Shown: positions 1-64,000 of the stretch, piece after piece
Layout of the letters: every line of letters starts with the position of its first letter
Numbering within the stretch: the first letter of the stretch is position 1
Assembly (NCBI GenBank): GCA_016744415.1
Contig: JADGEL010000001.1
Location: 744,001-808,000 of the forward strand
DNA length: 64,000 nt
Direction of reading: 5' to 3'
Source of the DNA: Flavobacteriaceae bacterium
GTDB taxonomy: Bacteria > Bacteroidota > Bacteroidia > Flavobacteriales > Flavobacteriaceae
Translations under genes and position numbers: made by a program
Notes under the pieces: generated by a model
Databases searched by the model: none
What the model was told of the DNA's origin: nothing
What the model saw: the letters and a program-made list of their open reading frames with translations, nothing else

Positions 1-321
1 TTGAGTCTCATCCAAATTAGCAAGGTTTGTAATGTTTTTTATAAACCTTCTATCTGGGTCTGCAACATTTTGTGAACGCACATACATTTCAGAACCTGGT
101 TGAAATGCATTGAAATACAAATGATAAAAAACTAGCTCTAAGTCATCTGGAGAATTATTAGTGTAAACTAATTTTTGTTTTCCATCATATTGATAATTTT
201 CAACATTCATATCAATATTCATTGTATAATCTACATGTTGCTGCCAATAGGTTGAATTAGATTGTGCATTACCTACAAAAAATAGCAGATTTAAAATTGA
301 AAATAAAAAAGTGTTCTTCAT
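1..321 (-). CDS. M1-family metallopeptidase, N-terminal part (runs off left edge)
   Basis: This is the first 107 codons of a gene that continues beyond the left edge with no stop in view. My translation starts with a hydrophobic signal peptide of about 19 residues ending VGNAQ. The mature part begins STYWQQHVDYTMNIDMN and later has FYHLYFNAFQPGSEMYV. Both stretches are typical of the N-terminal beta-sandwich of flavobacterial M1 zinc aminopeptidases, which act in the periplasm or outside the cell. The catalytic HExxH would lie outside the window, so activity cannot be judged. The start ATG (319-321) is the only one next to the signal peptide. Confidence 0.75.
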   Translation of the reverse strand, partial: MKNTFLFSILNLLFFVGNAQSNSTYWQQHVDYTMNIDMNVENYQYDGKQKLVYTNNSPDDLELVFYHLYFNAFQPGSEMYVRSQNVADPDRRFIKNITNLANLDETQ

Positions 322-416
322 AAGGGTATTAGGTTCTTTGGTTAATTTGTTACTTATAGTTATTTGTTCTGATAAATATCGGAAACGTTCGACAAGATAG
401 TATAAAACATATACTT

Positions 417-452
417 ATTCACCCGCAAGATTTAAAAACCTTGCGGGTGAAT
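417..452. terminator. Hairpin, terminator-like, between two minus-strand genes
   Basis: A perfect 13-bp inverted repeat (417-429 with 440-452, GC-rich core CACCCGCAAG) encloses a 10-nt loop. It lies downstream of the S8 peptidase gene, yet the T-run follows the stem on the plus strand (TTTT at 453-456). It is either a terminator for minus transcripts without a good U-tract or a barrier to plus-strand antisense transcription. Confidence 0.6.
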
Positions 453-497
453 TTTTATCAGAAGATAAATAGTATAACTAGTAAATAAAAATTGAAT

Positions 498-2225
498 TTA
501 TAATCCTGCTTCTTCTTTTTCAGAAGGAGTCGAATTCATTTCTTGTAATTTAATATTTGCCGAAATAACTAATGTCATTTTATCTGCTAATAATAATGCG
601 TTATGAGCGTTTACAATAGCTCCTGAAACAGACAACTCGCTAAACGGGACTTTTTTTCCTTCACCACCTGGTAACAATACATCAAAATTTGCTTTGGTAC
701 CAGAGTTCATAATAATGTGTTTCACTTGGCTTGCAGAAAGCTCAGGATAATATGATCTAATTAAAGCTGCAACGCCAGCAACTACTGGTGAAGCCATTGA
801 AGTTCCTTGCATCATTTTGTATTTATTATTTGGGATAGTAGAATAAATTTCTGATCCTGGAGCAAAAATATCTACGTTGTTTTTTCCGTAGTTAGAAAAA
901 CTAGAAACCAATTTTTCATCAAAATGACGTGTGCTAGAACCAATCGTAATTAAATTGTCAGTAATCTCATTTAATTTGTCTGGAGCATCTGTAGGGTAAT
1001 TGTTATATGTTGCTAAATTACTGTTGTCATTTCCTGCTGCATGCACTAATAAAACGTCGTGTTTTTCAGCATACTTAATTGCATCATAAACCCATTCTGG
1101 ATTTGTAGCATAGCTTTTACCAAAACTCATGTTGATTACTTTTGCACCATTATCAACAGCATATCTAATTGCCAAGGCAACATCTTTGTCATATTCATCT
1201 CCATTTGGGACTGCTCTAATTGACATCAATTGAACGTTTGTAGCAACTCCGTTCATTCCTTTACCATTTTCTCTTTCTGCTAAAATGATTCCCGAAACAT
1301 GTGTTCCGTGAGATTCTTCTGTTAATGATCCTCTTACAAAAGAATTTCCATAATCAGTGTCTTTAATATTATAAGGATTATCACCAGTAACAGCTCTTCC
1401 GTCAAAATCAACATTGTAATTGATTTCAACACTAGACTTATAATGATTTATGGTGCCATCTAATTTTCCTATATACTCTTCAATTGTAAAGCCCCTAGAA
1501 AGCACTTTCATCAACTTAATGTTTTGATCTTGCTCAGGTAAGTTTTTCACCTCTTCTAAGGTATAAGTTGATTTGTTTAACTTACTCTTAATGTGCGCAT
1601 CACTAGCAATTAATAGCTCTTTTTTTTCTTTATAATATTTAAGTTTTTTAACAGCTTTTTGATATCCTTTTTTGTAATCTTCTTTTACTTTTTTATAATA
1701 AGAATATTCAGTTTTATCCTTTTGGGGAATATCACCTTCGTAAATTATCTCATATTTAGCGCTCAATTTTTTGTAAACTCTAGTAATTTCTAATTGCTCA
1801 GGAATGTTTGTTCCGTCTGCACCTCCAAAGAAATTCCAGCCATAAACATCATCAACATAACCATTTTTATCATTGTCAATTCCGTTGCCAGCAATTTCAT
1901 TTTTGTTAACCCAAACAACATCCTTTAAATCTTCGTGCTCAATATCAATTCCAGAATCTATTACAGCAACAATCACTGTAGTTCCTTCTTTGTCTGCAAT
2001 AAATTCGTACGCCATATTTAGACTAATTCCGGGGATAGAATCTGAAACAATATCGGCATGTGGCCATTGTTGTAATTCTTGTTCTGTTAAACTACCTCTC
2101 TTTGCAGGAGTTGTAATAATTACAGCGCTATCATTTGGTACTGCTACGTTGTGTATCGACTTTGTTGTATTACAACTAGTCAATATTAGGGCAAGGCTTA
2201 AGCCTAAAATTATTCTTTTGATCAT
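498..2225 (-). CDS. S8-family (subtilisin-like) serine peptidase, lipoprotein
   Basis: A 575-residue secreted protease. The N-terminus (MIKRIILGLSLALILTSC) is a lipoprotein signal with Cys18. The catalytic triad is visible: Asp90 in VIDSGID, His306 in SHGTHVSG and Ser476 in GTSMASP, with Asn399 in AAGND as the oxyanion-hole residue. About 215 residues separate Asp from His, far more than in plain subtilisins. The insert, roughly residues 145-270, is rich in Lys and Tyr and probably helical. It is likely anchored at the cell surface or in the periplasm; the substrate is unknown. It ends before the 417-452 hairpin, and its start lies 18 bp from the end of the MBL gene, so the two are probably cotranscribed. 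Confidence 0.9.
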   Translation of the reverse strand: MIKRIILGLSLALILTSCNTTKSIHNVAVPNDSAVIITTPAKRGSLTEQELQQWPHADIVSDSIPGISLNMAYEFIADKEGTTVIVAVIDSGIDIEHEDLKDVVWVNKNEIAGNGIDNDKNGYVDDVYGWNFFGGADGTNIPEQLEITRVYKKLSAKYEIIYEGDIPQKDKTEYSYYKKVKEDYKKGYQKAVKKLKYYKEKKELLIASDAHIKSKLNKSTYTLEEVKNLPEQDQNIKLMKVLSRGFTIEEYIGKLDGTINHYKSSVEINYNVDFDGRAVTGDNPYNIKDTDYGNSFVRGSLTEESHGTHVSGIILAERENGKGMNGVATNVQLMSIRAVPNGDEYDKDVALAIRYAVDNGAKVINMSFGKSYATNPEWVYDAIKYAEKHDVLLVHAAGNDNSNLATYNNYPTDAPDKLNEITDNLITIGSSTRHFDEKLVSSFSNYGKNNVDIFAPGSEIYSTIPNNKYKMMQGTSMASPVVAGVAALIRSYYPELSASQVKHIIMNSGTKANFDVLLPGGEGKKVPFSELSVSGAIVNAHNALLLADKMTLVISANIKLQEMNSTPSEKEEAGL

Positions 2226-2243
2226 GGGAACTAGGGATTTATA

Positions 2244-3104
2244 TTAATTAAAAATATCTGTAAATTTAAATGTGTTTTTAAGGCGAACGCCCTTTTCGGT
2301 ATGTTGAACTGTACACAACTCAGATTGTGTATCATGTTCTAAAAACAGGATGAATTCTTCATCTGCTGCAGTATTTAAAAATTGTTTTTTTTCTTTCAAT
2401 GTAAGCATAGGTCTTGTATCATACCCCATTACAAAGGGTAAAGGAATATGACCCGTTGTAGGCAACAAATCTGCCATAAATACCAAGGTTTTCTCTTGAT
2501 ATTTAATCATCGGAATCATTTGTTTATCAGTATGTCCATCAGCTAAAAAAATATCAAAGCCTAGTTCGGAATTCTTTTGGATTTTATTTTCTGATAAATT
2601 TATAAAATTTAATTGCCCGCTATCTTGCATCGGATTGATGTTCTCTTTTAAGAAAGATGCTTTTTCTCGGTCATTAGGATTTGTAGCCCAATTCCAATGA
2701 TCTTGATTGCTCCAAAATTTTGCATTTTTAAAAGCAGGTTCATAAAAAGTTTTAGAATTATTCCATTGAATCGATCCTCCGCAATGATCAAAATGTAAAT
2801 GAGTTAAAAATACATCGGTAATATCATCACGATGAAATCCTAATTTTGCTAATGAAATATCTAAAGTAGCATCACCAAACAAATAATAATAACCAAAAAA
2901 TTTATCTGATTGCTTATTTCCGAGCCCAGTATCGATCAAAATCAATCTGTTTCCATCTTCAATTAACATACATCGCATAGCTAAATCGATCATGTTATTT
3001 GTGTCAGCAGGATTGGTTCGTTGCCACAAATTCTTAGGAACTACGCCAAACATAGCGCCTCCATCAAGCTTTAGATTTCCAGTTTCAATAGGGTAAATTT
3101 TCAT
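2244..3104 (-). CDS. MBL-fold metallo-hydrolase
   Basis: A 286-residue cytoplasmic metallo-beta-lactamase-fold hydrolase without a signal peptide. The metal-binding signature HLHFDHCGG (His102, His104, Asp106, His107) is intact, and a later His sits in DGHTDKQM. Overall it resembles quorum-quenching-lactonase-like or generic MBL hydrolases of Bacteroidota, but nothing in the sequence fixes a substrate. It lies upstream of the S8 peptidase on the same strand with an 18-bp gap. The tRNA-Cys gene and its terminator are upstream. Confidence 0.85.
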   Translation of the reverse strand: MKIYPIETGNLKLDGGAMFGVVPKNLWQRTNPADTNNMIDLAMRCMLIEDGNRLILIDTGLGNKQSDKFFGYYYLFGDATLDISLAKLGFHRDDITDVFLTHLHFDHCGGSIQWNNSKTFYEPAFKNAKFWSNQDHWNWATNPNDREKASFLKENINPMQDSGQLNFINLSENKIQKNSELGFDIFLADGHTDKQMIPMIKYQEKTLVFMADLLPTTGHIPLPFVMGYDTRPMLTLKEKKQFLNTAADEEFILFLEHDTQSELCTVQHTEKGVRLKNTFKFTDIFN

Positions 3105-3167
3105 CCATACAAATAAGGGATGTAAAGGTCTTAATTATCTTTCACTTTTTATGTTAAAAAAAGCAAA

Positions 3168-3197
3168 AAAACCGTCTCGCAAAATGCGGACGGTTTT
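3168..3197 (-). terminator. Rho-independent terminator of tRNA-Cys
   Basis: An 8-9 bp stem (AAACCGTC with GACGGTTT, positions 3169-3176 and 3189-3196) continues into a CGCA/TGCG inner helix. Read on the minus strand it is followed by a long T-run (complement of 3145-3170). It sits directly downstream of the tRNA. Confidence 0.85.
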
Positions 3198-3201
3198 CTA
3201 G

Positions 3202-3272
3202 AGGCGTCGAACGGACTCGAACCGATGTACGAGCTTTTGCAGAGCTCTGCCTAGCCACTCGGCCACGACGCC
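3202..3272 (-). tRNA. tRNA-Cys (GCA)
   Basis: A 71-nt cloverleaf. The acceptor stem GGCGTCG pairs with CGACGCC, and the discriminator base is U, as in tRNA-Cys. The D arm contains GCCGAGTGGCTAGGC. The anticodon stem GAGCT/AGCTC encloses the loop CTGCAAA, giving anticodon GCA. The T arm contains GGTTCGAGTCC. The CCA end is not encoded. Confidence 0.97.
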
Positions 3273-3319
3273 ATTAAGGTTTGCAAATTTAGTTATTTTT
3301 ATATTGTTGGCAAGTATTT

Positions 3320-3682
3320 TTAGATTTTCCTTTTCTTCTTTCGACTGATCGTGACTTTTTCAACATTACCACCAATTGGTGGGTTGATTTTTGAAACTGA
3401 AACCTTGCATTTTTGCACCATCAAAAGCTCTTTTAAAATTCTGTTGATAATGCGATCTACCACATGCTCTAACAGTGCTGAACGAACCGCCATTTCTTCT
3501 TTTACAATTTTGTTTAGATGAACATAATCTGCAGTGTCACTCAATTCATCTGATTGTGAAGATTTTCTTAAGTCTGCTTTTACTTTTACATCTATTCGAT
3601 AATCTGACCCTATTTTACCCTCTTCTATTAAACAGCCATGGAAGGCATAAATTCTAATATTTTCAACTTTTATGATTCCCAT
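3320..3682 (-). CDS. folB: Dihydroneopterin aldolase
   Basis: Converts 7,8-dihydroneopterin to 6-hydroxymethyl-dihydropterin and glycolaldehyde in folate synthesis. Read from the ATG at 3680-3682 it is 120 residues, the usual length. Family features are the start IRIYAFHGCLIEEGKIG, with the active-site Glu, and the C-terminal SKINPPIGGNVEKVTI, with the catalytic Lys. A seven-residue upstream extension has no ATG and overlaps the preceding gene, so I rejected it. The start lies 1 bp from the stop of the zinc-ribbon gene, suggesting translational coupling. Confidence 0.9.
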   Translation of the reverse strand: MGIIKVENIRIYAFHGCLIEEGKIGSDYRIDVKVKADLRKSSQSDELSDTADYVHLNKIVKEEMAVRSALLEHVVDRIINRILKELLMVQKCKVSVSKINPPIGGNVEKVTISRKKKRKI

Positions 3683-3683
3683 T

Positions 3684-3899
3684 TTAATTTGTAAAAAAGT
3701 CAAAGATATTACTCAAGGCTTTAGTTGAAGCTTTGTAAAATTCTGTGTATTTCCATTTTTCACATGTTACAGAAGTATATTTTTCTGTTTGCACATCAAA
3801 TATTTTAGATAATATTCCTCCAGTAGCTCTCATTTGTCCAATTTCATAGCTTCGGTTTTTACACTTCGGACAAGTATAATTTAAGTTCACATCGTTCAT
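3684..3899 (-). CDS. Small zinc-ribbon-like protein with one ligand replaced
   Basis: A 71-residue cytoplasmic protein with CPKC near the N-terminus and a second knuckle that reads TCEKWKY. Relatives in flavobacteria, as I remember them, have a second CxxC here (zinc-ribbon nucleic-acid-binding type). In this copy the fourth Cys is Trp, encoded TGG (one base from TGT). The conserved tail EFYKASTKALSNIFDFFTN suggests the protein is otherwise intact. Function is unknown. It forms a two-gene unit with folB. Confidence 0.75.
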   Translation of the reverse strand: MNDVNLNYTCPKCKNRSYEIGQMRATGGILSKIFDVQTEKYTSVTCEKWKYTEFYKASTKALSNIFDFFTN

Positions 3900-3946
3900 C
3901 TTGCTTATTTTTCATCAAATATACTAATTCACGCTTTTTTTTGTAG

Positions 3947-3976
3947 TTGTATTGCCAAAAAAAATCAATAATTTTG
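3947..3976 (+). promoter_or_regulatory. Promoter of glnS, Bacteroidota type
   Basis: TAATTTTG at 3969-3976 matches TAnnTTTG, with TTG at 3947-3949 as a possible -33 element (19-nt spacer). The predicted transcript starts near 3983, so only the ATG at 3994 can be the start codon. Confidence 0.6.
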
Positions 3977-3993
3977 CAACTCATTTTGAAAGT

Positions 3994-5676
3994 ATGAACG
4001 AAGAAAAAAAATCATTGAATTTTATTGAGCAAATTGTTGCTGAGGATTTAAAAAACGGATTGGATAAAAACGATTTACGTTTCCGTTTTCCACCAGAACC
4101 AAACGGATATTTACATATTGGTCATGCGGCCTCTATTTGTTTAAATTTTGGTTTAGGATTACAACACAACGCACCCGTAAACTTACGTTTTGATGATACA
4201 AACCCTGCAAAAGAAGAGCAAGAATATGTTGATGCTATTAAGAAAGATGTTGAATGGTTAGGTTTTAAGTGGGATAAAGAATTGTATTCTTCAGATTATT
4301 TTCAACAACTTTATGATTGGACAATTGTACTTATCAAAGATGGAAAAGCATATGTAGATGAGCAATCATCAGAAGAAATAAGAGCACAAAAAGGAACACC
4401 AACAGAGGTGGGAGTTGATAGTCCTTTTAGAAATAGATCGGTTGAGGAAAATCTTGACTTGTTCGAAAAAATGAAGAATGGTGATTTTGATGAAGGAAGT
4501 GTAGTATTGCGTGCAAAAATCGACATGAAGCACAACAATATGCACATGCGCGATCCTATTTTATATCGTGTTTTAAAAAAATCACACCATAGAACAGGAA
4601 CGAATTGGTGTATTTTTCCGATGTATGATTGGACTCATGGAGAGTCAGATTATATAGAGCAAATATCACATTCATTTTGCACGTTAGAGTTTAAGAGTCA
4701 CCGAGAATTATATGATTGGTATTTAGATCGAGTAGTGTCATCAGAAAATATCCGCCCAAAACAACGCGAGTTTGCAAGACGTAATTTGAGTTATACTGTG
4801 ATGAGTAAACGCAAATTATTGCAATTGGTTGAAAACAGAATTGTAAACGGATGGGACGACCCAAGAATGCCTACAATATCTGGATTGAGACGTAGAGGAT
4901 ATACCTCAGAATCTATCCGAAACTTTAGTGATGTATCTGGAATTTCAAAACGAGATTCTATTACTGACGTGGCTTTGTTGGAGTCTTGTATCAAAGACCA
5001 TTTAAACAAAACGGCACCTAGAGTGATGGCGGTTTTAGATCCTATAAAAGTGATTATTACCAATTACCCTGAAGGAGAAGAAGAATTTTTAGATGCTAAT
5101 TATAATGACTATGAAGAAGGGTTTGGTAGTAGACCAGTTCCTTTTTCGAGAGATATTTATATAGAAAGAGAAGACTTTAGAGAAGAAGCTAATAAAAAAT
5201 TTTTCAGATTAAAATTGGGCAAGGAAGTCCGATTAAAAAATGCCTATATCATAAAAGCAGAAGGCTGTATTAAAGATGCTGATGGCACAATTACAGAGAT
5301 ACATTGTACGTATGATGCGGATTCTAAAAGCGGAAGCGGAAGTGAAGCAAGTAAACGAAAAGTAAAAGGGACATTGCATTGGGTATCGGTAAAACATGCA
5401 GTAAAAGCTGAAGTACGACTGTATGATCGTTTGTTTAGCGATGAAGATCCGGATGGACATAAAGACAAAAACTTTTTAGAATTTGTAAATCCAAACTCTT
5501 TAGAAGTGGTTACTGCTTTTGTGGAGCCTAGTTTGAAATTTGTTAAAGTTGGAGAGCGTTTTCAGTTTCAACGCAAAGGATATTTTTGTGTAGATGATGA
5601 TGCTACTAACGAAAATTTAGTATTTAATAGAACGGTTCCTTTGAGAGATTCTTGGGTAAAAGTTGAGAAGAAATAA
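3994..5676 (+). CDS. glnS: Glutaminyl-tRNA synthetase
   Basis: Charges tRNA-Gln with glutamine. It is 560 residues from the ATG at 3994 (MNEEKKSLNFIEQIV); the longer frame from TTG 3952 would start upstream of the promoter. Class I motifs are PPEPNGYLHIGHA (HIGH) and VMSKRKL (KMSKS). The TGTNWCIFPMYDWTHGESD segment separates it from GluRS. A Gln anticodon-binding beta-barrel domain fills the C-terminal half. A directly charging GlnRS suggests that the GatCAB route is not needed for Gln in this organism. Confidence 0.97.
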   Translation: MNEEKKSLNFIEQIVAEDLKNGLDKNDLRFRFPPEPNGYLHIGHAASICLNFGLGLQHNAPVNLRFDDTNPAKEEQEYVDAIKKDVEWLGFKWDKELYSSDYFQQLYDWTIVLIKDGKAYVDEQSSEEIRAQKGTPTEVGVDSPFRNRSVEENLDLFEKMKNGDFDEGSVVLRAKIDMKHNNMHMRDPILYRVLKKSHHRTGTNWCIFPMYDWTHGESDYIEQISHSFCTLEFKSHRELYDWYLDRVVSSENIRPKQREFARRNLSYTVMSKRKLLQLVENRIVNGWDDPRMPTISGLRRRGYTSESIRNFSDVSGISKRDSITDVALLESCIKDHLNKTAPRVMAVLDPIKVIITNYPEGEEEFLDANYNDYEEGFGSRPVPFSRDIYIEREDFREEANKKFFRLKLGKEVRLKNAYIIKAEGCIKDADGTITEIHCTYDADSKSGSGSEASKRKVKGTLHWVSVKHAVKAEVRLYDRLFSDEDPDGHKDKNFLEFVNPNSLEVVTAFVEPSLKFVKVGERFQFQRKGYFCVDDDATNENLVFNRTVPLRDSWVKVEKK

Positions 5677-5701
5677 GGGCACTGTCATTCTGGTTGAAAA
5701 C

Positions 5702-5736
5702 GAAAAATCTCGAATAATTGAGAATAGAGATTTTTC
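5702..5736. repeat. Palindromic intergenic repeat (GTCATT-type), also terminator-like
   Basis: A 10-bp inverted repeat (GAAAAATCTC with GAGATTTTTC) lies in a region starting GTCATTCTGG at 5687 and ending CGTTCAAAATGAAAA near 5755. This resembles the dispersed GTCATT... palindromes found in Bacteroidota genomes, with related copies near 20205 and 31322. It separates the convergent glnS and histidine kinase genes. Confidence 0.55.
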
Positions 5737-5773
5737 AATTCGTTCAAAATGAAAAGCATAATTTATTGTTAGA

Positions 5774-6814
5774 TTATTTCACTTTACTCATTGTAAAAGA
5801 AAATTCTGATCCTTTTTTAAATTTGCTTTTTACCAAAATGGTTTCGTCATGTGCTTCAATAATATGTTTTACAATTGAGAGCCCTAATCCAGAACCACCT
5901 TGCTCTCTAGAGCGACTTTGATCTACCCGATAAAAACGTTCAAACAACCTTGAAAGGTGTTCTTTTTTAATTCCCAAGCCGTTATCCGTAATTTTTATGA
6001 GGATTTTTTTATGTCCGTAAGATTCAATACTTATAGTTGTTGCACCATTAACCTTTCCATATTTTAAGGAGTTCATAATCAGGTTTATCAAAACTTGCTC
6101 TATGCGCTCTCTATCGCCAATAACCAATAATGGCACATCATAAGGTTTATTGAACATTAAGGAAATTCCGCGGGTATGAGATTTCATTTCTAATAAATCA
6201 AACACTCCTTGAATTAATTCAATAATATTAAACTCTTCTTTTTGAAGACCTAATTCGTTAGACTCTAACTTAGCAATCATGTCTAAATCTTTCACAATTG
6301 CTACCAGACGCTCCACTCCTTTATTGGCTCTTTGCAGATATTTTTCACTGATATTTTCATCGTCAATGGCTCCATCTAAAAGGGTTAACAAATACCCTTG
6401 TACAGTAAATAAAGGTGTTTTTAATTCATGAGATACGTTACCTAAAAATTCACGTCTATAAGATTCACGTTCGTATAAACTTGCAATTTCAACTTGTTTT
6501 TCTTCTGCAAACTTTTTTACTTCTGCAGAAAGGGTTTCCATGTTGGTAGTGAGGGCAGTTTTCTCTAAATCATCAAAATCCAATAAAGAGACTTCTTCAT
6601 AAATTTTTTTGATTCGTTTGTAAATAAAACGTTCAACACGAATTTGAATTATAATAATTGAAAAGATAAAGCTGATAATGGCCGCTGAAAAAATAATATT
6701 ATAATGAATAGATTCATTGAATATATACTGTAAAACAATGAGTAATATCACAAAGAATGAAGTAATAATAACTGCCGACCAAAAGGCAAAAGAATATGTT
6801 TTTTTAAGCTTCAC
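5774..6814 (-). CDS. Sensor histidine kinase, PhoR-like
   Basis: A 346-residue membrane kinase. Two transmembrane segments (about 8-30 and 38-58) enclose a very short periplasmic loop, so it probably senses within or through the membrane. The dimerisation helix carries the phospho-acceptor His129 in NVSHELKTPL. The ATPase domain has LMNSLKYG (N box), TDNGLGI (G1), ERFYRVD (F box) and GGSGLGLSIV (G2). No HAMP or PAS domain is evident. It lies 9 bp downstream of the response regulator and forms a two-component operon with it. The phosphate-type name rests only on similarity; the signal is unknown. Confidence 0.88.
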   Translation of the reverse strand: MKLKKTYSFAFWSAVIITSFFVILLIVLQYIFNESIHYNIIFSAAIISFIFSIIIIQIRVERFIYKRIKKIYEEVSLLDFDDLEKTALTTNMETLSAEVKKFAEEKQVEIASLYERESYRREFLGNVSHELKTPLFTVQGYLLTLLDGAIDDENISEKYLQRANKGVERLVAIVKDLDMIAKLESNELGLQKEEFNIIELIQGVFDLLEMKSHTRGISLMFNKPYDVPLLVIGDRERIEQVLINLIMNSLKYGKVNGATTISIESYGHKKILIKITDNGLGIKKEHLSRLFERFYRVDQSRSREQGGSGLGLSIVKHIIEAHDETILVKSKFKKGSEFSFTMSKVK

Positions 6815-6823
6815 AAATAGATA

Positions 6824-7513
6824 TTATACTTCGTCAGATACAAACTTATACCCAACGCCTTTAATTGTTTTAATATAGTCATCTCCAATTTTTTCACGCA
6901 ATTTTCTTATATGCACATCTATGGTACGCCCTCCAACAACAACTTCACTTCCCCAAACTTGGTCTAGAATAATTTCGCGTTTAAAAACTTTTCCAGGGTT
7001 TGAAGCTAACAAGGAAAACAACTCAAACTCTTTTCTAGGTAAGGTTATTTTTTCTTTATTTTTAGAAATTAAATATTCATCTCTATTAATAATTATTGAT
7101 CCTACGGTAACAATATTTTCGTCGGTTACTGTTTTTAATCTGCGTAATAAAGATTTTACTTTACTCACCAAAACTTTAGGCTTTACAGGCTTGGTGATAT
7201 AATCATCAGCCCCTGCTTCAAAACCTGCAACTTGCGAATAATCTTCACCACGAGCTGTAAAAAATGCAATTAAGACATCATCCAACCCATCTAAGCTCCT
7301 AATTTTTTCGCAGGCTTCAATACCATCCATTTCTGGCATCATCACATCTAACAGAATTAAATGAGGTTTTATTTTTTTGGCTTGCTCAACAGCTTTTATC
7401 CCGTTTTCAGCGGTGAAAATTGCATAGCCTTCATTTCTTAAATTGTAGGATACAATTTCTAAAATATCTGGTTCATCATCAACCAAAAGAATTTTTATAT
7501 CAGTTTTTTTCAT
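6824..7513 (-). CDS. OmpR/PhoB-family response regulator
   Basis: A 229-residue transcription factor. The receiver domain has acidic residues VDDEPD (12-13), the phospho-acceptor Asp56 in LILLDVMMPEMDG and Lys in TKPVKP. A C-terminal winged helix contains LPRKEFELFSLLASNPG and VVGGRTIDVHIRKLREKIG. It is the first gene of the two-component operon, with a Bacteroidota -7 box just upstream. Confidence 0.92.
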   Translation of the reverse strand: MKKTDIKILLVDDEPDILEIVSYNLRNEGYAIFTAENGIKAVEQAKKIKPHLILLDVMMPEMDGIEACEKIRSLDGLDDVLIAFFTARGEDYSQVAGFEAGADDYITKPVKPKVLVSKVKSLLRRLKTVTDENIVTVGSIIINRDEYLISKNKEKITLPRKEFELFSLLASNPGKVFKREIILDQVWGSEVVVGGRTIDVHIRKLREKIGDDYIKTIKGVGYKFVSDEV

Positions 7514-7534
7514 TGTTTAGTTTGATACGATTTT

Positions 7535-7542
7535 CAAAGATA
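7535..7542 (-). promoter_or_regulatory. -7 element of the two-component operon
   Basis: Minus-strand TATCTTTG matches TAnnTTTG and lies 21 nt upstream of the response-regulator ATG. Confidence 0.55.
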
Positions 7543-7683
7543 ATTATTAATATGAAACAGTGTTCATCCTTAACATTGATTTAATATCAGAAAGTAGATT
7601 AATAATTTTAAGATAACATTAGCAAAAGAGCTAACCTGTATAAGAGAACTCTTTTTCGTATCTTTAAAGCAAAAGAAAAAGCT

Positions 7684-8400
7684 ATGACTACTAAAATTGA
7701 TTTTAAAAAAATATTATTTCTAGATATTGAAACTGTTCCTGAAGTAGAGAATTACCAAGATTTAACGGAAATAAAACAAGAGCTATTTAGCTTAAAAACC
7801 CAATATCAACGAAAAGAAGAATTTACCCCAGAAGAGTTTTACAATCGTGCAGGAATTTGGGCAGAGTTTGGTAAAATTATCTGTATTTCTGTCGGATTTT
7901 TTTCGTCTTTTGAAAAGGAAAGAGTGTTTAGAGTCAAGTCTTTTTATAGTGATGACGAATATTCATTGTTAGTAGAATTTAATGATTTGTTGAACAGCCA
8001 TTTTGATAAAGCCAACAACTTATTATGTGCGCATAATGGAAAGGAATTTGATTTCCCGTACATAGCACGTAGAATGATTATACACAGAATTGATTTGCCT
8101 AAAAGCTTGAATTTATTTGGAAAAAAACCATGGGAGATTCCACATTTAGACACTATGGAGTTATGGAAATTTGGTGATTTTAAACACTACACATCTCTAA
8201 AATTGATGACACATATTTTAGGGGTTCCATCGCCAAAAGATGATATTGATGGGAGTCAAGTGGCAGGTGTTTATTACAAAGAAAAGAACCTTGAACGGAT
8301 TGTTACATACTGTGAAAAAGACACTATTGCTGTTGCGCAATTACTTTTACGATTGTATAATAATGATTTATTGGTAGCTGAAGAAGTTGTAAGGGTTTAA
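7684..8400 (+). CDS. Predicted 3'-5' exonuclease, PolB-exonuclease-like (DEDDy)
   Basis: A 238-residue RNase H-like exonuclease. The DEDD motifs are visible: LFLDIETVPE (Exo I), CAHNGKEFDFPYIARR (Exo II) and YCEKDTIAVAQLLLRL (Exo III, Y-type). This matches the stand-alone family related to the proofreading domain of DNA polymerase B. The role is probably DNA or RNA end trimming; the exact substrate is unknown. It is transcribed alone, convergent with the ABC-F gene, with a 10-bp gap between stops. Confidence 0.85.
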   Translation: MTTKIDFKKILFLDIETVPEVENYQDLTEIKQELFSLKTQYQRKEEFTPEEFYNRAGIWAEFGKIICISVGFFSSFEKERVFRVKSFYSDDEYSLLVEFNDLLNSHFDKANNLLCAHNGKEFDFPYIARRMIIHRIDLPKSLNLFGKKPWEIPHLDTMELWKFGDFKHYTSLKLMTHILGVPSPKDDIDGSQVAGVYYKEKNLERIVTYCEKDTIAVAQLLLRLYNNDLLVAEEVVRV

Positions 8401-8410
8401 GCAATTAAAC

Positions 8411-10270
8411 CTACCCCTCAATTAGCATAGACAACTCTAACCAACGTTCTTCTTTTAGTTCCAAATCACTGATTATTTTTTGTAATTTTTGGGAAACATC
8501 ATAAATTTTAGACTCTTCAATTGTTCCTTCTGCAAATTGATTTTCCAAGACTTCTTTTTCTTTACCCAAGTTTGATATTTCTTTTTCTAATTGGTTAAAT
8601 TCTTGTTTGTCTTTGTATGATAATTTATTTTTGGTTACTGTCTTGGTTTGTGTTTTTACAGTTTTTTTAACCATTACTTCTTTGGTTGGAACTGAATCTT
8701 CATAAACTCTGTAATCAGAATAATTGCCAGGAAAATGTGTTATCTCAGCATTGCCCTCGAACACAAAAAGTGAATCGATGATTTTGTCCATAAAATATCT
8801 GTCGTGAGAAACTACCACTAAGTTTCCGGGAAAATCTAACAAGAAATTTTCTAACACATTTAAAGTGATAATATCTAAGTCATTTGTAGGCTCATCTAAA
8901 ATTAAAAAATTAGGATTTTGGATTAAGACCGTACATAAATATAAGCGTTTTAATTCGCCCCCAGATAGTTTTTCAACAAAGTCATATTGCTTTTTTCTGC
9001 TGAATAAAAAACGCTCCAATAATTGACTTGCAGAAATTTTATTTCCTTTTGCTAGTGGAATATAATCACCAAATTCTTTAATTACGTCAATTACTTTTTG
9101 ACCTTCTTTAACATGGATTCCGCTCTGAGTATAATAGCCAAATTTTACGGTTTCACCCACCATGATTTTACCAGAATCTAGTGGAATTTTATCTGTTATA
9201 ATATTTAGAAAAGAAGATTTTCCAGTTCCATTTTTGCCAATGATTCCGATGCGCTCTCCTCGTTTAAAAACGTATTCAAATTTATCTAGAATCTGCAAGT
9301 TCCCAAACGATTTTGAAATTTTGTGCAACTCTAAAATTTTGTTTCCAAGACGATGCATATTAATTTCTAACTGAACCACATGGTTAATTCTTCTTTGATG
9401 CGCTTTGTCTTTTATTTCAAAAAAATCATCAGTTCGAGATTTTGATTTTGTGGTTCTCGCTTTTGGTTGCTTGCGCATCCAATCCAATTCTTTTTTAAAC
9501 AACAATTTTGCCTTGTGTAATTCTGTTTGTTCTTGGATTTGTCGTTCTTCTTTTTTTTGTAAATAATAAGAATAGTTTCCCTTGTATTTATAGATATTAC
9601 CTTGGTCTAATTCAATGATTTCATTACAAACTCGCTCTAAAAAATAGCGATCGTGCGTTACCATCAGTAAGGCTATTTTTTCTTTTTTAAAATAACTTTC
9701 TAACCATTCTATCATTTCTAAATCTAAATGATTGGTAGGCTCATCAAGAATTAACAAATCAGGTTTGTGAATTAGAATAATAGCTAACGACAATCTTTTT
9801 TGCTGACCACCAGAAAGCGATGAAATAGGTTGTGATAAATCATCAAATTTTAGTTTTGATAAAATTTGCTTGTACTGAGTTTCAAAATCCCAAGCATTGT
9901 GACGTTCCATCAATTCAAAGGCTTTTTGATACTCGTCTTCATTTTCAGGATTTTCTAGCGCATGCTCATATTTTTCAATCACTTTTAAAATAGGATTCTC
10001 AGAATCAAATATTGCGGCTTCGATTGTAAGCTCTTGATTTAAGTCATTTTTTTGAGATAGATAAGCAATGTGTAATCCTTTTCTAGAAACAATTTTTCCA
10101 GAATCTGCGGTATCAATACCTGCAATAATATTTAGGATAGTTGTTTTTCCTTCACCGTTTTTTGCAATAAAAGCAATTTTTTGTTCTTTATTAATGCCAA
10201 AAGAGATGTCTTTAAATAACACGCGGTCACCAAAACTTTTTGCAATATTTTCTACAGTTAAGAAATTCAT
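8411..10270 (-). CDS. ABC-F family ATPase, Uup-like
   Basis: A 619-residue soluble protein with two ATP-binding cassettes and no membrane segment. Cassette 1 has the P-loop AKNGEGKTT, signature LSGGQQKR and Walker B LLILDEPTNHLD. Cassette 2 has GKNGTGKSS, LSGGELKR and FLILDEPTNDLD. A basic linker lies between them and a Lys/Glu-rich coiled coil forms the C-terminus, as in Uup. ABC-F proteins act on ribosomes or nucleic acid rather than in transport. I start at the ATG of MNFLTVENIAKSFGD (10270); an in-frame extension to 10348 has no family similarity. Confidence 0.9.
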   Translation of the reverse strand: MNFLTVENIAKSFGDRVLFKDISFGINKEQKIAFIAKNGEGKTTILNIIAGIDTADSGKIVSRKGLHIAYLSQKNDLNQELTIEAAIFDSENPILKVIEKYEHALENPENEDEYQKAFELMERHNAWDFETQYKQILSKLKFDDLSQPISSLSGGQQKRLSLAIILIHKPDLLILDEPTNHLDLEMIEWLESYFKKEKIALLMVTHDRYFLERVCNEIIELDQGNIYKYKGNYSYYLQKKEERQIQEQTELHKAKLLFKKELDWMRKQPKARTTKSKSRTDDFFEIKDKAHQRRINHVVQLEINMHRLGNKILELHKISKSFGNLQILDKFEYVFKRGERIGIIGKNGTGKSSFLNIITDKIPLDSGKIMVGETVKFGYYTQSGIHVKEGQKVIDVIKEFGDYIPLAKGNKISASQLLERFLFSRKKQYDFVEKLSGGELKRLYLCTVLIQNPNFLILDEPTNDLDIITLNVLENFLLDFPGNLVVVSHDRYFMDKIIDSLFVFEGNAEITHFPGNYSDYRVYEDSVPTKEVMVKKTVKTQTKTVTKNKLSYKDKQEFNQLEKEISNLGKEKEVLENQFAEGTIEESKIYDVSQKLQKIISDLELKEERWLELSMLIEG

Positions 10271-10389
10271 ATTTGCTGATTTTGTACAAAGAACGAAAAA
10301 TAAAATAGGATAAGGATAAGTATTCTCAAAAATCGTTTCTTCATACAATTCCTTAAAGAATTAATCGTTTATCAATCACATTAGAATTG

Positions 10390-10397
10390 TATATTTG
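10390..10397 (+). promoter_or_regulatory. -7 element of the nucleotidyltransferase operon
   Basis: TATATTTG matches TAnnTTTG. It lies 35 nt upstream of the ATG at 10433, with a TTTA near 10368 as a possible -33 box. Confidence 0.6.
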
Positions 10398-10432
10398 CAT
10401 CAATCGAAAAAGAAAACATTAAAATTTATTAA

Positions 10433-11449
10433 ATGAAAATTATTGTACCTATGGCGGGAATCGGATCTCGATTACGCCCACACACATTAACAACTCCAAA
10501 GCCTTTAACATTAATTGCTGGCAAGCCTATTGTTCAAAGATTGGTTGAAGATATTGCACAGGTTGTAAATCAAAAAATAAATGAAATTGCCTTTATAATT
10601 GGCCCTGTTGCCAAAGGGTTTCCTGGAGACACAGAAGAACGTTTGTTAAAAATTGCTTCGGACTTAAATGCCAAAGGATCTGTTTTTGTACAGCACGAAG
10701 CCTTAGGAACTGCACACGCCATTCAATGTGCAAAAGACGCGCTAGATGGCCCTTGTGTTGTTGCGTTTGCCGACACACTTTTTAAGGCAGATTTTACGTT
10801 AGACGCCAATGCTGATGGTGCTATTTGGGTAAAGCAAGTAGATGATCCGAGTGCGTTTGGAGTGGTAAAATTGAAAGACGGATTTATTACTGATTTTGTA
10901 GAGAAGCCCACAGAGTTTGTTTCTGATTTGGCAATTATTGGAATTTATTATTTTAAAAATGGAGAAGTTTTAAGAGATGAAATTCAGTACTTATTAGATA
11001 ACGACATTAAGGATAAAGGAGAATATCAATTGACAAATGCTTTAGAAAACATGAAGCAAAAAGGGATGAAATTTATTCCAGGTCAAGTAGATGAATGGAT
11101 GGATTGTGGAAACAAAAATGTTACAGTAGCAACGAATTCTAAAGTGTTAGAATTATTACAAACGGACTGTATTAATTTAACTTCTGATGATGTTGTTTTG
11201 GAAAATTCAGAAATTATTCAACCTTGCTATATTGGTAAAAAGGTTAGATTGAAAAACACAACTATTGGTCCAAATGTTTCGTTAGGAGAAGGTAGTCTAG
11301 TTGAAAACTCTACCATCAAAAATTCCTTGATTCAAAGCAATGTAACTATCGCAAATGCAAATTTAGACAATGCAATGATTGGACATCATGCAAAATACAA
11401 TGGTAAATTTACATCAGTAAGTATTGGAGATTATTCAGAATTAGCATAA
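10433..11449 (+). CDS. Sugar-phosphate nucleotidyltransferase
   Basis: A 338-residue enzyme that joins a sugar 1-phosphate to a nucleotide (NTP + sugar-1-P to NDP-sugar + PPi). The N-terminal Rossmann-like domain begins PMAGIGSRLRPHTLTTPKPL, the pyrophosphorylase signature. Further motifs are FADTLF and FVEKPTEF. From about residue 245 onward hexapeptide-like repeats (IGKKVRLKNTTIGPNVSLGE) form a left-handed beta helix. Glucose-1-phosphate and dTTP or UTP are likely but cannot be decided. It heads an operon with a TPR protein, a DUF4292 lipoprotein and an EnvC-like protein, which suggests an envelope role. Confidence 0.88.
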   Translation: MKIIVPMAGIGSRLRPHTLTTPKPLTLIAGKPIVQRLVEDIAQVVNQKINEIAFIIGPVAKGFPGDTEERLLKIASDLNAKGSVFVQHEALGTAHAIQCAKDALDGPCVVAFADTLFKADFTLDANADGAIWVKQVDDPSAFGVVKLKDGFITDFVEKPTEFVSDLAIIGIYYFKNGEVLRDEIQYLLDNDIKDKGEYQLTNALENMKQKGMKFIPGQVDEWMDCGNKNVTVATNSKVLELLQTDCINLTSDDVVLENSEIIQPCYIGKKVRLKNTTIGPNVSLGEGSLVENSTIKNSLIQSNVTIANANLDNAMIGHHAKYNGKFTSVSIGDYSELA

Positions 11450-11452
11450 TAA

Positions 11453-12406
11453 ATGATTAAAAAAAGCGCAAATACATTTCTACTTTTAGCATTGTTTTGC
11501 GCTTCTCTTTTGTCTTATGGGCAAGATGATGGCCTACTACTTTTAAAGGATGATGATGACAAACTCATCAAATTTGAAAATCATTATTTCGAGGCGTTAA
11601 AATACAAAGCCATTGGAAATTATACCCGAGCAATTTCCGAATTAGAAAAATGTCAGCTGTTATTTACCGATAATGTGGTGATTGATTTTGAGTTTTCTAA
11701 AAATTATTTAGCACTCAATAAATTGTTAGAATCGCAACTGTATATTGAGAAATCTTTGATTACAGATCCAGAAAATTATTGGTTTTTAGTACAGGCAAAG
11801 AAGGTGTATTTAAAACAATTTAATTATGCAAAGGCAATCAAAATTCAGCAAAAAATAATTCTCCAAAAACCTGGTTTGACTGATGATTTGGTCTTGATTT
11901 ACATTCAGGCAAACGAACGAGAAAAAGCACAGAAATTAATTGATGAGTTAACTTCTCAAGGAATTTCATCTTCAAAGTTGAGGCATTATCAATCTGTATT
12001 AAAAAAAAGTAATCAATCAAAAGACCTTGACAGTAATATTGAGGCATATATAATTGTAGGCCTTGATGAATTAAAAAAATCATATGCTTTAAAAAAAGAA
12101 TTTAAAGATTTAAGTGAGATACTATTACGAGAATTCGATAATGCCAATTTTAAGGAAGTTTATAAATACAGTTTAGAAGGAATGGAATTGTTTCCTGCAC
12201 AATCGTATATGTATTTAATGAACGGAAGAGCTTTAGTGAATCAAAAGAAATATAAGAAGGCTATTCCCGTTTTAGTTAGTGGACTAGATTTTTTGATTGA
12301 TGATGTTGCTCAAGAAAAAGAATTTTATAGAGAATTGATAGTTTGTTATAAGGCTATTTCGGATGAAAAATCAGTAGATAAATATCAACAAAAATTAAAT
12401 AAATAA
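11453..12406 (+). CDS. Tetratricopeptide-repeat protein, exported
   Basis: A 317-residue protein with a signal peptide (hydrophobic core FLLLALFCASLLSYG, then Q). Several TPR-like helical pairs follow, for example YFEALKYKAIGNYTRAISELEKC, which I cite by position 46-68, and MNGRALVNQKKYKKAIPVLV near residues 258-277. It starts 3 bp after the nucleotidyltransferase stop. It probably acts as a periplasmic scaffold in envelope assembly together with its neighbours; no catalytic motif is visible. Confidence 0.8.
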   Translation: MIKKSANTFLLLALFCASLLSYGQDDGLLLLKDDDDKLIKFENHYFEALKYKAIGNYTRAISELEKCQLLFTDNVVIDFEFSKNYLALNKLLESQLYIEKSLITDPENYWFLVQAKKVYLKQFNYAKAIKIQQKIILQKPGLTDDLVLIYIQANEREKAQKLIDELTSQGISSSKLRHYQSVLKKSNQSKDLDSNIEAYIIVGLDELKKSYALKKEFKDLSEILLREFDNANFKEVYKYSLEGMELFPAQSYMYLMNGRALVNQKKYKKAIPVLVSGLDFLIDDVAQEKEFYRELIVCYKAISDEKSVDKYQQKLNK

Positions 12407-12414
12407 ATGGGTAA

Positions 12415-13188
12415 ATGCTAAAAAAAACTTTTCATATTCTATTTATTAGCACGTTGTTGATTTCTTGTAAATCAAAAATTGTTGAAGGTTCTACAGCAAT
12501 TGCAATGTCTTCAAAAAACATTGTTAAGAATCATTACGAGTATCAGTTTGATAAAAAAACGATTAGTGCTCGGTTGAAAGCTGTTTATAAAGACAAAGAT
12601 AACCTTCAAACGATTACTATAAAATTGCGTTTAGAAAAAGATAAAATCATTTGGATGAGTGGTGGAATGTTAGGTTATCCGTTTGCCAAAATAATGATAA
12701 CTCCAACAAAAGTTTTATTTTATGAAAAGCTAAACAAGACTTATTTTGAAGGTGATTTTACTTTGTTAAGTGATTTTTTAGGAACTGATGTTGACTTTGA
12801 AATCATTCAAAATTTATTGATTGGCGAATCGATATTAGATTTAAATAACAAGAAATATTCAGCAAAAGTTCAGGGCAATACATATATGTTAGTTCCAAAA
12901 AAGCAAGAGGAATTGTTTGATATTTTGTTTTGGATTAACCCAGTTAATTTTAAGATGAATAAACAAGAAGTTCGTCAGCTCAAAGATCAAAAAAAATTGA
13001 CAGTTAATTATGCTGAATATCAAAAAATAAAGGATGAGGTTTTTCCAAGACTTATAAATATTACTGCTGTAGAAAAGATCACTCGAACATTTATTGATTT
13101 AGAATATAAGTCGGTTGAGTTTGATAGAAAACTGAGTTTTCCATTTAAGATTCCTCATGGATATCAAGAAATATATTTAAATGAATAA
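12415..13188 (+). CDS. DUF4292-family lipoprotein
   Basis: A 257-residue lipoprotein. The signal peptide ends at LISCKSK (Cys18). The rest is beta-rich with the pattern KIIWMSGGMLGYPFAKIMITP, given here as residues 81-101, typical of DUF4292 proteins, which resemble LolA/LolB-type folds. A role in lipoprotein or envelope handling is inference. It overlaps the next gene by 8 bp, so translation is probably coupled. Confidence 0.8.
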   Translation: MLKKTFHILFISTLLISCKSKIVEGSTAIAMSSKNIVKNHYEYQFDKKTISARLKAVYKDKDNLQTITIKLRLEKDKIIWMSGGMLGYPFAKIMITPTKVLFYEKLNKTYFEGDFTLLSDFLGTDVDFEIIQNLLIGESILDLNNKKYSAKVQGNTYMLVPKKQEELFDILFWINPVNFKMNKQEVRQLKDQKKLTVNYAEYQKIKDEVFPRLINITAVEKITRTFIDLEYKSVEFDRKLSFPFKIPHGYQEIYLNE

Positions 13189-14404
13189 ACAAACTCCTAC
13201 TTTTTTAGTATTGATTTTATGCTGCTTTTTATTTGGCATGCAAACCAATGCTCAAGAAACAAGAAAGGAGTTAGAGCAGCAGAGAAAAGAGATTCAGGAA
13301 GAAATAAAAACAATCCGCAGTTTATTATCTCAAACAAAAACAGAAGAGCAAAGTTTGTTAACGCAACTAAGCCAAACAAATATAAGGATTGATGTTCAAG
13401 AAAAATTGATTGATGCTCTTAATGCAGAAACCCAATCTTTAAATAACGAAATATCATCAAATAAAGAGGAAATCAAAAAATTAGAGGCTGAATTAATAAG
13501 TTTAAAAGATGATTATGCAAAGATGATTTACAGATCATACAAAAGTAAATCACAAAACAACCGCATTATGTTTTTATTGTCTTCTCAAAATTTTTATCAA
13601 GCGTACAAACGGGTGCAATATATGAAACAATACACTGATTTCAGAAAAGCTCAGGGCGAACAAATTTTGAAAAAATCAATTTTATTAAATGTAAAAAATG
13701 ATACTCTAATTGTACAAAAGGGAGAAAAAGAATTATTGGTTAAAGACAGTGAAGTAGCTCAAGAAAAATTAGAAGAAAAGAAAAAGGGACAAGAAGCAAT
13801 TGTTTTAAAAATTAAAAAGAAAGAGAAAAAATATATTGCAGAAATAAAGAAAAAACAAAAAGCAGAGCGTATAATAGATCAACAAATTGAGAAAATAATT
13901 CGTGATGCTATTGTAAAATCTAATAATGGTTCTGGATCTAGCTCTACAAGTTCATCAAAGTTTGCTTTAACCGCTGAGGCAAAACTAGTAGCTACACAAT
14001 TTGAAGGGAATAAAGATAAATTACCTTGGCCTGTTGACAATGGATATGTTTCTCGTCGCTATGGAAAGCAAAAACATCCTACCTTAGAAGGAATAACAAT
14101 CGAAAGTAATGGGGTTAGAATTAGAACTGGTAAAGGTACAAATGCACGTGCAATTTTTAAAGGGACTGTATTGCAAATTCAATCGGTGAGTGGTAAAAAA
14201 GCGGTTTTTATTCAGCATGGAAATTTCTTTACCATCTATAATAATTTAGAAACTGTATTGGTAAAAAAAGGTGATAATGTTGAGGTAAAACAAGACTTAG
14301 GAAAAGTATATACCGATAAAGTAACTCAAAAAACAACCTTGAAATTTCAGTTGTGGAAAAACACACAACGATTAAATCCAGCTTCTTGGATTTATAAAAT
14401 GTAA
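13181..14404 (+). CDS. EnvC-like coiled-coil protein with degenerate LytM (M23) domain
   Basis: A 407-residue exported protein with a signal peptide (residues 1-24). A long Glu/Lys/Gln-rich coiled coil spans about 25-240, followed by a Ser-rich linker and a C-terminal M23/LytM domain. Active M23 enzymes need His and Asp in HxxGxD and His in HxH. Here the first segment reads KHPTLEGITIE (no Asp), the HGN motif is followed by FFTIYNNL, and the last motif is LKFQLW with Lys for His. The domain is therefore probably inactive and, like EnvC, may activate a cell-wall amidase during division. Confidence 0.87.
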   Translation: MNKQTPTFLVLILCCFLFGMQTNAQETRKELEQQRKEIQEEIKTIRSLLSQTKTEEQSLLTQLSQTNIRIDVQEKLIDALNAETQSLNNEISSNKEEIKKLEAELISLKDDYAKMIYRSYKSKSQNNRIMFLLSSQNFYQAYKRVQYMKQYTDFRKAQGEQILKKSILLNVKNDTLIVQKGEKELLVKDSEVAQEKLEEKKKGQEAIVLKIKKKEKKYIAEIKKKQKAERIIDQQIEKIIRDAIVKSNNGSGSSSTSSSKFALTAEAKLVATQFEGNKDKLPWPVDNGYVSRRYGKQKHPTLEGITIESNGVRIRTGKGTNARAIFKGTVLQIQSVSGKKAVFIQHGNFFTIYNNLETVLVKKGDNVEVKQDLGKVYTDKVTQKTTLKFQLWKNTQRLNPASWIYKM

Positions 14405-14426
14405 AGGCCTAAATTTAAAAGAAGAA

Positions 14427-14939
14427 CTAATTCCCAAACAATGCTTTTAACTCAGTAGCATCATCTGGTTTCATTTTTCCAGAAACTAATAGACTTAGTT
14501 GTTTTCTTCTCAATGCACCTTTAAAACGTTCTTTTTCTAAGTCAGTTTCAGGAATTAATTGTGGGACTTTAACCGGACTTCCTGTTCTATCAACAGCAAC
14601 AAAAGTATAAATGCCCTCATTCACTTTAGTACTTTCACCAGTCTCACGATCTTCAATCCAAACATCTACATAAATTTCCATGGAGGATCTAAAAGCTCGA
14701 GAAACTTTTGCTTCAACAGTCACTACACTTCCTACAGGAACTGCTTTTGAAAATGCCACATGATTTACAGATGCGGTAACAGTAATTCTACGACAATGCC
14801 TTTGAGCTGCAATACTACAAGCTCTATCCATCCGCGCCAACAGTTCGCCACCAAAAAGATTGTTTAGAGGGTTAGTTTCTCCAGGTAAAACAATATCGGT
14901 TAAAGTTGTTAAAGAATCTTTTGGATTTTTTGCTTGCAT
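14427..14939 (-). CDS. Acyl-CoA thioesterase, hotdog fold
   Basis: A 170-residue cytoplasmic hydrolase of fatty acyl-CoA (YciA/BFIT type). The hotdog signature is NPLNNLFGGELLARMDRACS followed by HCRRITVTASVNHVAF. The ATG at 14939 (MQAKNPKDS) is preferred: the seven-residue extension would start with TTG inside the -7 box. It is convergent with the EnvC-like gene. The C-terminal tail beyond the hotdog (about residues 130-170) is charged. Confidence 0.88.
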   Translation of the reverse strand: MQAKNPKDSLTTLTDIVLPGETNPLNNLFGGELLARMDRACSIAAQRHCRRITVTASVNHVAFSKAVPVGSVVTVEAKVSRAFRSSMEIYVDVWIEDRETGESTKVNEGIYTFVAVDRTGSPVKVPQLIPETDLEKERFKGALRRKQLSLLVSGKMKPDDATELKALFGN

Positions 14940-14957
14940 CTTGAATCGAATTTTTTG

Positions 14958-14965
14958 CAAAGATA
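14958..14965 (-). promoter_or_regulatory. -7 element of the thioesterase gene
   Basis: Minus-strand TATCTTTG lies 19 nt upstream of the ATG at 14939. It overlaps the TTG of the longer frame, which decides the start. Confidence 0.6.
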
Positions 14966-15016
14966 ACTTTAAATGAAGAATTTAAAAGGAATAATTAAAC
15001 TCGAATAAAAGTTAGT

Positions 15017-15946
15017 TTAAAATTCTTTTATCAACAACCAAGCTTCTGAAGTAACGGTTTTCTTAATTGTTCTCAGTCCTTTTAACGCTTCTAACCTATC
15101 ACCATAACTCGCGTAAGAAACCGTAGTTAAATTCCATTTGTTTACACCTAAAATTTGAGCATTGTACCCTTGTTCAATAAGTTGGTTAACTTTTTTTTCA
15201 GCATTTAAAGGATCTCTAAAAGCACCCGCTATAACATGGTAATTTTTCATTTCCTTAGCAACATTCAAAGTAATGGTTGGTAGTGGATTTTCAATAACAA
15301 ATGTAGCTTGCTGAATTTTTTGTTCAACAGCATCTTGTTGTTTCTGCTCTGCTAAAAGTTGCTCTTGATATTGATTAGTGTTGTAAGTATCCCACCCAAA
15401 ACTGCCCAAAGCAAAAATAACAGCTACAGTAGCTGCATATTTCAATAACACAGGAGTCTTTCTTCTTTTTTCTGGTGGAAGTACCGGTGCAATTGTTTCT
15501 AATTGACGTATCTTTTCCTTGTATCCTAATCGTTTTACAACAGGAGATGAAAAAGAATTCAGTCCGAAAGATGAGGTTAAATAATTTTCTGAAACCTTAG
15601 GATCAAACAATAGATTTCCTTCTTTATTTAAAGAGATACTTCCAATTTTTTGGATTTCAATTGCTTCAACTAATAGCGTAGATTTCCACTTTTTAACAAC
15701 TGTGTCAATACTTTTTACAGCCTCAGAAAATGAAATTTTATCAACCGATGCAATGTAGTTTGCTAATAAACCATCATTGTGTTTTAAATGACTATTAAAA
15801 GTAATTTTTTTTGAAGGTGGATAAAAAGTGTGTGTAAAATGATTCACTTTAGCCGAAGTTTCATTTGTTACAAACCCGCCAAAATTTGGTACAATTACAC
15901 ATTCATATCTGTATAATAAATCGCTGATGTAGTTTTCTAAATTCAT
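15017..15946 (-). CDS. SPOR-domain membrane protein with HU-CCDC81-like N-terminus
   Basis: A 309-residue inner-membrane protein. The first 135 residues (ENYISDLLYRYECVIVPNFG) match the two HU-like CCDC81 domains typical of Bacteroidota. A single transmembrane segment lies at about 172-185. The C-terminal 75 residues (YHVIAGAFRDPLNAEKKVNQ) form a SPOR domain, which binds denuded peptidoglycan at division sites. The domain order gives a cytoplasmic DNA- or protein-binding part and a periplasmic peptidoglycan-binding part. A division or septal role is likely. Confidence 0.88.
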   Translation of the reverse strand: MNLENYISDLLYRYECVIVPNFGGFVTNETSAKVNHFTHTFYPPSKKITFNSHLKHNDGLLANYIASVDKISFSEAVKSIDTVVKKWKSTLLVEAIEIQKIGSISLNKEGNLLFDPKVSENYLTSSFGLNSFSSPVVKRLGYKEKIRQLETIAPVLPPEKRRKTPVLLKYAATVAVIFALGSFGWDTYNTNQYQEQLLAEQKQQDAVEQKIQQATFVIENPLPTITLNVAKEMKNYHVIAGAFRDPLNAEKKVNQLIEQGYNAQILGVNKWNLTTVSYASYGDRLEALKGLRTIKKTVTSEAWLLIKEF

Positions 15947-15951
15947 TCATT

Positions 15952-15959
15952 CAAATATA
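15952..15959 (-). promoter_or_regulatory. -7 element very close to the SPOR gene start
   Basis: Minus-strand TATATTTG sits only 5 nt upstream of the ATG at 15946. The transcript would be leaderless or nearly so. Confidence 0.45.
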
Positions 15960-16069
15960 GAAAAATAGGCTAAAAATTAAACGCTAACCTACATTACTTA
16001 TCAACAAATTTTAATTAGATATTTTAAATTTAGATAGGATTTGTTATATTGAAACTCAATTTCTTAGAA

Positions 16070-17176
16070 ATGCTAGAAGAAGAATTAATTGCAGTGTTGG
16101 TTTTGCAAAAAGCTAAAGGCGTTGGTGATATCATCGCTAAAAAACTAATTGCACATTGTGGATCTGCAAAAAATGTATTTGCTGAGAAAAAATTAATTCT
16201 CCAAAAAATTAATGGTGTAGGCTCCGCTCTATTAAATCACTTATTTGATAAATCTAATTTATTAGCTGCCGAAAAAGAACTCAACTATATTCAAAAAAAC
16301 AACCTTACTGCTTGTTATTATCAAAATGAAAATTATCCAAATCGATTAAAACAATGTATTGATGGCCCTATTCTGCTATTTCAAGATGGAAACATAAATC
16401 TTGACAATCCAAGAGTCATTAGTATTGTTGGCACTCGAAAAATGACATTGTATGGGCGCGATTTTGTAAATCAATTTATTGAAGAATTAAAGCCTTATAA
16501 CCCAATTATTGTAAGTGGGTTTGCCTATGGGGTTGATATAACGGCACACAAAGCAGCAGTTAAAAACAAGTTACAAACCATTGCTGTTTTGGCTCATGGC
16601 TTTGAACAAATCTATCCAAAACCTCATAAAAAACATGTACATGAGTTAAATGAAAAAGGTGGGTTTTATTCAGAATTTTGGCACAACGAAGATCCTTTGC
16701 AAAACAATTTTTTAAAAAGGAATCGCATCGTAGCAGGTATGTCTGAAGCTACAATAATTATTGAATCTGCCGAAAGAGGCGGCTCTTTAGTTACTGCCGA
16801 TATTGCCAATTCTTATAGTAGAGATGTGTTTGCAGTTCCAGGGAAAACGACAGATAGTTTGAGTAGAGGGTGCAATAATTTAATCAAAACCAATAAGGCA
16901 GGAATCTTAACATCAGCAAAAGATTTAGTAGACGCGTTAAATTGGGAGTTGCAATTAAGTAAAACTTCAGTAGTTCAAAAACAATTGTTTATAGACCTAC
17001 CAAAAGAAGAACAAATGGTCTATAACTATTTGTTGAAAGAAGGCAAAAAACATATAGATTCTATCGCCTTAGAGTGTTCTGCTCCTGTTTATAAACTAGC
17101 AACTCTGTTATTTAATATGGAAATGAAAGGAGTAATTAGACCACTACAAGGGAAATTGTTTGAGGTAATTAATTAA
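16070..17176 (+). CDS. dprA: DNA-processing protein DprA
   Basis: A 368-residue DprA/Smf family protein, which loads RecA onto incoming single-stranded DNA in natural transformation. Helix-hairpin-helix-like segments lie at the N-terminus (KAKGVGDIIAKKLI, KINGVGSALL). The Rossmann core has VSGFAYGVDITAHKAAV, NRIVAGMSEATIIIESAERG and DVFAVPG. A short winged-helix-like C-terminus ends the protein. I use the ATG at 16070 (MLEEELIAVLVLQK) instead of the upstream TTG at 16049. It is divergent from the SPOR gene and convergent with the outer-membrane protein gene. Confidence 0.93.
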   Translation: MLEEELIAVLVLQKAKGVGDIIAKKLIAHCGSAKNVFAEKKLILQKINGVGSALLNHLFDKSNLLAAEKELNYIQKNNLTACYYQNENYPNRLKQCIDGPILLFQDGNINLDNPRVISIVGTRKMTLYGRDFVNQFIEELKPYNPIIVSGFAYGVDITAHKAAVKNKLQTIAVLAHGFEQIYPKPHKKHVHELNEKGGFYSEFWHNEDPLQNNFLKRNRIVAGMSEATIIIESAERGGSLVTADIANSYSRDVFAVPGKTTDSLSRGCNNLIKTNKAGILTSAKDLVDALNWELQLSKTSVVQKQLFIDLPKEEQMVYNYLLKEGKKHIDSIALECSAPVYKLATLLFNMEMKGVIRPLQGKLFEVIN

Positions 17177-17187
17177 TAATTCACATC

Positions 17188-17973
17188 TCAATTCTTTCTT
17201 TTCTTTTTAATATACACTGTTAAAGAAACACCCCAATAATCTCCACTTTGTGTAAAAGTACCTGTTGAGCTGTTTGGTTCTGTTCTATAGTTTTCTGTAA
17301 CATAACTACCGCTTTTTAAGGTATTAAAACTTTTGCTATATCTAAATTCTGGTTGCAACATAAAATGCTTAAACAAAAAATAAAACCCTGTACTAATTTC
17401 TGCACTTGTATGAAACCATTGGCTTGAACGGTCATCATTAGTATCCGTTATTTTAGCTGTTGGTGGAGGACCAAAACCTTCAATTCCATAGCCACCCCAA
17501 TCACGATATAGGGACAATGTAAGGCTTGGTGCTACCATCCATTTTACTCGTTTAGAAATGGGCACTATATATTCTGCAATTAATGGTATTGACCACATGT
17601 TATCATCACCACTAGAGCTTGCCCAATATGACACATCATGATCTGCTCCAGTTTGCTCCTTGGTGAAATGATAATTATTTTTGTCCACTTTTGGTTTGAT
17701 AATCAAACCTGTTTTAAAATTAAAATGGGTAGTTTGGTAAATATTTACAACTATCCCAAATTGAGCAGAAATATAAGATGCAACATCATAGTTTACAGAA
17801 GAATCTTCTTTAACAACATCACCTTTAAGGTTATTGGTAAATTGTCCAAAAGCACCTACTAAAAAATAGTCTTTTAAGAAATCTGTAGGTTTTTCTTGTG
17901 CTTGTAGTTTGGTATAAAAAACAACTATAAGCACAAGGCTTATAGCTGTTTTAAAATTTATCAAATACTTCAT
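17188..17973 (-). CDS. Uncharacterised outer-membrane beta-barrel protein
   Basis: A 261-residue protein with a signal peptide ending LQAQ. Alternating hydrophobic strands follow (FNFKTGLIIKPKV, WMVAPSLTLSLY, YFLFKHFMLQPEFRYS), ending with WGVSLTVYIKKKRKN. This pattern fits a small porin-like barrel of the OmpW/PorT kind, but I do not recognise a specific family. Five bp separate it from the upstream lipoprotein gene, so the two probably form an operon and may work together. Confidence 0.65.
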   Translation of the reverse strand: MKYLINFKTAISLVLIVVFYTKLQAQEKPTDFLKDYFLVGAFGQFTNNLKGDVVKEDSSVNYDVASYISAQFGIVVNIYQTTHFNFKTGLIIKPKVDKNNYHFTKEQTGADHDVSYWASSSGDDNMWSIPLIAEYIVPISKRVKWMVAPSLTLSLYRDWGGYGIEGFGPPPTAKITDTNDDRSSQWFHTSAEISTGFYFLFKHFMLQPEFRYSKSFNTLKSGSYVTENYRTEPNSSTGTFTQSGDYWGVSLTVYIKKKRKN

Positions 17974-17978
17974 AAAAA

Positions 17979-19109
17979 TTATTTGTTTAAATATTGCTCA
18001 CGTCTGTTAGCATTTTGCTTATGTACGCCTTTTAGATGGTTGTTTTCTACCAAGTATTTTTGACCAGCATAATAATTGCCACCACCATATTTATACTTGA
18101 CTCTTTTCTTGTTGCTTTCAAAATTAAAATGAACAGTTTCATCAAGTGTAAGAAAATCATCACCACAATTGCTATCACCAGCATAATCAACAGTACCATC
18201 TAAAGCGGCAGTTAAATCAGAGCGGTGTAGCCACCAAATCCCTGCTGCTTTTTTATAATACTTAGTTCTAGATTTTAACTTTACACCCCATATTGGGCTA
18301 TATACGGCTTTTACAATCCCTTTCATTTTACGTCTTGTAGCGGTATTCCAAGAAGTCTCATCTCTTTCAATAGAAAAACAAGAGCTTGTTGGTGGGTTAT
18401 GTCCACCTCCAGTATTACCACCACCTGTAGATGTACATCCGCCATAAACCACAACATTAGTTGCTGTTTCTCTAGCAAAGTCATCACATAAAAAATAGGC
18501 GACACGGTTTAGAGTAAAAAGATCTGCATCTGTAATTTCAGCTACACCACCATCAAATACTTTAAAAATAGAGTTTCCAATTTTTACAGCACCTACATTA
18601 TTCAGCACGGTCATTTCTTCTTTGTCTAATTCATAAAAAGTCTTATCTGGGTCATTAGCCTCAATTAAATTGGACTTATTTAGCCAATCATCTTCTGCTA
18701 CTTTATGGTCTTTACGCATAGAGTTTGTAAAGTTATACAAGGTTTCAAAATCTGTTAAAGGCTTGTAGGTATCAAATCCTATAGCTTGCTCTTTGGTGTG
18801 CAATTCATCTGCTGTTTTATTAGGCCATAAGGCTAAAAAAGCATCGTCATGGGCTTCTACATTGGTTTCTAATGTTGCAACGGTTGCTGTAAAAGTAGCA
18901 AGGTCGCTAAAAACCAACAAACTGCTGGAGCCACCTCCACCTCTTGCATAAGCGTTGGTGTATTCTAATAATTGAATTCCAGAAGCCGAACTACCTTCTG
19001 TAGGCGCTTCTATTTGTTGCGATTGAAAATCGTCTTCGGTTGTGCATGAAAAGAAAAGTATCATACTAATTGCTACAGCAAATGAGCTGTAAATTTTAAA
19101 ATTTTTCAT
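17979..19109 (-). CDS. Hypothetical lipoprotein, 376 residues
   Basis: The signal peptide ends FFSC (Cys22), followed by an acidic linker and a Gly/Ser run (ARGGGGSSSLLVF). The middle (about 70-210) is helical and charged. A second Gly-rich segment (CTSTGGGNTGGGHNPPTSSC) precedes a C-terminal beta-rich domain with many basic and aromatic residues and four Cys. It may be surface-exposed. I do not recognise a family. It is the first gene of the pair with the barrel protein. No exact TAnnTTTG box was found upstream. Confidence 0.6.
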   Translation of the reverse strand: MKNFKIYSSFAVAISMILFFSCTTEDDFQSQQIEAPTEGSSASGIQLLEYTNAYARGGGGSSSLLVFSDLATFTATVATLETNVEAHDDAFLALWPNKTADELHTKEQAIGFDTYKPLTDFETLYNFTNSMRKDHKVAEDDWLNKSNLIEANDPDKTFYELDKEEMTVLNNVGAVKIGNSIFKVFDGGVAEITDADLFTLNRVAYFLCDDFARETATNVVVYGGCTSTGGGNTGGGHNPPTSSCFSIERDETSWNTATRRKMKGIVKAVYSPIWGVKLKSRTKYYKKAAGIWWLHRSDLTAALDGTVDYAGDSNCGDDFLTLDETVHFNFESNKKRVKYKYGGGNYYAGQKYLVENNHLKGVHKQNANRREQYLNK

Positions 19110-19166
19110 TGTTAATAATTTTATTACAACACAAAAATTTTATAGATTTGCATTGTAAATTAAACT

Positions 19167-19230
19167 TAATTTTGCGATTACGTTTTTTTACTAAGAAGCC
19201 GTTACCTAGTAGCGGCTTTCTCTATTTTTA
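19167..19230 (+). ncRNA. Possible short transcript with its own promoter and terminator
   Basis: TAATTTTG at 19167-19174 fits the Bacteroidota -7 box. About 20 nt downstream is a 10-bp hairpin (AAGCCGTTAC with GTAGCGGCTT, 19196-19218, one G-U pair, 3-nt loop) followed by TTCTCTATTTTTA. The product would be only about 45-50 nt. It may instead be a leftover terminator of a lost gene. Confidence 0.3.
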
Positions 19231-19425
19231 AGCATAGCTATTTCATAGGGCAAATTTTTAATTTGTACATAATTATAATTGATTTGATAAATTTAAAAAG
19301 AAATGAGAGTCCACAGCAATTATTCTCTTTTTCGAGGTTAAATGTATAAAAAAAAAAAAACGAATCAAAAAATATTTTAACAAAAAATTTAAAAACTGAG
19401 TGATATAGAGTGTTTAAAAGTAAAC

Positions 19426-19433
19426 TATCTTTG
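19426..19433 (+). promoter_or_regulatory. -7 element of the DjlA-like gene
   Basis: TATCTTTG matches TAnnTTTG and lies 21 nt upstream of the ATG at 19455. Confidence 0.6.
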
Positions 19434-19454
19434 TCTCCTTAAAAAAAAGAATAC

Positions 19455-20198
19455 ATGGCAAATTTTACAAAATGGTTTGGAGCAACATTAGGCTTTTCTT
19501 TTGGAGGGCCAATTGGTGGTATCTTAGGGTTTGTAGTAGGTAGTTTCATTGACGGGTTTTCATCTGAAGATGTAAAAAACGCAAAACGATTCAGTCAATC
19601 TAGTGCTAATTCACAATCTGGAGATTTTGAAATGAGCTTGTTAATTTTGGCTGCAGTTGTTATCAAATCGGATGGCAAAGTAGATAAAAGAGAATTAGAT
19701 TATGTTCGCAATCATTTTATTCAAATGTATGGTATAACACGTGCTAATCATGCTTTTAAATTGTTTAGCGGAATCATTAAAAATGATAAAATTTCTACCC
19801 GTCAAGTGTGTATGCAAATTCGCCAGCACATGACACATGCTACACGTTTGCAATTGATTCACTTTTTATTCGGAATTGCCAATGCTGATGGTCATGTAAA
19901 TAAGGATGAAGTTGATATGATTCATAAAATTGCGGGTTATTTATATATCAATGATCATGATTATGAATCGCTTAAGGCTATGTTTTATGATGGAGTTGAC
20001 AATGCATATAAGGTATTAGAAATTGAAAAATCTGCTACTGATAGCGAAGTAAAAAAAGCCTATCGAAAAATGGTAAAAAAACACCACCCAGATAAATTAC
20101 AACATTTAGGAGAAGAGCATTTACAAGGTGCAGAGGAAAAATTTAGGCAAATTCAAAAAGCCTACGAAAGCATTCAGAAAGAAAGGGGGATGAAATAA
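19455..20198 (+). CDS. DjlA-like co-chaperone (TerB + J domain)
   Basis: A 247-residue protein. The N-terminal Gly-rich hydrophobic segment (ATLGFSFGGPIGGILGFVVG) can insert in the membrane. A TerB-like helical domain spans about 55-165 (VVIKSDGKVDKRELDYV, FGIANADGHVNKDEVDMI), and a C-terminal J domain has the HPD motif in KKHHPDKLQH. J domains stimulate DnaK ATPase, so this is probably a membrane-tethered DnaK partner, as DjlA is. It is a single-gene unit. Confidence 0.88.
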   Translation: MANFTKWFGATLGFSFGGPIGGILGFVVGSFIDGFSSEDVKNAKRFSQSSANSQSGDFEMSLLILAAVVIKSDGKVDKRELDYVRNHFIQMYGITRANHAFKLFSGIIKNDKISTRQVCMQIRQHMTHATRLQLIHFLFGIANADGHVNKDEVDMIHKIAGYLYINDHDYESLKAMFYDGVDNAYKVLEIEKSATDSEVKKAYRKMVKKHHPDKLQHLGEEHLQGAEEKFRQIQKAYESIQKERGMK

Positions 20199-20204
20199 TT
20201 TTCA

Positions 20205-20278
20205 GTCATTGCGAATGAAATGAAGTAATCTGTATAATTATAAGTAGATTATTTCAGTTATGCTTCTTTCGTAATGAC
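20205..20278. repeat. GTCATT-type dispersed palindromic repeat
   Basis: An imperfect inverted repeat: GTCATTGCGAATGAAATGAA at the left, AGATT...TTCTTTCGTAATGAC at the right, with AATCT/AGATT near the centre. It matches the GTCATTGCGA...AGCAATCT pattern of Bacteroidota intergenic repeats. It lies between the DjlA-like gene and ileS. Confidence 0.65.
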
Positions 20279-20416
20279 CATTAATATTGTTATTATTAAT
20301 AATGATAATCAGCCTATTATTAAACATTGAAATTCAATAAATTATAGTTAAATTGACCATAGAAAGGTCCTCAATAATTTAACCCGAGCTACATCAACTA
20401 TTTTCCTAAAATTCAT

Positions 20417-20424
20417 TAATTTTG
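20417..20424 (+). promoter_or_regulatory. -7 element of ileS
   Basis: TAATTTTG matches TAnnTTTG and lies 24 nt upstream of the ATG at 20449. The TTG of the longer frame (20422) is part of this box, so that start is rejected. Confidence 0.65.
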
Positions 20425-20448
20425 CAATCTTATAGAATTATCGAAATA

Positions 20449-23400
20449 ATGAGCAAAAAATTTAAAGAATATAAAGGATTAAACTTACCCAATGTTGCAA
20501 GTGAAACACTTAATTTTTGGGAAGAAAATTCTATTTTTCAAAAGAGTATCACCTCAAGAGATGGCAAAAAGCCATTTGTTTTTTTTGAAGGACCACCTTC
20601 TGCAAACGGACTTCCAGGAATTCATCATGTTATGGGGCGGACGATTAAGGATATTTTTTGCCGTTATAAAACCCTACAAGGGTTTCAGGTAAAAAGAAAA
20701 GCAGGTTGGGATACACATGGGCTTCCAATTGAACTAGGTGTAGAAAAAGAATTAGGAATTACCAAAGAAGATATTGGCACAAAAATTAGTGTAGAAGAAT
20801 ACAATACAGCGTGTAGAAAAGCGGTGATGCGCTATACTGATATTTGGGAAAAATTGACCAAACAAATGGGGCATTGGGTAGATATGAAAGACCCGTATGT
20901 TACCTACGAACCAAAATATATGGAGTCGGTTTGGTGGTTGTTAAAAGAATTACACAGCAAAAATTTATTGTACAAAGGTTATACAATACAACCATACTCT
21001 CCAAAAGCAGGTACAGGTTTAAGTTCTCATGAAATTAACCAGCCAGGGGCATATCAAGATGTAACAGACACTACCATTGTTGCACAGTTTAAAATGACAA
21101 AAGGTCAAGTTCTTCCTTTTGGTGAAGAAGTAAAGGACGCTCATTTCCTTGCTTGGACCACAACCCCTTGGACATTGCCTTCAAACACAGCATTGACTGT
21201 TGGTAAAAAGATTGATTATGTTTTAGTAAAAACATTTAACCAATATACGTTCGAAGCAGCAAATTTAATTTTGGCAAAACCCTTAGTTGGAAAACAATTT
21301 GGGAAAAAATTTAAGCAAGTTGATACTGTTGAAGAATTATCATCTTATGAAAAAGGAGCAAAAAAGATTCCTTTTATTATTGTTGATGAGTGTAAAGGTG
21401 CTGATTTAGTCGGAATTAAATATGAGCAATTATTGCCATATACTTTACCTTATCAAAATCCTGAAAATGCATTTAGAGTAATTTCTGGAGACTTTGTAAC
21501 TACCGAAGATGGTACCGGAGTTGTGCATACAGCACCTACTTTTGGTGCCGATGATGCCTTGGTTGCAAAACAAGCAACTCCTGAAATTCCGCCAATGTTA
21601 GTGTTGGATGATAACGATAACCTAGTTCCGTTGGTTGACTTGCAAGGGCGATTTACAAAACACATGGCTGAGTTTGCTGGCAAGTATGTAAAGAATGAAT
21701 ATTATGATGATGGTGCTGCACCAGATAAATCTGTTGATATTGAAATTGCTATCAAACTAAAAGAAGAAAATAAAGCTTTTCATGTAGAAAAGTACAAACA
21801 TAATTATCCACATTGTTGGAGAACTGACAAACCAATTTTATATTACCCATTGGATTCTTGGTTTATAAAAGTCACTGAAAAACGTGACCGCATGTATGAG
21901 CTTAATCAAGAAATTAACTGGAAACCAAAAAATACAGGTGAAGGACGTTTTGGGAATTGGTTAAAAAACGCTAATGATTGGAATTTATCTCGTTCACGTT
22001 ATTGGGGTATTCCATTGCCAATTTGGAGATCTGAGGACGGTACGGAAGAAATTTTGATTGGATCAGTAGAAGAATTAAAATCTGAAATGAAAAAAGCGAT
22101 TGATGCTGGAGTTTTAGAAAAAGATATTTATGCTGATTTTGAAGTTGGAAATATGACCGATGCAAATTATGCGAAGTTAGATTTACATAAAAATATTGTT
22201 GACCAAATTACGTTGGTTTCTCCATTAGGAAAACCAATGAAGCGTGAAGCAGACTTAATTGATGTTTGGTTCGATTCTGGCTCAATGCCTTATGCACAAT
22301 GGCATTATCCTTTTGAAAACAAGGAGCTAATAGATGAAAAGAAATTTTATCCCGCAGATTTTATTGCCGAAGGAGTAGATCAAACACGTGGATGGTTTTA
22401 TACACTACATGCAATAGGAACAATGGTTTTTGATTCGAAAGCATACAAAAATGTGGTGTCTAACGGATTGGTTTTAGACAAACATGGCAAGAAAATGTCA
22501 AAACGTTTAGGTAATGGTGTTGATCCGTTTGTAACGATGGATAAATTTGGACCAGATGCTACGCGTTGGTATATGATTTCGAATGCAAACCCTTGGGACA
22601 ACCTTAAGTTTGATATTGACGGAATTGATGAGGTACGACGAAAATTTTTCGGAACCTTATATAACACGTACTCGTTCTTTACGTTATATGCTAACATTGA
22701 CAAATTCTCTTATACAGAAGATGAAGTTGCAATTGAAGATAGGCTAGAAATTGATCGTTGGATTTTATCAGAATTAAATACATTGATAAAACAGGTTCAA
22801 GAGTCTTATGATGATTATGAACCTACCAAAGCTGCTCGTGCTATACAAGATTTTGTAACTGAGAATTTGAGTAATTGGTTTGTGAGATTGAGCAGAAGAC
22901 GTTTTTGGAAAGGTGATTATCAACAAGATAAAATTTCGGCATACCAAACGTTGTACACCTGCATGTTAACAGTGGCAAAATTGGCATCGCCAATTGCACC
23001 ATTTTTTATGGACAACCTCTATAAAGATTTAACTGCTGTTTCTGGTAAAGGTTTGGAATCTGTTCATTTAGAAGAGTTCCCAAAACACGATGTTTCTTTG
23101 GTGAATTCAGATTTAGAACGTAAGATGCAAAAGGCTCAAAAAATATCATCAATGGTATTGTCATTACGCAAAAAAGAAATGATAAAAGTGCGTCAGCCGC
23201 TGCAAATAGTGATGATTCCGGTATTAGACAATCAGGATAGAGAAGATATTTTAGCGATTGAAAACTTGATACTATCTGAAGTAAATGTAAAAGAAATTGA
23301 ATTGTTAGATGATGCTTCTGGAATATTGGTTAAGAATATTAAGCCAAATTTCAAAGTACTTGGACCTAAATATGGTAAGGAGATGAGGTTTGTTGGTGCC

Positions 23401-23850
23401 GCAATACAAACATTGACTCAAGAAGATATTAACAAAATTGAAAATGATGGTGCAATTGATTTGAAATTAGGTGATAATTTTGTAAAATTGTCTATCGACG
23501 AAGTTGAAATCTCATCACAAGATATTGAAGGTTGGTTGGTTGCTAATCAAGGTGGATTAACAGTTGCTTTAGATGTAACTATTTCTGATGATTTACGTAA
23601 AGAAGGAAATGCACGCGAGTTGATAAATAGAGTGCAAAATCTACGTAAAGATTCTGGTCTTGATGTTACGGATAAAATAAAATTGAGTATTGAAAACAAT
23701 TCGATTTTAGCTAAAGCAGTTGAAGCTAACGAGCAATATATCAAAAATGAAACACTCACAACCGAATTGAATTTTGTTGATATTATTGAAAAAGGAACAG
23801 AGATCGTTTTTGACGATGTTAAAACGAAAATATTAATTGAAAAATTTTAA
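20449..23850 (+). CDS. ileS: Isoleucyl-tRNA synthetase, long type, with GXHH motif
   Basis: A 1133-residue class I synthetase that charges tRNA-Ile and edits Val-tRNA-Ile. The editing domain (CP1) is present (LAWTTTPWTLPSNTAL, GTGVVHTAPTFGADD). KMSKS reads KHGKKMSKRLGN. The usual HXGH signature is replaced: PPSANGLPGIHHVMG gives G57-I58-H59-H60, with the outer Gly and His exchanged. The length and C-terminal region fit the eukaryote-like type 2 IleRS. The start is the ATG at 20449. The dksA-like gene follows after 3 bp, so the two form an operon. Confidence 0.96.
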   Translation: MSKKFKEYKGLNLPNVASETLNFWEENSIFQKSITSRDGKKPFVFFEGPPSANGLPGIHHVMGRTIKDIFCRYKTLQGFQVKRKAGWDTHGLPIELGVEKELGITKEDIGTKISVEEYNTACRKAVMRYTDIWEKLTKQMGHWVDMKDPYVTYEPKYMESVWWLLKELHSKNLLYKGYTIQPYSPKAGTGLSSHEINQPGAYQDVTDTTIVAQFKMTKGQVLPFGEEVKDAHFLAWTTTPWTLPSNTALTVGKKIDYVLVKTFNQYTFEAANLILAKPLVGKQFGKKFKQVDTVEELSSYEKGAKKIPFIIVDECKGADLVGIKYEQLLPYTLPYQNPENAFRVISGDFVTTEDGTGVVHTAPTFGADDALVAKQATPEIPPMLVLDDNDNLVPLVDLQGRFTKHMAEFAGKYVKNEYYDDGAAPDKSVDIEIAIKLKEENKAFHVEKYKHNYPHCWRTDKPILYYPLDSWFIKVTEKRDRMYELNQEINWKPKNTGEGRFGNWLKNANDWNLSRSRYWGIPLPIWRSEDGTEEILIGSVEELKSEMKKAIDAGVLEKDIYADFEVGNMTDANYAKLDLHKNIVDQITLVSPLGKPMKREADLIDVWFDSGSMPYAQWHYPFENKELIDEKKFYPADFIAEGVDQTRGWFYTLHAIGTMVFDSKAYKNVVSNGLVLDKHGKKMSKRLGNGVDPFVTMDKFGPDATRWYMISNANPWDNLKFDIDGIDEVRRKFFGTLYNTYSFFTLYANIDKFSYTEDEVAIEDRLEIDRWILSELNTLIKQVQESYDDYEPTKAARAIQDFVTENLSNWFVRLSRRRFWKGDYQQDKISAYQTLYTCMLTVAKLASPIAPFFMDNLYKDLTAVSGKGLESVHLEEFPKHDVSLVNSDLERKMQKAQKISSMVLSLRKKEMIKVRQPLQIVMIPVLDNQDREDILAIENLILSEVNVKEIELLDDASGILVKNIKPNFKVLGPKYGKEMRFVGAAIQTLTQEDINKIENDGAIDLKLGDNFVKLSIDEVEISSQDIEGWLVANQGGLTVALDVTISDDLRKEGNARELINRVQNLRKDSGLDVTDKIKLSIENNSILAKAVEANEQYIKNETLTTELNFVDIIEKGTEIVFDDVKTKILIEKF

Positions 23851-23853
23851 AAT

Positions 23854-24231
23854 ATGACTACAAATCCCGTAAAATATTCAGATAAAGATTTAGAAGAATT
23901 CAAAGGAATAATTTTAGAAAAAATTAGACTTGCGCAAGAAGATTTAGATTTGTTAAAAGGTACTTTTAAAAATGACAGAAATAACGGAACTGAAGATACA
24001 TCTCCAACATTTAAAGGTTTTGAAGAAGGCTCTGAAACAATGAGTAAAGAATCAAATGTACAATTGGCAATACGTCAAGAGAAATTTATTCGCGACTTAA
24101 ACAATGCCTTATTGCGTATTGAAAACAAGACCTATGGCATATGTCGTGTTACAGGAAAACTGATTCAGAAAGAGCGTTTAAAATTAGTGCCTCATGCTAC
24201 GTTGAGCATTGAAGCTAAAAAAATGCAATAG
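23854..24231 (+). CDS. DksA/TraR-family regulator
   Basis: A 125-residue protein with an N-terminal coiled coil (about 8-45) and the C-terminal TraR/DksA globular segment YGICRVTGKLIQKERLKLVP. Only the first Cys of the usual zinc CxxC pairs is present (CRVT), as in other flavobacterial members that I know. Such proteins bind the RNA polymerase secondary channel and alter promoter selection. It is 3 bp downstream of ileS and 76 bp upstream of lspA. Confidence 0.88.
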   Translation: MTTNPVKYSDKDLEEFKGIILEKIRLAQEDLDLLKGTFKNDRNNGTEDTSPTFKGFEEGSETMSKESNVQLAIRQEKFIRDLNNALLRIENKTYGICRVTGKLIQKERLKLVPHATLSIEAKKMQ

Positions 24232-24254
24232 TTTAAAAACTGTTTAAATTAATT

Positions 24255-24294
24255 AGAAAACTTATCTACAAAATATTTTGAAGATAAGTTTTCT
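24255..24294 (+). repeat. Inverted repeat between dksA-like gene and lspA
   Basis: A perfect 13-bp stem (AGAAAACTTATCT with AGATAAGTTTTCT) with a 14-nt loop, ending 13 nt before the lspA ATG. No T-run follows directly, so it may be an attenuating or processing hairpin rather than a strong terminator. Confidence 0.5.
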
Positions 24295-24307
24295 TGTAAC
24301 TACAAAA

Positions 24308-24937
24308 ATGAGCCAATTACAAAAATCCATTTTTATTATTTTTATTATTTTACTGATTGATCAAATCGTAAAAATCTATATTAAAACTCATTTTTATTAT
24401 GGTGAGTCTATTAATATCTTAGGGTTAGATTGGGCACAATTACGATTTGTAGAAAATAATGGAATGGCTTGGGGTACCGAGTTTGGTGGTAAAACAGGGA
24501 AATTATTTTTAACAATATTTAGATTGTTTGCTATAATTGGGATTGGTTTTTGGCTGGTAAGCTCTATTAAAAAAAATGCCCCAAAAAAACTATTATTTGC
24601 TATCGCTTTAATTTTTGCGGGTGCATTAGGCAATATTATTGACTCTGTATTTTATGGATTAATTTTCAACACTCCCGGTGGATTTGAAGTTGCAACTTTA
24701 TTTGCTGGAGATAATTACAGTACCTTGTTTCACGGTAAAGTTGTAGATATGTTTTACTTCCCATTTATAAAAAATGGAGTATTCCCTTCTTGGTTTCCTT
24801 TTGTTGGCGATCAAACTTTCACCTTCTTTAACGCCATTTTTAATGTAGCAGATTTTGCTATTTCTTGTGGGGTCGGAATTTTAATTGTGTTTAACAAAAC
24901 TGTTTTTCCAAAAGAAGAAAAAATAACACTAGAATAG
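24308..24937 (+). CDS. lspA: Lipoprotein signal peptidase (signal peptidase II)
   Basis: A 209-residue inner-membrane aspartyl protease that removes signal peptides from prolipoproteins. Four transmembrane segments are visible. The family motifs are VENNGMAWG, ALGNIIDSVFYG (first catalytic Asp) and NVADFAIS (second Asp), with VVDMFYFPF between them. The start is the ATG at 24308; a TTG 30 bp upstream lies in the hairpin. Several lipoproteins in this window would be its substrates. Confidence 0.94.
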   Translation: MSQLQKSIFIIFIILLIDQIVKIYIKTHFYYGESINILGLDWAQLRFVENNGMAWGTEFGGKTGKLFLTIFRLFAIIGIGFWLVSSIKKNAPKKLLFAIALIFAGALGNIIDSVFYGLIFNTPGGFEVATLFAGDNYSTLFHGKVVDMFYFPFIKNGVFPSWFPFVGDQTFTFFNAIFNVADFAISCGVGILIVFNKTVFPKEEKITLE

Positions 24938-24938
24938 G

Positions 24939-26177
24939 TTAATTAGATTTTAAGCTTTTAATTTCCTCAATCAATTTTTCAAGGTGATCAACCTCTACAT
25001 GGTCCATAATCACCACCTTATACCATTTGTTATTGCCGTCATGTGTTTCTGGAACTAAATCGTATTTTTTCTCAACTTTAACAGGGATATCCTCAGATTT
25101 CATAGTAACAATATTCATATGAGGATTGCGGTAATAGTCAATGTTTAAATTATCTAATTGATCACAAAACCATTTTGTTCTCATCAATAGTACAGAAATT
25201 TTCTCAAACCATTTATGTGGGCCATAACTAAATAGAATCATCCAAACAGCCATTGCATTTGCTCCAGACCTACTTCCACAAAGAGTTAAATCCATACCGT
25301 TTACATACTGAGCTTCTTTGGTTAATACATTTTGAATTAGCCCTTTTTTACAGATAAAAACTCCTGTTCCGTAAGGCGCTTGTAACATTTTATGAGCATC
25401 TATGGTAATAGAATTTATATGTGGATTGTTTAATCCAATATCTTCTCGACCCTTACTAAATGGATAAATAAATCCACCAAAAGCGGCATCAATGTGAATT
25501 TTAAAATCCACATTTAGCTCTTCCATAACATCAACAAATAAGTTAGGGTTATCTACAGAACCAAACATAGTTGTTGCCATATTTGATATAACTATAAAAT
25601 GTTTTTTTCCTTGCTCTTTTGCAGTTTTAATTAAATCAAAAAGAACTTTTCTTTGAATCAAACGCGTTTCAAAATCTACCGGAACAATAATGTGATCTAA
25701 ACCTAATAAGTTAGCTCCTTTTGGGATTGAGTAGTGTGTATCTTCAGATGCAACAATAGCAATTTCGTTAAAACTGGCATTCTCATTATTTACATAATGA
25801 TTTCGATAAACCCAAATGGCTTGTATGTTAGCTTCTGTACCGCCAGTGGCTATATATCCGTCAAAATTGTCAGGTTCGCAGTTAAAAAAATCAACAGCTA
25901 AAACATTTATAACTTCTTTTTCTAATTCATGCGTACCGCTAAAAGCATGCTCAGATTCACCCAAAGTATGGCACCCAATATGATTTGGGTTTGAGACATA
26001 GGCTCTTAATAAAGGGGCATCCTTTAAAAATGGGGCATTGTCATAAAATACGTTTCCATCTAGTTTTGATGCGGGATAACCCAAAGAAATATCATTCGAA
26101 AAATCGACATTGCGTTTAAGAGAAGTATCAATTTTTTTTGCCAATTCTTCTTTAGAATATTTTTTCCAATACTGCAT
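24939..26177 (-). CDS. PLP-dependent group II amino-acid decarboxylase
   Basis: A 412-residue cytoplasmic enzyme. The PLP lysine is Lys263 in ITIDAHKMLQAPYGTG, with His in DTHYSIPKGANLLG, Asp in HIDAAFGGF and the TGGTEANIQA phosphate-binding loop. It resembles bacterial histidine decarboxylases and aspartate/tyrosine-type decarboxylases; the substrate cannot be fixed from sequence. It stands alone with its own -7 box and is convergent with lspA (1 bp between stops). Confidence 0.85.
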   Translation of the reverse strand: MQYWKKYSKEELAKKIDTSLKRNVDFSNDISLGYPASKLDGNVFYDNAPFLKDAPLLRAYVSNPNHIGCHTLGESEHAFSGTHELEKEVINVLAVDFFNCEPDNFDGYIATGGTEANIQAIWVYRNHYVNNENASFNEIAIVASEDTHYSIPKGANLLGLDHIIVPVDFETRLIQRKVLFDLIKTAKEQGKKHFIVISNMATTMFGSVDNPNLFVDVMEELNVDFKIHIDAAFGGFIYPFSKGREDIGLNNPHINSITIDAHKMLQAPYGTGVFICKKGLIQNVLTKEAQYVNGMDLTLCGSRSGANAMAVWMILFSYGPHKWFEKISVLLMRTKWFCDQLDNLNIDYYRNPHMNIVTMKSEDIPVKVEKKYDLVPETHDGNNKWYKVVIMDHVEVDHLEKLIEEIKSLKSN

Positions 26178-26191
26178 AATTTATTTTTTTG

Positions 26192-26199
26192 CAAAATTA
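26192..26199 (-). promoter_or_regulatory. -7 element of the decarboxylase gene
   Basis: Minus-strand TAATTTTG matches TAnnTTTG and lies 14 nt upstream of the ATG at 26177. Confidence 0.55.
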
Positions 26200-26255
26200 C
26201 GAGTTATCTCTAAATAAAAGATATTTATATCATTTAATATAGAGGGGTATTAGTC

Positions 26256-27188
26256 TTATTTTTTACCTCTAGCAATTTGCTCTTGGGGCAATAAACAATT
26301 GTAAACAAATTTATTTACGGGAGTTTCAATTCCGTGTTTTATTCCTTGTTTTACAATATACCCATTAAAGTTTTCTAGCTCTGATGGTCTGCCTTCCATA
26401 ATATCGCGCTGGGTAGAAGCGGTAGAATTATAAGGCTGATTTACAATAAAACCCATCAACATTTTATCCATACCTATGGGTAAATTTACTCCTTTGGCAA
26501 TAGCAATTGCATAAATTTCTTCAACAGTTTTTTGAAGAAGATTTTGAGTTTCTTCATTTTTAACCATTGCTCCTATACTCACACGAGTCAAGGCTCCAAG
26601 ACCACTTACAGCACAAATGAACATGAATTTTTTCCAAATATCAGCAATAATATCTTCAGGAATTACTGTCTTGAATTTTGCCTTTTCAAATTCGGATTTT
26701 AAGGTGAGAATACGAGCTGTTTTTTCGTTGTTTATTTCCCCGAAATTAATTTCTGGCGGATAAAAGAAATGATTGATAATTCCGTAGCCATCTATCTTAG
26801 CATAGATTTTACAAAAACCTGCAATGATGTGATTTTTATCAATTACTGAAAGTAACTTGCTAACATTATTTACACCATTTTGTAATGGCAGTATCAAAGT
26901 ACTCACATTTAAAATAGGTTTAATAGCTTTGGCTGCATCTAACATTTGCCAGGATTTTACACCTAATATAATTAAATCGAAATCAGGATTTAAAGTTGAA
27001 ACAGTATCTGTAGCGTTACAAGAATTTACTGTAAAGTCGCCGTCAATACTTTTAATTTGAAAGCCATTTTTTTTGATAGCTTCTAAATGTTTTCCTCTTG
27101 CAATAAAGGTAACATCGTTACCTGCTTCGGCTAATCTTGCACCAAAATATCCACCAACCGCACCTGTACCGTAAATAAGTATTTTCAT
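26256..27188 (-). CDS. panE: 2-dehydropantoate 2-reductase
   Basis: A 310-residue enzyme that reduces ketopantoate to pantoate with NADPH in pantothenate and CoA synthesis. The N-terminal Rossmann signature is IYGTGAVGGYFGARLAEAG. The conserved KPILNVSTLILPLQNGVNN segment and the catalytic Lys region (IWKKFMFICAVSGLGALTR) follow. It starts 13 bp after the DtxR-type regulator gene on the same strand, an unusual pairing that suggests readthrough transcription. Confidence 0.88.
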   Translation of the reverse strand: MKILIYGTGAVGGYFGARLAEAGNDVTFIARGKHLEAIKKNGFQIKSIDGDFTVNSCNATDTVSTLNPDFDLIILGVKSWQMLDAAKAIKPILNVSTLILPLQNGVNNVSKLLSVIDKNHIIAGFCKIYAKIDGYGIINHFFYPPEINFGEINNEKTARILTLKSEFEKAKFKTVIPEDIIADIWKKFMFICAVSGLGALTRVSIGAMVKNEETQNLLQKTVEEIYAIAIAKGVNLPIGMDKMLMGFIVNQPYNSTASTQRDIMEGRPSELENFNGYIVKQGIKHGIETPVNKFVYNCLLPQEQIARGKK

Positions 27189-27201
27189 TTTTTATTTAAA
27201 A

Positions 27202-27858
27202 TTATAATTTTTCGACCAAAAGACACTGGCAAGCTTCAAAAGTTAAAATAATTGTTGATTTATTTTCAAACAAAACTTCAATACTATTGTCAAAATTTTC
27301 TATTTGCTGCACCGTGAAAATGGTTCCTAATTTTATTTTTTTCTTATTTAAATAAAGTAATAAGTCTTTTGAACTTTTAGTTAAACCACATAATCTAACC
27401 TTTTGTCCTATGTTAATCACAGTTAAATTTAAGTAATCTGGTTTTAAAACTTTTCCTTTTTTATCCGGAATTGGAGATCCGTGAGGATCAATTGTTGGGA
27501 AACCTAATATCTCATCCATTCTGTCAAAAAATTTTATAGATTGTATATGCTCTATTTCTTCGGCAATATCATGAACTTCTTCCCAACCAAAACTCATAAC
27601 CTGCGATAAAAACATTTCAGTAAGCCTGTGTTTTCTAACTATTAAAGCTCCTAGGGTTTCTCCTTTAGGTGTTAGCTTTATAGGTTTGTATTTATTATAT
27701 AATACCCAACCTTTTTCCTGCATTTTCTTTATCATATTATTAGCTGTTGGCTTACTAACACTCATGTTCTTCGCTAACTCTGATATAGAAATACTTGTAC
27801 TTTTTTGATTGATAAAATATATTTCTTTAAGATAGTTTTCTTTGGTTTGAGTAGGCAT
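27202..27858 (-). CDS. DtxR/MntR-family metal-dependent repressor
   Basis: A 218-residue three-domain regulator. A winged helix-turn-helix (SISELAKNMSVSKPTANNMIKKM) occupies the N-terminus, quoted here as residues 22-44. A dimerisation and metal-binding domain follows (HRLTEMFL, HDIAEEIEHIQS), then an SH3/FeoA-like C-terminal domain (INIGQKVRLCGLTKSS). It should repress transport genes when Fe(II) or Mn(II) is bound. It is divergent from the TonB receptor, and an inverted repeat lies in the shared promoter region. The ATG at 27858 is supported by the -7 box at 27874-27881, which excludes the longer frame. Confidence 0.9.
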   Translation of the reverse strand: MPTQTKENYLKEIYFINQKSTSISISELAKNMSVSKPTANNMIKKMQEKGWVLYNKYKPIKLTPKGETLGALIVRKHRLTEMFLSQVMSFGWEEVHDIAEEIEHIQSIKFFDRMDEILGFPTIDPHGSPIPDKKGKVLKPDYLNLTVINIGQKVRLCGLTKSSKDLLLYLNKKKIKLGTIFTVQQIENFDNSIEVLFENKSTIILTFEACQCLLVEKL

Positions 27859-27873
27859 AAAATAATTTTTTGG

Positions 27874-27881
27874 CAAATATA
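27874..27881 (-). promoter_or_regulatory. -7 element of the DtxR-type regulator gene
   Basis: Minus-strand TATATTTG matches TAnnTTTG and lies 16 nt upstream of the ATG at 27858. Confidence 0.6.
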
Positions 27882-27899
27882 TAAAATAATAAAACATTT

Positions 27900-27930
27900 T
27901 TTGTTAGTCTAATCTAACTTATTATATTTG
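27900..27930 (+). promoter_or_regulatory. Promoter of the TonB receptor-ZIP operon with putative DtxR operator
   Basis: TTTG (27900-27903), a 19-nt spacer and TATATTTG (27923-27930) form a full Bacteroidota promoter. Inside the spacer is the inverted repeat GTTAG-TCTAAT-CTAAC (27903-27918). It carries the TTAG/CTAA ends typical of DtxR-family operators and sits where a bound protein would block sigma. The divergent regulator gene starts 45 bp away. Confidence 0.6.
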
Positions 27931-27953
27931 TACTTTGAAACAATAAACCAATA

Positions 27954-30263
27954 ATGTCTTATAAAATTACATTTTTATCACTACTGTTTTTTAGCTTTTC
28001 ATTTAGCCAAACAGGTGTTGTTCATGGTACCATAAAAGTTGATAATAGCTTACAAGAATATGCAACTATTGCATTATCTACAACCCCCATAATAGGAATT
28101 GTTACTGATTCTAAAGGTCATTTTCATTTAAATGGTATTCCATTCGGAACTTATACTATTACTGCTTCTTTTGTTGGATACAAAAACAAATACAAACAGA
28201 TAACCATAAATGAAAATAATAAAAATATTGATGTTCAATTTAACCTAGACGAAAACAAAAATATCTTAAATGAGGTTGTTGTAACCGGAACAAAAACCAA
28301 TAAAAGACAAACGGACTCTTCAGTTATTGTAGGTATTATTAACAGCCAAACGCTAGACAACACCCAATCATGTAATTTATCAGAAGGCTTGAAATTTCAA
28401 CCGGGTTTAAGGGTTGAAACAAATTGTCAAACTTGTAATTATACACAGTTACGAATGAATGGATTGGCAGGTGGTTACTCTCAAATCCTTATAAATGGTC
28501 GTCCAATTTTTAGCCCACTAACAGGCTTATACGGATTAGAACAATTACCAACAAACATGATAGATAGGATTGAAGTTATTAGAGGTGGAGGCTCTTCTTT
28601 ATACGGCTCAAGTGCTATTGGAGGCACTGTAAATGTAATTACAAAAGTCCCTAAAAAAAATTTGTATGAACTGAATTCTTTTTATCAAAATATAAATGGT
28701 GATGCTGATGATTTTGTATTTAGTGGAAATGCATCCTTAGTTTCAGAAAATAATAATTCTGGAGTTTCTTTCTTTTTTAATAATAGAAATCGAGATTTAT
28801 ATGATGACAACGGCGATAATTTTTCTGAGTTACCAAAACTAGAAAACACATCATTTGGTACTAACCTCTTTTTCTTGCCTAATGATAATCAAAAATTAGA
28901 GATTAATATTAGTAAAATATATGAATATAGGTATGGTGGAGAAATGGTTGAAAAACCTGCATACCTAACACAACAATCAGAAGAAAGAACACACAATGTT
29001 TGGATGGGAAGTGCAGATTATCAGATCAACTTTAACAATGACAACTCATCTCTTATTACCTATTTTGCATTTCAAAATACGAAAAGGAAGCATTATACAG
29101 GAATTTTCCCTGATGATCCTATAGAAATTCAAGCACACTTAGAAAACCCACCTTATGGAACTTCTAATACAACAACAGCACAAGGTGGCTTTCAGATTAA
29201 TCATAAATTATATGACTTCATAAACGGAACAAATACTTTTACTTTAGGAGGTGAATATGTATATGATACTGTTTTTGATGAAATTTCTACTTATAACTAT
29301 TTAATAGACCAAACAACAAAAAATTTCGGACTGTTTTTACAAAGTGATTGGGAAATTACACCTTCCTTAACTCTTTTGTCTGGAGTACGAATGGATCTTC
29401 ATAATTTAATAGAAGCCCCATTATTTAGCCCTAGACTTTCATTACTTTACAAGTATAAAACCAATACTCAATTTAGAATAAGTTATGGCACAGGGTTTAG
29501 AGCTCCACAAGCATTTGATACAGATTTGCATATTGCATTTGCCGGAGGCGGTGTTTCGAGAGTGTCATTATCACCAGATTTAAAACCAGAAAAATCACAA
29601 AGTTTTAGTGCCTCAATAAACTATGATAAGCCTATGGAGCACTTTATAGCAGGTTTTACTTTAGAAGGTTTTCATACACAATTAAATGATGCCTTTATTT
29701 TACAACCTGTAGGTCAAGATAGTTTTGGAGAATTGTTTGAAAAACAAAACGGACCTAGTGCAACAGTACAAGGTGTTACCTTAGAATTACGTGCAAATTA
29801 CGATCAACTAGTACAATTAGAAACCGGATTCACTGTACAATCAAGTAAATTTGATGAAAAAGTAGTATATATTGACGGTGTTGATGGGATTAGAGAATTT
29901 ATAAGAACACCTACAAACTATGGATTCACAACTTTATCGTTTACCCCAAAGGGAAAATTTAATTTTAACTTAAATTATATTTACACAGGTAGCATGGAAA
30001 TTCCACATTTTGCTGGTGCTCCAAATCAATTAGTAGATGAAATTTATACTTCGGATCCCTTTTCAGAATTAAGTACAAAAATCGGATATACTATTGAAGT
30101 CGAAAAAATGCAAACGAATATCGAATTTTATAGTGGTGTAAAAAATATTTTTAATGAATATCAAACAAACTTTGATATCGGAAAAAATAGAGATAGCAAT
30201 TTTGTTTTTGGACCATCTTTACCACGATCTTTTTATTTTGGCATTAAATTGAGATCATATTAA
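27954..30263 (+). CDS. TonB-dependent receptor, probably metal or metal-complex uptake
   Basis: A 769-residue outer-membrane transporter. After the signal peptide (to about residue 19) comes a CarboxypepD_reg-like domain (22-105), a plug domain (about 115-225, with LINGRPIFSPLTGLYGLEQL and IEVIRGGGSSLYGSSAIGG) and a beta-barrel ending in an aromatic-rich strand (PRSFYFGIKLRSY). Two Cys in NCQTCNYTQLRMNGL at the plug are notable. The neighbours (DtxR-type regulator, ZIP transporter, Feo genes) suggest import of a divalent metal or its chelate. The ligand cannot be named. Confidence 0.9.
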   Translation: MSYKITFLSLLFFSFSFSQTGVVHGTIKVDNSLQEYATIALSTTPIIGIVTDSKGHFHLNGIPFGTYTITASFVGYKNKYKQITINENNKNIDVQFNLDENKNILNEVVVTGTKTNKRQTDSSVIVGIINSQTLDNTQSCNLSEGLKFQPGLRVETNCQTCNYTQLRMNGLAGGYSQILINGRPIFSPLTGLYGLEQLPTNMIDRIEVIRGGGSSLYGSSAIGGTVNVITKVPKKNLYELNSFYQNINGDADDFVFSGNASLVSENNNSGVSFFFNNRNRDLYDDNGDNFSELPKLENTSFGTNLFFLPNDNQKLEINISKIYEYRYGGEMVEKPAYLTQQSEERTHNVWMGSADYQINFNNDNSSLITYFAFQNTKRKHYTGIFPDDPIEIQAHLENPPYGTSNTTTAQGGFQINHKLYDFINGTNTFTLGGEYVYDTVFDEISTYNYLIDQTTKNFGLFLQSDWEITPSLTLLSGVRMDLHNLIEAPLFSPRLSLLYKYKTNTQFRISYGTGFRAPQAFDTDLHIAFAGGGVSRVSLSPDLKPEKSQSFSASINYDKPMEHFIAGFTLEGFHTQLNDAFILQPVGQDSFGELFEKQNGPSATVQGVTLELRANYDQLVQLETGFTVQSSKFDEKVVYIDGVDGIREFIRTPTNYGFTTLSFTPKGKFNFNLNYIYTGSMEIPHFAGAPNQLVDEIYTSDPFSELSTKIGYTIEVEKMQTNIEFYSGVKNIFNEYQTNFDIGKNRDSNFVFGPSLPRSFYFGIKLRSY

Positions 30264-30304
30264 TTACATTTATACCCAATAAAAACAGTAACTAAAAATA
30301 AATT

Positions 30305-31129
30305 ATGTTAGATCAAGTAATAAACTACTTTGAAAGTATAGATCCAATTTTAGCTGCATTTTACGCAACTCTTTTTACATGGGTGTTAACCGCAGCTGGT
30401 GCAGCTTTGGTTTTTTTCTTCAAAGGGATGAACCGTGCAGTATTTGACGGAATGTTAGGTTTTACTGGTGGCGTGATGGTTGCTGCAAGTTTTTGGAGTT
30501 TACTAGCACCAGGAATAGAAATGAGTCCTGGTGAAGGTTTTGTTAAAGTAATTCCAGCAGTTGTTGGTTTTGGATTAGGGGCTCTTTTCTTATTTGGGCT
30601 AGATAAAATTTTACCACATCTGCATGTGAATTTTAAAGAAACAGAAAAAGAGGGTGTAAAAACCCCTTGGCATAAAACGACGTTATTGGTGTTGGCGATT
30701 ACCTTGCATAATATTCCTGAAGGATTGGCAGTGGGTGTATTATTTGGTGGTGTAGCGGCTGGATTTGATGGAGCGACAATTGGAGGAGCTGTAGCATTAG
30801 CAATAGGTATCGGAATCCAAAATTTTCCAGAAGGGTTTGCCGTTTCAATGCCTTTAAGAAGGCAAGGTTTTAGTAAGTGGAAAAGTTTTCAATACGGGCA
30901 AGCATCTGCGATGGTAGAACCAATTGCTGCAGTTATAGGAGCTTGGGCGGTTATTACTTTTCAACCAATTTTGCCTTATGCTTTGGCATTTGCTGCGGGT
31001 GCTATGATTTTTGTGGTAGTAGAAGAGGTTATTCCAGAAACTCAAAGAGATAAATATACTGATATCGCCACCATGGGCTTTATTGCAGGGTTTATTGTAA
31101 TGATGACTTTAGATGTTGGTCTAGGCTAG
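30305..31129 (+). CDS. ZIP-family divalent metal transporter
   Basis: A 274-residue inner-membrane permease of the GufA-like ZIP type with about eight transmembrane segments. The metal-site helices are LHNIPEGLAVGVLFGG and GIQNFPEGFAVSMPL; a third conserved helix has SAMVEPIAAVIGAW, and Glu-Glu pairs follow in VVEEVIPET. It starts 41 bp after the TonB receptor gene, so outer- and inner-membrane steps appear to be coupled. ZIP proteins carry Zn, Fe or Mn; regulator and neighbours favour Fe or Mn. Confidence 0.9.
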   Translation: MLDQVINYFESIDPILAAFYATLFTWVLTAAGAALVFFFKGMNRAVFDGMLGFTGGVMVAASFWSLLAPGIEMSPGEGFVKVIPAVVGFGLGALFLFGLDKILPHLHVNFKETEKEGVKTPWHKTTLLVLAITLHNIPEGLAVGVLFGGVAAGFDGATIGGAVALAIGIGIQNFPEGFAVSMPLRRQGFSKWKSFQYGQASAMVEPIAAVIGAWAVITFQPILPYALAFAAGAMIFVVVEEVIPETQRDKYTDIATMGFIAGFIVMMTLDVGLG

Positions 31130-31153
31130 GCTAAAATTATGAAACAAGAATCC

Positions 31154-31288
31154 TTAATGACAACCACAAGAACTTTTACCACAAGATTTTGTAGTTTTCT
31201 TTTTGAAGAAGTATTTTTTAATCAAAAACCCAATTGCAAAGGCAAGGGTTGTATAGACCAATATTTCTTGTAGTAGTTCCATTGACAT
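31154..31288 (-). CDS. FeoB-associated Cys-rich membrane protein (44 residues)
   Basis: A short gene read by hand: MSMELLQEILVYTTLAFAIG, then FLIKKYFFKKK, then TTKSCGKSSCGCH. One transmembrane segment is followed by a basic stretch and a Cys-rich tail with three Cys and a terminal His. This is the layout of the small FeoB-associated proteins. It lies 113 bp downstream of feoB on the same strand, at the end of the feoAB operon. The start may be Met1 (31288) or Met3 (31282). Confidence 0.8.
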   Translation of the reverse strand: MSMELLQEILVYTTLAFAIGFLIKKYFFKKKTTKSCGKSSCGCH

Positions 31289-31321
31289 ATTTGTCGATTT
31301 TATTTTAATTTCTTTCTATTT

Positions 31322-31400
31322 GTCATTGCAAGTTGTCTCGAATTTTGAAACTACTTGGCAATCGCTTTAAACAGATTCCTTCACTTCGTTTGGAATGATG
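31322..31400. repeat. GTCATT-type dispersed palindromic repeat
   Basis: Begins GTCATTGCAAG and ends CTTCACTTCGTTTGGAATGATGA, with GCAATCGCTTTAAACAGATT in the middle. This is a decayed copy of the family seen at 20205. It lies between feoB and the FeoB-associated gene, inside the operon. Confidence 0.55.
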
Positions 31401-31401
31401 A

Positions 31402-33507
31402 TTAATTCAATAATTGAAATGCAATCAGCGCAGTGATGTATGCAATTCCAGACATTCCAAATAACTGTATCAAAGGCCACTTCCAACTATTTGTTTCTCG
31501 TTTTACAATTGCCAAGGTACTCATACATTGCATCGCAAATGCATAAAAGAGTAAGAGTGATATTCCGCTAGAAAAGGTAAATACTTTGCCTCCGTTTAAG
31601 AAGGTTTCTTTTTTCATTTTATTTTTTAGCGTTGCCTCATCGTCTGTATTTCCTACACTATAAATAGTTGCTAATGTTCCAATAAAAACTTCACGAGCAG
31701 CGAAAGAAGTTGCTAATGCAATTCCAATTTTCCAATCATAACCCAAAGGCATAATAATAGGTTCTATAGTTTTACCAACAATACCTATATATGAATGCTC
31801 TAATTTATAGGATGCTATTTGATGTTCTAAATCTGCTGAAGAAATTTCTTGATTTACAACTTGTGATGTTACTATTTCTTCTGCATTATTAAACTTCTCT
31901 CCAGGACCATATGATGCTAAAAACCATAAAACAATGGAAATTGCTAAAATGATTTTACCAGCTTCAAACACAAATGTTTTTGTTTTTTCTAGTACATTAA
32001 TAAATACATTTTTAAACATTGGGAGTTTGTAATTGGGCATTTCAACTACAAAATAAGACTTGCTTTTAATTTTCAATGTCTTATTTAAAATATAGGCTGC
32101 AATAATTGCAGATGCAAATCCAATCAAATACAAACTCATCAAAGTTAAACCTTGTGTATTAAAAATGCCTAAAACACGTTGATCTGGAATTACTAGAGCA
32201 ATGATAATTGCATAGACAGGTAATCGTGCAGAACAAGTTGTAAACGGGGTCACTAAAATTGTAATTAGTCGTTCTTTCCAGTTTTCAATATTTCGAGTTG
32301 CCATGATTGCAGGAATTGCACAAGCAGTTCCAGAAATTAATGGCACAACACTTTTGCCACTCAATCCAAATCTGCGCATTATTCTATCCATTAAAAAGAC
32401 AACACGACTCATATATCCTGATTCTTCTAACACCGATATAAATAAAAATAAAAAGGCTATTTGTGGAATGAAAATTACAATTCCGCCCAAACCTGAGATA
32501 ATTCCGTCAGCCAATAAATTGGTAAATTGACCTGGAGGAAGTGTATTCTTGACCCAAGAGTTTAACGATGTAAATGTGGCATCAATAAAATCCATCGGAA
32601 CCGAACTCCAATCAAATATTGCTTGAAAAATGAGTAATAAGATGGCAAAGAAAATTACATATCCAAAAACTTTGTGTGTTAAAATCCGATCGAATTTGCT
32701 TCTTAAATCAGTAGCTTTTGATTTATCAACTACATAGCCTTTCTTTAAAACATCATTTATAAATTTATAACGATATATGGTTTCTTTATGTTGTAATTTT
32801 TTTAATTCTGACGATGGTTTTGTAACAAAAGAAGTGGCATCTTTGATGGTTTTTTTTTCGATTTTACCAAAATTCACATCCTGTGTAATCACTAACCATA
32901 ATTTATAAAGCGAATGATTTGGGAATGTTTTTTGGAGTCCATTAAAATACTCTTGATCAATTTGCGAAGTATCTAAACAAGTGCCAGATGGAATTTTTTT
33001 ATAGTCTCTCAATAAGGCTTTGATGTCCTCAATTCCATCTTTAGTTCTAGAACTCACCAAAGCTATTTTGGTGTTTAATTCTTTTTCTAGAATAGGTACA
33101 TCAATCGAAATTCCTTTGCGCTTCATTCGGTCAGACATATTGATAACCAATAATGTGGGAATTTCTAAATCTTTAATTTGAGTAAATAAAAGTAAGTTTC
33201 GTTTTAAATTTTCAACCTCCGAAACTACAATAGCTACGTTAGGAAAATCATCATCATTCTTGTTCATCAACAATTCGATCACTACACTTTCATCTAATGA
33301 CGATGCATTTAAACTGTAAGTTCCAGGAAGATCAATGACTTTTGCCTTTTGATGTTGAGAAAGTTTACAGTAACCCACTTTTTTTTCAACAGTGATACCT
33401 GGGTAATTACCCACTTGTTGATTGAGTCCTGTAAGGTGATTAAAAACCGAAGTTTTTCCTGTATTCGGGTTTCCAATTAGCGCAACCTTTAAAATTTCAG
33501 TACTCAT
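31402..33507 (-). CDS. feoB: Ferrous iron transporter B
   Basis: A 701-residue inner-membrane Fe(II) transporter. The N-terminal G domain has GNPNTGKTSVFNHLTG (G1), VEKKVGY with the switch region, DLPGTYSL (G3) and LLVINMSDRMKRKG (G4). About eight or more transmembrane segments follow, including the Gate motifs around PLISGTACAIPAIMATR and TTCSARLPVYAII. It starts 10 bp after feoA. It is under the same promoter, which has a DtxR-like operator. Confidence 0.96.
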   Translation of the reverse strand: MSTEILKVALIGNPNTGKTSVFNHLTGLNQQVGNYPGITVEKKVGYCKLSQHQKAKVIDLPGTYSLNASSLDESVVIELLMNKNDDDFPNVAIVVSEVENLKRNLLLFTQIKDLEIPTLLVINMSDRMKRKGISIDVPILEKELNTKIALVSSRTKDGIEDIKALLRDYKKIPSGTCLDTSQIDQEYFNGLQKTFPNHSLYKLWLVITQDVNFGKIEKKTIKDATSFVTKPSSELKKLQHKETIYRYKFINDVLKKGYVVDKSKATDLRSKFDRILTHKVFGYVIFFAILLLIFQAIFDWSSVPMDFIDATFTSLNSWVKNTLPPGQFTNLLADGIISGLGGIVIFIPQIAFLFLFISVLEESGYMSRVVFLMDRIMRRFGLSGKSVVPLISGTACAIPAIMATRNIENWKERLITILVTPFTTCSARLPVYAIIIALVIPDQRVLGIFNTQGLTLMSLYLIGFASAIIAAYILNKTLKIKSKSYFVVEMPNYKLPMFKNVFINVLEKTKTFVFEAGKIILAISIVLWFLASYGPGEKFNNAEEIVTSQVVNQEISSADLEHQIASYKLEHSYIGIVGKTIEPIIMPLGYDWKIGIALATSFAAREVFIGTLATIYSVGNTDDEATLKNKMKKETFLNGGKVFTFSSGISLLLFYAFAMQCMSTLAIVKRETNSWKWPLIQLFGMSGIAYITALIAFQLLN

Positions 33508-33517
33508 TTGGGAAAAG

Positions 33518-33745
33518 TTAAATGGCTTTTTTAATTGATATTTTCATTGCAGTATCTGCTCGTATGGCAACATAACTACCATTCATATTAATATACAATG
33601 GATCATGAAATGGAGCGTGCTGAACCAACTCTACTGTGTTACCAGGTAAGCAACCCATTTCTATCAATTTTAAAGGAATAGCATCAATATCAAAATCTTG
33701 GATAATACCCTTTTCTCCTTTTTTTAAAGTTGCAATCGTTAACAT
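33518..33745 (-). CDS. feoA: Ferrous iron transport protein A
   Basis: A 75-residue cytoplasmic SH3-like protein that partners FeoB. Family features are the start MLTIATLKKGEKGII, then IEMGCLPGNTVELVQHAPFHDPL and YVAIRADTAMKISI. I quote the middle by its first 20 residues only: IEMGCLPGNTVELVQHAPFH. The ATG at 33745 is chosen because the longer frame begins at TTG 33769, which lies in the -7 box. Confidence 0.93.
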   Translation of the reverse strand: MLTIATLKKGEKGIIQDFDIDAIPLKLIEMGCLPGNTVELVQHAPFHDPLYINMNGSYVAIRADTAMKISIKKAI

Positions 33746-33766
33746 ATATAAATTGTAGTTAGAGCG

Positions 33767-33774
33767 CAAATATA
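33767..33774 (-). promoter_or_regulatory. -7 element of feoAB
   Basis: Minus-strand TATATTTG matches TAnnTTTG and lies 22 nt upstream of the feoA ATG. Confidence 0.6.
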
Positions 33775-33778
33775 CTAA

Positions 33779-33793
33779 TTAGAATCGTTCTAA
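33779..33793 (-). promoter_or_regulatory. Putative DtxR-type operator of feoAB
   Basis: A perfect inverted repeat TTAGAA-TCG-TTCTAA directly upstream of the -7 box, in the spacer where sigma binds. It shares TTAG/CTAA ends with the repeat in the TonB receptor promoter (27903-27918). Confidence 0.5.
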
Positions 33794-33806
33794 AGTGTGA
33801 TAATTG

Positions 33807-34499
33807 TCACTTCTTCAAATATTCTTGTTGCAATAATTTTATGTCATCAATTAAACGGTCAATGTCTTTAGCATCTGTACCATCATAATATCCTCTGATT
33901 TGCCTTTTTTTATCAACTAACACAAAATTTTCGGTATGAATAAAATCTTGTAAACCACCATCACCTTCATCAACCACTGCAAAATAACTCTTGCGTGCCA
34001 ACTCATAAATATGTGATTTATCGCCTGTTGTTATATTCCATTTTTTATCATCAACTCCTTTCATATCGGCATATGATTTCAAAACAGGAATGCTATCCAT
34101 GACAGGAGTTACAGAATGAGACAATAACATAATGTTATCATCGTCATTAAAAGCTTCTTGAATTTTTACCATATTATTTGTCATAATAGGGCAAATGGTT
34201 TGGCAGCGTGTAAAGAAAAAATCAGCTACATATATTTTATCTTCATAATCTTTTTGGGTGATGATTTTACCATTTTGATTGATGAGAGAAAAATTTGAAA
34301 TTTTATGTCCTCTTCTGATATGTCTCACCTCATCATCAACCAATCTAGGATTAACATCAGCAGGACTATATATAGGTAATCGTTTATCGGGATTTAAAAT
34401 TGAATAGATAGCGAAAATCATTATTACCGAGAAAACACTCATTACGATGATTGTTGGCAATGATTTTTTAAAGAAATTTAAGTTCATTTTTAAGTTCAT
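33807..34499 (-). CDS. SCO1/SenC-family copper chaperone
   Basis: A 230-residue thioredoxin-fold protein anchored by one N-terminal transmembrane segment (about 15-34), with the domain in the periplasm. The copper ligands are CQTIC and the distal His in FIHTENF. SCO proteins deliver copper to the CuA site of cytochrome oxidase or act as thiol oxidoreductases. The start could be Met1 or Met5. It is upstream of feoA on the same strand but has a gap of 37 bp and is probably transcribed separately. Confidence 0.9.
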   Translation of the reverse strand: MNLKMNLNFFKKSLPTIIVMSVFSVIMIFAIYSILNPDKRLPIYSPADVNPRLVDDEVRHIRRGHKISNFSLINQNGKIITQKDYEDKIYVADFFFTRCQTICPIMTNNMVKIQEAFNDDDNIMLLSHSVTPVMDSIPVLKSYADMKGVDDKKWNITTGDKSHIYELARKSYFAVVDEGDGGLQDFIHTENFVLVDKKRQIRGYYDGTDAKDIDRLIDDIKLLQQEYLKK

Positions 34500-34624
34500 T
34501 TGTGGGGTAAAGATACTGAAATGGATGCTGCAAAATTGTTTTATCTAAATACATAATTTTATAAAAGAGTGTTAAAAGATTCTATCACGTTAAATCAACA
34601 GTTTCACAGCTCTATATAAAACCG

Positions 34625-34632
34625 TACATTTG
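34625..34632 (+). promoter_or_regulatory. -7 element of rseP
   Basis: TACATTTG matches TAnnTTTG and lies 28 nt upstream of the ATG at 34661. Confidence 0.55.
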
Positions 34633-34660
34633 TGCGATTTTAATTACGACTTAACTATTT

Positions 34661-35992
34661 ATGGAAATATTAATAAAAGCATCACAGTTTATTTTGAGTC
34701 TATCATTACTGATTGTGTTGCATGAATTTGGGCACTATTTACCTGCAAAACTTTTTAAAACTAGAGTTGAAAAATTTTATTTATTTTTTGATGCTTGGGG
34801 TAAAAAAATATTCTCATTCAAAAAAGGAGGAACAGAATATGGAATTGGTTGGTTGCCTTTAGGTGGATATGTAAAGATATCTGGAATGATAGATGAAAGC
34901 ATGGACACCGAACAAATGAAACAGCCTGCTCAACCTTGGGAGTTTCGTTCTAAACCAGCGTGGCAACGATTAATTATCATGCTAGGTGGTGTTATTGTAA
35001 ACTTTGTTTTAGGTTTTTTAATCTATATGATGGTACTTGATGTATGGGGAGAAGATAATGTGAAATCGGAAGATGTAAAAAATGGATTTGCTGTAAATGC
35101 TATTTTTAAAGAGTATGGTTTTAAAGATGGAGATTTAATCTTGAAAATTAATGGTGAAGTTCCTGAAGATGTATTGGCTATTAATAAAAACCTGTTTTTA
35201 CGTGATGTTTCAACAGTTGATGTAAAGCATTTAAATGGATCGGTTGAGACAATTAATATTCCAGAAACCATTGGGGAAACAATGTGGGAACAAGGGGTTA
35301 TGAAACCATTTATCCCAAGAACCCTTCCTATAATTGATGTAGTAGCAGAAGATATGCCAGCTACGAAAGCAGGCTTTAAAGAAGGAGATAAGATTCTTGC
35401 AGTAAATGAAAAATTAGTAGTTTATTGGAATGATTTTACAAATGAAGTAGCAAATAGTGAAGGAGAATTAGAGGTTATTATTTTAAGAGATGGTTCAAAA
35501 AAATCAATCAATGTAACTCCTAATGAAGACAATAAAATTGGTGTAGCACAAAATATTTCTGCAGCTGAGTCAATTAATATTTCACATAAGAGTTATTCTT
35601 TTTCAGAAAGTATTCCGGCTGGCTTTGATAAAGCCTATTGGACCTTAAAAGATTATATCACACAATTTAAATATGTATTCACGGCTAAAGGTGCAACTAG
35701 TGTTGGAGGGTTTATTGCCATAGGGAATATTTTTCCTGCAGAGTGGAGCTGGCAAGCCTTTTGGGGTATTACAGCTTTCTTGTCTATCATGCTCGGATTT
35801 ATGAACTTACTTCCTATTCCGGCATTAGACGGAGGGCATGTAGTTTTTACTATTTGGGAAATGATTACAGGTAGAAAACCAAGTGATAAATTTTTAGAAT
35901 ATGCACAAATAACTGGTTTTGTTTTGCTGATGGCTTTATTGCTTTTAGCAAACGGAAACGATATTTATAAGTGGCTTTCAGGGCAATTATAA
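34661..35992 (+). CDS. rseP: Site-2 protease RseP
   Basis: A 443-residue intramembrane zinc metalloprotease that cuts membrane-bound anti-sigma factors and remnant signal peptides. The zinc motif HEFGH is at residues 21-25 in the first transmembrane helix, and the distal motif PIPALDGGHV lies in the third. Two PDZ-like regions lie between (KDGDLILKINGEVPED and KEGDKILAVNEKLV). Transcription ends at the strong hairpin at 36049-36092. Confidence 0.95.
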   Translation: MEILIKASQFILSLSLLIVLHEFGHYLPAKLFKTRVEKFYLFFDAWGKKIFSFKKGGTEYGIGWLPLGGYVKISGMIDESMDTEQMKQPAQPWEFRSKPAWQRLIIMLGGVIVNFVLGFLIYMMVLDVWGEDNVKSEDVKNGFAVNAIFKEYGFKDGDLILKINGEVPEDVLAINKNLFLRDVSTVDVKHLNGSVETINIPETIGETMWEQGVMKPFIPRTLPIIDVVAEDMPATKAGFKEGDKILAVNEKLVVYWNDFTNEVANSEGELEVIILRDGSKKSINVTPNEDNKIGVAQNISAAESINISHKSYSFSESIPAGFDKAYWTLKDYITQFKYVFTAKGATSVGGFIAIGNIFPAEWSWQAFWGITAFLSIMLGFMNLLPIPALDGGHVVFTIWEMITGRKPSDKFLEYAQITGFVLLMALLLLANGNDIYKWLSGQL

Positions 35993-36048
35993 ATAATTAA
36001 TATAGACAAGGCATTTCTTTGTGTCTGTCGATTTGCAATGATGTAAAT

Positions 36049-36092
36049 AAAAAAGGGGTAAAATTTGAAACGTCAAATTTTACCCCTTTTTT
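36049..36092 (+). terminator. Strong terminator downstream of rseP
   Basis: A 20-bp perfect inverted repeat with a 4-nt loop (AACG, 36069-36072). The stem runs AAAAAAGGGGTAAAATTTGA and its complement, ending in a T-run. The A-run on the other side makes it bidirectional. Confidence 0.9.
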
Positions 36093-36199
36093 TATGCTTG
36101 TTAATAACCATTTCATAACTCGTTTTCAATCTTATAAAATGGATAAAATTACTTTTTATATTTATATCCGACTATTTAGTCTTTTAATAAAAATATCAA

Positions 36200-36649
36200 A
36201 TGTTTTGTTACGATTTTCAAATTGCTCTGCAAGAGGTGCCAGGAGAAATCAGCTTGTGTTTTTCGATAGCTGGATGTAAAATTCATTGCGAAGGATGTCA
36301 CTCTCCTTTTCTTTGGAAAGAAGAAAACGGAAAATTACTCACACAAAAAAACTATGACAAATTATTAAGTCAATATCAAAATTTAGCTTCATGTGTGTTA
36401 TTTATGGGAGGCGAATGGCATGAGAAAAAATTGATACAGTTTTTAAAAACAGCAAAAGAAAAAAATTTCAAAACCTGTTTGTATACTGGTGAAGAAGCAG
36501 TTTCAAATGAATTGTTATCAGAGCTGACTTTTATTAAAACCGGTAAATGGTTAAAAGAAGTTGGCGGTTTAGACACACCGACTACAAATCAAAAATTTAT
36601 AGAATTATCGACTAATAAAACTCTAAATCATCTATTCATAAAAAACTAA
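36200..36649 (+). CDS. nrdG: Anaerobic ribonucleotide reductase activase
   Basis: A 149-residue radical-SAM activase that generates the glycyl radical of NrdD. The 4Fe-4S motif is CKIHCEGC (CxxxCxxC) within SIAGCKIHCEGCHSPFLW, followed by LFMGGEWH. The length is typical of this short activase class. It is 5 bp upstream of nrdD. An overlapping frame over the terminator at 36019-36279 is not a gene. Confidence 0.93.
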   Translation: MFCYDFQIALQEVPGEISLCFSIAGCKIHCEGCHSPFLWKEENGKLLTQKNYDKLLSQYQNLASCVLFMGGEWHEKKLIQFLKTAKEKNFKTCLYTGEEAVSNELLSELTFIKTGKWLKEVGGLDTPTTNQKFIELSTNKTLNHLFIKN

Positions 36650-36654
36650 AAAGT

Positions 36655-38472
36655 ATGATACGCCTTACCGAAAAACAAGTAACTAAAAAAATTGAATTTA
36701 TTGACAATTACATCAACTCAGAAAATGCAGCTGATGGATCAAAAGTCGATGCTAACGCCAATGTAACTTCTAAAAACATTGCAACGATGGAGGCTGAGCT
36801 AAACAAAGATATCAATATTCAAGTAAATAGGGCGCTTGTAAAACGGAAGATTGAAAATTTGTTTGGACAAGATTTAGCAAATGAATATGTACGACAAATT
36901 GAGTCGCATGAAATTTATGTACATGACGAAACATCACTCAAGCCATACTGCGTATCAATAAGTATGTACCCTTTTTTGTTTGATGGATTGACAAAAGTTG
37001 GTGGTGAATCTAGAGCGCCAAAACATTTAGAAAGTTTTTGTGGCGAGTTTGTAAATCTTGTTTTTGCTATAAGTTCTCAATTTGCTGGGGCATTGGCAAC
37101 GGTAGAGTTTTTAATGTATTTTGATCATTTTGCATCAATAGACTATGGTGATGACTATTTAGAAACAAATAAAAAAACAATTGAAAATCACTTGCAACAC
37201 GTGGTATATGCTATCAATCAACCAGCTGCAGCACGTGGATATCAATCGGTTTTTTGGAATATTTCCTTGTATGACCAAGATTATTTTATCAGTATGTTCG
37301 AAGATTTTGTATATCCAGATATGAGTAAACCATCTTGGGAAAGCTTAAAGAGATTGCAAACTTTTTTTATGAAGTGGTTTAATGAAGAGCGTACTAAAGC
37401 AATCTTGACTTTTCCTGTAGTTACTGCTGCAATGTTGGTAAAAGAAGGTAAACCCGTTGATACAGAATTCACCGAAATGTTGTCTGAGGAATTAAGTGAA
37501 GGCAATTCATTCTTTATCTATCAGTCAGAAAATGCAGATAGTTTAGCATCTTGTTGTCGCCTCAGAAGTGAGATTAGTGACAATACGTTTAGTTACTCCT
37601 TAGGTGCGGGTGGAGTCGCAACGGGCTCCATCAATGTGATTACTTTAAATATGAATCGTTTGGTGCAACAAGGAGCAGATATTAAAAAGGAAGTTCAAAA
37701 AATTCATAAATATCAGGTGGCCTACCGAAAATTGATTGAAGAGTATGAAGCTGCAGGATTGTTACCTGTCTATAAAGCAGGATTTATCGCTTTAGACAAG
37801 CAATTTTTAACCATCGGAATTAATGGAATGGTTGAAGCCGCTGAAAGTAAAGGTATTGAAGTGAGTAATAATGATTCGTATAAGGCATTTGTAAATTCAT
37901 ATTTAAAAGTGATTTATGACGAAAATAAAATTGCAAAAAAAGAATATGGTTATATGTTCAATACCGAGTTTGTACCCGCTGAAAATTTAGGAGTTAAAAA
38001 TGCCAAGTGGGATAGAGCAGACGGATTTGAAGTGCCAAGAGATTGCTATAATTCATATTTCTATAAAGTAGAGGATGAGCAAACCAATACGCTTGATAAA
38101 ATAATTTTACATGGCGATGAAATTATTAAATATTTAGATGGAGGTTCTGCATTACATCTAAATTTAGAAGAATCACCAAATAAAGAAGGGTTTATTAAAT
38201 TGATTCATGCTACAGCAAAAGCTGGATGCAATTATTTCTGTTTTAATATCAAAATTACGGTTTGTAATGAGTGTGAACATATTGATAAAAGTACCGAATA
38301 TCATTGTTCTAGTTGTGGCTCACATGATGTGGATCATGCTACAAGAGTGATTGGATATTTAAAACGGGTGTCGAGTTTTAGCTCACCAAGACAGCAAGAG
38401 CATCAACTAAGACATTATCATTTTGAAAATTCTAAAAAAGAAGATTTAAAAAAAGATATGGTGCTGGTTTAA
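36655..38472 (+). CDS. nrdD: Anaerobic ribonucleoside-triphosphate reductase
   Basis: A 605-residue glycyl-radical enzyme that reduces NTPs to dNTPs without oxygen. The radical glycine is Gly567 in TRVIGYLKR. Two Cys pairs (CNECEHID and CSSCGSHDVD) form the C-terminal zinc site. Cysteines for substrate radical chemistry are likely in LKPYCVSIS and SCCRLR. The N-terminus shows no recognisable ATP-cone, which agrees with its short length. It forms an operon with nrdG and lies just upstream of the NO reductase genes. Confidence 0.93.
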   Translation: MIRLTEKQVTKKIEFIDNYINSENAADGSKVDANANVTSKNIATMEAELNKDINIQVNRALVKRKIENLFGQDLANEYVRQIESHEIYVHDETSLKPYCVSISMYPFLFDGLTKVGGESRAPKHLESFCGEFVNLVFAISSQFAGALATVEFLMYFDHFASIDYGDDYLETNKKTIENHLQHVVYAINQPAAARGYQSVFWNISLYDQDYFISMFEDFVYPDMSKPSWESLKRLQTFFMKWFNEERTKAILTFPVVTAAMLVKEGKPVDTEFTEMLSEELSEGNSFFIYQSENADSLASCCRLRSEISDNTFSYSLGAGGVATGSINVITLNMNRLVQQGADIKKEVQKIHKYQVAYRKLIEEYEAAGLLPVYKAGFIALDKQFLTIGINGMVEAAESKGIEVSNNDSYKAFVNSYLKVIYDENKIAKKEYGYMFNTEFVPAENLGVKNAKWDRADGFEVPRDCYNSYFYKVEDEQTNTLDKIILHGDEIIKYLDGGSALHLNLEESPNKEGFIKLIHATAKAGCNYFCFNIKITVCNECEHIDKSTEYHCSSCGSHDVDHATRVIGYLKRVSSFSSPRQQEHQLRHYHFENSKKEDLKKDMVLV

Positions 38473-38499
38473 TTGTTAAAATAATCTCTTAATATATAT

Positions 38500-38544
38500 A
38501 ATGAAATAACTTTTTTATGTTCTAAAAGATATAATTATTTCATT
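38500..38544 (+). terminator. Terminator downstream of nrdD
   Basis: A 10-bp stem AATGAAATAA with TTATTTCATT, with an A/T-rich inner part, followed by TTATTC. Confidence 0.5.
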
Positions 38545-38598
38545 TTATTCTATAAGGTTTTTAAAACCCAGTAGGTCTATCTGTTCAAATTATAAAAC

Positions 38599-38612
38599 AT
38601 GATAATTATCAT
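38599..38612. promoter_or_regulatory. FNR/CRP-like palindrome upstream of norC
   Basis: A perfect 14-bp palindrome ATGATAATTATCAT. Its core TGAT-N4-ATCA agrees with the FNR/DNR half-sites (TTGAT-N4-ATCAA). It lies about 110 bp upstream of the norC ATG. Confidence 0.45.
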
Positions 38613-38643
38613 ATTCTATATAAATCTAATCAACGTAATTTGT

Positions 38644-38667
38644 ATAAAAGACCAAAAGGTCTTTTAT
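38644..38667. promoter_or_regulatory. Putative NO-regulon operator, norC copy
   Basis: A palindrome ATAAAAGAC-CAAAAG-GTCTTTTAT. The 9-bp arms are identical to those of the palindrome upstream of ric (43394-43417), with the same 6-bp spacing. A weak -7 box (TATATTTA, 38688-38695) lies 21 bp downstream. Confidence 0.65.
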
Positions 38668-38722
38668 GTAGCAAAAATATAATTCGTTATATTTACAAAC
38701 TAACTAATAAAAACAATAAAAC

Positions 38723-39181
38723 ATGTTATCTAAGAAACAAGCAAGGGCTTTCTTTCTGGGAGGAACACTGGTTACATTTCTAGCATTTATAGGATTAACC
38801 ATTTTTTCTTTATCAAAGGATGTCGATCAAACCAACAGTGAAAACATCACTGAAGCTGTTGTGCGCGGAAAGAATCTTTGGGATTCAAATAATTGTATGG
38901 GTTGCCATACAATATTAGGCGAAGGAGGTTATTACGCTCCAGAATTAACAAAAGTGATTGACCGAAGAGGAAAAGGGTATATCAAAGCCGTATTAATGAC
39001 TCCTGTTTCTTGGGAGCCAAACGGAAGAAAAATGGTAGCCTACGGATTTAGTAACGATCAAGCTGAAGACATAATCGCTTTTTTTGATTGGATTGATGAT
39101 ATCGATCTAAATGGATTTGGAGAAGTTGTAGGTATAGACAGAACAATTTCACCATTAGCAAAAGATAAAATAACTAACTAA
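38723..39181 (+). CDS. norC: Nitric oxide reductase subunit C (cytochrome c)
   Basis: A 152-residue membrane-anchored cytochrome c that passes electrons to NorB. One N-terminal transmembrane segment (about 8-29) is followed by the heme motif NCMGCHTILGEGGYYAPEL; a Met ligand is likely in RKMVAYGF. It forms an operon with norB (10 bp gap). The gene pair reduces 2 NO to N2O, in denitrification or NO detoxification. Confidence 0.95.
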   Translation: MLSKKQARAFFLGGTLVTFLAFIGLTIFSLSKDVDQTNSENITEAVVRGKNLWDSNNCMGCHTILGEGGYYAPELTKVIDRRGKGYIKAVLMTPVSWEPNGRKMVAYGFSNDQAEDIIAFFDWIDDIDLNGFGEVVGIDRTISPLAKDKITN

Positions 39182-39191
39182 ACTAACAAAG

Positions 39192-40529
39192 ATGAAATAT
39201 AAATCACAAAAAGTAGCATATTGGTTTTTTGCGCTTTCTATGCTCCTATTCGGACTACAAATTATATATGGTTTTATAATGGGATTTGCACATGCAGGCT
39301 TTGATGGACTCCATGAGTTTATTCCGTTTAACACAGCAAAAGCAGTACACCTTAATTTATTGGTAGTTTGGTTACTATCTGGTTTTATGGGTGCCGCATA
39401 TTATATTATTCCAGAAGAAGCACAAACAGAATTGGTAAGTGTAAAGTTAGCCTATGTTCAACTAATCAGTTTAGCATTGGTTGGCGTTGCAGCAATTGTT
39501 GGCTTTCACTTTAATATTTGGGAAGGGCGTAAGTTTTTAGAAATTCCTAGAGGACTCGATTTCTTAGTAGTAGTTAATGTATTGCTATTTTTAGGAATCA
39601 TTTTAGTAACATTATACAAAGGAAAACGTAGAACTACTACAGCGCTTGTACTCTCAATGGGGTTATTATTTGCAGCTTTATTGTATTTGCCAGGGATGTT
39701 ACCTTTTGATAGTCAAGTAACAGATTCTTTCTTCAGATGGTGGGTTGTTCATCTTTGGGTAGAGGGTGTTTGGGAATTAATTATGGGAGGTATCTTATCA
39801 TTCTTATTGATAAAATTGACTGGTGTTGATAGGGAAGTTATTGAAAAATGGTTATATGTAATTGTTGGATTGACCTTTTTATCAGGAGTTTTAGGTACAG
39901 GCCATCATTATTATTATATAGGTGTAAATAAAATTTGGTTGATTGTTGGTGGAATTTTCTCAGCATTAGAGCCACTTGCATTTTTAGCGATGGCGTTATT
40001 CGCAGTAAACATGTACAGAAAAGGTGAAAAGAAACATCCAAATAAATTAGCATTGTATTGGACATTAGGTGCTGCAATTGTATCTTTTGTTGGTGCAGGA
40101 TTGTTAGGATTTGCACATACGTTACCACAAACAAATTTATATACACATGGTACTTTGGTTACAGCAATGCATGGTCACCTTGCATTTTGGGGAGCATATG
40201 CTATGATAGTTTTAGCAATTATAAGTTACTCTTTGCCAAATATGACAGGACGTAAATTATATGATAGTTCATTAGGTAGAATGGCATTTTGGTTCTCAAA
40301 CATTGGGATGATTGGAATGACAGTTGCCTTTGGAGTTGCAGGTGTTGCGCAAGTGTATTTAGAACGTATTATGAAAATTGAATTTATGGAAGTCCAAAAA
40401 ATGGTAGAAGTTCATTTTATGATACTAATAGTTTGTGCTACCTTTTTTGCAACTGGAATCATACTTTACATGATTGATTTTTACAAACATGGCAAACCAA
40501 ATGACGAAGCATTAGAAAGAACAAACTAA
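39192..40529 (+). CDS. norB: Nitric oxide reductase subunit B
   Basis: A 445-residue catalytic subunit of cNOR with about 12 transmembrane helices. Heme and FeB ligands are in AKAVHLNLLVVWL (His), WWVVHLWVEGVWEL (His and the conserved Glu), GTGHHYYYIG (two His) and TAMHGHLAFWGAY (His pair). This is the cytochrome c-dependent type, as norC is adjacent; the quinol-oxidising qNOR has an extra N-terminal domain that is missing here. Confidence 0.96.
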   Translation: MKYKSQKVAYWFFALSMLLFGLQIIYGFIMGFAHAGFDGLHEFIPFNTAKAVHLNLLVVWLLSGFMGAAYYIIPEEAQTELVSVKLAYVQLISLALVGVAAIVGFHFNIWEGRKFLEIPRGLDFLVVVNVLLFLGIILVTLYKGKRRTTTALVLSMGLLFAALLYLPGMLPFDSQVTDSFFRWWVVHLWVEGVWELIMGGILSFLLIKLTGVDREVIEKWLYVIVGLTFLSGVLGTGHHYYYIGVNKIWLIVGGIFSALEPLAFLAMALFAVNMYRKGEKKHPNKLALYWTLGAAIVSFVGAGLLGFAHTLPQTNLYTHGTLVTAMHGHLAFWGAYAMIVLAIISYSLPNMTGRKLYDSSLGRMAFWFSNIGMIGMTVAFGVAGVAQVYLERIMKIEFMEVQKMVEVHFMILIVCATFFATGIILYMIDFYKHGKPNDEALERTN

Positions 40530-40547
40530 TAAAGATTAGGTTAGTAT

Positions 40548-40653
40548 GAAGGTCTAAAAAGCAGATTTTCCTCATGAGTTATAAGTCTAACGTAATGTTC
40601 TTTTAGAATATGACTTTATTTCTTGAGTATGCTTTTTAGGCCTTCTTTTTTTT
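40548..40653 (+). terminator. Long imperfect hairpin with T-run between norB and norQ
   Basis: The outer 16-bp arms, GAAGGTCTAAAAAGCA at 40548-40563 and TGCTTTTTAGGCCTTC at 40630-40645, pair apart from one G-U. The inner parts CTCA...ATAAGTC and GACTTTATTTCTTGAG also pair. A run of nine T after the first C follows at 40646-40653. It looks like an extended terminator or a structured element. Confidence 0.6.
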
Positions 40654-40668
40654 GCAGATATGTGACCA

Positions 40669-41490
40669 ATGGTTACAACAAAAAAACTACAAATGAAAGA
40701 AACGAAGGAAAAAATTATAAATGCACCCTATTATTATCCTGTTGATAAAGAGGTTGAAGTTTTTGAACATACACACAAAAACAAACTCCCCTTTTTACTC
40801 AAGGGGCCAACAGGTACTGGTAAATCTAGGTTTATTGAGTTTATGGCACATAGATTGGATAAAAAATTAATTACCATTGCATGTCATGAAGAGACCTCTT
40901 CTACAGATTTAATAGGACGCTATATTATTAAAGGCGCAGAAACTATTTGGTTAGATGGGCCTTTAACAACTGCCGTAAAAGAAGGTGCCATAATCTATTT
41001 GGATGAGATTGCTGAGGCAAGACCAGATGTTATTGTTGCTATCCACTCATTAACCGATCACCGCCGAGAGTTGTTTATTGACAAACTTGGTAAAACTATC
41101 AAAGCGCATGAAGGCTTTTTATTAGTGGCATCTTTTAACCCTGGTTATCAACGTGGATTTAAGGAATTAAAACCATCAACACGTCAACGCTTTGTAGCTA
41201 TTTCTTTTGATTATCCAGAAGCAAAGATTGAGATAGAAGTTTTGGTGAATGAAACAGGAATCGAAAAAGACATCGCCAAGAAATTAGTAAACATTGCAAC
41301 AAAAATCAGAAACTTAACTGAGTTAGGGTTGACAGAAACCGTATCTACCAGATTGTTAGTAGATGCTGCAAAATTGATTAAAAGCGGATTGCCAAAAAGA
41401 TTATCAGTAAAAGTAGCTGTTGTAGAACCTTTAACCGATGATATTGAAGTTGTTGATGCTTTAACTGATTTATGTGATTTAATGATATGA
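40669..41490 (+). CDS. norQ: NorQ-type MoxR AAA ATPase
   Basis: A 273-residue AAA+ ATPase needed for cNOR maturation, probably FeB insertion, with NorD. Walker A is GPTGTGKSRF, Walker B AIIYLDEI, and sensor 1 lies in LLVASFNPGYQRG. The start is either ATG 40669 or ATG 40693 (MKETKEKI); no box decides it. It is separated from norB by a 139-bp gap filled by the long hairpin and is followed by norD. Confidence 0.88.
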   Translation: MVTTKKLQMKETKEKIINAPYYYPVDKEVEVFEHTHKNKLPFLLKGPTGTGKSRFIEFMAHRLDKKLITIACHEETSSTDLIGRYIIKGAETIWLDGPLTTAVKEGAIIYLDEIAEARPDVIVAIHSLTDHRRELFIDKLGKTIKAHEGFLLVASFNPGYQRGFKELKPSTRQRFVAISFDYPEAKIEIEVLVNETGIEKDIAKKLVNIATKIRNLTELGLTETVSTRLLVDAAKLIKSGLPKRLSVKVAVVEPLTDDIEVVDALTDLCDLMI

Positions 41491-41566
41491 TTAGGTTGTA
41501 GAGTTTAGTTGCTCGCTATTAGCAACAAAACCATCAACTGCCAATCATCAACAAAAACCTAATTTA

Positions 41567-43342
41567 ATGTTCGAATTTGAACCAGACGCATATATTTTTA
41601 CCAAGTTTGCCAATTACTTTAAAAGACGTAAAAAGGCAAAAGAGGAGGATATTGCGCATGCGGTAAAGTTACTTGACATTAAACCTAGGCTCACTATTTT
41701 TGCGAGAGCAGTAACAGGGAATGCCATTGAAATTTTTGAAGCAGAACGAGAGGGAGGTTACAAAAACAACAACTTTTTTCTCCCATCAAAATATGCTGAG
41801 TTTAACACTGTAGAAGAAAACATCTCTTTTTATTTGTACAGAGTTTTATATTTATCTGTTCAAAAAAATCTAAATTTAAATTGGGAGGACGATCAAGATC
41901 ATGAAACAATTAAGTCAAGAAAAATGGCTCAAGAAAAATCAAACGAAGTCTTAAAAAATTTGTTTCACCAATTTCCGATAACACAAGAATATTACAATCG
42001 ATTTATTGGACATTATAAAAATAAATCAACAAAAAAAGAAGCACCTGATTTTTCGTTTATTTACGGAAAATGGATGTACAATTCGCCTGAAGAGGCATCA
42101 TCAAAAACACTAAAAAACTTTACAGATAAAGTTAAGACAGCGAACAAGGAGGAAATCAAAACTATTTTAAAAGCCAAAGCAGTTGAAGAAATTAAATCGG
42201 TTCAGATAGATAAAAAACAATTGGAGGACGCAGTACTACAACATCAATTTGAAAAAGTAGAAACTGCTGAAGAGTTTGGGGGCAATTGGCGAGATATGGA
42301 TGGTGATGATGAGTTGGCAGACCACGAGAATGCTCTTGAAGATTTAAATATGAAATATACTGTTCGTGTTGATGATACCGCACATTCAGTTTATCAAGCA
42401 GATTTTGTTGAGAACACAACTATCTCAGAAAGTTCGGAAGCAACATCAACCAATTTTTATTTGAGCTACGACGAATGGGATTATAAAAAGCGTGCTTATA
42501 AAGAGGGTTTTTGCAAGGTATATCCAAAACCTATTATTGAAACTGATGTTCCGTATTACAAAAAAACTCTAGCTAAAAACAATTCTACTTTGGTTGGTTT
42601 ACGTAAAATGTTGAGTACAGTTAACAACAAATTTCAGCAACAAAGACGTCAAACTACTGGTGAAGAATTTGATTTATGCGCCATTACTGATTTGTATGTA
42701 GATGTGCATTCGGGGCATACACCATCAGAAAAAATATACTTATCAAAACGCAAAAAGGAAAAGGATTTATCCATTTTACTATTGTTAGATGTTAGTTTGT
42801 CAAGTGATGGTTATGCTGCAGGAAATAAAGTAATTGAAGTTGAAAAGCAAGTCTCTATTTTATTTGGAGAGATTTTGGACGAGTTCAATATCGATTTTTC
42901 TATCAACTGCTTTTATTCTAAAACAAGAAACCACTCAACCTATTTAACAGTTAAAGAATTTGACGAAGATTGGAATCGTGCCAAATATAAAGTAGGTGCT
43001 GTTGAACCAAATGGATATACTCGTATCGGAGCTGCATTAAGGCATTCAGGAGCTTTGTTAGATGCTAGAAGCACCAAAAATAAATGGGTCATCTTAATAT
43101 CTGATGGTAAGCCAAATGATTATGATAAGTATGAAGGTAAGTACGGAATTAATGATGTAAAGCAAGCCTTGAGAGAATTAAATGAGCGTCAAATAAATTC
43201 GTATGCCTTAGCCATAGAGGCAAATGCAAAATATTATTTGCCCCAAATGTTTGGGCAAAATCATTATCAAATATTAACAACTCCAGTAGAATTACTACAA
43301 TCTCTGGTAAAGTTGTATGAAAAAATCAAACATCAATCTTAA
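41567..43342 (+). CDS. norD: NorD-type von Willebrand factor A protein
   Basis: A 591-residue cytoplasmic partner of NorQ. The C-terminal vWA domain has the MIDAS motif LLLDVSLSS (DxSxS), the threonine in NGYTRIGAALRH and the Asp in LISDGKPNDY. The N-terminal half is helical and acidic. Together with the ATPase it activates NorCB. A weak hairpin (43362-43380) follows the stop. Confidence 0.88.
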   Translation: MFEFEPDAYIFTKFANYFKRRKKAKEEDIAHAVKLLDIKPRLTIFARAVTGNAIEIFEAEREGGYKNNNFFLPSKYAEFNTVEENISFYLYRVLYLSVQKNLNLNWEDDQDHETIKSRKMAQEKSNEVLKNLFHQFPITQEYYNRFIGHYKNKSTKKEAPDFSFIYGKWMYNSPEEASSKTLKNFTDKVKTANKEEIKTILKAKAVEEIKSVQIDKKQLEDAVLQHQFEKVETAEEFGGNWRDMDGDDELADHENALEDLNMKYTVRVDDTAHSVYQADFVENTTISESSEATSTNFYLSYDEWDYKKRAYKEGFCKVYPKPIIETDVPYYKKTLAKNNSTLVGLRKMLSTVNNKFQQQRRQTTGEEFDLCAITDLYVDVHSGHTPSEKIYLSKRKKEKDLSILLLLDVSLSSDGYAAGNKVIEVEKQVSILFGEILDEFNIDFSINCFYSKTRNHSTYLTVKEFDEDWNRAKYKVGAVEPNGYTRIGAALRHSGALLDARSTKNKWVILISDGKPNDYDKYEGKYGINDVKQALRELNERQINSYALAIEANAKYYLPQMFGQNHYQILTTPVELLQSLVKLYEKIKHQS

Positions 43343-43393
43343 TTTATTTGTTCGTTAAAAGCATTTTTTTATTAAAAATGTTAAAGTTTAATA

Positions 43394-43417
43394 ATAAAAG
43401 ACAATATTGTCTTTTAT
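43394..43417. promoter_or_regulatory. Putative NO-regulon operator, ric copy
   Basis: A perfect 24-bp palindrome ATAAAAGAC-AATATT-GTCTTTTAT, 4 bp upstream of the -7 box TACCTTTG. It would cover the -33 region, which suits a repressor. It is the partner of the site at 38644-38667. Confidence 0.7.
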
Positions 43418-43421
43418 TTGA

Positions 43422-43429
43422 TACCTTTG
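43422..43429 (+). promoter_or_regulatory. -7 element of ric
   Basis: TACCTTTG matches TAnnTTTG. It lies 12-18 nt upstream of the ATGs at 43442 and 43448. Confidence 0.6.
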
Positions 43430-43447
43430 TACTTTAAATTAATGATT

Positions 43448-44161
43448 ATGCAAATAACAAAAGAAAATACAGTAGCTGAGGTCGTTTCAAAAAACCTTGG
43501 ATCTGATCATGTTTTTAGCAAATACCAAATTGATTTTTGCTGTGGAGGCGGAGATACACTCGAAAAAATTTGTGAAGAAAGTGGAGTAAAATTTGAAGTG
43601 TTAAAACAAGAAATAGAAACAATAAATAGCAAAATTTCAGGGTCTCCAAATATTGAAGAATTTGATATTCCAACTTTGATTAATGAGGTTAAGGATAAGT
43701 ATCATACAGTAATTAGCGATTCTTTTTATGAAATATCACCTTATGCTGCAAAGGTTGCAAATGTACATGGAACTGTGCATAAAGAATTAGTTGAAATTAA
43801 TGAGCTATATAAAAGTGTTGCACTTGTTATTAATAAAACTTTTAAAGATTCAATATTGGAATTGTATCCAGTTATTAATGAAATTGTAGAAGCAAGTGAA
43901 AAATCTAAAGAGATTTCAATAGCAGATTTAGAAGTTTTTAAAAAAGGTATTGAAAGAAATGAAATAGCTCAAAAAATTATTGGAGACTCATTTAAGCAAA
44001 TATCCAATTTATCATCTAATTACTTAATTCCAACTGATGCATGTAATTCATATACATATTTATATAAAAATTTAAAGAATTTGGAGCATGAAGTTCATAA
44101 ATATATGCATTTTGAAAAAAATGTATTAATACCAAAAGCATTAAATATTATAGCACAATGA
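43448..44161 (+). CDS. ric: Iron-sulfur cluster repair di-iron protein (RIC/ScdA/YtfE)
   Basis: A 237-residue protein that repairs Fe-S clusters damaged by NO or oxidants. The N-terminal ScdA_N domain has YQIDFCCGGGDTL. A hemerythrin-like four-helix domain carries His and Glu ligands (YHTVI, VANVHGTVHKELVEI, HEVHKYMHFEKNVLI). I choose ATG 43448 (MQITKENTVAEVV); ATG 43442 is also possible, but the TTG at 43418 is upstream of the promoter. It overlaps the next gene by 4 bp (ATGA). Confidence 0.93.
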   Translation: MQITKENTVAEVVSKNLGSDHVFSKYQIDFCCGGGDTLEKICEESGVKFEVLKQEIETINSKISGSPNIEEFDIPTLINEVKDKYHTVISDSFYEISPYAAKVANVHGTVHKELVEINELYKSVALVINKTFKDSILELYPVINEIVEASEKSKEISIADLEVFKKGIERNEIAQKIIGDSFKQISNLSSNYLIPTDACNSYTYLYKNLKNLEHEVHKYMHFEKNVLIPKALNIIAQ

Positions 44162-45132
44162 ATTCATTTTTGCCAACAGTAGCAAAACTTCCAGAAGGGC
44201 ACCCAGTAAAAGTTTATTACAAGGAAGGAGCCTTAATACAAGAGATTTTATTAGAATTATATGATGCTGATCCAGCAGAGGATTTTGAAAAATATTTCAA
44301 TATATTTAATCAGTTAACAACTATAGAAAAGCGATTTAAACGAAAAGAAAATCAATTATTTCCGTATTTAGAAAAACATGGTTGGGAAGGGCCAAGTCAA
44401 GGAATGTGGTCTTTTCATGATAATTTGCGTGATCAAATTCGATTGTTAAACGGATATAATTTAGAAAAAAACACAGATAAAATTACAGATAATATTCCAT
44501 TTTTAATTGAAGGTATAAAGCGTCTAATGTCTATTGAAGATGTAAAGTTATTCCCCAATTCTCTTAATTTATTATCAGAAGAAGATTGGGAAGAGTTTTA
44601 TATTGGTGATGAAGAAATAGGTTGGATGTTAAAAGAGAAGCCTGCTCCTTATCCAAAAATAGAACCAGCATATATTCACCCAAGTGAAGATTTTACAGAG
44701 CGTAAATTGTCTTTTTCTACTGACAATACTTTTCATTATGACGAAGGGTATATGACTCCCGAACAAGTGAATTTGTTATTGAAATTTTTACCAATTGATA
44801 TTACCTATGTTGATGAAAATGATAAAGTGATTTTTTATAACCGTGGAGATGATCGTGTTTTTGCTAGGTCAAAAGGAATTATAGGTAGAGAAGTAAAATT
44901 CTGTCATCCACCAAAAAGCGTAGGGATGGTTTTACGTATTGTTGATGAGTTTAGAGCAGGCACAAAAGATGTTGCTGAGTTTTGGTTTAACTTTAAGGGA
45001 CGCGTTATACATATCCGTTATTTTGCGATTCGTGATAATGAAAAGAACTATAAAGGCGTCATAGAAATGAGTCAGGATATTACCGAAATTCAAAAACTTG
45101 AAGGGCAAAAGCGCTTGCTAGATTGGGATTAA
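44158..45132 (+). CDS. Hemerythrin/PAS protein of the DUF438 kind
   Basis: A 324-residue cytoplasmic protein. The N-terminal half is hemerythrin-like (RFKRKENQLFPYLEKHGW and MWSFHDNLRDQI with likely His/Glu ligands). The C-terminal half (about 205-320) is a PAS domain (LPIDITYVDENDKVIFYNRG, GREVKFCHPPKSVGMVLRIV) that may bind heme or another ligand. It is translationally coupled to ric by a 4-bp overlap, which suggests a sensor or partner in NO stress. Confidence 0.85.
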   Translation: MNSFLPTVAKLPEGHPVKVYYKEGALIQEILLELYDADPAEDFEKYFNIFNQLTTIEKRFKRKENQLFPYLEKHGWEGPSQGMWSFHDNLRDQIRLLNGYNLEKNTDKITDNIPFLIEGIKRLMSIEDVKLFPNSLNLLSEEDWEEFYIGDEEIGWMLKEKPAPYPKIEPAYIHPSEDFTERKLSFSTDNTFHYDEGYMTPEQVNLLLKFLPIDITYVDENDKVIFYNRGDDRVFARSKGIIGREVKFCHPPKSVGMVLRIVDEFRAGTKDVAEFWFNFKGRVIHIRYFAIRDNEKNYKGVIEMSQDITEIQKLEGQKRLLDWD

Positions 45133-45194
45133 TTAGGATTTTGAAAATCTAGATTGTTGATAAACTTTGAATCAGAAAGAGATACTAAAAAAGC
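45129..45194 (-). pseudogene. C-terminal remnant of an MbnH/cytochrome c peroxidase gene
   Basis: Read on the minus strand this stretch encodes AFLVSLSDSKFINNLDFQNP, Asn, stop. The intact mbnH at 47515 ends AFLLSLSDSEFINNPNFQNP, Asn, stop: 17 of 21 residues agree, and about 83 percent of 66 bases. There is no open frame further upstream, since stops and the hairpin interrupt it. It overlaps the stop codon of the PAS gene. It is a decayed copy of the gene end. Confidence 0.75.
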
Positions 45195-45221
45195 TGTTTG
45201 AAGTTAATCAAACAGCTTTTT
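45188..45221. terminator. Bidirectional terminator
   Basis: A 14-bp perfect stem AAAAAGCTGTTTGA with its complement around the loop AGTTAA, with A- and T-runs on the two sides. It separates the convergent PAS gene and the small exported gene. Confidence 0.8.
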
Positions 45222-45231
45222 GATTCATTGA

Positions 45232-45684
45232 TTATTTTATCAACTTTATTTTATCAATTACAATTACTGGTATAGAATCAGTTTTATAAATAGATGTATA
45301 AATTTTAACCTTTGCTAAGTTAATTGATGATGGCGGATGTATATTCTTGTTGTAATATTTGTAATTGAACTTTTTACTATAAATAGGATATCTATATATT
45401 ATAGATTTATCCCCATCAATAATAAAGCTAAAAGCTGTTGTATAGTGTTTACTTTGAGTATTTGTAACTATTGGAACTAGATTAGAATAATCCTGATATT
45501 TGCCAATATCGTCAAGTTCAGCAACAAAAGAATATTTAGTTTTTTCTTTGTCTAATTTTAATTTTGAAAAGAAGGATATTTCAAAATTTTTCTTATTGCT
45601 AATATAAATTACTGATTTATCATCAGTCTGACCTTGACAGTAAAATTTAGTTAATACTAAAAATATTAATACTACTTTCTTCAT
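45232..45684 (-). CDS. Small exported protein, possible partner of the upstream lipoprotein
   Basis: 150 residues from the ATG at 45684, with a signal peptide (MKKVVLIFLVLTKFYCQGQ) and a beta-rich mature part (FSFIIDGDKSIIYRYPIYSK, then IPVIVIDKIKLIK at the end). I do not recognise a family. Its start lies 1 bp after the stop of the lipoprotein gene, so the pair is tightly coupled. An immunity or inhibitor protein is one guess, based only on position and size. Confidence 0.65.
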   Translation of the reverse strand: MKKVVLIFLVLTKFYCQGQTDDKSVIYISNKKNFEISFFSKLKLDKEKTKYSFVAELDDIGKYQDYSNLVPIVTNTQSKHYTTAFSFIIDGDKSIIYRYPIYSKKFNYKYYNKNIHPPSSINLAKVKIYTSIYKTDSIPVIVIDKIKLIK

Positions 45685-45685
45685 C

Positions 45686-47320
45686 TTATTTACTTTTTCT
45701 AATTTGTGAAAGAATATAATTATACTCAGCTTCATAGGTAAAATATCGTGTATTTGATACTCCAGAAATTATTCCTGTTGTCGTATTATAATAGAGTTTA
45801 TTGTTTGGATTAGCACCAAAGTTTTGATAGGGAGTTTTTCCAGAGGCATTATCATAAAATGTGAAATACTTACCTCTCGCGTCAGAACCCATACCAACAA
45901 TAACTACAAAATGATCAGTAGTATTGTCAGTATCTGGATTTGGACTACCAATTTGATCATCTATACCAACAATTACAGGAATTCCATTTTCTAGAGCATA
46001 TTTTAAATAGCTCAATCCTAATAGTAATTCTGTTTGATTAACACCGTTTAGGGATGTATATATTTGAATTGTTTGATCCCAAGGATTTCCTTGGGGATCA
46101 AAATAGTTTGATATTTCATATCCGTTTTTTGCTATTTGTTCTTTAGCATAGTTCATACAGTTTTCAATGATACCTTGTTGACCCCACCCAACAAAATTAC
46201 TAATCGGAATTACAGGATTAATTGTTGGCCAAGGTTGTTGTGCTGGATTAAAATCATTGTATAATGTTGTATCTTCTCCACCAATAGTATTATTATCTAT
46301 ATCGCCCGTTTCACTTCCATTGAGACGTGTTCTATTATATAAAATTTCATTTAAATTTTCAAATTCGTTTACCATCAACGCATCTAAAGCTAATAAAGCA
46401 AAATCAGTATCAACTACACAATCACGTCCTTCAGCTGTTAGTCCACAATGCAATAAGTAATCTAACAGCTCTTGGGCTTTTCGTATGCCTAATAATCCAT
46501 CTGCCCATGCTTCTTGTTCTGGTGTTAATGGGCCTAAATAAATGGTTAATTTCTGGCTCATAGGGATTACTGTTGGAGTAGTTATATAGTAATATGGGTC
46601 TCCATCATTTCCAGAACTTGTAGATCCGTCACCACCTGCTGTAGTATCACCTCCAGAGGATGTGTTGTCTCCTGTTCCTGGTGCACTACCAGTTCCTGAG
46701 CCTGCTACCCAATAACAATTCCAAGTCATAACCCACTCATAGTGTATACATTCACCTTCTGGACAACCTTCGTTATTTCCTTCATTAGAAGGTACCAATA
46801 TCCATGTATCAAGACAAATAAATCTTGCTGCTAAATTTAAAGACGAAACATCAAAATCAATAGGAATATATTGAGTTGTCCTATTGTTAAGTTCCTCTTC
46901 AGTTAAATCGATTAATTCTCCAGATGTAAAATCATACTTTACAATAAAAGCATCATATTCCCCGTCATTATTAAGTGACAAAAATAAATTTTCAAGATTA
47001 TCATTTTCTAGTTCATCACGAGTTAACGGGAAACTATAAGAATGATAATCACCATATTCAATATATTTTATATAATCAGTATTAAAAGAGAATTCATACT
47101 CTTCATTATGTATATCTCGTGATAGCATATTGTATTTATCATTCCTTTCTTTTATATACGCTATTTTCTCTAACACTTTATTGTTTGTTGAAATCTCAGT
47201 AAAGTCAGTTACTTTTATAGAAATATTTGGTGTAATATCCTCTTGTCTTTCTTCAAGTGCTGATTCTTCTATAACCTCATCAGTATCACAATTAAATAAA
47301 AATAAGGAAAGGCAAATCAA
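45686..47320 (-). CDS. Lipoprotein with C-terminal papain-like domain; 5' end unclear
   Basis: 544 residues if counted from TTG 47320. Residues 1-11 are the end of a lipoprotein signal (CLSLFLFNC, Cys11), but the positively charged part is missing from any in-frame ATG start. The N-terminal 200 residues are acidic and beta-rich. A Gly/Ser/Thr/Asp linker lies at about 207-245, then a helical part. The C-terminal 157 residues have Cys388 (ENCMNYAKEQ), His470 (TDHFVVIVGMG) and Asp490/Asn491 (FYDNASG), the arrangement of papain-like peptidases and amidases. It may be a surface or released effector. The upstream repeats disrupt the start; see findings. Confidence 0.7.
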   Translation of the reverse strand: MICLSLFLFNCDTDEVIEESALEERQEDITPNISIKVTDFTEISTNNKVLEKIAYIKERNDKYNMLSRDIHNEEYEFSFNTDYIKYIEYGDYHSYSFPLTRDELENDNLENLFLSLNNDGEYDAFIVKYDFTSGELIDLTEEELNNRTTQYIPIDFDVSSLNLAARFICLDTWILVPSNEGNNEGCPEGECIHYEWVMTWNCYWVAGSGTGSAPGTGDNTSSGGDTTAGGDGSTSSGNDGDPYYYITTPTVIPMSQKLTIYLGPLTPEQEAWADGLLGIRKAQELLDYLLHCGLTAEGRDCVVDTDFALLALDALMVNEFENLNEILYNRTRLNGSETGDIDNNTIGGEDTTLYNDFNPAQQPWPTINPVIPISNFVGWGQQGIIENCMNYAKEQIAKNGYEISNYFDPQGNPWDQTIQIYTSLNGVNQTELLLGLSYLKYALENGIPVIVGIDDQIGSPNPDTDNTTDHFVVIVGMGSDARGKYFTFYDNASGKTPYQNFGANPNNKLYYNTTTGIISGVSNTRYFTYEAEYNYILSQIRKSK

Positions 47321-47343
47321 TACTAAATAGGGTTTAAAGTAAG

Positions 47344-47368
47344 TAGCTAAGTTTAGCTAAGTTTAGCT
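47344..47368. repeat. Tandem 10-bp repeats at the lipoprotein 5' end
   Basis: Two full copies of TAGCTAAGTT and a partial third (TAGCT). Each copy shifts the reading frame by one base and carries stop codons in some frames. Confidence 0.85.
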
Positions 47369-47369
47369 T

Positions 47370-47397
47370 GGTTTTTGGTTTTTGGTTTTTGGTTTTT
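47370..47397. repeat. Tandem heptanucleotide repeats at the lipoprotein 5' end
   Basis: Four perfect copies of GGTTTTT directly after the ATG at 47398-47400 (minus strand). Seven is not a multiple of three, so copy-number changes alter the frame. Confidence 0.9.
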
Positions 47398-47412
47398 CAT
47401 AAAACAGTTGTA

Positions 47413-47420
47413 TAAAGTTA
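47413..47420 (-). promoter_or_regulatory. Probable -7 element of the lipoprotein gene
   Basis: Minus-strand TAACTTTA (one mismatch to TAnnTTTG) lies 12 nt upstream of the ATG at 47400. This supports the view that the transcript originally began translation at that ATG. Confidence 0.35.
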
Positions 47421-47471
47421 AAAAAATAATTGTAACAATATTATTATTAAACAAATAAAAAACAATACCTA

Positions 47472-47500
47472 GAAACCGTGATTTTTATCTAACGGTTTTC
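47472..47500 (-). terminator. Weak terminator downstream of mbnH
   Basis: A short stem (GAAACCGT with ACGGTTTTC, one bulge). On the minus strand it is followed, after CTAGGTATTG, by a run of T. Confidence 0.4.
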
Positions 47501-47514
47501 CGTGAGGAGAGAAA

Positions 47515-48591
47515 TTAATTTGGGTTTTGAAAATTTGGATTATTGATAAATTCTGAATCTGAAAGGGATAATAAAAAGGCTTTTAAAGCTTCTTTTTCAT
47601 CGTTGGTAAGTTGTACACCTCCAGTAGCAATAGCTTTCATGAGTGGGTCAATAGTTGGGGAGTTTTGTAGCCCTTCGGAATAATGATTGATTACTTCATC
47701 TATAGTTGCAAAACGACCATCGTGCATATAAGGTGCAGTAAATTGCAGGTTTCTTATGGAGGGTGATTTAAATTTTCCGTTATCAGCAGGGTTTCCAGTT
47801 ACTGCTCCCAAACCGATATCAGTTATGACAGCATCTAACCCGTTGTTATGAAAAATATTGTCAGTCCAAAGTGGGTTATTTGCATTTCCGTGGCAATGAA
47901 AACAATCACCTTTGGTTTCGTCCATAAAAATATCAAATCCGTTTAATTCTTGCGGAGTTAAAGTAAGCGTACCTAACAAATGTTTATCGAATCTTGAATT
48001 CCCAGAAATCAAGGTGCGCTCAAATTGTGCAATTGCTTTGGTAACTAAACTAGAATCAATAGTAGAAGTGCCAAAAGCTTGAAAAAACAAATCTGGGTAA
48101 TCTGTATGACTTTGTAAACTTGCCATTGCATTGACCCACGTATTATGCATTTCAATCGGGTTTTTTACTGGTTCCAATGCTTGTCCTTCCAAACCAAATG
48201 AGCGTCCATCCCAAAAGAAATTTTCATCATAATTCCACGCTTGATTAAAAATAGGCATTGAGTTTCTATTACCAATATCTCCATCAATCCCAACTGAAAA
48301 ACGATCAGCATCTGTAAAAGCATTTTCTGGAGCATGACAATCAGAACAAGATTGAGAGCCATCACCAGATAAAATAGGGTCATAGAATAATTTTCTACCC
48401 AAAGCAACTCCTTCTACCGTTTGTGGATTGTTAAAAGGAATAACAGGATCTAAAATTTTCTCAGCAAATAAAGGGGGAATTTTTAGAGGTAGCGGTGTTG
48501 GTTCATAAGTATTTGGTAGCACAATTTCGTTTTCACCACAAGAGGAAAACAAAAAACCGACAACCATTATTTTTAACCAATGTTTCACCAC
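47515..48591 (-). CDS. mbnH: MbnH/MauG-like di-heme cytochrome c peroxidase, lipoprotein
   Basis: A 358-residue lipoprotein (signal ending FLFSSC, Cys18). Two covalent heme motifs are present: SCSDCHAPENAF and DCFHCHGNANN. The fold matches bacterial di-heme peroxidases and MauG. The adjacent MbnP gene suggests the MbnPH pair, in which MbnH oxidises a Trp of MbnP to kynurenine to make a copper site. A plain peroxidase role is possible. The start of mbnP is upstream, with 5 bp between the genes. Confidence 0.88.
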   Translation of the reverse strand: MVKHWLKIMVVGFLFSSCGENEIVLPNTYEPTPLPLKIPPLFAEKILDPVIPFNNPQTVEGVALGRKLFYDPILSGDGSQSCSDCHAPENAFTDADRFSVGIDGDIGNRNSMPIFNQAWNYDENFFWDGRSFGLEGQALEPVKNPIEMHNTWVNAMASLQSHTDYPDLFFQAFGTSTIDSSLVTKAIAQFERTLISGNSRFDKHLLGTLTLTPQELNGFDIFMDETKGDCFHCHGNANNPLWTDNIFHNNGLDAVITDIGLGAVTGNPADNGKFKSPSIRNLQFTAPYMHDGRFATIDEVINHYSEGLQNSPTIDPLMKAIATGGVQLTNDEKEALKAFLLSLSDSEFINNPNFQNPN

Positions 48592-48596
48592 AACTA

Positions 48597-49346
48597 TTAA
48601 TTTACTTCGCCTAAACTAAACACTGAATCACCATTTTGATTCATCAATATTTGTGCATCATAATTTGGCATTAATGTAGTGTTATAAACTTCTAAATCCC
48701 AAGTATATGGGTTTTTAAACCATTCTGCTATATTCATTTTTATTTCTATTACGGCATCATTTGCATGTGTAAATCCATCTATAGAAATCTCGAAATGATT
48801 TGCTTCAAAAACACCAGGGCTAACCCTTGCAGTCCCCATGTGATATGCGTAAGGTTTTTCTACTGTAGTATCTAAATACTTTCCTTCTAGTTGCATAAAA
48901 TGATAACCGCCTCCTAACATTTCTGGCCAATTCCATGAAGCAGCATTTAAATCTGAATAAAAACCATCTGTGTTATCTGCTTCATTAAATCCAAAGGTAA
49001 AAGAAATAGAAGTGTAGGTATCAAACGGAATGTTAGATACAAAAGCAAAGGTAGATTGAGTTGATAAATCAACCAATAAGTAACCATCAATAGCGATGGA
49101 AGAACCATCAGCTTTGTGAAGAAAAATATTTGAAATTAAATAACGCAATTTGCTAACACTCATAGGGTCACCATTGGCATTTGTAAATTGGATAATATTA
49201 AAATCATCAGTAGTTACATTATCGCCATCCCAATTATGTGTAAAATCAAATCGAATACTACCAGTTGTTGCAACTGGATCATCGTTATCACAACTATTCA
49301 TTGTGATAATAGTTATTGTTATTAAAAAGAGTTTTAAATTTTTCAT
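48597..49346 (-). CDS. mbnP: MbnP-family copper-binding lipoprotein
   Basis: A 249-residue lipoprotein (Cys19 in TMNSCDNDD). The family pattern is visible: GSIRFDFTHNWDGD, LRYLISNIFLHKADG, SWNWPEMLGGGYHFMQLEGK and KPYAYHMGTARVS. Tryptophans in the WNW segment and at IAEWFKNPYTWDL are candidates for modification by MbnH. It is partnered with mbnH downstream and overlaps the upstream propeller gene by 4 bp. Confidence 0.87.
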   Translation of the reverse strand: MKNLKLFLITITIITMNSCDNDDPVATTGSIRFDFTHNWDGDNVTTDDFNIIQFTNANGDPMSVSKLRYLISNIFLHKADGSSIAIDGYLLVDLSTQSTFAFVSNIPFDTYTSISFTFGFNEADNTDGFYSDLNAASWNWPEMLGGGYHFMQLEGKYLDTTVEKPYAYHMGTARVSPGVFEANHFEISIDGFTHANDAVIEIKMNIAEWFKNPYTWDLEVYNTTLMPNYDAQILMNQNGDSVFSLGEVN

Positions 49347-50665
49347 TCAACTTTAATTTTTGTAATTAATATATCTGTAAATCCTTTGTTTTCTATAACA
49401 TCTCCATCATTACTATTACTTTCACCTACAATAATAATATCACCATTATCTATTTCTACCGCACTGTATGCAAAATCGATATCGCTTCCGCCAATTGTTT
49501 TTTGCCATTCGATATTTCCTGAATTATTAATTTTTACTAACCAAACATCGTTTTGACCTTTGTTGATTTCAACATCTCCATCTTGACTTCGTGAGCTACC
49601 AGAAAGTAGAAATCCACCATCAGTTGTAGGTGAAATATTTCTTGCTACATCAAAGCTAGAACCTCCAAAAGATTTTTCCCAAATCAGATTTCCAGTATCC
49701 GAAATTTTAATCAACCACATATCTGCGGCCCCTTTTGAGTTTGATATGTCTTGATCGCTACTTCTACTATCTCCTACAATTAAGTAATTGCCATCGGAGG
49801 TTTTGGTGATACTTCGGGCTTCATCAATTTGAGAGCCTCCAAAAGATTTTTCCCAAATCAGATTTCCGTTGGCATCTATTTTTACAACCCAAAAATCGTA
49901 TCCTCCTTTATTATTGGTGATATCAACATCATTGCTATCAGAAGAGCCTATAAGAATAAACCCACCTTCATTAGAAGCAATAATATCTAAAGCGGAATCG
50001 GTAAATGATCCACCAAAATAACGTCGCCAAATTTTGGTTCCATTAACATCTAACTTTAATCCCCAATAATCGCCACCAGCATGTAGTGAGCGATCATTTC
50101 CATCGCCACCAGAACCAGATACATCTAAAACGCCGCTTACAAAAAAGCCGCCATCGGAAGTCTGAATTATAGAGAACCCGAGATCATTGCCCGGAAACCC
50201 ATATGATTTTTCCCAAGTGATATTTCCAGAAGCATCTAACTTTATCAACCAAATATCATTAAAACCTTCGTTAGTTGATACGTCACCATCATTACTTGAT
50301 GAGCTGCCGATGAGTGCAAAACCACCATCTAATGTTTGTATAATTTTTGATCCTTGGTCTATATCAGATCCTCCATAAGTTTTTGACCATTGCAGATTGT
50401 CATTAGTATTGAACTTTAAGAGCCAATAATCAAAAGAAATATCAGTCTTATCTGTAATATCGTCATCATTACTTTGAGTATATCCCAAGACAGCATAACC
50501 GCCATCAGTTGTCTGAATGACAGAACGAGCAGACTCGTTAGAGCTACCTCCAAAAGTTTTGATAAAGTCTATTTGAGGACTTACAGGTTTTGGGGTCTCG
50601 TCATTATTTTTACATCCTTTAAAAAAAAAGGAAAGACATATTATGAGTAGTATTCTTTTACTCAT
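49343..50665 (-). CDS. Seven-repeat beta-propeller-like lipoprotein
   Basis: A 440-residue lipoprotein (Cys18 in FFFKGCKNN). I count seven repeats of about 55 residues with the pattern ARSIxxTxDGGFxLxGSSxSNDGD...G..DxWLxKIDxxGNLxWEKSFGG, which I describe here only by its consensus. Seven units suggest a closed propeller on the outer surface. No enzyme motif is visible. It is the second gene of the mbnPH operon, translationally coupled to mbnP. Confidence 0.8.
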   Translation of the reverse strand: MSKRILLIICLSFFFKGCKNNDETPKPVSPQIDFIKTFGGSSNESARSVIQTTDGGYAVLGYTQSNDDDITDKTDISFDYWLLKFNTNDNLQWSKTYGGSDIDQGSKIIQTLDGGFALIGSSSSNDGDVSTNEGFNDIWLIKLDASGNITWEKSYGFPGNDLGFSIIQTSDGGFFVSGVLDVSGSGGDGNDRSLHAGGDYWGLKLDVNGTKIWRRYFGGSFTDSALDIIASNEGGFILIGSSDSNDVDITNNKGGYDFWVVKIDANGNLIWEKSFGGSQIDEARSITKTSDGNYLIVGDSRSSDQDISNSKGAADMWLIKISDTGNLIWEKSFGGSSFDVARNISPTTDGGFLLSGSSRSQDGDVEINKGQNDVWLVKINNSGNIEWQKTIGGSDIDFAYSAVEIDNGDIIIVGESNSNDGDVIENKGFTDILITKIKVE

Positions 50666-50712
50666 CTGTTTTTAATTTTTTATTAAACTTAAATATTTTA
50701 GGTAAATATTAT

Positions 50713-52383
50713 TTAGGTTCCACTTTTTCTAACAATAAATAAACCTCCATCTATATCATTGATGATGATGTTTCCAGATTCAAAATATGGATATACATTC
50801 CAAACTCCATGAAAACTAGTTGAGTTATTTGGAGCATAAGAATCAAAATAACCTTCTTCAGTTAGGTTTCCGTTAGCAATATCTGAGATATCAATAAAAC
50901 GAACACCAGCTGAATAATTTGCTAGATAATAAGTATCTCCTTTAACATAACCATTATGATCAATTGCCGCAGTTGGTCCTAAATAAGTAGTATGTAAAAT
51001 AGGATTGTCTAAATCAGAAAAGTCAAAAACCAACGTTCGCGTATTATTTCCAAAATCTCTTTCATCCAATTCATCACCCACAATAAAATACCTTTTATCA
51101 TTAGTAAACCAACCTTGATGTGTATAGCCAATATTGCTATATGAAATAGTTTTAATTAAAGTAGGGTTTGCTTTGTCAGTAATATCAGCAATTACAATTT
51201 CATTTTCATTACTGCCAATTAAAATTTCTTTACCAGTATAATCTGTATCAGGACCATTGTAGGTTACTACTTGCACATCATGACTGTAACCACCAATAGT
51301 TAAGCCACCAGCAGCAACTGGGTTTAAAGGGTCTTGGATATTTACAAAATGAGCACTACCACTGAATGTATTGGTGCCTACAGCATAGGCATATCCAGTA
51401 TCTTCGTTTATCATGATATTATGACATTTTCCAAAACCAGTATAATGAGCGTCGGCTGTAAATGTTTCTGGCATATTGGTAACATTGCGCAATCTTGTTA
51501 AGTCAAATACTTGCATACCATGACCAGAAGCTTCACTAACAATAAAAGCATAATTGTTATATACTTTAATATCTCTCCACAAGCTATTTGAAGTTGCTGT
51601 TGGTAAAGTACCAATAATTACTAAATTTTCTGTATCAGAAATATCTACGAAAGCGGTGTTTGTTGTTGTGCCCACTAAAGCATATTCTTTTCCTGTTGTT
51701 GGGTCAGTCCATCCCCAAGAATCATTTCCTTCAGCTCCAGCTCCGCCTAATTCATCAACAGGTATATGTCCCATTAAGTCATAATCATTGCAAGGATAAA
51801 TCCCTGCCATTCCGCTTTCACAAAATTCAATTGGCATTTTATAATCCTCGTCACAAAAATTTCCAATGCCATCACCATCAAAATCTTCTTGATTTGGATT
51901 TGCAATTAAAGGGCAATTATCATTAATATCATCGATACCATCATTGTCATCATCATCGTCACAAACATCACCTAAACCATCACTATCTGTATCTAGTTGG
52001 TCGGGGTTTGGAGTGTTTGGGCAGTTGTCATCAGGAGAGAAAACCCCATCATTATCAGGATCTAAACCTCCACAAGCATCTCCAACTCCATCACCATCAG
52101 TATCTAATTGATCTGGATTTGGATGTAGCGGACAGTTATCTTGAGTATCTACAATACCATCATTGTCATCATCGTCATCACACAAATCACCAATACCGTC
52201 ATTGTCATTATCTAATTGATCTGGGTTTACAATATCTGGACAATTATCAGCAGTGCCTGTGATGCCATCGCCATCAGAATCTAATGAAATCTCATCATCA
52301 AAACAGGCTTGAAAAGTTAGCATAGAAAAAAATAAAGCTAAAACAATCAAAAGGGTTTTAGGAGTATAATGTTTAATATTCAT
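50713..52383 (-). CDS. Choice-of-anchor-B family protein with thrombospondin-3 repeats
   Basis: A 556-residue lipoprotein (Cys27 in FQACFDDE). Residues about 35-180 hold tandem calcium-binding type 3 repeats (DNDNDGIGDLCDDDDDNDGI and similar). The C-terminal 370 residues have the LVGTTTNTAFVDISDTENLV and GKCHNIMINEDTGYAYAVGT pattern of the choice-of-anchor-B family, probably a propeller. It is probably surface-bound and stiffened by calcium. It is the first gene of the operon leading to mbnP and mbnH. Confidence 0.87.
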   Translation of the reverse strand: MNIKHYTPKTLLIVLALFFSMLTFQACFDDEISLDSDGDGITGTADNCPDIVNPDQLDNDNDGIGDLCDDDDDNDGIVDTQDNCPLHPNPDQLDTDGDGVGDACGGLDPDNDGVFSPDDNCPNTPNPDQLDTDSDGLGDVCDDDDDNDGIDDINDNCPLIANPNQEDFDGDGIGNFCDEDYKMPIEFCESGMAGIYPCNDYDLMGHIPVDELGGAGAEGNDSWGWTDPTTGKEYALVGTTTNTAFVDISDTENLVIIGTLPTATSNSLWRDIKVYNNYAFIVSEASGHGMQVFDLTRLRNVTNMPETFTADAHYTGFGKCHNIMINEDTGYAYAVGTNTFSGSAHFVNIQDPLNPVAAGGLTIGGYSHDVQVVTYNGPDTDYTGKEILIGSNENEIVIADITDKANPTLIKTISYSNIGYTHQGWFTNDKRYFIVGDELDERDFGNNTRTLVFDFSDLDNPILHTTYLGPTAAIDHNGYVKGDTYYLANYSAGVRFIDISDIANGNLTEEGYFDSYAPNNSTSFHGVWNVYPYFESGNIIINDIDGGLFIVRKSGT

Positions 52384-52497
52384 AATTAATTTTAAATTAA
52401 ATTAGTGACTTAAAGCCTATTGTATATCAAAAAAAAATACAGAATTTTGCAGTCTGAACAAAAATATCAATTTCTTTAGTTAATATACAAGTTTAAG

Positions 52498-53547
52498 ATG
52501 TTAAAAGATAAAAACGAACAACGCACATCATTATCTGAATTAGGTGAATTTGGATTGATAAAACATTTAACGAAATATTTTACAATCAATTGTGATTCAA
52601 CCGAAAAAGCTGTGGGTGATGATGCCGCTGTTTTAGAATTTGGAGATGAACAAGTTTTAGTCACTACCGATTTGTTGGTAGAAGGTGTACATTTTGATTT
52701 GAGTTATATGCCTTTAAAGCATTTAGGGTATAAGGCTGTAATGGTCAATTTATCTGATGTGTATGCTATGAATGGAACTGCAACTCAGATTACAGTTTCT
52801 ATTGCGATTTCAAATCGATTTACTTTAGAAGCGTTAGAAGAGTTGTATGCCGGAATTCATTTGGCGTGTACTAATTATAAAGTTGATTTGGTTGGAGGCG
52901 ATACATCATCATCTACAAAAGGGATGTTGATAAGCATCACTGCAATAGGGAAGGCCCCAAAGAAAGATGTGGTCTTTAGAAATGGTGCAAAACAAAATGA
53001 TTTGTTAGTAGTATCTGGAGATTTAGGTGGTGCTTATTTAGGATTACAGGTACTGGAAAGAGAAAAACAAGTATTTGAAGCAAATCCAAATGCGCAACCA
53101 GAATTAGAGAATTATTCTTATATCGTTGAGCGCCAATTAAAACCTGAGGCAAGAAAAGATATTGTTAAGTTGTTAAAAGATTTAGAAGTAAAACCAACTT
53201 CTATGATTGATATTTCTGATGGCCTTTCTTCTGAAATTTTACATCTTACAAGTCAATCAGAAGTTGGATGTAATTTATATGAAGATAAAATTCCACTAGA
53301 TCCACAAGTAATTTCTACTTGCGAAGAATTTAATTTAGACGGAACAACGATTGCTTTGAGTGGAGGAGAAGATTACGAATTGCTATTCACTATTTCGCAA
53401 GATGATTTTGACAAAATAAAAGGTAATCCACATTTAACTGTGATTGGTCATATGACAGATAAAAGCGAAGGTGTTCATTTAGTAACTCGTGGAAATCAAA
53501 AAATTGAGATTACTGCACAAGGTTGGAATGCGATAAAAGAAGAGTAG
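52498..53547 (+). CDS. thiL: Thiamine-monophosphate kinase
   Basis: A 349-residue cytoplasmic kinase that makes thiamine diphosphate. Family motifs are GDDAAVL, TTDLLVEGVHFDLSYMP, VNLSDVYAMNG, LVGGDTSSS and DISDGLSSEILHL. It is longer by about 25 residues than the E. coli enzyme, as is usual in Bacteroidota. It is a single-gene unit divergent from the anchor-B operon and convergent with the DUF4251 gene. Confidence 0.95.
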   Translation: MLKDKNEQRTSLSELGEFGLIKHLTKYFTINCDSTEKAVGDDAAVLEFGDEQVLVTTDLLVEGVHFDLSYMPLKHLGYKAVMVNLSDVYAMNGTATQITVSIAISNRFTLEALEELYAGIHLACTNYKVDLVGGDTSSSTKGMLISITAIGKAPKKDVVFRNGAKQNDLLVVSGDLGGAYLGLQVLEREKQVFEANPNAQPELENYSYIVERQLKPEARKDIVKLLKDLEVKPTSMIDISDGLSSEILHLTSQSEVGCNLYEDKIPLDPQVISTCEEFNLDGTTIALSGGEDYELLFTISQDDFDKIKGNPHLTVIGHMTDKSEGVHLVTRGNQKIEITAQGWNAIKEE

Positions 53548-53548
53548 T

Positions 53549-54061
53549 TTATTTTTCTAAAGCCACTTCTTTAACATTACCACGGTAACTCATAAAATCT
53601 CGTTGGCTACTAGAAACATTAAGCGTTGCAGTAGCATCAGAATAAACGGTTAAAAACAAATCGAATGTTTCAGCTTTGTTCTTAGCCTTAAACTTGATTG
53701 TTATTCTGTGCTTTTTGTCGTTATACTCAATTTTATAATCAACATTTTCTGAGTCAAATTTTATTCCCCCATCTCCCTTAAAACTGCTTACTTGCGAAAA
53801 TCCGAAGAAAGGTAAATCGGCAGCGGCATGAGAATTATTTATTTTTAAGGAATTAAAACTTGTTGTTAAATCAATCCGCCTTCCTTTTTGAGTATTGGCA
53901 GATGTTGCTTCAAAAGTATAAATACCCCCTTGAATTAATTTTTTAGTTTTGGTGTATTCCTTTAATTCTACTTGTTTTTTTAATTCTTTTTTAGATTGTG
54001 CTAAAACAGGGTTAGAAACAATAAAAAGTAAAGTTGCGATGATGAGTATTGCTTTTTTCAT
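53549..54061 (-). CDS. DUF4251-family exported protein
   Basis: A 170-residue protein with a signal peptide ending VLAQ. The mature part has IQGGIYTFEATSANTQKGRR, PFFGFSQVSSFKGDGGIKF and SSSQRDFMSYRGNV, the DUF4251 pattern. The function is unknown; it is probably periplasmic. Confidence 0.82.
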   Translation of the reverse strand: MKKAILIIATLLFIVSNPVLAQSKKELKKQVELKEYTKTKKLIQGGIYTFEATSANTQKGRRIDLTTSFNSLKINNSHAAADLPFFGFSQVSSFKGDGGIKFDSENVDYKIEYNDKKHRITIKFKAKNKAETFDLFLTVYSDATATLNVSSSQRDFMSYRGNVKEVALEK

Positions 54062-54086
54062 GGTGGCTGTTTTTCATTTTCATATG

Positions 54087-54869
54087 CTATTGCAATTTAA
54101 TAAAATTCTCTAAGACAAATGTTAACTCTTTGTTATTTTCGATATGTGACATATGCCCTTGCGATAGTATTTTTAGTGCTGTATCTGTGTTTTTAATTTG
54201 CTCTTGATGCTCTTCAAAATTGAGTACAGTATCTTTTTTTCCAAGGATTAATAATTTTTTATAGCCAGTATTTTTTAAAACAGCTGTTCTATTCTTTCTA
54301 ATTTTCATTCCTTCTAATGAAGCAATAATAGCTTGTTTTGAAATTTTTAAAGCCTCAGAAATTACAGCCTCAACTTCTTTTTTTAATGTAGTCTGATTTT
54401 CTTTAGAAAATAACAAGGGAATTGATAAAAGTATAAATGTTTTATGATTTTTTTTTACCACTTCAATGGCTCGATCTCGGTTTATTTTTTTTTCAGCAGT
54501 ATCTGGATAAGCGGTAGAATTCATCAAGCAAATTCCTTTGGTGTTTTTAGGAAATAGTTCTGCAAAGGCCAATGCAACATAGCCGCCCATTGAATGACCA
54601 ATGAGCGTAGATTTTCTTATGTTGAGTATTTTTAAAAGCGACCGAACCATCGTTGCTTGCTCTTCCATGGTATGGATATATCCCAGGTTTTCTGTTTTAC
54701 CATGCCCAAATAAATCAACTGTTATGACTTTATTTCTTTTTGATAAAACAGGAATTAGATCATTCCACATAAAACTATTTTCTAAAAAGCCGTGGAGCAA
54801 TACAATAGCAGACCCCTTACCAGTTGAAGTATAATTAATGTTGATATTTTGGTAAGAGAAATCAGGCAT
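54087..54869 (-). CDS. Alpha/beta hydrolase
   Basis: A 260-residue cytoplasmic hydrolase. The nucleophile is Ser93 in LIGHSMGGYV, the oxyanion segment is LLHGFLENSFMW, the acid is probably Asp in LGKKDTVLNF, and the final His is in SQGHMSHIEN. The substrate is unknown. It lies 25 bp upstream of the DUF4251 gene on the same strand. Confidence 0.9.
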   Translation of the reverse strand: MPDFSYQNININYTSTGKGSAIVLLHGFLENSFMWNDLIPVLSKRNKVITVDLFGHGKTENLGYIHTMEEQATMVRSLLKILNIRKSTLIGHSMGGYVALAFAELFPKNTKGICLMNSTAYPDTAEKKINRDRAIEVVKKNHKTFILLSIPLLFSKENQTTLKKEVEAVISEALKISKQAIIASLEGMKIRKNRTAVLKNTGYKKLLILGKKDTVLNFEEHQEQIKNTDTALKILSQGHMSHIENNKELTFVLENFIKLQ

Positions 54870-54979
54870 TTAGAATTTTTGATTAAATTAGCTATTATTT
54901 TATTTGAAAGAGTAAAATTAAGAAAACTATAGGATATTAATTCCTGAATTGATTGCTAAGAATTAAAAAGAAATATAAA

Positions 54980-56224
54980 ATGAATAGACTTGTTATTGTT
55001 GGAAATGGATTTGACCTTGCGCACGATTTACCAACTTCTTATTGCCATTTTATTGATGATTTTTGGAAAAATTTTAAAAACAATTATAAAAAAGAAGAAT
55101 ATGCTGAAATTATATTTGTTAATGAACAATATTATGGGTTTTTAAATTACTCAACCATAAATAATTTCGATGACCTCAAAAAGAGCCTTATTGATTATTC
55201 AGAAGAATATAATCATCGATATTCTGATAAAAACTGTACATGTTATACTAATGATGGTAAGGCAATATTTTATTTTAAAAATCAATTTTTATATCAAATC
55301 AATTTTATTAAATCAATTGAAAATTGGGTAGATATTGAGAATGAATATTTTAATGAGCTAAAAAAAATAGTTGAATACAAATCCTTGGATATAACTAAAA
55401 CGAAAGATGATAACATCAATGCTCGTAAAGAAAAAATTATAGTATTGAATAAAGAGTTCAGACAAATTAAAAATTTGCTTGAAAGTTATTTGGTTGCTAA
55501 TGTTGAGAATGTTTTTGATACTGGTTATGGACGTGGTGATAGGGATTGGGTGAAAATTTATGAAATGTTTAAACCAATTTCAGCTTATAATAATGAATCA
55601 AAAGTAGTTGATGAGTTTTTCGATTTTGAAGATAAGGCATTAGTAAATGATATTATTAGTAGACCAAGGTTAGAAGGTGAGTTTGAACCATATATTTATT
55701 TTTTAAATTTTAATTATACTAATACTCTATTTAAATATGTTAACCCATTATTAGACGCAAAGTTAAACGTTAAATGTAATTTTATTCATGGGAGGCTAAG
55801 TTCTGAGTTAAATCCAATAAATTTTGGTTTTGGAGATGAAATGGATGAAGACTATAAATTAATTGAAAATATTAATGATAATGAGTATTTACAAAATTTT
55901 AAATCGTTTAATTACTTTCAAAATGGAAATTACAAATCATTGATGGACTATATTAATAGCGATAAATTTCAAGTATACATTATTGGACACTCTTGCGGTT
56001 TATCAGATAGAACATTATTAAATACAGTATTTGAACATAACAATTGCCGTTCAATTAAAATTTATTATTATGATAAAGGAGATAGCGATAACTATACCGA
56101 TATAGTTCAAAATATTTCAAGACATTTTAATGATAAAGTAGTGATGAGGAATAAAATAGTCAATAAATCATTATGTAAACCTTTTCCTCAAGACGTAAGT
56201 TTACCATTAAAGGTAGGTATCTAA
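54980..56224 (+). CDS. AbiH-family abortive-infection protein
   Basis: A 414-residue protein whose start MNRLVIVGNGFDLAHDLPTS is the AbiH family signature. Later conserved segments are FLNFNYTNTLFKYV, KCNFIHGRL and YIIGHSCGLSDRTLLNTVFE. Members of this family stop phage growth by an abortive mechanism in Lactococcus; the biochemical activity is not established. The ATG at 54980 is chosen over a TTG at 54953. It is a lone gene with convergent overlap (4 bp) at its 3' end. No mobile element is next to it. Confidence 0.85.
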   Translation: MNRLVIVGNGFDLAHDLPTSYCHFIDDFWKNFKNNYKKEEYAEIIFVNEQYYGFLNYSTINNFDDLKKSLIDYSEEYNHRYSDKNCTCYTNDGKAIFYFKNQFLYQINFIKSIENWVDIENEYFNELKKIVEYKSLDITKTKDDNINARKEKIIVLNKEFRQIKNLLESYLVANVENVFDTGYGRGDRDWVKIYEMFKPISAYNNESKVVDEFFDFEDKALVNDIISRPRLEGEFEPYIYFLNFNYTNTLFKYVNPLLDAKLNVKCNFIHGRLSSELNPINFGFGDEMDEDYKLIENINDNEYLQNFKSFNYFQNGNYKSLMDYINSDKFQVYIIGHSCGLSDRTLLNTVFEHNNCRSIKIYYYDKGDSDNYTDIVQNISRHFNDKVVMRNKIVNKSLCKPFPQDVSLPLKVGI

Positions 56225-56877
56225 CTCTTCAACTTTTTAATCACCGCAAATGCCTTATCAACCAAAAAGTCTTCTACTAAAATTGTAAACTCATTGGTGG
56301 TAGATACTACTTCGTAGAGAGCAATACCTTCCCACGCCAAACGTTTAAAAATTTGATAATAGAGCCCTGTAATCTTTGAGTTATTTTCGGGTAAAATTAT
56401 ACTAATTGCTGATAAGTTTTCTTGTAATCCTAATTGAGTTTCATTTTTAAAACCGTCTACAATGGTCTTTTTCTCAGAACTAGAAATGATGATTGTACTT
56501 TCATGTATTCCTCTTGTAAAAGCATAAAAAATATTTGTTCTGGCGCCCACTTGTTCTAAAACCTTTACATGGCTATCAACCAAGGTTCGAGAGTTTTGAA
56601 AAGTAAAATCACTCAAATTTGAACGCACTGTAATATCACCTAAGTTTTGTAAAACGCGTCTTAATTTTAAAGAGCTGCCCAAATCTTTTGGGGGATTATA
56701 TCTCCGCAAAGCCATCATAATAGCTCCTGATTTTACTGATTTGTGTAACATTACACTCACTGGTCTTTGCAACTCCTCTGCCAATGCCGAAAAGTTGATG
56801 ATGTTTCTAGACAAGGCCTCTTCTAAAAAAGGTTGTATCAATAAAATTTCTTCTACACAAGATGCGATTGTTCTCAT
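56221..56877 (-). CDS. Conserved ACT-like protein next to aspartate kinase
   Basis: A 218-residue protein without a signal peptide. Residues 1-60 have HTH-like helices (FLEEALSRNIINFSALAEEL, PVSVMLHKSVKSGAIMMAL). Two segments, roughly 120-145 (HVKVLEQVGARTNIFYAFTRG) and 155-218 (QENLSAISIILPENNSKITG, IALYEVVSTTNEFTILVEDF), look like ACT-type regulatory folds. It is divergent from aspartate kinase, so an amino-acid sensing role is plausible. I know no named family. Confidence 0.65.
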   Translation of the reverse strand: MRTIASCVEEILLIQPFLEEALSRNIINFSALAEELQRPVSVMLHKSVKSGAIMMALRRYNPPKDLGSSLKLRRVLQNLGDITVRSNLSDFTFQNSRTLVDSHVKVLEQVGARTNIFYAFTRGIHESTIIISSSEKKTIVDGFKNETQLGLQENLSAISIILPENNSKITGLYYQIFKRLAWEGIALYEVVSTTNEFTILVEDFLVDKAFAVIKKLKS

Positions 56878-56952
56878 TATGTTAATTATTTAACAACTTG
56901 TGTAAAAGTAGTGTAAATATTTTGTTTCTATGCTGTTATTGATTGGTCATCA

Positions 56953-56960
56953 TACATTTG
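56953..56960 (+). promoter_or_regulatory. -7 element of the aspartate kinase gene
   Basis: TACATTTG matches TAnnTTTG and lies 18 nt upstream of the ATG at 56979. It excludes the longer frame beginning at 56943. Confidence 0.6.
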
Positions 56961-56978
56961 TTATCTAAATCGATAGCA

Positions 56979-58307
56979 ATGTTAGTATTAAAATTTGGAG
57001 GGACATCAGTTGGGTCAGTTGAAAACATGACAAACGTAAAGAATATTATTAGAGGAGAGGGCAAGAAAATAGTTGTTTTATCTGCTATGTCTGGGACTAC
57101 AAATGCGCTTGTAAATATTTCAGAAAACATTAAAAATGGAGAGAAAGAAATGGCCATTTCAAATATAGACACCTTGTATCAAAAACATCTGGTAACTATT
57201 GATGAGTTACTACATAAATCAGAATTAAAGCAAGAGGTTGGAAATTATATTAACTTGGTTTTTGACTTTTTAAAAAGCCGTGTAAATGAATCTTATTCTG
57301 AATTATTATATAATAAAATTGTTTCACAAGGAGAGTTATTATCTACCTTTATTTTTAGCCATTATTTGACTCAAGAAGGTTTGAATGCACGATTGCTACC
57401 TGCACTAGATTTTATGAGGATTGATAGAAATGGTGATCCAGACAATTTTTATATTCATCGAAACTTAAATCGGGTAATTGATGAAATTCTTCCTGCAGAT
57501 ATTTACATCACCCAAGGATTTATTTGTTTGGATGCTGATGGAAATATTGCAAACTTAGAACGTGGCGGGAGTGATTATACTGCAACAATCATCGGTTCGG
57601 TTATCAATGCTGATGAGGTGCAAATTTGGACAGATATTGACGGATTTCACAATAATGATCCAAGATGTGTTGAAAATACCCATGCTATTTCTAATTTATC
57701 TTTTGATGAGGCTGCAGAACTGGCTTATTTTGGTGCGAAGATTTTGCATCCACAAACGGTGATGCCAGTACGTAAATTTGATATTCCAGTTCGTTTAAAA
57801 AACACGATGTCGCCAGAAGCTCATGGGACATTAATCAATAGTGAAATTCATGGGGATGGAATCAAAGCTATTGCTGCTAAGGATAATATTACAGCGATTA
57901 AAATTAAATCTGCTCGTATGTTGCAAGCACATGGTTTCTTAAAAAAAGTATTTGAAATTTTCGAAAAATACGAAACATCAATCGATATGATTACGACTTC
58001 AGAAATTGCAATTTCTTTAACTATTGATGATGCTACTTATCTAAAATCAATCACTGAAGAATTGAAAAAATTTGCACTGGTTGCCATTGATCAAAATCAA
58101 AGTATAGTTTGTTTGGTTGGTCATTCTATAATCTTTCATGAAGATACACACAAATTGTTTCAAGTGCTGAAAGATGTTAATATTAGGATGATTTCTTATG
58201 GTGGTAGCAACAACAATATTTCACTTCTTGTACATATGGATGATAAAGTCGCAACACTAAAAAAAGTACATTCCTATGTTTTTGAAGCAGTAAGTTTGGT
58301 GTCATAA
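56979..58307 (+). CDS. lysC: Aspartate kinase
   Basis: A 442-residue enzyme that phosphorylates aspartate in the Lys/Thr/Met pathway. The N-terminal kinase motif is LVLKFGGTSVGSVENM; other motifs are LERGGSDYTATIIGS, ARLLPALDFMRID and FGAKILHPQTVMP. Two C-terminal ACT segments (HGFLKKVFEIFEKYETSIDM and VCLVGHSIIFHEDTHKLFQV) suggest feedback control. It is single-domain, not fused to homoserine dehydrogenase. It ends before the 58341-58376 hairpin. Confidence 0.93.
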   Translation: MLVLKFGGTSVGSVENMTNVKNIIRGEGKKIVVLSAMSGTTNALVNISENIKNGEKEMAISNIDTLYQKHLVTIDELLHKSELKQEVGNYINLVFDFLKSRVNESYSELLYNKIVSQGELLSTFIFSHYLTQEGLNARLLPALDFMRIDRNGDPDNFYIHRNLNRVIDEILPADIYITQGFICLDADGNIANLERGGSDYTATIIGSVINADEVQIWTDIDGFHNNDPRCVENTHAISNLSFDEAAELAYFGAKILHPQTVMPVRKFDIPVRLKNTMSPEAHGTLINSEIHGDGIKAIAAKDNITAIKIKSARMLQAHGFLKKVFEIFEKYETSIDMITTSEIAISLTIDDATYLKSITEELKKFALVAIDQNQSIVCLVGHSIIFHEDTHKLFQVLKDVNIRMISYGGSNNNISLLVHMDDKVATLKKVHSYVFEAVSLVS

Positions 58308-58340
58308 AACAAATTTGCTTTCTAATAGAAAATAAAACGA

Positions 58341-58376
58341 AGCAATCTCATTAATAAAAATTTTAATGAGATTGCT
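58341..58376. terminator. Bidirectional terminator between lysC and aminopeptidase P
   Basis: A 13-14 bp stem (AGCAATCTCATTAA with TTAATGAGATTGCT, loop TAAAAATT) between convergent genes. Confidence 0.75.
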
Positions 58377-58412
58377 CCGAAATTAAAATTTCTAGCAAAG
58401 ACGATTCAAAAA

Positions 58413-59705
58413 TTACTCAGCCATCAACGCTTCAATATCATCTATTTCTAACGGAATATTTTTCATTAAATTAAAAGGCTCTCCAGATTCTTGGATCACA
58501 TAATCATCTTCTAAGCGAATCCCCAAATTTTCATCGGGAATGTAAATTCCGGGTTCTACAGTAAAAACCATTCCAGCTTGCATAGGTTCAGTTAAGATTC
58601 CATAATCATGAGTATCTAGTCCCATGTGATGTGAAGTACCGTGCATAAAATATTTTTTATATGCTGGCCAATCAGGGTTCTCATTTTTAACATCTTCGTC
58701 AGTAATCAATCCTAAACCAATTAATTCTTGAGTCATTAAATTGCCAACTTCTACATGATAAGCGGCCCACATTGTTCCTGGTATCAACATTTTAGCAGCT
58801 GCTTTTTTAACTCTTAATACTGCATTGTAAACATCTTTTTGTCGCTCAGTAAATTTTCCAGAAACAGGAACACAGCGAGTCATATCACTTGCATAATTTG
58901 CGTAACTAGCACCAACATCCATTAGAATAACATCACCGGTTTTACATTGTTGATTGTTTTCAATATAATGCAAAACATTGGCATTGTACCCACTAGCAAT
59001 AATCGGCGTATAAGAAAATCCATTAGAACGGTTTTTTATAAACTCATGAATATAATCTGCTTCTAACTCATATTCCCAAACATTAGGTTTGGTCGCTTTC
59101 AAAATTCTTCTAAAACCTTTTTCGGTAATATTACATGCTTGTTGAATCAATGCAATTTCTTCAGGCTCTTTTATTGAACGGAGACGTTGTAAAATAGGTT
59201 GAGACCTAAAATATGTGTGTGCAGGATATTTTTCTTGTAACCATTTTATAAAACGAGCTTCACGGGTTTCAGTCTCAACATTTGCACGATAATGTTCATT
59301 GGTATTAATATATATATTCTCAGCTTGCGTCATCAATTCAAACAACACTTTTTCTAGATCTTGTAACCAATAAACAGTTTTGATTCCACTTGTTTCTAAA
59401 GCCTTTTCTTTGGTTAGTTTTTCACCTTCCCAAACAGCAATATGATCGTTAGTTTCTTTTAAAAATAATATTTCTTTGTGTGATTCTTTAGGAGCATCAG
59501 GGAAAATAACCAATACACTTTCTTCTTGATCAACATTACTTAAGTAAAAAATATCGCGATGTTGAGCAAAAGGCAATGCGCTATCGGCGCTTATCGGATA
59601 AATATCATTCGAGTTAAAGATAGCCAATGAATTGGATTTCATTTTGCTAACAAACTTTTTTCGATTTTTTATAAATAGGTTCGAATCAATTGGAAAATAC
59701 TTCAT
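58413..59705 (-). CDS. Xaa-Pro aminopeptidase (aminopeptidase P family)
   Basis: A 430-residue cytoplasmic dinuclear metallopeptidase of the M24B type. It has an N-terminal creatinase/prolidase domain and C-terminal pita-bread catalytic core. Metal ligands are Asp in MDVGASYANYASDMTR, His in HGTSHHMGLDTHD and Glu in TVEPGIYIP and IRLEDDYV. It removes N-terminal residues before proline. A TACCTTTA box (59726-59733) may be its -7 element. Confidence 0.92.
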   Translation of the reverse strand: MKYFPIDSNLFIKNRKKFVSKMKSNSLAIFNSNDIYPISADSALPFAQHRDIFYLSNVDQEESVLVIFPDAPKESHKEILFLKETNDHIAVWEGEKLTKEKALETSGIKTVYWLQDLEKVLFELMTQAENIYINTNEHYRANVETETREARFIKWLQEKYPAHTYFRSQPILQRLRSIKEPEEIALIQQACNITEKGFRRILKATKPNVWEYELEADYIHEFIKNRSNGFSYTPIIASGYNANVLHYIENNQQCKTGDVILMDVGASYANYASDMTRCVPVSGKFTERQKDVYNAVLRVKKAAAKMLIPGTMWAAYHVEVGNLMTQELIGLGLITDEDVKNENPDWPAYKKYFMHGTSHHMGLDTHDYGILTEPMQAGMVFTVEPGIYIPDENLGIRLEDDYVIQESGEPFNLMKNIPLEIDDIEALMAE

Positions 59706-59822
59706 GTCTTTATTTTTTGTTGATGTAAAGGTAAAGAGTTTTTAAAAAACTATAAAGATTAATTTGTATATTTATATCCACATTGCGAAATTATATAGTG
59801 CTAATCTTTAATCATTTAAGTC

Positions 59823-61598
59823 ATGAAAAAAAGAATTACTTCAAAAATTATCGCAATTGCTTTTTGTATTACCCTATCCTCAACGATTGCAATTGCGCAA
59901 CAAGGAATGCTTTCCAAAGTATCATTAGAAGATCAGGTAGCATCATCAACTCTCATAGTTGAAGGTAAAGTAATCTCAAAAAAATCTTATTGGGATGTAA
60001 ATCATCAAAACATTTATACAGTAAACGAAGTAGAAGTTTACAAGGTATTTAAAGGACAATTATTAGCAACTATTGAAGTCGTCACTCCAGGAGGTACAGT
60101 AGGCTTTCAGGCCGAAAGGGTTTCGCCAAGTTTAGGGCTAGCAATAAAGGATGTAGGCATTTTTATGCTTTATGAAAATGACAAGCAATTGACTTCTGAT
60201 GCAGAATCAAATTATTCAAAATTTAAACCATTTAGTAGTGTCCAAGGTTTTTATAAATACAATAAATATGAAAATACAGCTGTCAATCCTTTTTATATAA
60301 AGCAAGGTATTTCAAATTTTTATTCTGAGCTAAGAAATTTAGTTGGCAATGATTATTCTTCACTAACTAATTTTGATATTAATGTATTTACTCAATATGA
60401 AAGTTCACTGGCAGTGGCAATAACATCTATTGCTCCAATGACTTCTTCGGCAGGTACCGAGTCTGTTTTAACAATTACAGGTACGGGTTTTGGAGCTACA
60501 ACAGGTACAGTTAGTTTTAGAAATGCTGATGACGGCGGTGCTACTTATATAGATGCTTTGCCAACTCAAATTGATACATGGACAGATACTGAAATTACTG
60601 TTGAGATACCATCAAGAGCTGGTACGGGAGATGTAAGGGTGTCCCATGCTACTGATGCCACTTCTGCAACTTCAGCAACATTGACTATTTCTTATGCCGA
60701 AACAACATTTAATTACGATTGGGGAATGGGTGTTGGTTTAGAGGCTTATCAAACCAGACACAAAGATATAAATGGAAGTGGCGGTTATACTTGGAATATG
60801 TTTACTGGATTTGATGCAAATACCGCTGCAAATGAATCTTTTGTTAGATCTTTTGATACTTGGAGATGTGAAACTGGTGTAAATTGGACTATAGGAGCAG
60901 CAACTCCAACTGACGTTATTGCTCTAGATGGTATCAATGTGATTCGGTTTGATATAGGCACTGAATTACCACCGGGTGTTTTAGGTAGATGTACCACATA
61001 TGCTGCTGCAGATTGCGGTATAACTGATGTGATTTTGTATTGGTTTGTATCTGAATTAGATATTGTATTTGATAGTGGTGCAGATTGGGAATATGGCCCT
61101 ACTGCTGCAGTGGCTCCTAAGATAGATTTTGAATCGGTATCTGCTCATGAATTAGGGCATGGACACCAATTATTACATGTTATAGATTCAGGAGCTTTAA
61201 TGCATTGGTCTATTGCACCTGGCGATAATAATAGAGTCTTAAGTGCAAATGATATCGCTGCGGGCAATGATGTACAAAGTAGAAGTTTGATTGATATTCC
61301 TTGCGCACCTGCTGATGCCATGACTGCTTATGATTGTACTGCAAGTGTTGCTGATCAATTATTGGCAGAGAGTATAGGGCTCTACCCAAACCCTACTAGC
61401 AATAAATTAATCATTAAAAATGACTTATTTTTAAACTTAGAAACAGTAACTATTTTTGATGCAAGTGGACGTGAGTTGATGTTTAGAGACATTTCGAAAA
61501 GTAATATTATAGATATAAAACAACTTTCAAAAGGGATATATTTTATCAATATCCTTTCTGATAATGCTTCAACAACTAAAAGATTTATTATTAAATAA
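59823..61598 (+). CDS. T9SS-secreted zincin-like protein with IPT domain
   Basis: A 591-residue exported protein. A signal peptide (to about residue 25) is followed by an uncharacterised beta-rich domain, an IPT/TIG immunoglobulin-like domain (about 200-290) and a zinc-protease segment with HELGHGHQLLH, which fits HExxHxxxxxH but has Gln where metzincins have Gly; MHWSI follows. The last 75 residues (SIGLYPNPTSNKLIIKN to the end RFIIK) are a type IX secretion type A sorting domain. It is probably released or bound to the surface. The substrate is unknown. Confidence 0.85.
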   Translation: MKKRITSKIIAIAFCITLSSTIAIAQQGMLSKVSLEDQVASSTLIVEGKVISKKSYWDVNHQNIYTVNEVEVYKVFKGQLLATIEVVTPGGTVGFQAERVSPSLGLAIKDVGIFMLYENDKQLTSDAESNYSKFKPFSSVQGFYKYNKYENTAVNPFYIKQGISNFYSELRNLVGNDYSSLTNFDINVFTQYESSLAVAITSIAPMTSSAGTESVLTITGTGFGATTGTVSFRNADDGGATYIDALPTQIDTWTDTEITVEIPSRAGTGDVRVSHATDATSATSATLTISYAETTFNYDWGMGVGLEAYQTRHKDINGSGGYTWNMFTGFDANTAANESFVRSFDTWRCETGVNWTIGAATPTDVIALDGINVIRFDIGTELPPGVLGRCTTYAAADCGITDVILYWFVSELDIVFDSGADWEYGPTAAVAPKIDFESVSAHELGHGHQLLHVIDSGALMHWSIAPGDNNRVLSANDIAAGNDVQSRSLIDIPCAPADAMTAYDCTASVADQLLAESIGLYPNPTSNKLIIKNDLFLNLETVTIFDASGRELMFRDISKSNIIDIKQLSKGIYFINILSDNASTTKRFIIK

Positions 61599-61641
61599 GT
61601 AACTTTATTTCATAGAGACACACTCTACTTATAATCTTTCT

Positions 61642-61683
61642 AAATTACTCAAAAAATGACTTAAATCATTTTTTGAGTAATTT
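61642..61683 (+). terminator. Terminator between the T9SS gene and sdhC
   Basis: An 18-bp perfect stem AAATTACTCAAAAAATGA with its complement around the loop CTTAAA. Confidence 0.8.
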
Positions 61684-61692
61684 ACTTAATGG

Positions 61693-61700
61693 TATATTTG
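61693..61700 (+). promoter_or_regulatory. -7 element of the sdh operon
   Basis: TATATTTG matches TAnnTTTG and lies 26 nt upstream of the ATG at 61727. Confidence 0.6.
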
Positions 61701-61726
61701 TTATCTAAATAAACACTTCAAAAAAA

Positions 61727-62395
61727 ATGAGCGGAATTTTATCCTCTTCAATCGCCAAGAAAGTGGCTATGGCTCTTTCGGCACTGTTTTTAATTATCTT
61801 TTTATTAATACACCTTTCGGTAAATTTAGTTTCAATATTTAGTGAAGATGCCTTTAATACAGCATCGCACTTTATGGGAATTAATCCGTTGATACAATTT
61901 GGAATGCAGCCAATTTTAATATTCGGAGTAGTATTTCATTTTGTTATGGGTTTTGTTTTAGAGCTTAAAAACAAAAAAGCTGTAGGTGTATCATCCTATG
62001 CAAAAAACAACGGAGCAGCAAATTCATCTTGGATGAGTAGAAACATGGCAATTTCAGGTTTTGCGATTTTAGCTTTTATTGTATTGCATTTTATTGATTT
62101 CTGGATTCCAGAAATCAATCATAAATACATAGCTGTATTACCTGAAGACCCAACTAGATATTTTCATGAGTTACAACATAAATTTGTAAACCCGTTAAGA
62201 GTAGGAGCTTATGTCATCGCATTTGTGTTGTTAGCTTTGCACTTATTACACGGATTTCAGTCAGCATTCCAATCTATGGGAATGAATAATAAATATACAA
62301 AATATGTTAAGCGCTGTGGAAAAGCCTACGCGATTGTAATTCCGTTAGGATTTATTTTCATTGCACTATTTCATTACATCACTCAACTATCATAA
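61727..62395 (+). CDS. sdhC: Succinate dehydrogenase cytochrome b subunit
   Basis: A 222-residue membrane subunit (cytochrome b558 type) with five transmembrane segments. Likely heme ligands are His in LLIHLSVNL, VFHFVMGF, FIVLHFIDFW and LALHLLHGFQSAF. This single large anchor replaces the SdhC/SdhD pair of proteobacteria, as in Bacteroidota and Bacillus. It is 11 bp upstream of sdhA. Confidence 0.93.
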   Translation: MSGILSSSIAKKVAMALSALFLIIFLLIHLSVNLVSIFSEDAFNTASHFMGINPLIQFGMQPILIFGVVFHFVMGFVLELKNKKAVGVSSYAKNNGAANSSWMSRNMAISGFAILAFIVLHFIDFWIPEINHKYIAVLPEDPTRYFHELQHKFVNPLRVGAYVIAFVLLALHLLHGFQSAFQSMGMNNKYTKYVKRCGKAYAIVIPLGFIFIALFHYITQLS

Positions 62396-62406
62396 TTTCC
62401 TAACCT

Positions 62407-64000
62407 ATGGCAATTTTAGATTCAAAAGTACCTGATGGTCCTATCAAAGATAAATGGACTAATTATAAAAATAAGATTGACTTGGTTAATCCTGCCAACA
62501 AACGTAATATTGATATTATTGTTGTTGGAACTGGATTAGCAGGAGGTTCTGCAGCTGCTACATTAGCCGAACAAGGGTATAATGTAAAAGCATACTGCTA
62601 TCAAGATTCGCCTCGTCGTGCACATTCAATAGCAGCACAAGGAGGAATCAATGCTTCTAAAAACTATATGGGTGATGGAGATTCGGATTATCGACTTTTT
62701 TATGATACCGTAAAAGGTGGCGATTATCGTTCTCGTGAAGCAAACGTATATCGTTTGGCAGAAGTTTCTGGAAATATCATTGATCAATGTGTGGCACAAG
62801 GAGTTCCTTTTGCTCGTGATTATGGTGGGCTTTTAGATAATCGTTCATTTGGTGGAGTGTTGGTTTCAAGAACTTTTTATGCAAAAGGACAAACAGGACA
62901 ACAACTATTACTAGGAGCTTATTCTGCAATGAACAGACAAATCGCTCGTGGTAAGATTGAAATGTTTAACCGTCACGAAATGTTAGATGTTGTAAAGGTT
63001 GATGGAAAAGCTAGAGGAATCATTACTCGTAATTTAATTACCGGAGAAATTGAAAGGCATTCTGCTCACGCAGTAGTAATAGCAACTGGAGGTTATGGAA
63101 ATGTATATTTCTTATCTACTAACGCTATGGGATCAAATGCAACAGCTGCTTGGAAAATTCATAAAAAAGGAGCTTATTTTGCAAACCCTTGTTTTACACA
63201 AATTCATCCAACATGTATTCCTAGATCTGGTGACTATCAATCTAAGCTAACTTTAATGTCTGAATCATTGCGTAATGACGGACGTATATGGGTGCCTGCA
63301 AAAATTGAAGATGCAAAAGCAATACAAGAAGGGAAATTAAGGCCTACAGCAATTGCAGAAGAAGACAGAGACTATTATTTAGAAAGAAGATATCCCGCAT
63401 TTGGAAACTTAGTGCCTCGAGATGTTGCATCAAGAGCTGCAAAAGAACGCTGTGATGCTGGTTACGGTGTAAATGCAACGGGAGAAGCGGTGTATTTAGA
63501 TTTTGCAGATGCTTTTGTACGTTATGGTAAAGAGCAAGCAAAAATTCACGGAATTCATAATCCTTCAAAAGAAGAAATAGTAAAATTAGGTCAAGGTATT
63601 ATTGAAGAAAAATACGGAAATTTATTCCAGATGTATGAAAAAATCATTGCAGAGAATCCGTATGAAACACCAATGATGATTTATCCAGCAACTCATTATA
63701 CTATGGGGGGTGTTTGGGTTGATTATAATTTAATGACTACCGTACCAGGATTATATTGTTTAGGAGAAGCAAATTTCTCTGATCACGGAGCAAACAGATT
63801 AGGAGCATCAGCATTGATGCAAGGTTTAGCAGATGGATATTTTGTATTACCTTATACTATTGGTGATTATTTATCTGATGATATTAGAACTGGAAAAATC
63901 TCTACAGATTCAAAAGAATTTGATGAAGTTGAAAAGGAGGTAAATGACAGAATCGATTTCTTTATGAATAATAAGGGAACAAAATCTGTAGATCATTTCC
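62407..64000 (+). CDS. sdhA: Succinate dehydrogenase flavoprotein subunit, 3' end off window
   Basis: The first 531 codons of an expected ~670. FAD-binding motifs are [20 protein letters not shown] (Rossmann) and [15 protein letters not shown] (covalent-flavin His region). [20 protein letters not shown] and [12 protein letters not shown] follow, as do active-site Arg/His candidates in [12 protein letters not shown] and [10 protein letters not shown]. It oxidises succinate to fumarate, or runs the reverse, with SdhB expected after the right edge. Confidence 0.95.

Follow-up and report, generated by a model that had tools for sequence, protein, structure and literature searches.

The promoters of norC and ric, two genes in a 64,000-nucleotide stretch of Flavobacteriaceae DNA (hereafter the window), share a palindrome of the form ATAAAAGAC-N6-GTCTTTTAT. 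This raises the question of which regulator reads the palindrome. The preliminary description had reported two copies with identical 9-bp arms and unlike 6-bp centres, and both are present in the window (Table 1). The name norC is given because the gene precedes an ORF that we take to be norB, which has homologues of 79–92% identity in 25 further genomes sampled from the family. The genes that follow are presumably of the norQ/norD type. The ric product matches TIGR03652 with an E value of 1.4e-44 and 152 bits, under the curated cut-off of 204.7.

Table 1. Features of the norC–ric region and of the site before nrdG (positions in the window)
Feature	Position	Strand	Remarks
Degenerate operator before nrdG	36164..36187	+	ATATCCGACTATTTAGTCTTTTAA; 12 bp 5' of nrdG; 4 mismatches to the exact arms
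FNR-type box at norC	38600..38611	+	TGATAATTATCA; 23 nt 5' of the probable -7 box
Probable -7 box of norC	38635..38642	+	GTAATTTG, 2 mismatches to TANNTTTG; predicted by same-genus comparison
Palindrome at norC	38644..38667	+	ATAAAAGAC-CAAAAG-GTCTTTTAT; just 3' of the probable -7 box, covering the presumed transcription start
norC, NO reductase cytochrome c subunit	38723..39181	+	ORF; NCBIfam matches to generic cytochrome c only
norB, NO reductase catalytic subunit	39192..40529	+	ORF; NCBIfam: weak cytochrome oxidase subunit I matches only
AAA ATPase-like and VWA-like genes 3' of norCB	40669..43342	+	ORFs
Palindrome at ric	43394..43417	+	ATAAAAGAC-AATATT-GTCTTTTAT; last base 4 nt 5' of the -7 box
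-7 box of ric	43422..43429	+	TACCTTTG; predicted from the sequence
ric, ScdA/YtfE-type Fe-S repair protein	43442..44161	+	alternative start 43448

When up to three mismatches are allowed, the two copies are the only matches in the window; shuffled sequences gave 0.15 matches on average, and none of 100 shuffles gave two. The window contains five perfect 9-N6-9 inverted repeats, and only the norC and ric pair has arms in common. The exact motif occurs twice in the 3.13-Mb genome, upstream of norC and ric. The preliminary description had named frequent occurrence at random positions as fatal to its proposal, and the exact motif shows no such spread. With up to three mismatches there are 14 places (two exact, two with two mismatches and ten with three), against 16 for a control pattern made by reversing the motif, which is likewise palindromic. 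The relaxed motif is therefore not rare, and the distinctive points are the presence of two exact copies and where these are located. Relaxed motif and reversed control gave 10 places in 7 of 60 genomes versus 12 in 12, 19 versus 22 places over 14 genomes, and 6 versus 7 in a further count. Because the two are about equally frequent, the case rests on placement and not on count. Weaker copies in the genome are located upstream of nirK (three mismatches), a second ric gene, ric2 (two mismatches), the nos operon and nrdG.

Among 84,980 species genomes scanned, at least 115 loci have the exact palindrome, and 102 of those listed belong to Bacteroidota. A gene of NO metabolism or denitrification, or an Rrf2 gene, is found within 300 bp downstream at 57 of the 115 listed loci, compared with 145 of 2,215 random intergenic positions of the same loci (Fisher 6e-33), using a reference set partly picked from genes seen at the sites. 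With references from our genome only (nirK, norC, norB, two ric genes and one neighbour of an Rrf2 gene), the counts are 36 of 115 listed loci and 98 of 2,215 controls (Fisher 5e-19). Assignments were made at 57 of the 102 listed Bacteroidota loci, the other 45 having no assigned gene, and at none of the 13 listed loci from elsewhere. An Rrf2 gene is the neighbour at 16 of the 115 listed loci and 22 of the 2,215 controls. The search in other genomes that had been proposed thus finds the motif again before nirK, norC, ric, hmp, globin, hemerythrin and Rrf2 genes; cupin and nos genes are also among the assigned targets at the listed loci. The assignment, which was not aimed at hcp, did not include that gene. 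Of the earlier suggestion that the site belongs to an NO-responsive regulator, this recurrence bears out that it is a site of an NO and denitrification regulon, and the response to NO itself stays a prediction.

At norC, the preliminary description had placed the -7 box about 20 bp downstream of the palindrome. This is probably wrong. The likely box is directly 5' of the palindrome, where it follows an FNR-type box at 23 nt, in agreement with relatives of the same genus. The palindrome is also present in the same-genus norC promoters of G002, G007 and G008. A spacer of six suits 17 of 26 norC promoters, and any other spacer suits at most four. The site overlaps the core promoter at norC, at Flavobacterium nirK and at several Rrf2 genes, and the repressor-type placement proposed earlier is plausible.

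The companion box, TGAT-N4-ATCA, is of the FNR/DNR type. In 18 of 26 norC promoters of the family, a box with at most one mismatch is situated 20–27 nt before TANNTTTG (also with at most one mismatch), where shuffles predict 0.5. The norC promoter of our genome failed this test because its -7 box has two mismatches. The FNR-type box is found 23–24 nt 5' of the -7 box in 23 of 27 nirK, norC and nos promoters, and at none of 23 NO-detoxification promoters. Counter to this split between denitrification and detoxification, ric2 of our genome has an FNR-type box. At nirK, ric2 and nos of the same genome, the palindrome is positioned upstream of this box.

The distribution of Rrf2 proteins was compared with that of the denitrification genes in 149 Flavobacteriaceae genomes, with groups A and B divided by score and typed by hand, G137 omitted (a 116-bit match with an internal stop) and all but several of the B members fetched. 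Group B tracks nosZ/norB (Fisher 4e-14). It is present in 23 of 26 genomes with norB (excluding the weak matches of G020 and G150, 28% identity), in 47 of 76 with norB or nosZ (72 with nosZ, including three under the family cut-off) and in 4 of 73 with neither. G089 belongs to group B by score and sits with group A in the tree. Seven of the 76 genomes with nosZ or norB lack an A or B Rrf2. The norC site (at most two mismatches) is absent in 7 of the 23 norB genomes that have group B, and it is present in G176 despite the lack of a group B protein. G012 is the only one of its genus's five norB genomes without an A or B Rrf2, and there the norC site is damaged and the FNR-type box kept; this genome is about 92% complete, so an Rrf2 gene may be missing from the assembly. 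The 48 regions taken around group B genes contain 256 ORFs, and 62 of these are preceded by a site with at most two mismatches (divergent pairs counted twice). Judged by eye, these comprise about 28 Rrf2 genes, 19 genes of nos-type lipoproteins, six nadA, four norC, three ric and two others. Among the Flavobacteriaceae group A Rrf2 genes that were fetched, most lack the palindrome at up to three mismatches.

Our genome contains one member of the Rrf2 subgroup that tracks nosZ/norB, encoded outside the window. This 154-residue protein of subgroup B2 (C2:650717-651181) is the best candidate for the regulator. It falls within clade B2 (SH-aLRT 98), beside Rrf2 genes situated directly 5' of norCB in G151, G083 and G016. 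The B2 proteins of L317 and L319 are 92–96% identical to it. The same-genus B2 genes L317, L320, L321 and L323 contain AAGAY-N6-RTCTT or a close variant just 5' of their own -7 box; the gene of our genome is preceded by a degenerate site only, one arm of which reads CTCTT. The other Rrf2 protein of the genome, L032, was rejected as the regulator. Its score with the A1 profile is 75 bits, where the NO-linked groups reach 122–237, and CymR is its best match among the named NCBIfam families, under the cut-off.

Superfamily profiles place L033 within Rrf2 (PF02082, 76.9 bits, cut-off 30; rrf2_super, 82.6 bits, cut-off 73.3), as they do L056 (92.4 bits). Both proteins score under the cut-offs for NsrR (NF008240, 182 bits; L056 51.8, L033 29.5) and for IscR (TIGR02010, 207.55 bits; 56.3 and 50.4; NF008110, 275 bits; 34.4 and 44.1). 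All 26 aligned Rrf2 proteins conserve three cysteines and one histidine, and the cysteines are also found in L033. The NsrR of S. coelicolor uses Asp-8 as a ligand, an acidic residue near position 8; near this position most palindrome-linked (group A-like) proteins have a glutamate, and L033 and most of group B a lysine. An AlphaFold2 model of L056 (mean pLDDT 92.2) consists of helices 4–20, 28–35 and 39–51, strands 56–58 and 64–66, a cysteine-bearing loop and helix 108–124, an order that would fit the winged helix-turn-helix, cluster loop and long helix of the superfamily. By sequence, the closest protein of known structure is an NsrR, chain 5n07 (E 3.6e-6). We consider it likely that an Rrf2-family, NsrR-like transcription factor of the Bacteroidota, whose repression is released by NO, uses the palindrome as its operator, with the B2 protein as the best candidate here.

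In line with the preliminary description, the palindrome fits none of the consensus sequences given in the available part of PMC1274295: NsrR (gATGyAT-N5-ATrCATc), HcpR (wTGTGAnnnnnnTCACAw and TTGACnnnnGTCAA), HcpR2 (GTAACnnnnGTTAC), DNR (TTGATnnnnATCAA) and NorR (GT-N7-AC). The candidate family resembles NsrR in being Rrf2 proteins with three conserved cysteines, and in having hmp, ric and nor/nir genes among its targets. It differs from NsrR in its operator, AAAAGAY-N6-RTCTTTT, in scoring far under the NCBIfam cut-off and in the C-x2-H that follows the third cysteine; its site is also found at nos, nadA and nrdG and is often paired with an FNR-type box. The three cysteines and C-x2-H histidine are shared with E. 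coli IscR, whereas the scores fall under the IscR cut-offs, and isc/suf genes do not figure among the targets assigned, in a search not aimed at them. HcpR, HcpR2 and DNR also have NO and denitrification genes as targets, but their operators are different and no gene matching the five CRP/FNR proteins of our genome adjoins the exact palindromes listed. Relative to the known NsrR and IscR, this is very probably an NsrR-like Rrf2 protein with an operator of its own. Scaffolds with clade II nos genes are enriched in Rrf2 regulators, the role of which was called difficult to predict; a candidate operator is defined here, and none is given in the available part of that report (PMC6264515). No earlier description of the palindrome as an operator was found in the open-access library searched.

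The geometry of the site leaves room for a different protein family. AAGAC-N6-GTCTT shares its 16-bp layout with TGTGA-N6-TCACA, our genome has five CRP/FNR matches, and denitrification is elsewhere under CRP/FNR control, according to the available part of PMC1274295. That an HcpR- or DNR-like NO regulator with an altered recognition helix reads the palindrome is nevertheless improbable: none of the 137 ORFs downstream of the 115 listed palindromes matches our five CRP/FNR proteins at E 1e-4 (a test blind to CRP/FNR proteins unlike these five), 16 are Rrf2 genes, and many denitrification promoters contain a separate FNR-type box. Two CRP/FNR-like genes occur elsewhere in the listed loci (L073 and L104). 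Still harder to credit is a hairpin or terminator in the 5' leader RNA. The arms could pair, and the norC copy, being 3' of the probable -7 box, would be transcribed, but the palindrome is situated 5' of the -7 box at ric, nirK, nos and same-genus Rrf2 genes, and the arm sequence itself is conserved.

A closer competitor, though an unlikely one, accepts the Rrf2 protein and makes it an activator or a broader, IscR-like regulator of Fe-S or oxidative stress. The pattern C-x6-C-x5-C-P-x-H is closer to the C-x5-C-x5-C-x2-H of E. coli IscR than to E. coli NsrR, nadA- and nrdG-like genes are among the targets, and the site is 5' of the FNR-type box at nirK, nos and ric2 of our genome. Against this reading stand the assigned targets at the listed loci, from nirK and norC to hmp and the nos genes, and the overlap with core promoters described above.

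For NO-released repression by an Rrf2 protein, binding, a cluster, the response to NO and the direction of regulation are what we infer from the positions, conservation, gene partners and co-occurrence of the sites. An Rrf2 dimer would bind AAAAGAY-N6-RTCTTTT and, spanning the -33/-7 to +1 region, block transcription of norCB, ric and its own gene. NO would attack a cluster held by the three conserved cysteines, perhaps with the histidine, and the protein would leave the DNA. Sites further upstream, adjoining the FNR-type box, may bring the nirK-nirV-like-sco1-ric2 cluster and the nos operon into this regulon; there, either repression or an interplay with an FNR-type activator could result. 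On this scheme, genes of respiratory denitrification would respond jointly to low oxygen and NO, and most NO repair genes to NO only. A wider version, which we rate as slightly less than an even chance, is that a Rrf2 protein common to the Bacteroidota, neither NsrR nor IscR and with an IscR-like site of three cysteines and a histidine, gates the whole denitrification chain including N2O reductase by NO, combined with an FNR-type activator at a constant distance so as to form an AND gate; nadA, nrdDG and the majority of NO repair genes would have only the NO operator. Bacteroidota, in which clade II nosZ genes are numerous, are regarded as important sinks of N2O. With an operator, a candidate family of regulators and a simple logic of the promoters, control of NO and N2O turnover in the phylum would become open to direct tests, and with a defined operator the regulon can be predicted from genomes.

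Several weaker matches in our genome were set aside. One at C1:145073 falls at the end of a murB-like ORF and one at C2:392058 at the start of a patatin-like one; both are probably due to chance. The two-mismatch match at C4:122017 is intragenic. The nine three-mismatch matches other than that at nirK are within or beside genes without an evident link to NO or, for L011, have no listed ORF adjoining. One three-mismatch match, L010, is located 67 bp 5' of an Mrp-like gene. The gene behind the degenerate operator in the window was taken by eye to be nrdG, and the nrdG-like genes of L140, which has the exact palindrome, and L232 have a site directly 5' as well.

The two palindromes that the preliminary description placed upstream of norC and ric are both present as stated. 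They are the only two places in the window within three mismatches of the exact arms, where shuffled sequence averages 0.15. In the whole source genome (3,133,816 bases in six contigs) the exact pattern is likewise confined to the norC and ric sites, which speaks, for the exact pattern, against the possibility raised in the same description that the motif is common at random positions. Relaxed matches in this genome comprise two places with two mismatches, including one upstream of ric2 (a second ric gene), and ten with three mismatches, including one upstream of nirK; nirK and ric2 belong to one cluster (nirK, nirV-like, SCO1, ric). Because the reversed pattern, itself a palindrome, was equally frequent at every relaxed setting tried, the motif is not proved by count alone, and the case rests on site placement.

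Positions of operator-like sites and associated features in the window and on contigs C2 and C4 of the source genome
Feature	Position	Description
norC promoter	palindrome at window 38644-38667	order read from sequence: TGATAATTATCA, 23 nt, GTAATTTG, one base, palindrome
ric promoter	palindrome at window 43394-43417	
nos-operon site AAGAC-N6-GTCTT	C2:716926-716949	upstream of operon (fasciclin-like gene, cytochrome c-like gene, nosZ)
Degenerate operator copy at nrdG	window 36164-36187	read from sequence
Rrf2 gene, clade B2	C2:650717-651181	
FNR-type box with TANNTTTG, one of nine places	C4:688567-688609	
ATAAAAGATATTTATATCATTTAA, relaxed operator with one mismatch	window 26214-26237	37 bp upstream of PLP-dependent decarboxylase-like gene (24939-26177, minus strand)
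Three-mismatch site	locus L010, 1501-1524 (C2:824966)	67 bp upstream of Mrp-like gene (Fe-S carrier type, by eye)
Other perfect 9-N6-9 inverted repeats	window 36059, 45193, 61651	arms unrelated to operator
PAS-containing gene	window 44158-45132	overlaps end of ric

The 18 defined bases were searched for in 84,980 species genomes, which yielded at least 115 loci. Bacteroidota account for 102 of the 115 listed, drawn from Flavobacteriia, Bacteroidia, Chitinophagia, Sphingobacteriia, Saprospiria, Cytophagia and unplaced members. A gene of the full reference set, which was partly chosen from genes seen adjoining the sites, lies within 300 bp downstream at 57 of the 115 loci listed, against 145 of 2,215 controls, which were intergenic positions drawn at random from the same loci and no closer than 1 kb. 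With references from the source genome only, the figures are 36/115 loci listed and 98/2,215 controls. The 57 assigned loci, some of which count for two genes, comprise nirK (16), Rrf2 (16), ric-like (11), norC (10), hmp (4), globin (3), hemerythrin (3), cupin (2), nos cytochrome c (1) and norB (1); the best match of the 11 ric-like genes is filed as DUF2249, and all 11 match ric too. Among the loci listed, 57/102 are assigned in Bacteroidota versus 0/13 outside them, so the latter 13 may be chance. Suggestive neighbours among the 45 Bacteroidota loci outside the reference set are nrdG-like (L140), fasciclin-like (L113) and HydE-like (six) genes. The HydE-like radical SAM genes, recognized by eye, lie 47-74 bp downstream of the exact palindrome (L070, L079, L110, L114, L121 and L127), and five of the six are divergent from an acyl-CoA synthetase-like gene.

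At nirK, ric2 and nos of the source genome, the palindrome is followed downstream by an FNR-type box (TGAT-N4-ATCA), which in turn precedes TANNTTTG by 23 nt. The box is absent at nrdG and at ric1, the ric gene of the window. At norC, the probable -7 box, GTAATTTG, is weak yet in register with that of relatives. The FNR-type box followed after 22-25 nt by TANNTTTG occurs at nine places genome-wide, and the reversed control at none. One of the nine lies about 3 kb from an FNR-like gene beside an ATPase-like gene, and a small FNR regulon might be readable from these places.

Of the 26 norC promoters in the Flavobacteriaceae sample, 18 contain TGAT-N4-ATCA (at most one mismatch) 20-27 nt before TANNTTTG (at most one mismatch), mostly at 23 nt; shuffled sequence would give 0.5 such promoters. 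The relaxed site WWAAAAGAY-N6-RTCTTTTWW, with at most two mismatches, is found in 17 of the 26, and six is the preferred spacer (17; next best 4). At the exact-palindrome loci listed, the FNR-type box was tested at 22-24 nt spacing. It is present at 23 of 27 respiratory promoters (nirK 16/16, norC 6/10, nos 1/1) versus 0 of 23 detoxification promoters (ric-like, hmp, hemerythrin, cupin and globin; Fisher 1.7e-10), with norB at 0/1, Rrf2 at 1/16 and unassigned loci at 6/70. This partition between respiration and repair promoters suggests an AND gate at respiration genes and an NO-only gate at most repair genes; ric2 is an exception, since it carries the box. Measured from the first base of the -7 box, the start of the palindrome lies 21 nt upstream in 12/16 nirK promoters of the loci listed, and 11-18 nt downstream in four nirK promoters, six norC promoters and the nos promoter. 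Both placements are core-promoter positions and suit repression; the positions at nirK, ric2 and nos of the source genome are silent on direction.

An Rrf2-family gene adjoins the exact palindrome in 16/115 loci listed, in some cases as the divergent partner of ric, hmp, nirK or a gene for a nos-type cytochrome c. No match to the five CRP/FNR proteins of the source genome was found beside the exact palindrome in these 115 loci. An alignment of 26 palindrome-linked Rrf2 proteins shows Cys92, Cys99, Cys105, Pro106 and His108 to be invariant, and from this cysteine pattern an Fe-S cluster is likely. The AlphaFold2 model of one of them (L056; mean pLDDT 92.2) predicts a layout that fits the family.

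A profile built from ten palindrome-linked Rrf2 proteins was run over 149 Flavobacteriaceae genomes. Scores fell into class A (165-205 bits), class B (122-157) and a remainder under 95; one further match, at 116 bits, has an internal stop. Class B is present in 23/26 norB genomes, 43/72 nosZ genomes and 4/73 with neither, and class A is untied to norB (10/26 norB genomes). Among the 26 norB genomes, the relaxed norC site occurs in 16/23 with class B (seven are without it) and in 1/3 lacking class B. In the tree, class B divides into B1-type genes, many of which form divergent pairs with a nos-type cytochrome c gene, and B2 genes, which in the loci inspected lie near norCB, ric, nadA or nrdDG. 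Operator-like sites (at most two mismatches) stand upstream of nadA-like genes, recognized by eye, near B2 Rrf2 genes (L211, L221, L225, L230, L235 and L243), and this nadA-like Fe-S enzyme is a possible target. A variant site, ATARCGGAY-N6-RTC..., upstream of some Flavobacteriaceae group A Rrf2 genes (L185, L188, L192, L201 and L316) suggests a paralogue with a putatively shifted operator.

The source genome has two Rrf2 genes. One has CymR as its closest NCBIfam family, below the cut-off. The other belongs to clade B2 (SH-aLRT 98) and clusters with Rrf2 genes from three other genera that immediately precede norCB. In the same genus, AAGAY-N6-RTCTT or a close variant lies just before the -7 box of the Rrf2 gene (L317, L320, L321 and L323); the source genome and L319 have this site with one arm changed (AAGAY-AAGAAT-CTCTT). 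The Rrf2 proteins of L317 and L319 are 92% and 96% identical to that of the source genome. Four of the five norB genomes of the genus combine a class A or B Rrf2 with an intact norC palindrome. The fifth, a single case 92% complete (G012), lacks an A/B Rrf2; the palindrome at its norC gene has lost one base in length and any G in the right arm, while the FNR-type box is retained.

By curated score the candidate regulator is a member of the Rrf2 family. It is not classed as NsrR, because it scores below the curated NsrR cut-off and its site differs from the NsrR operator; it probably works like NsrR. After the third cysteine it has C-x2-H, like E. coli IscR and unlike E. coli NsrR. The observations are most simply explained by an NsrR-like Rrf2 repressor that has an operator of its own, and from its targets and family we infer that NO is the signal. 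One published study (PMC6264515) describes clade II nos scaffolds as enriched in Rrf2 genes, with a role difficult to predict; no earlier description of the operator was recognized in the portion of the open-access literature searched.

Among the weaker sites, that at the decarboxylase-like gene is either a regulon member or chance, and that at the Mrp-like gene could be a weak regulon member or a terminator. In another genome (G002), a relative of the PAS-containing gene is preceded at 53 bp by a separate operator-like site (L326).
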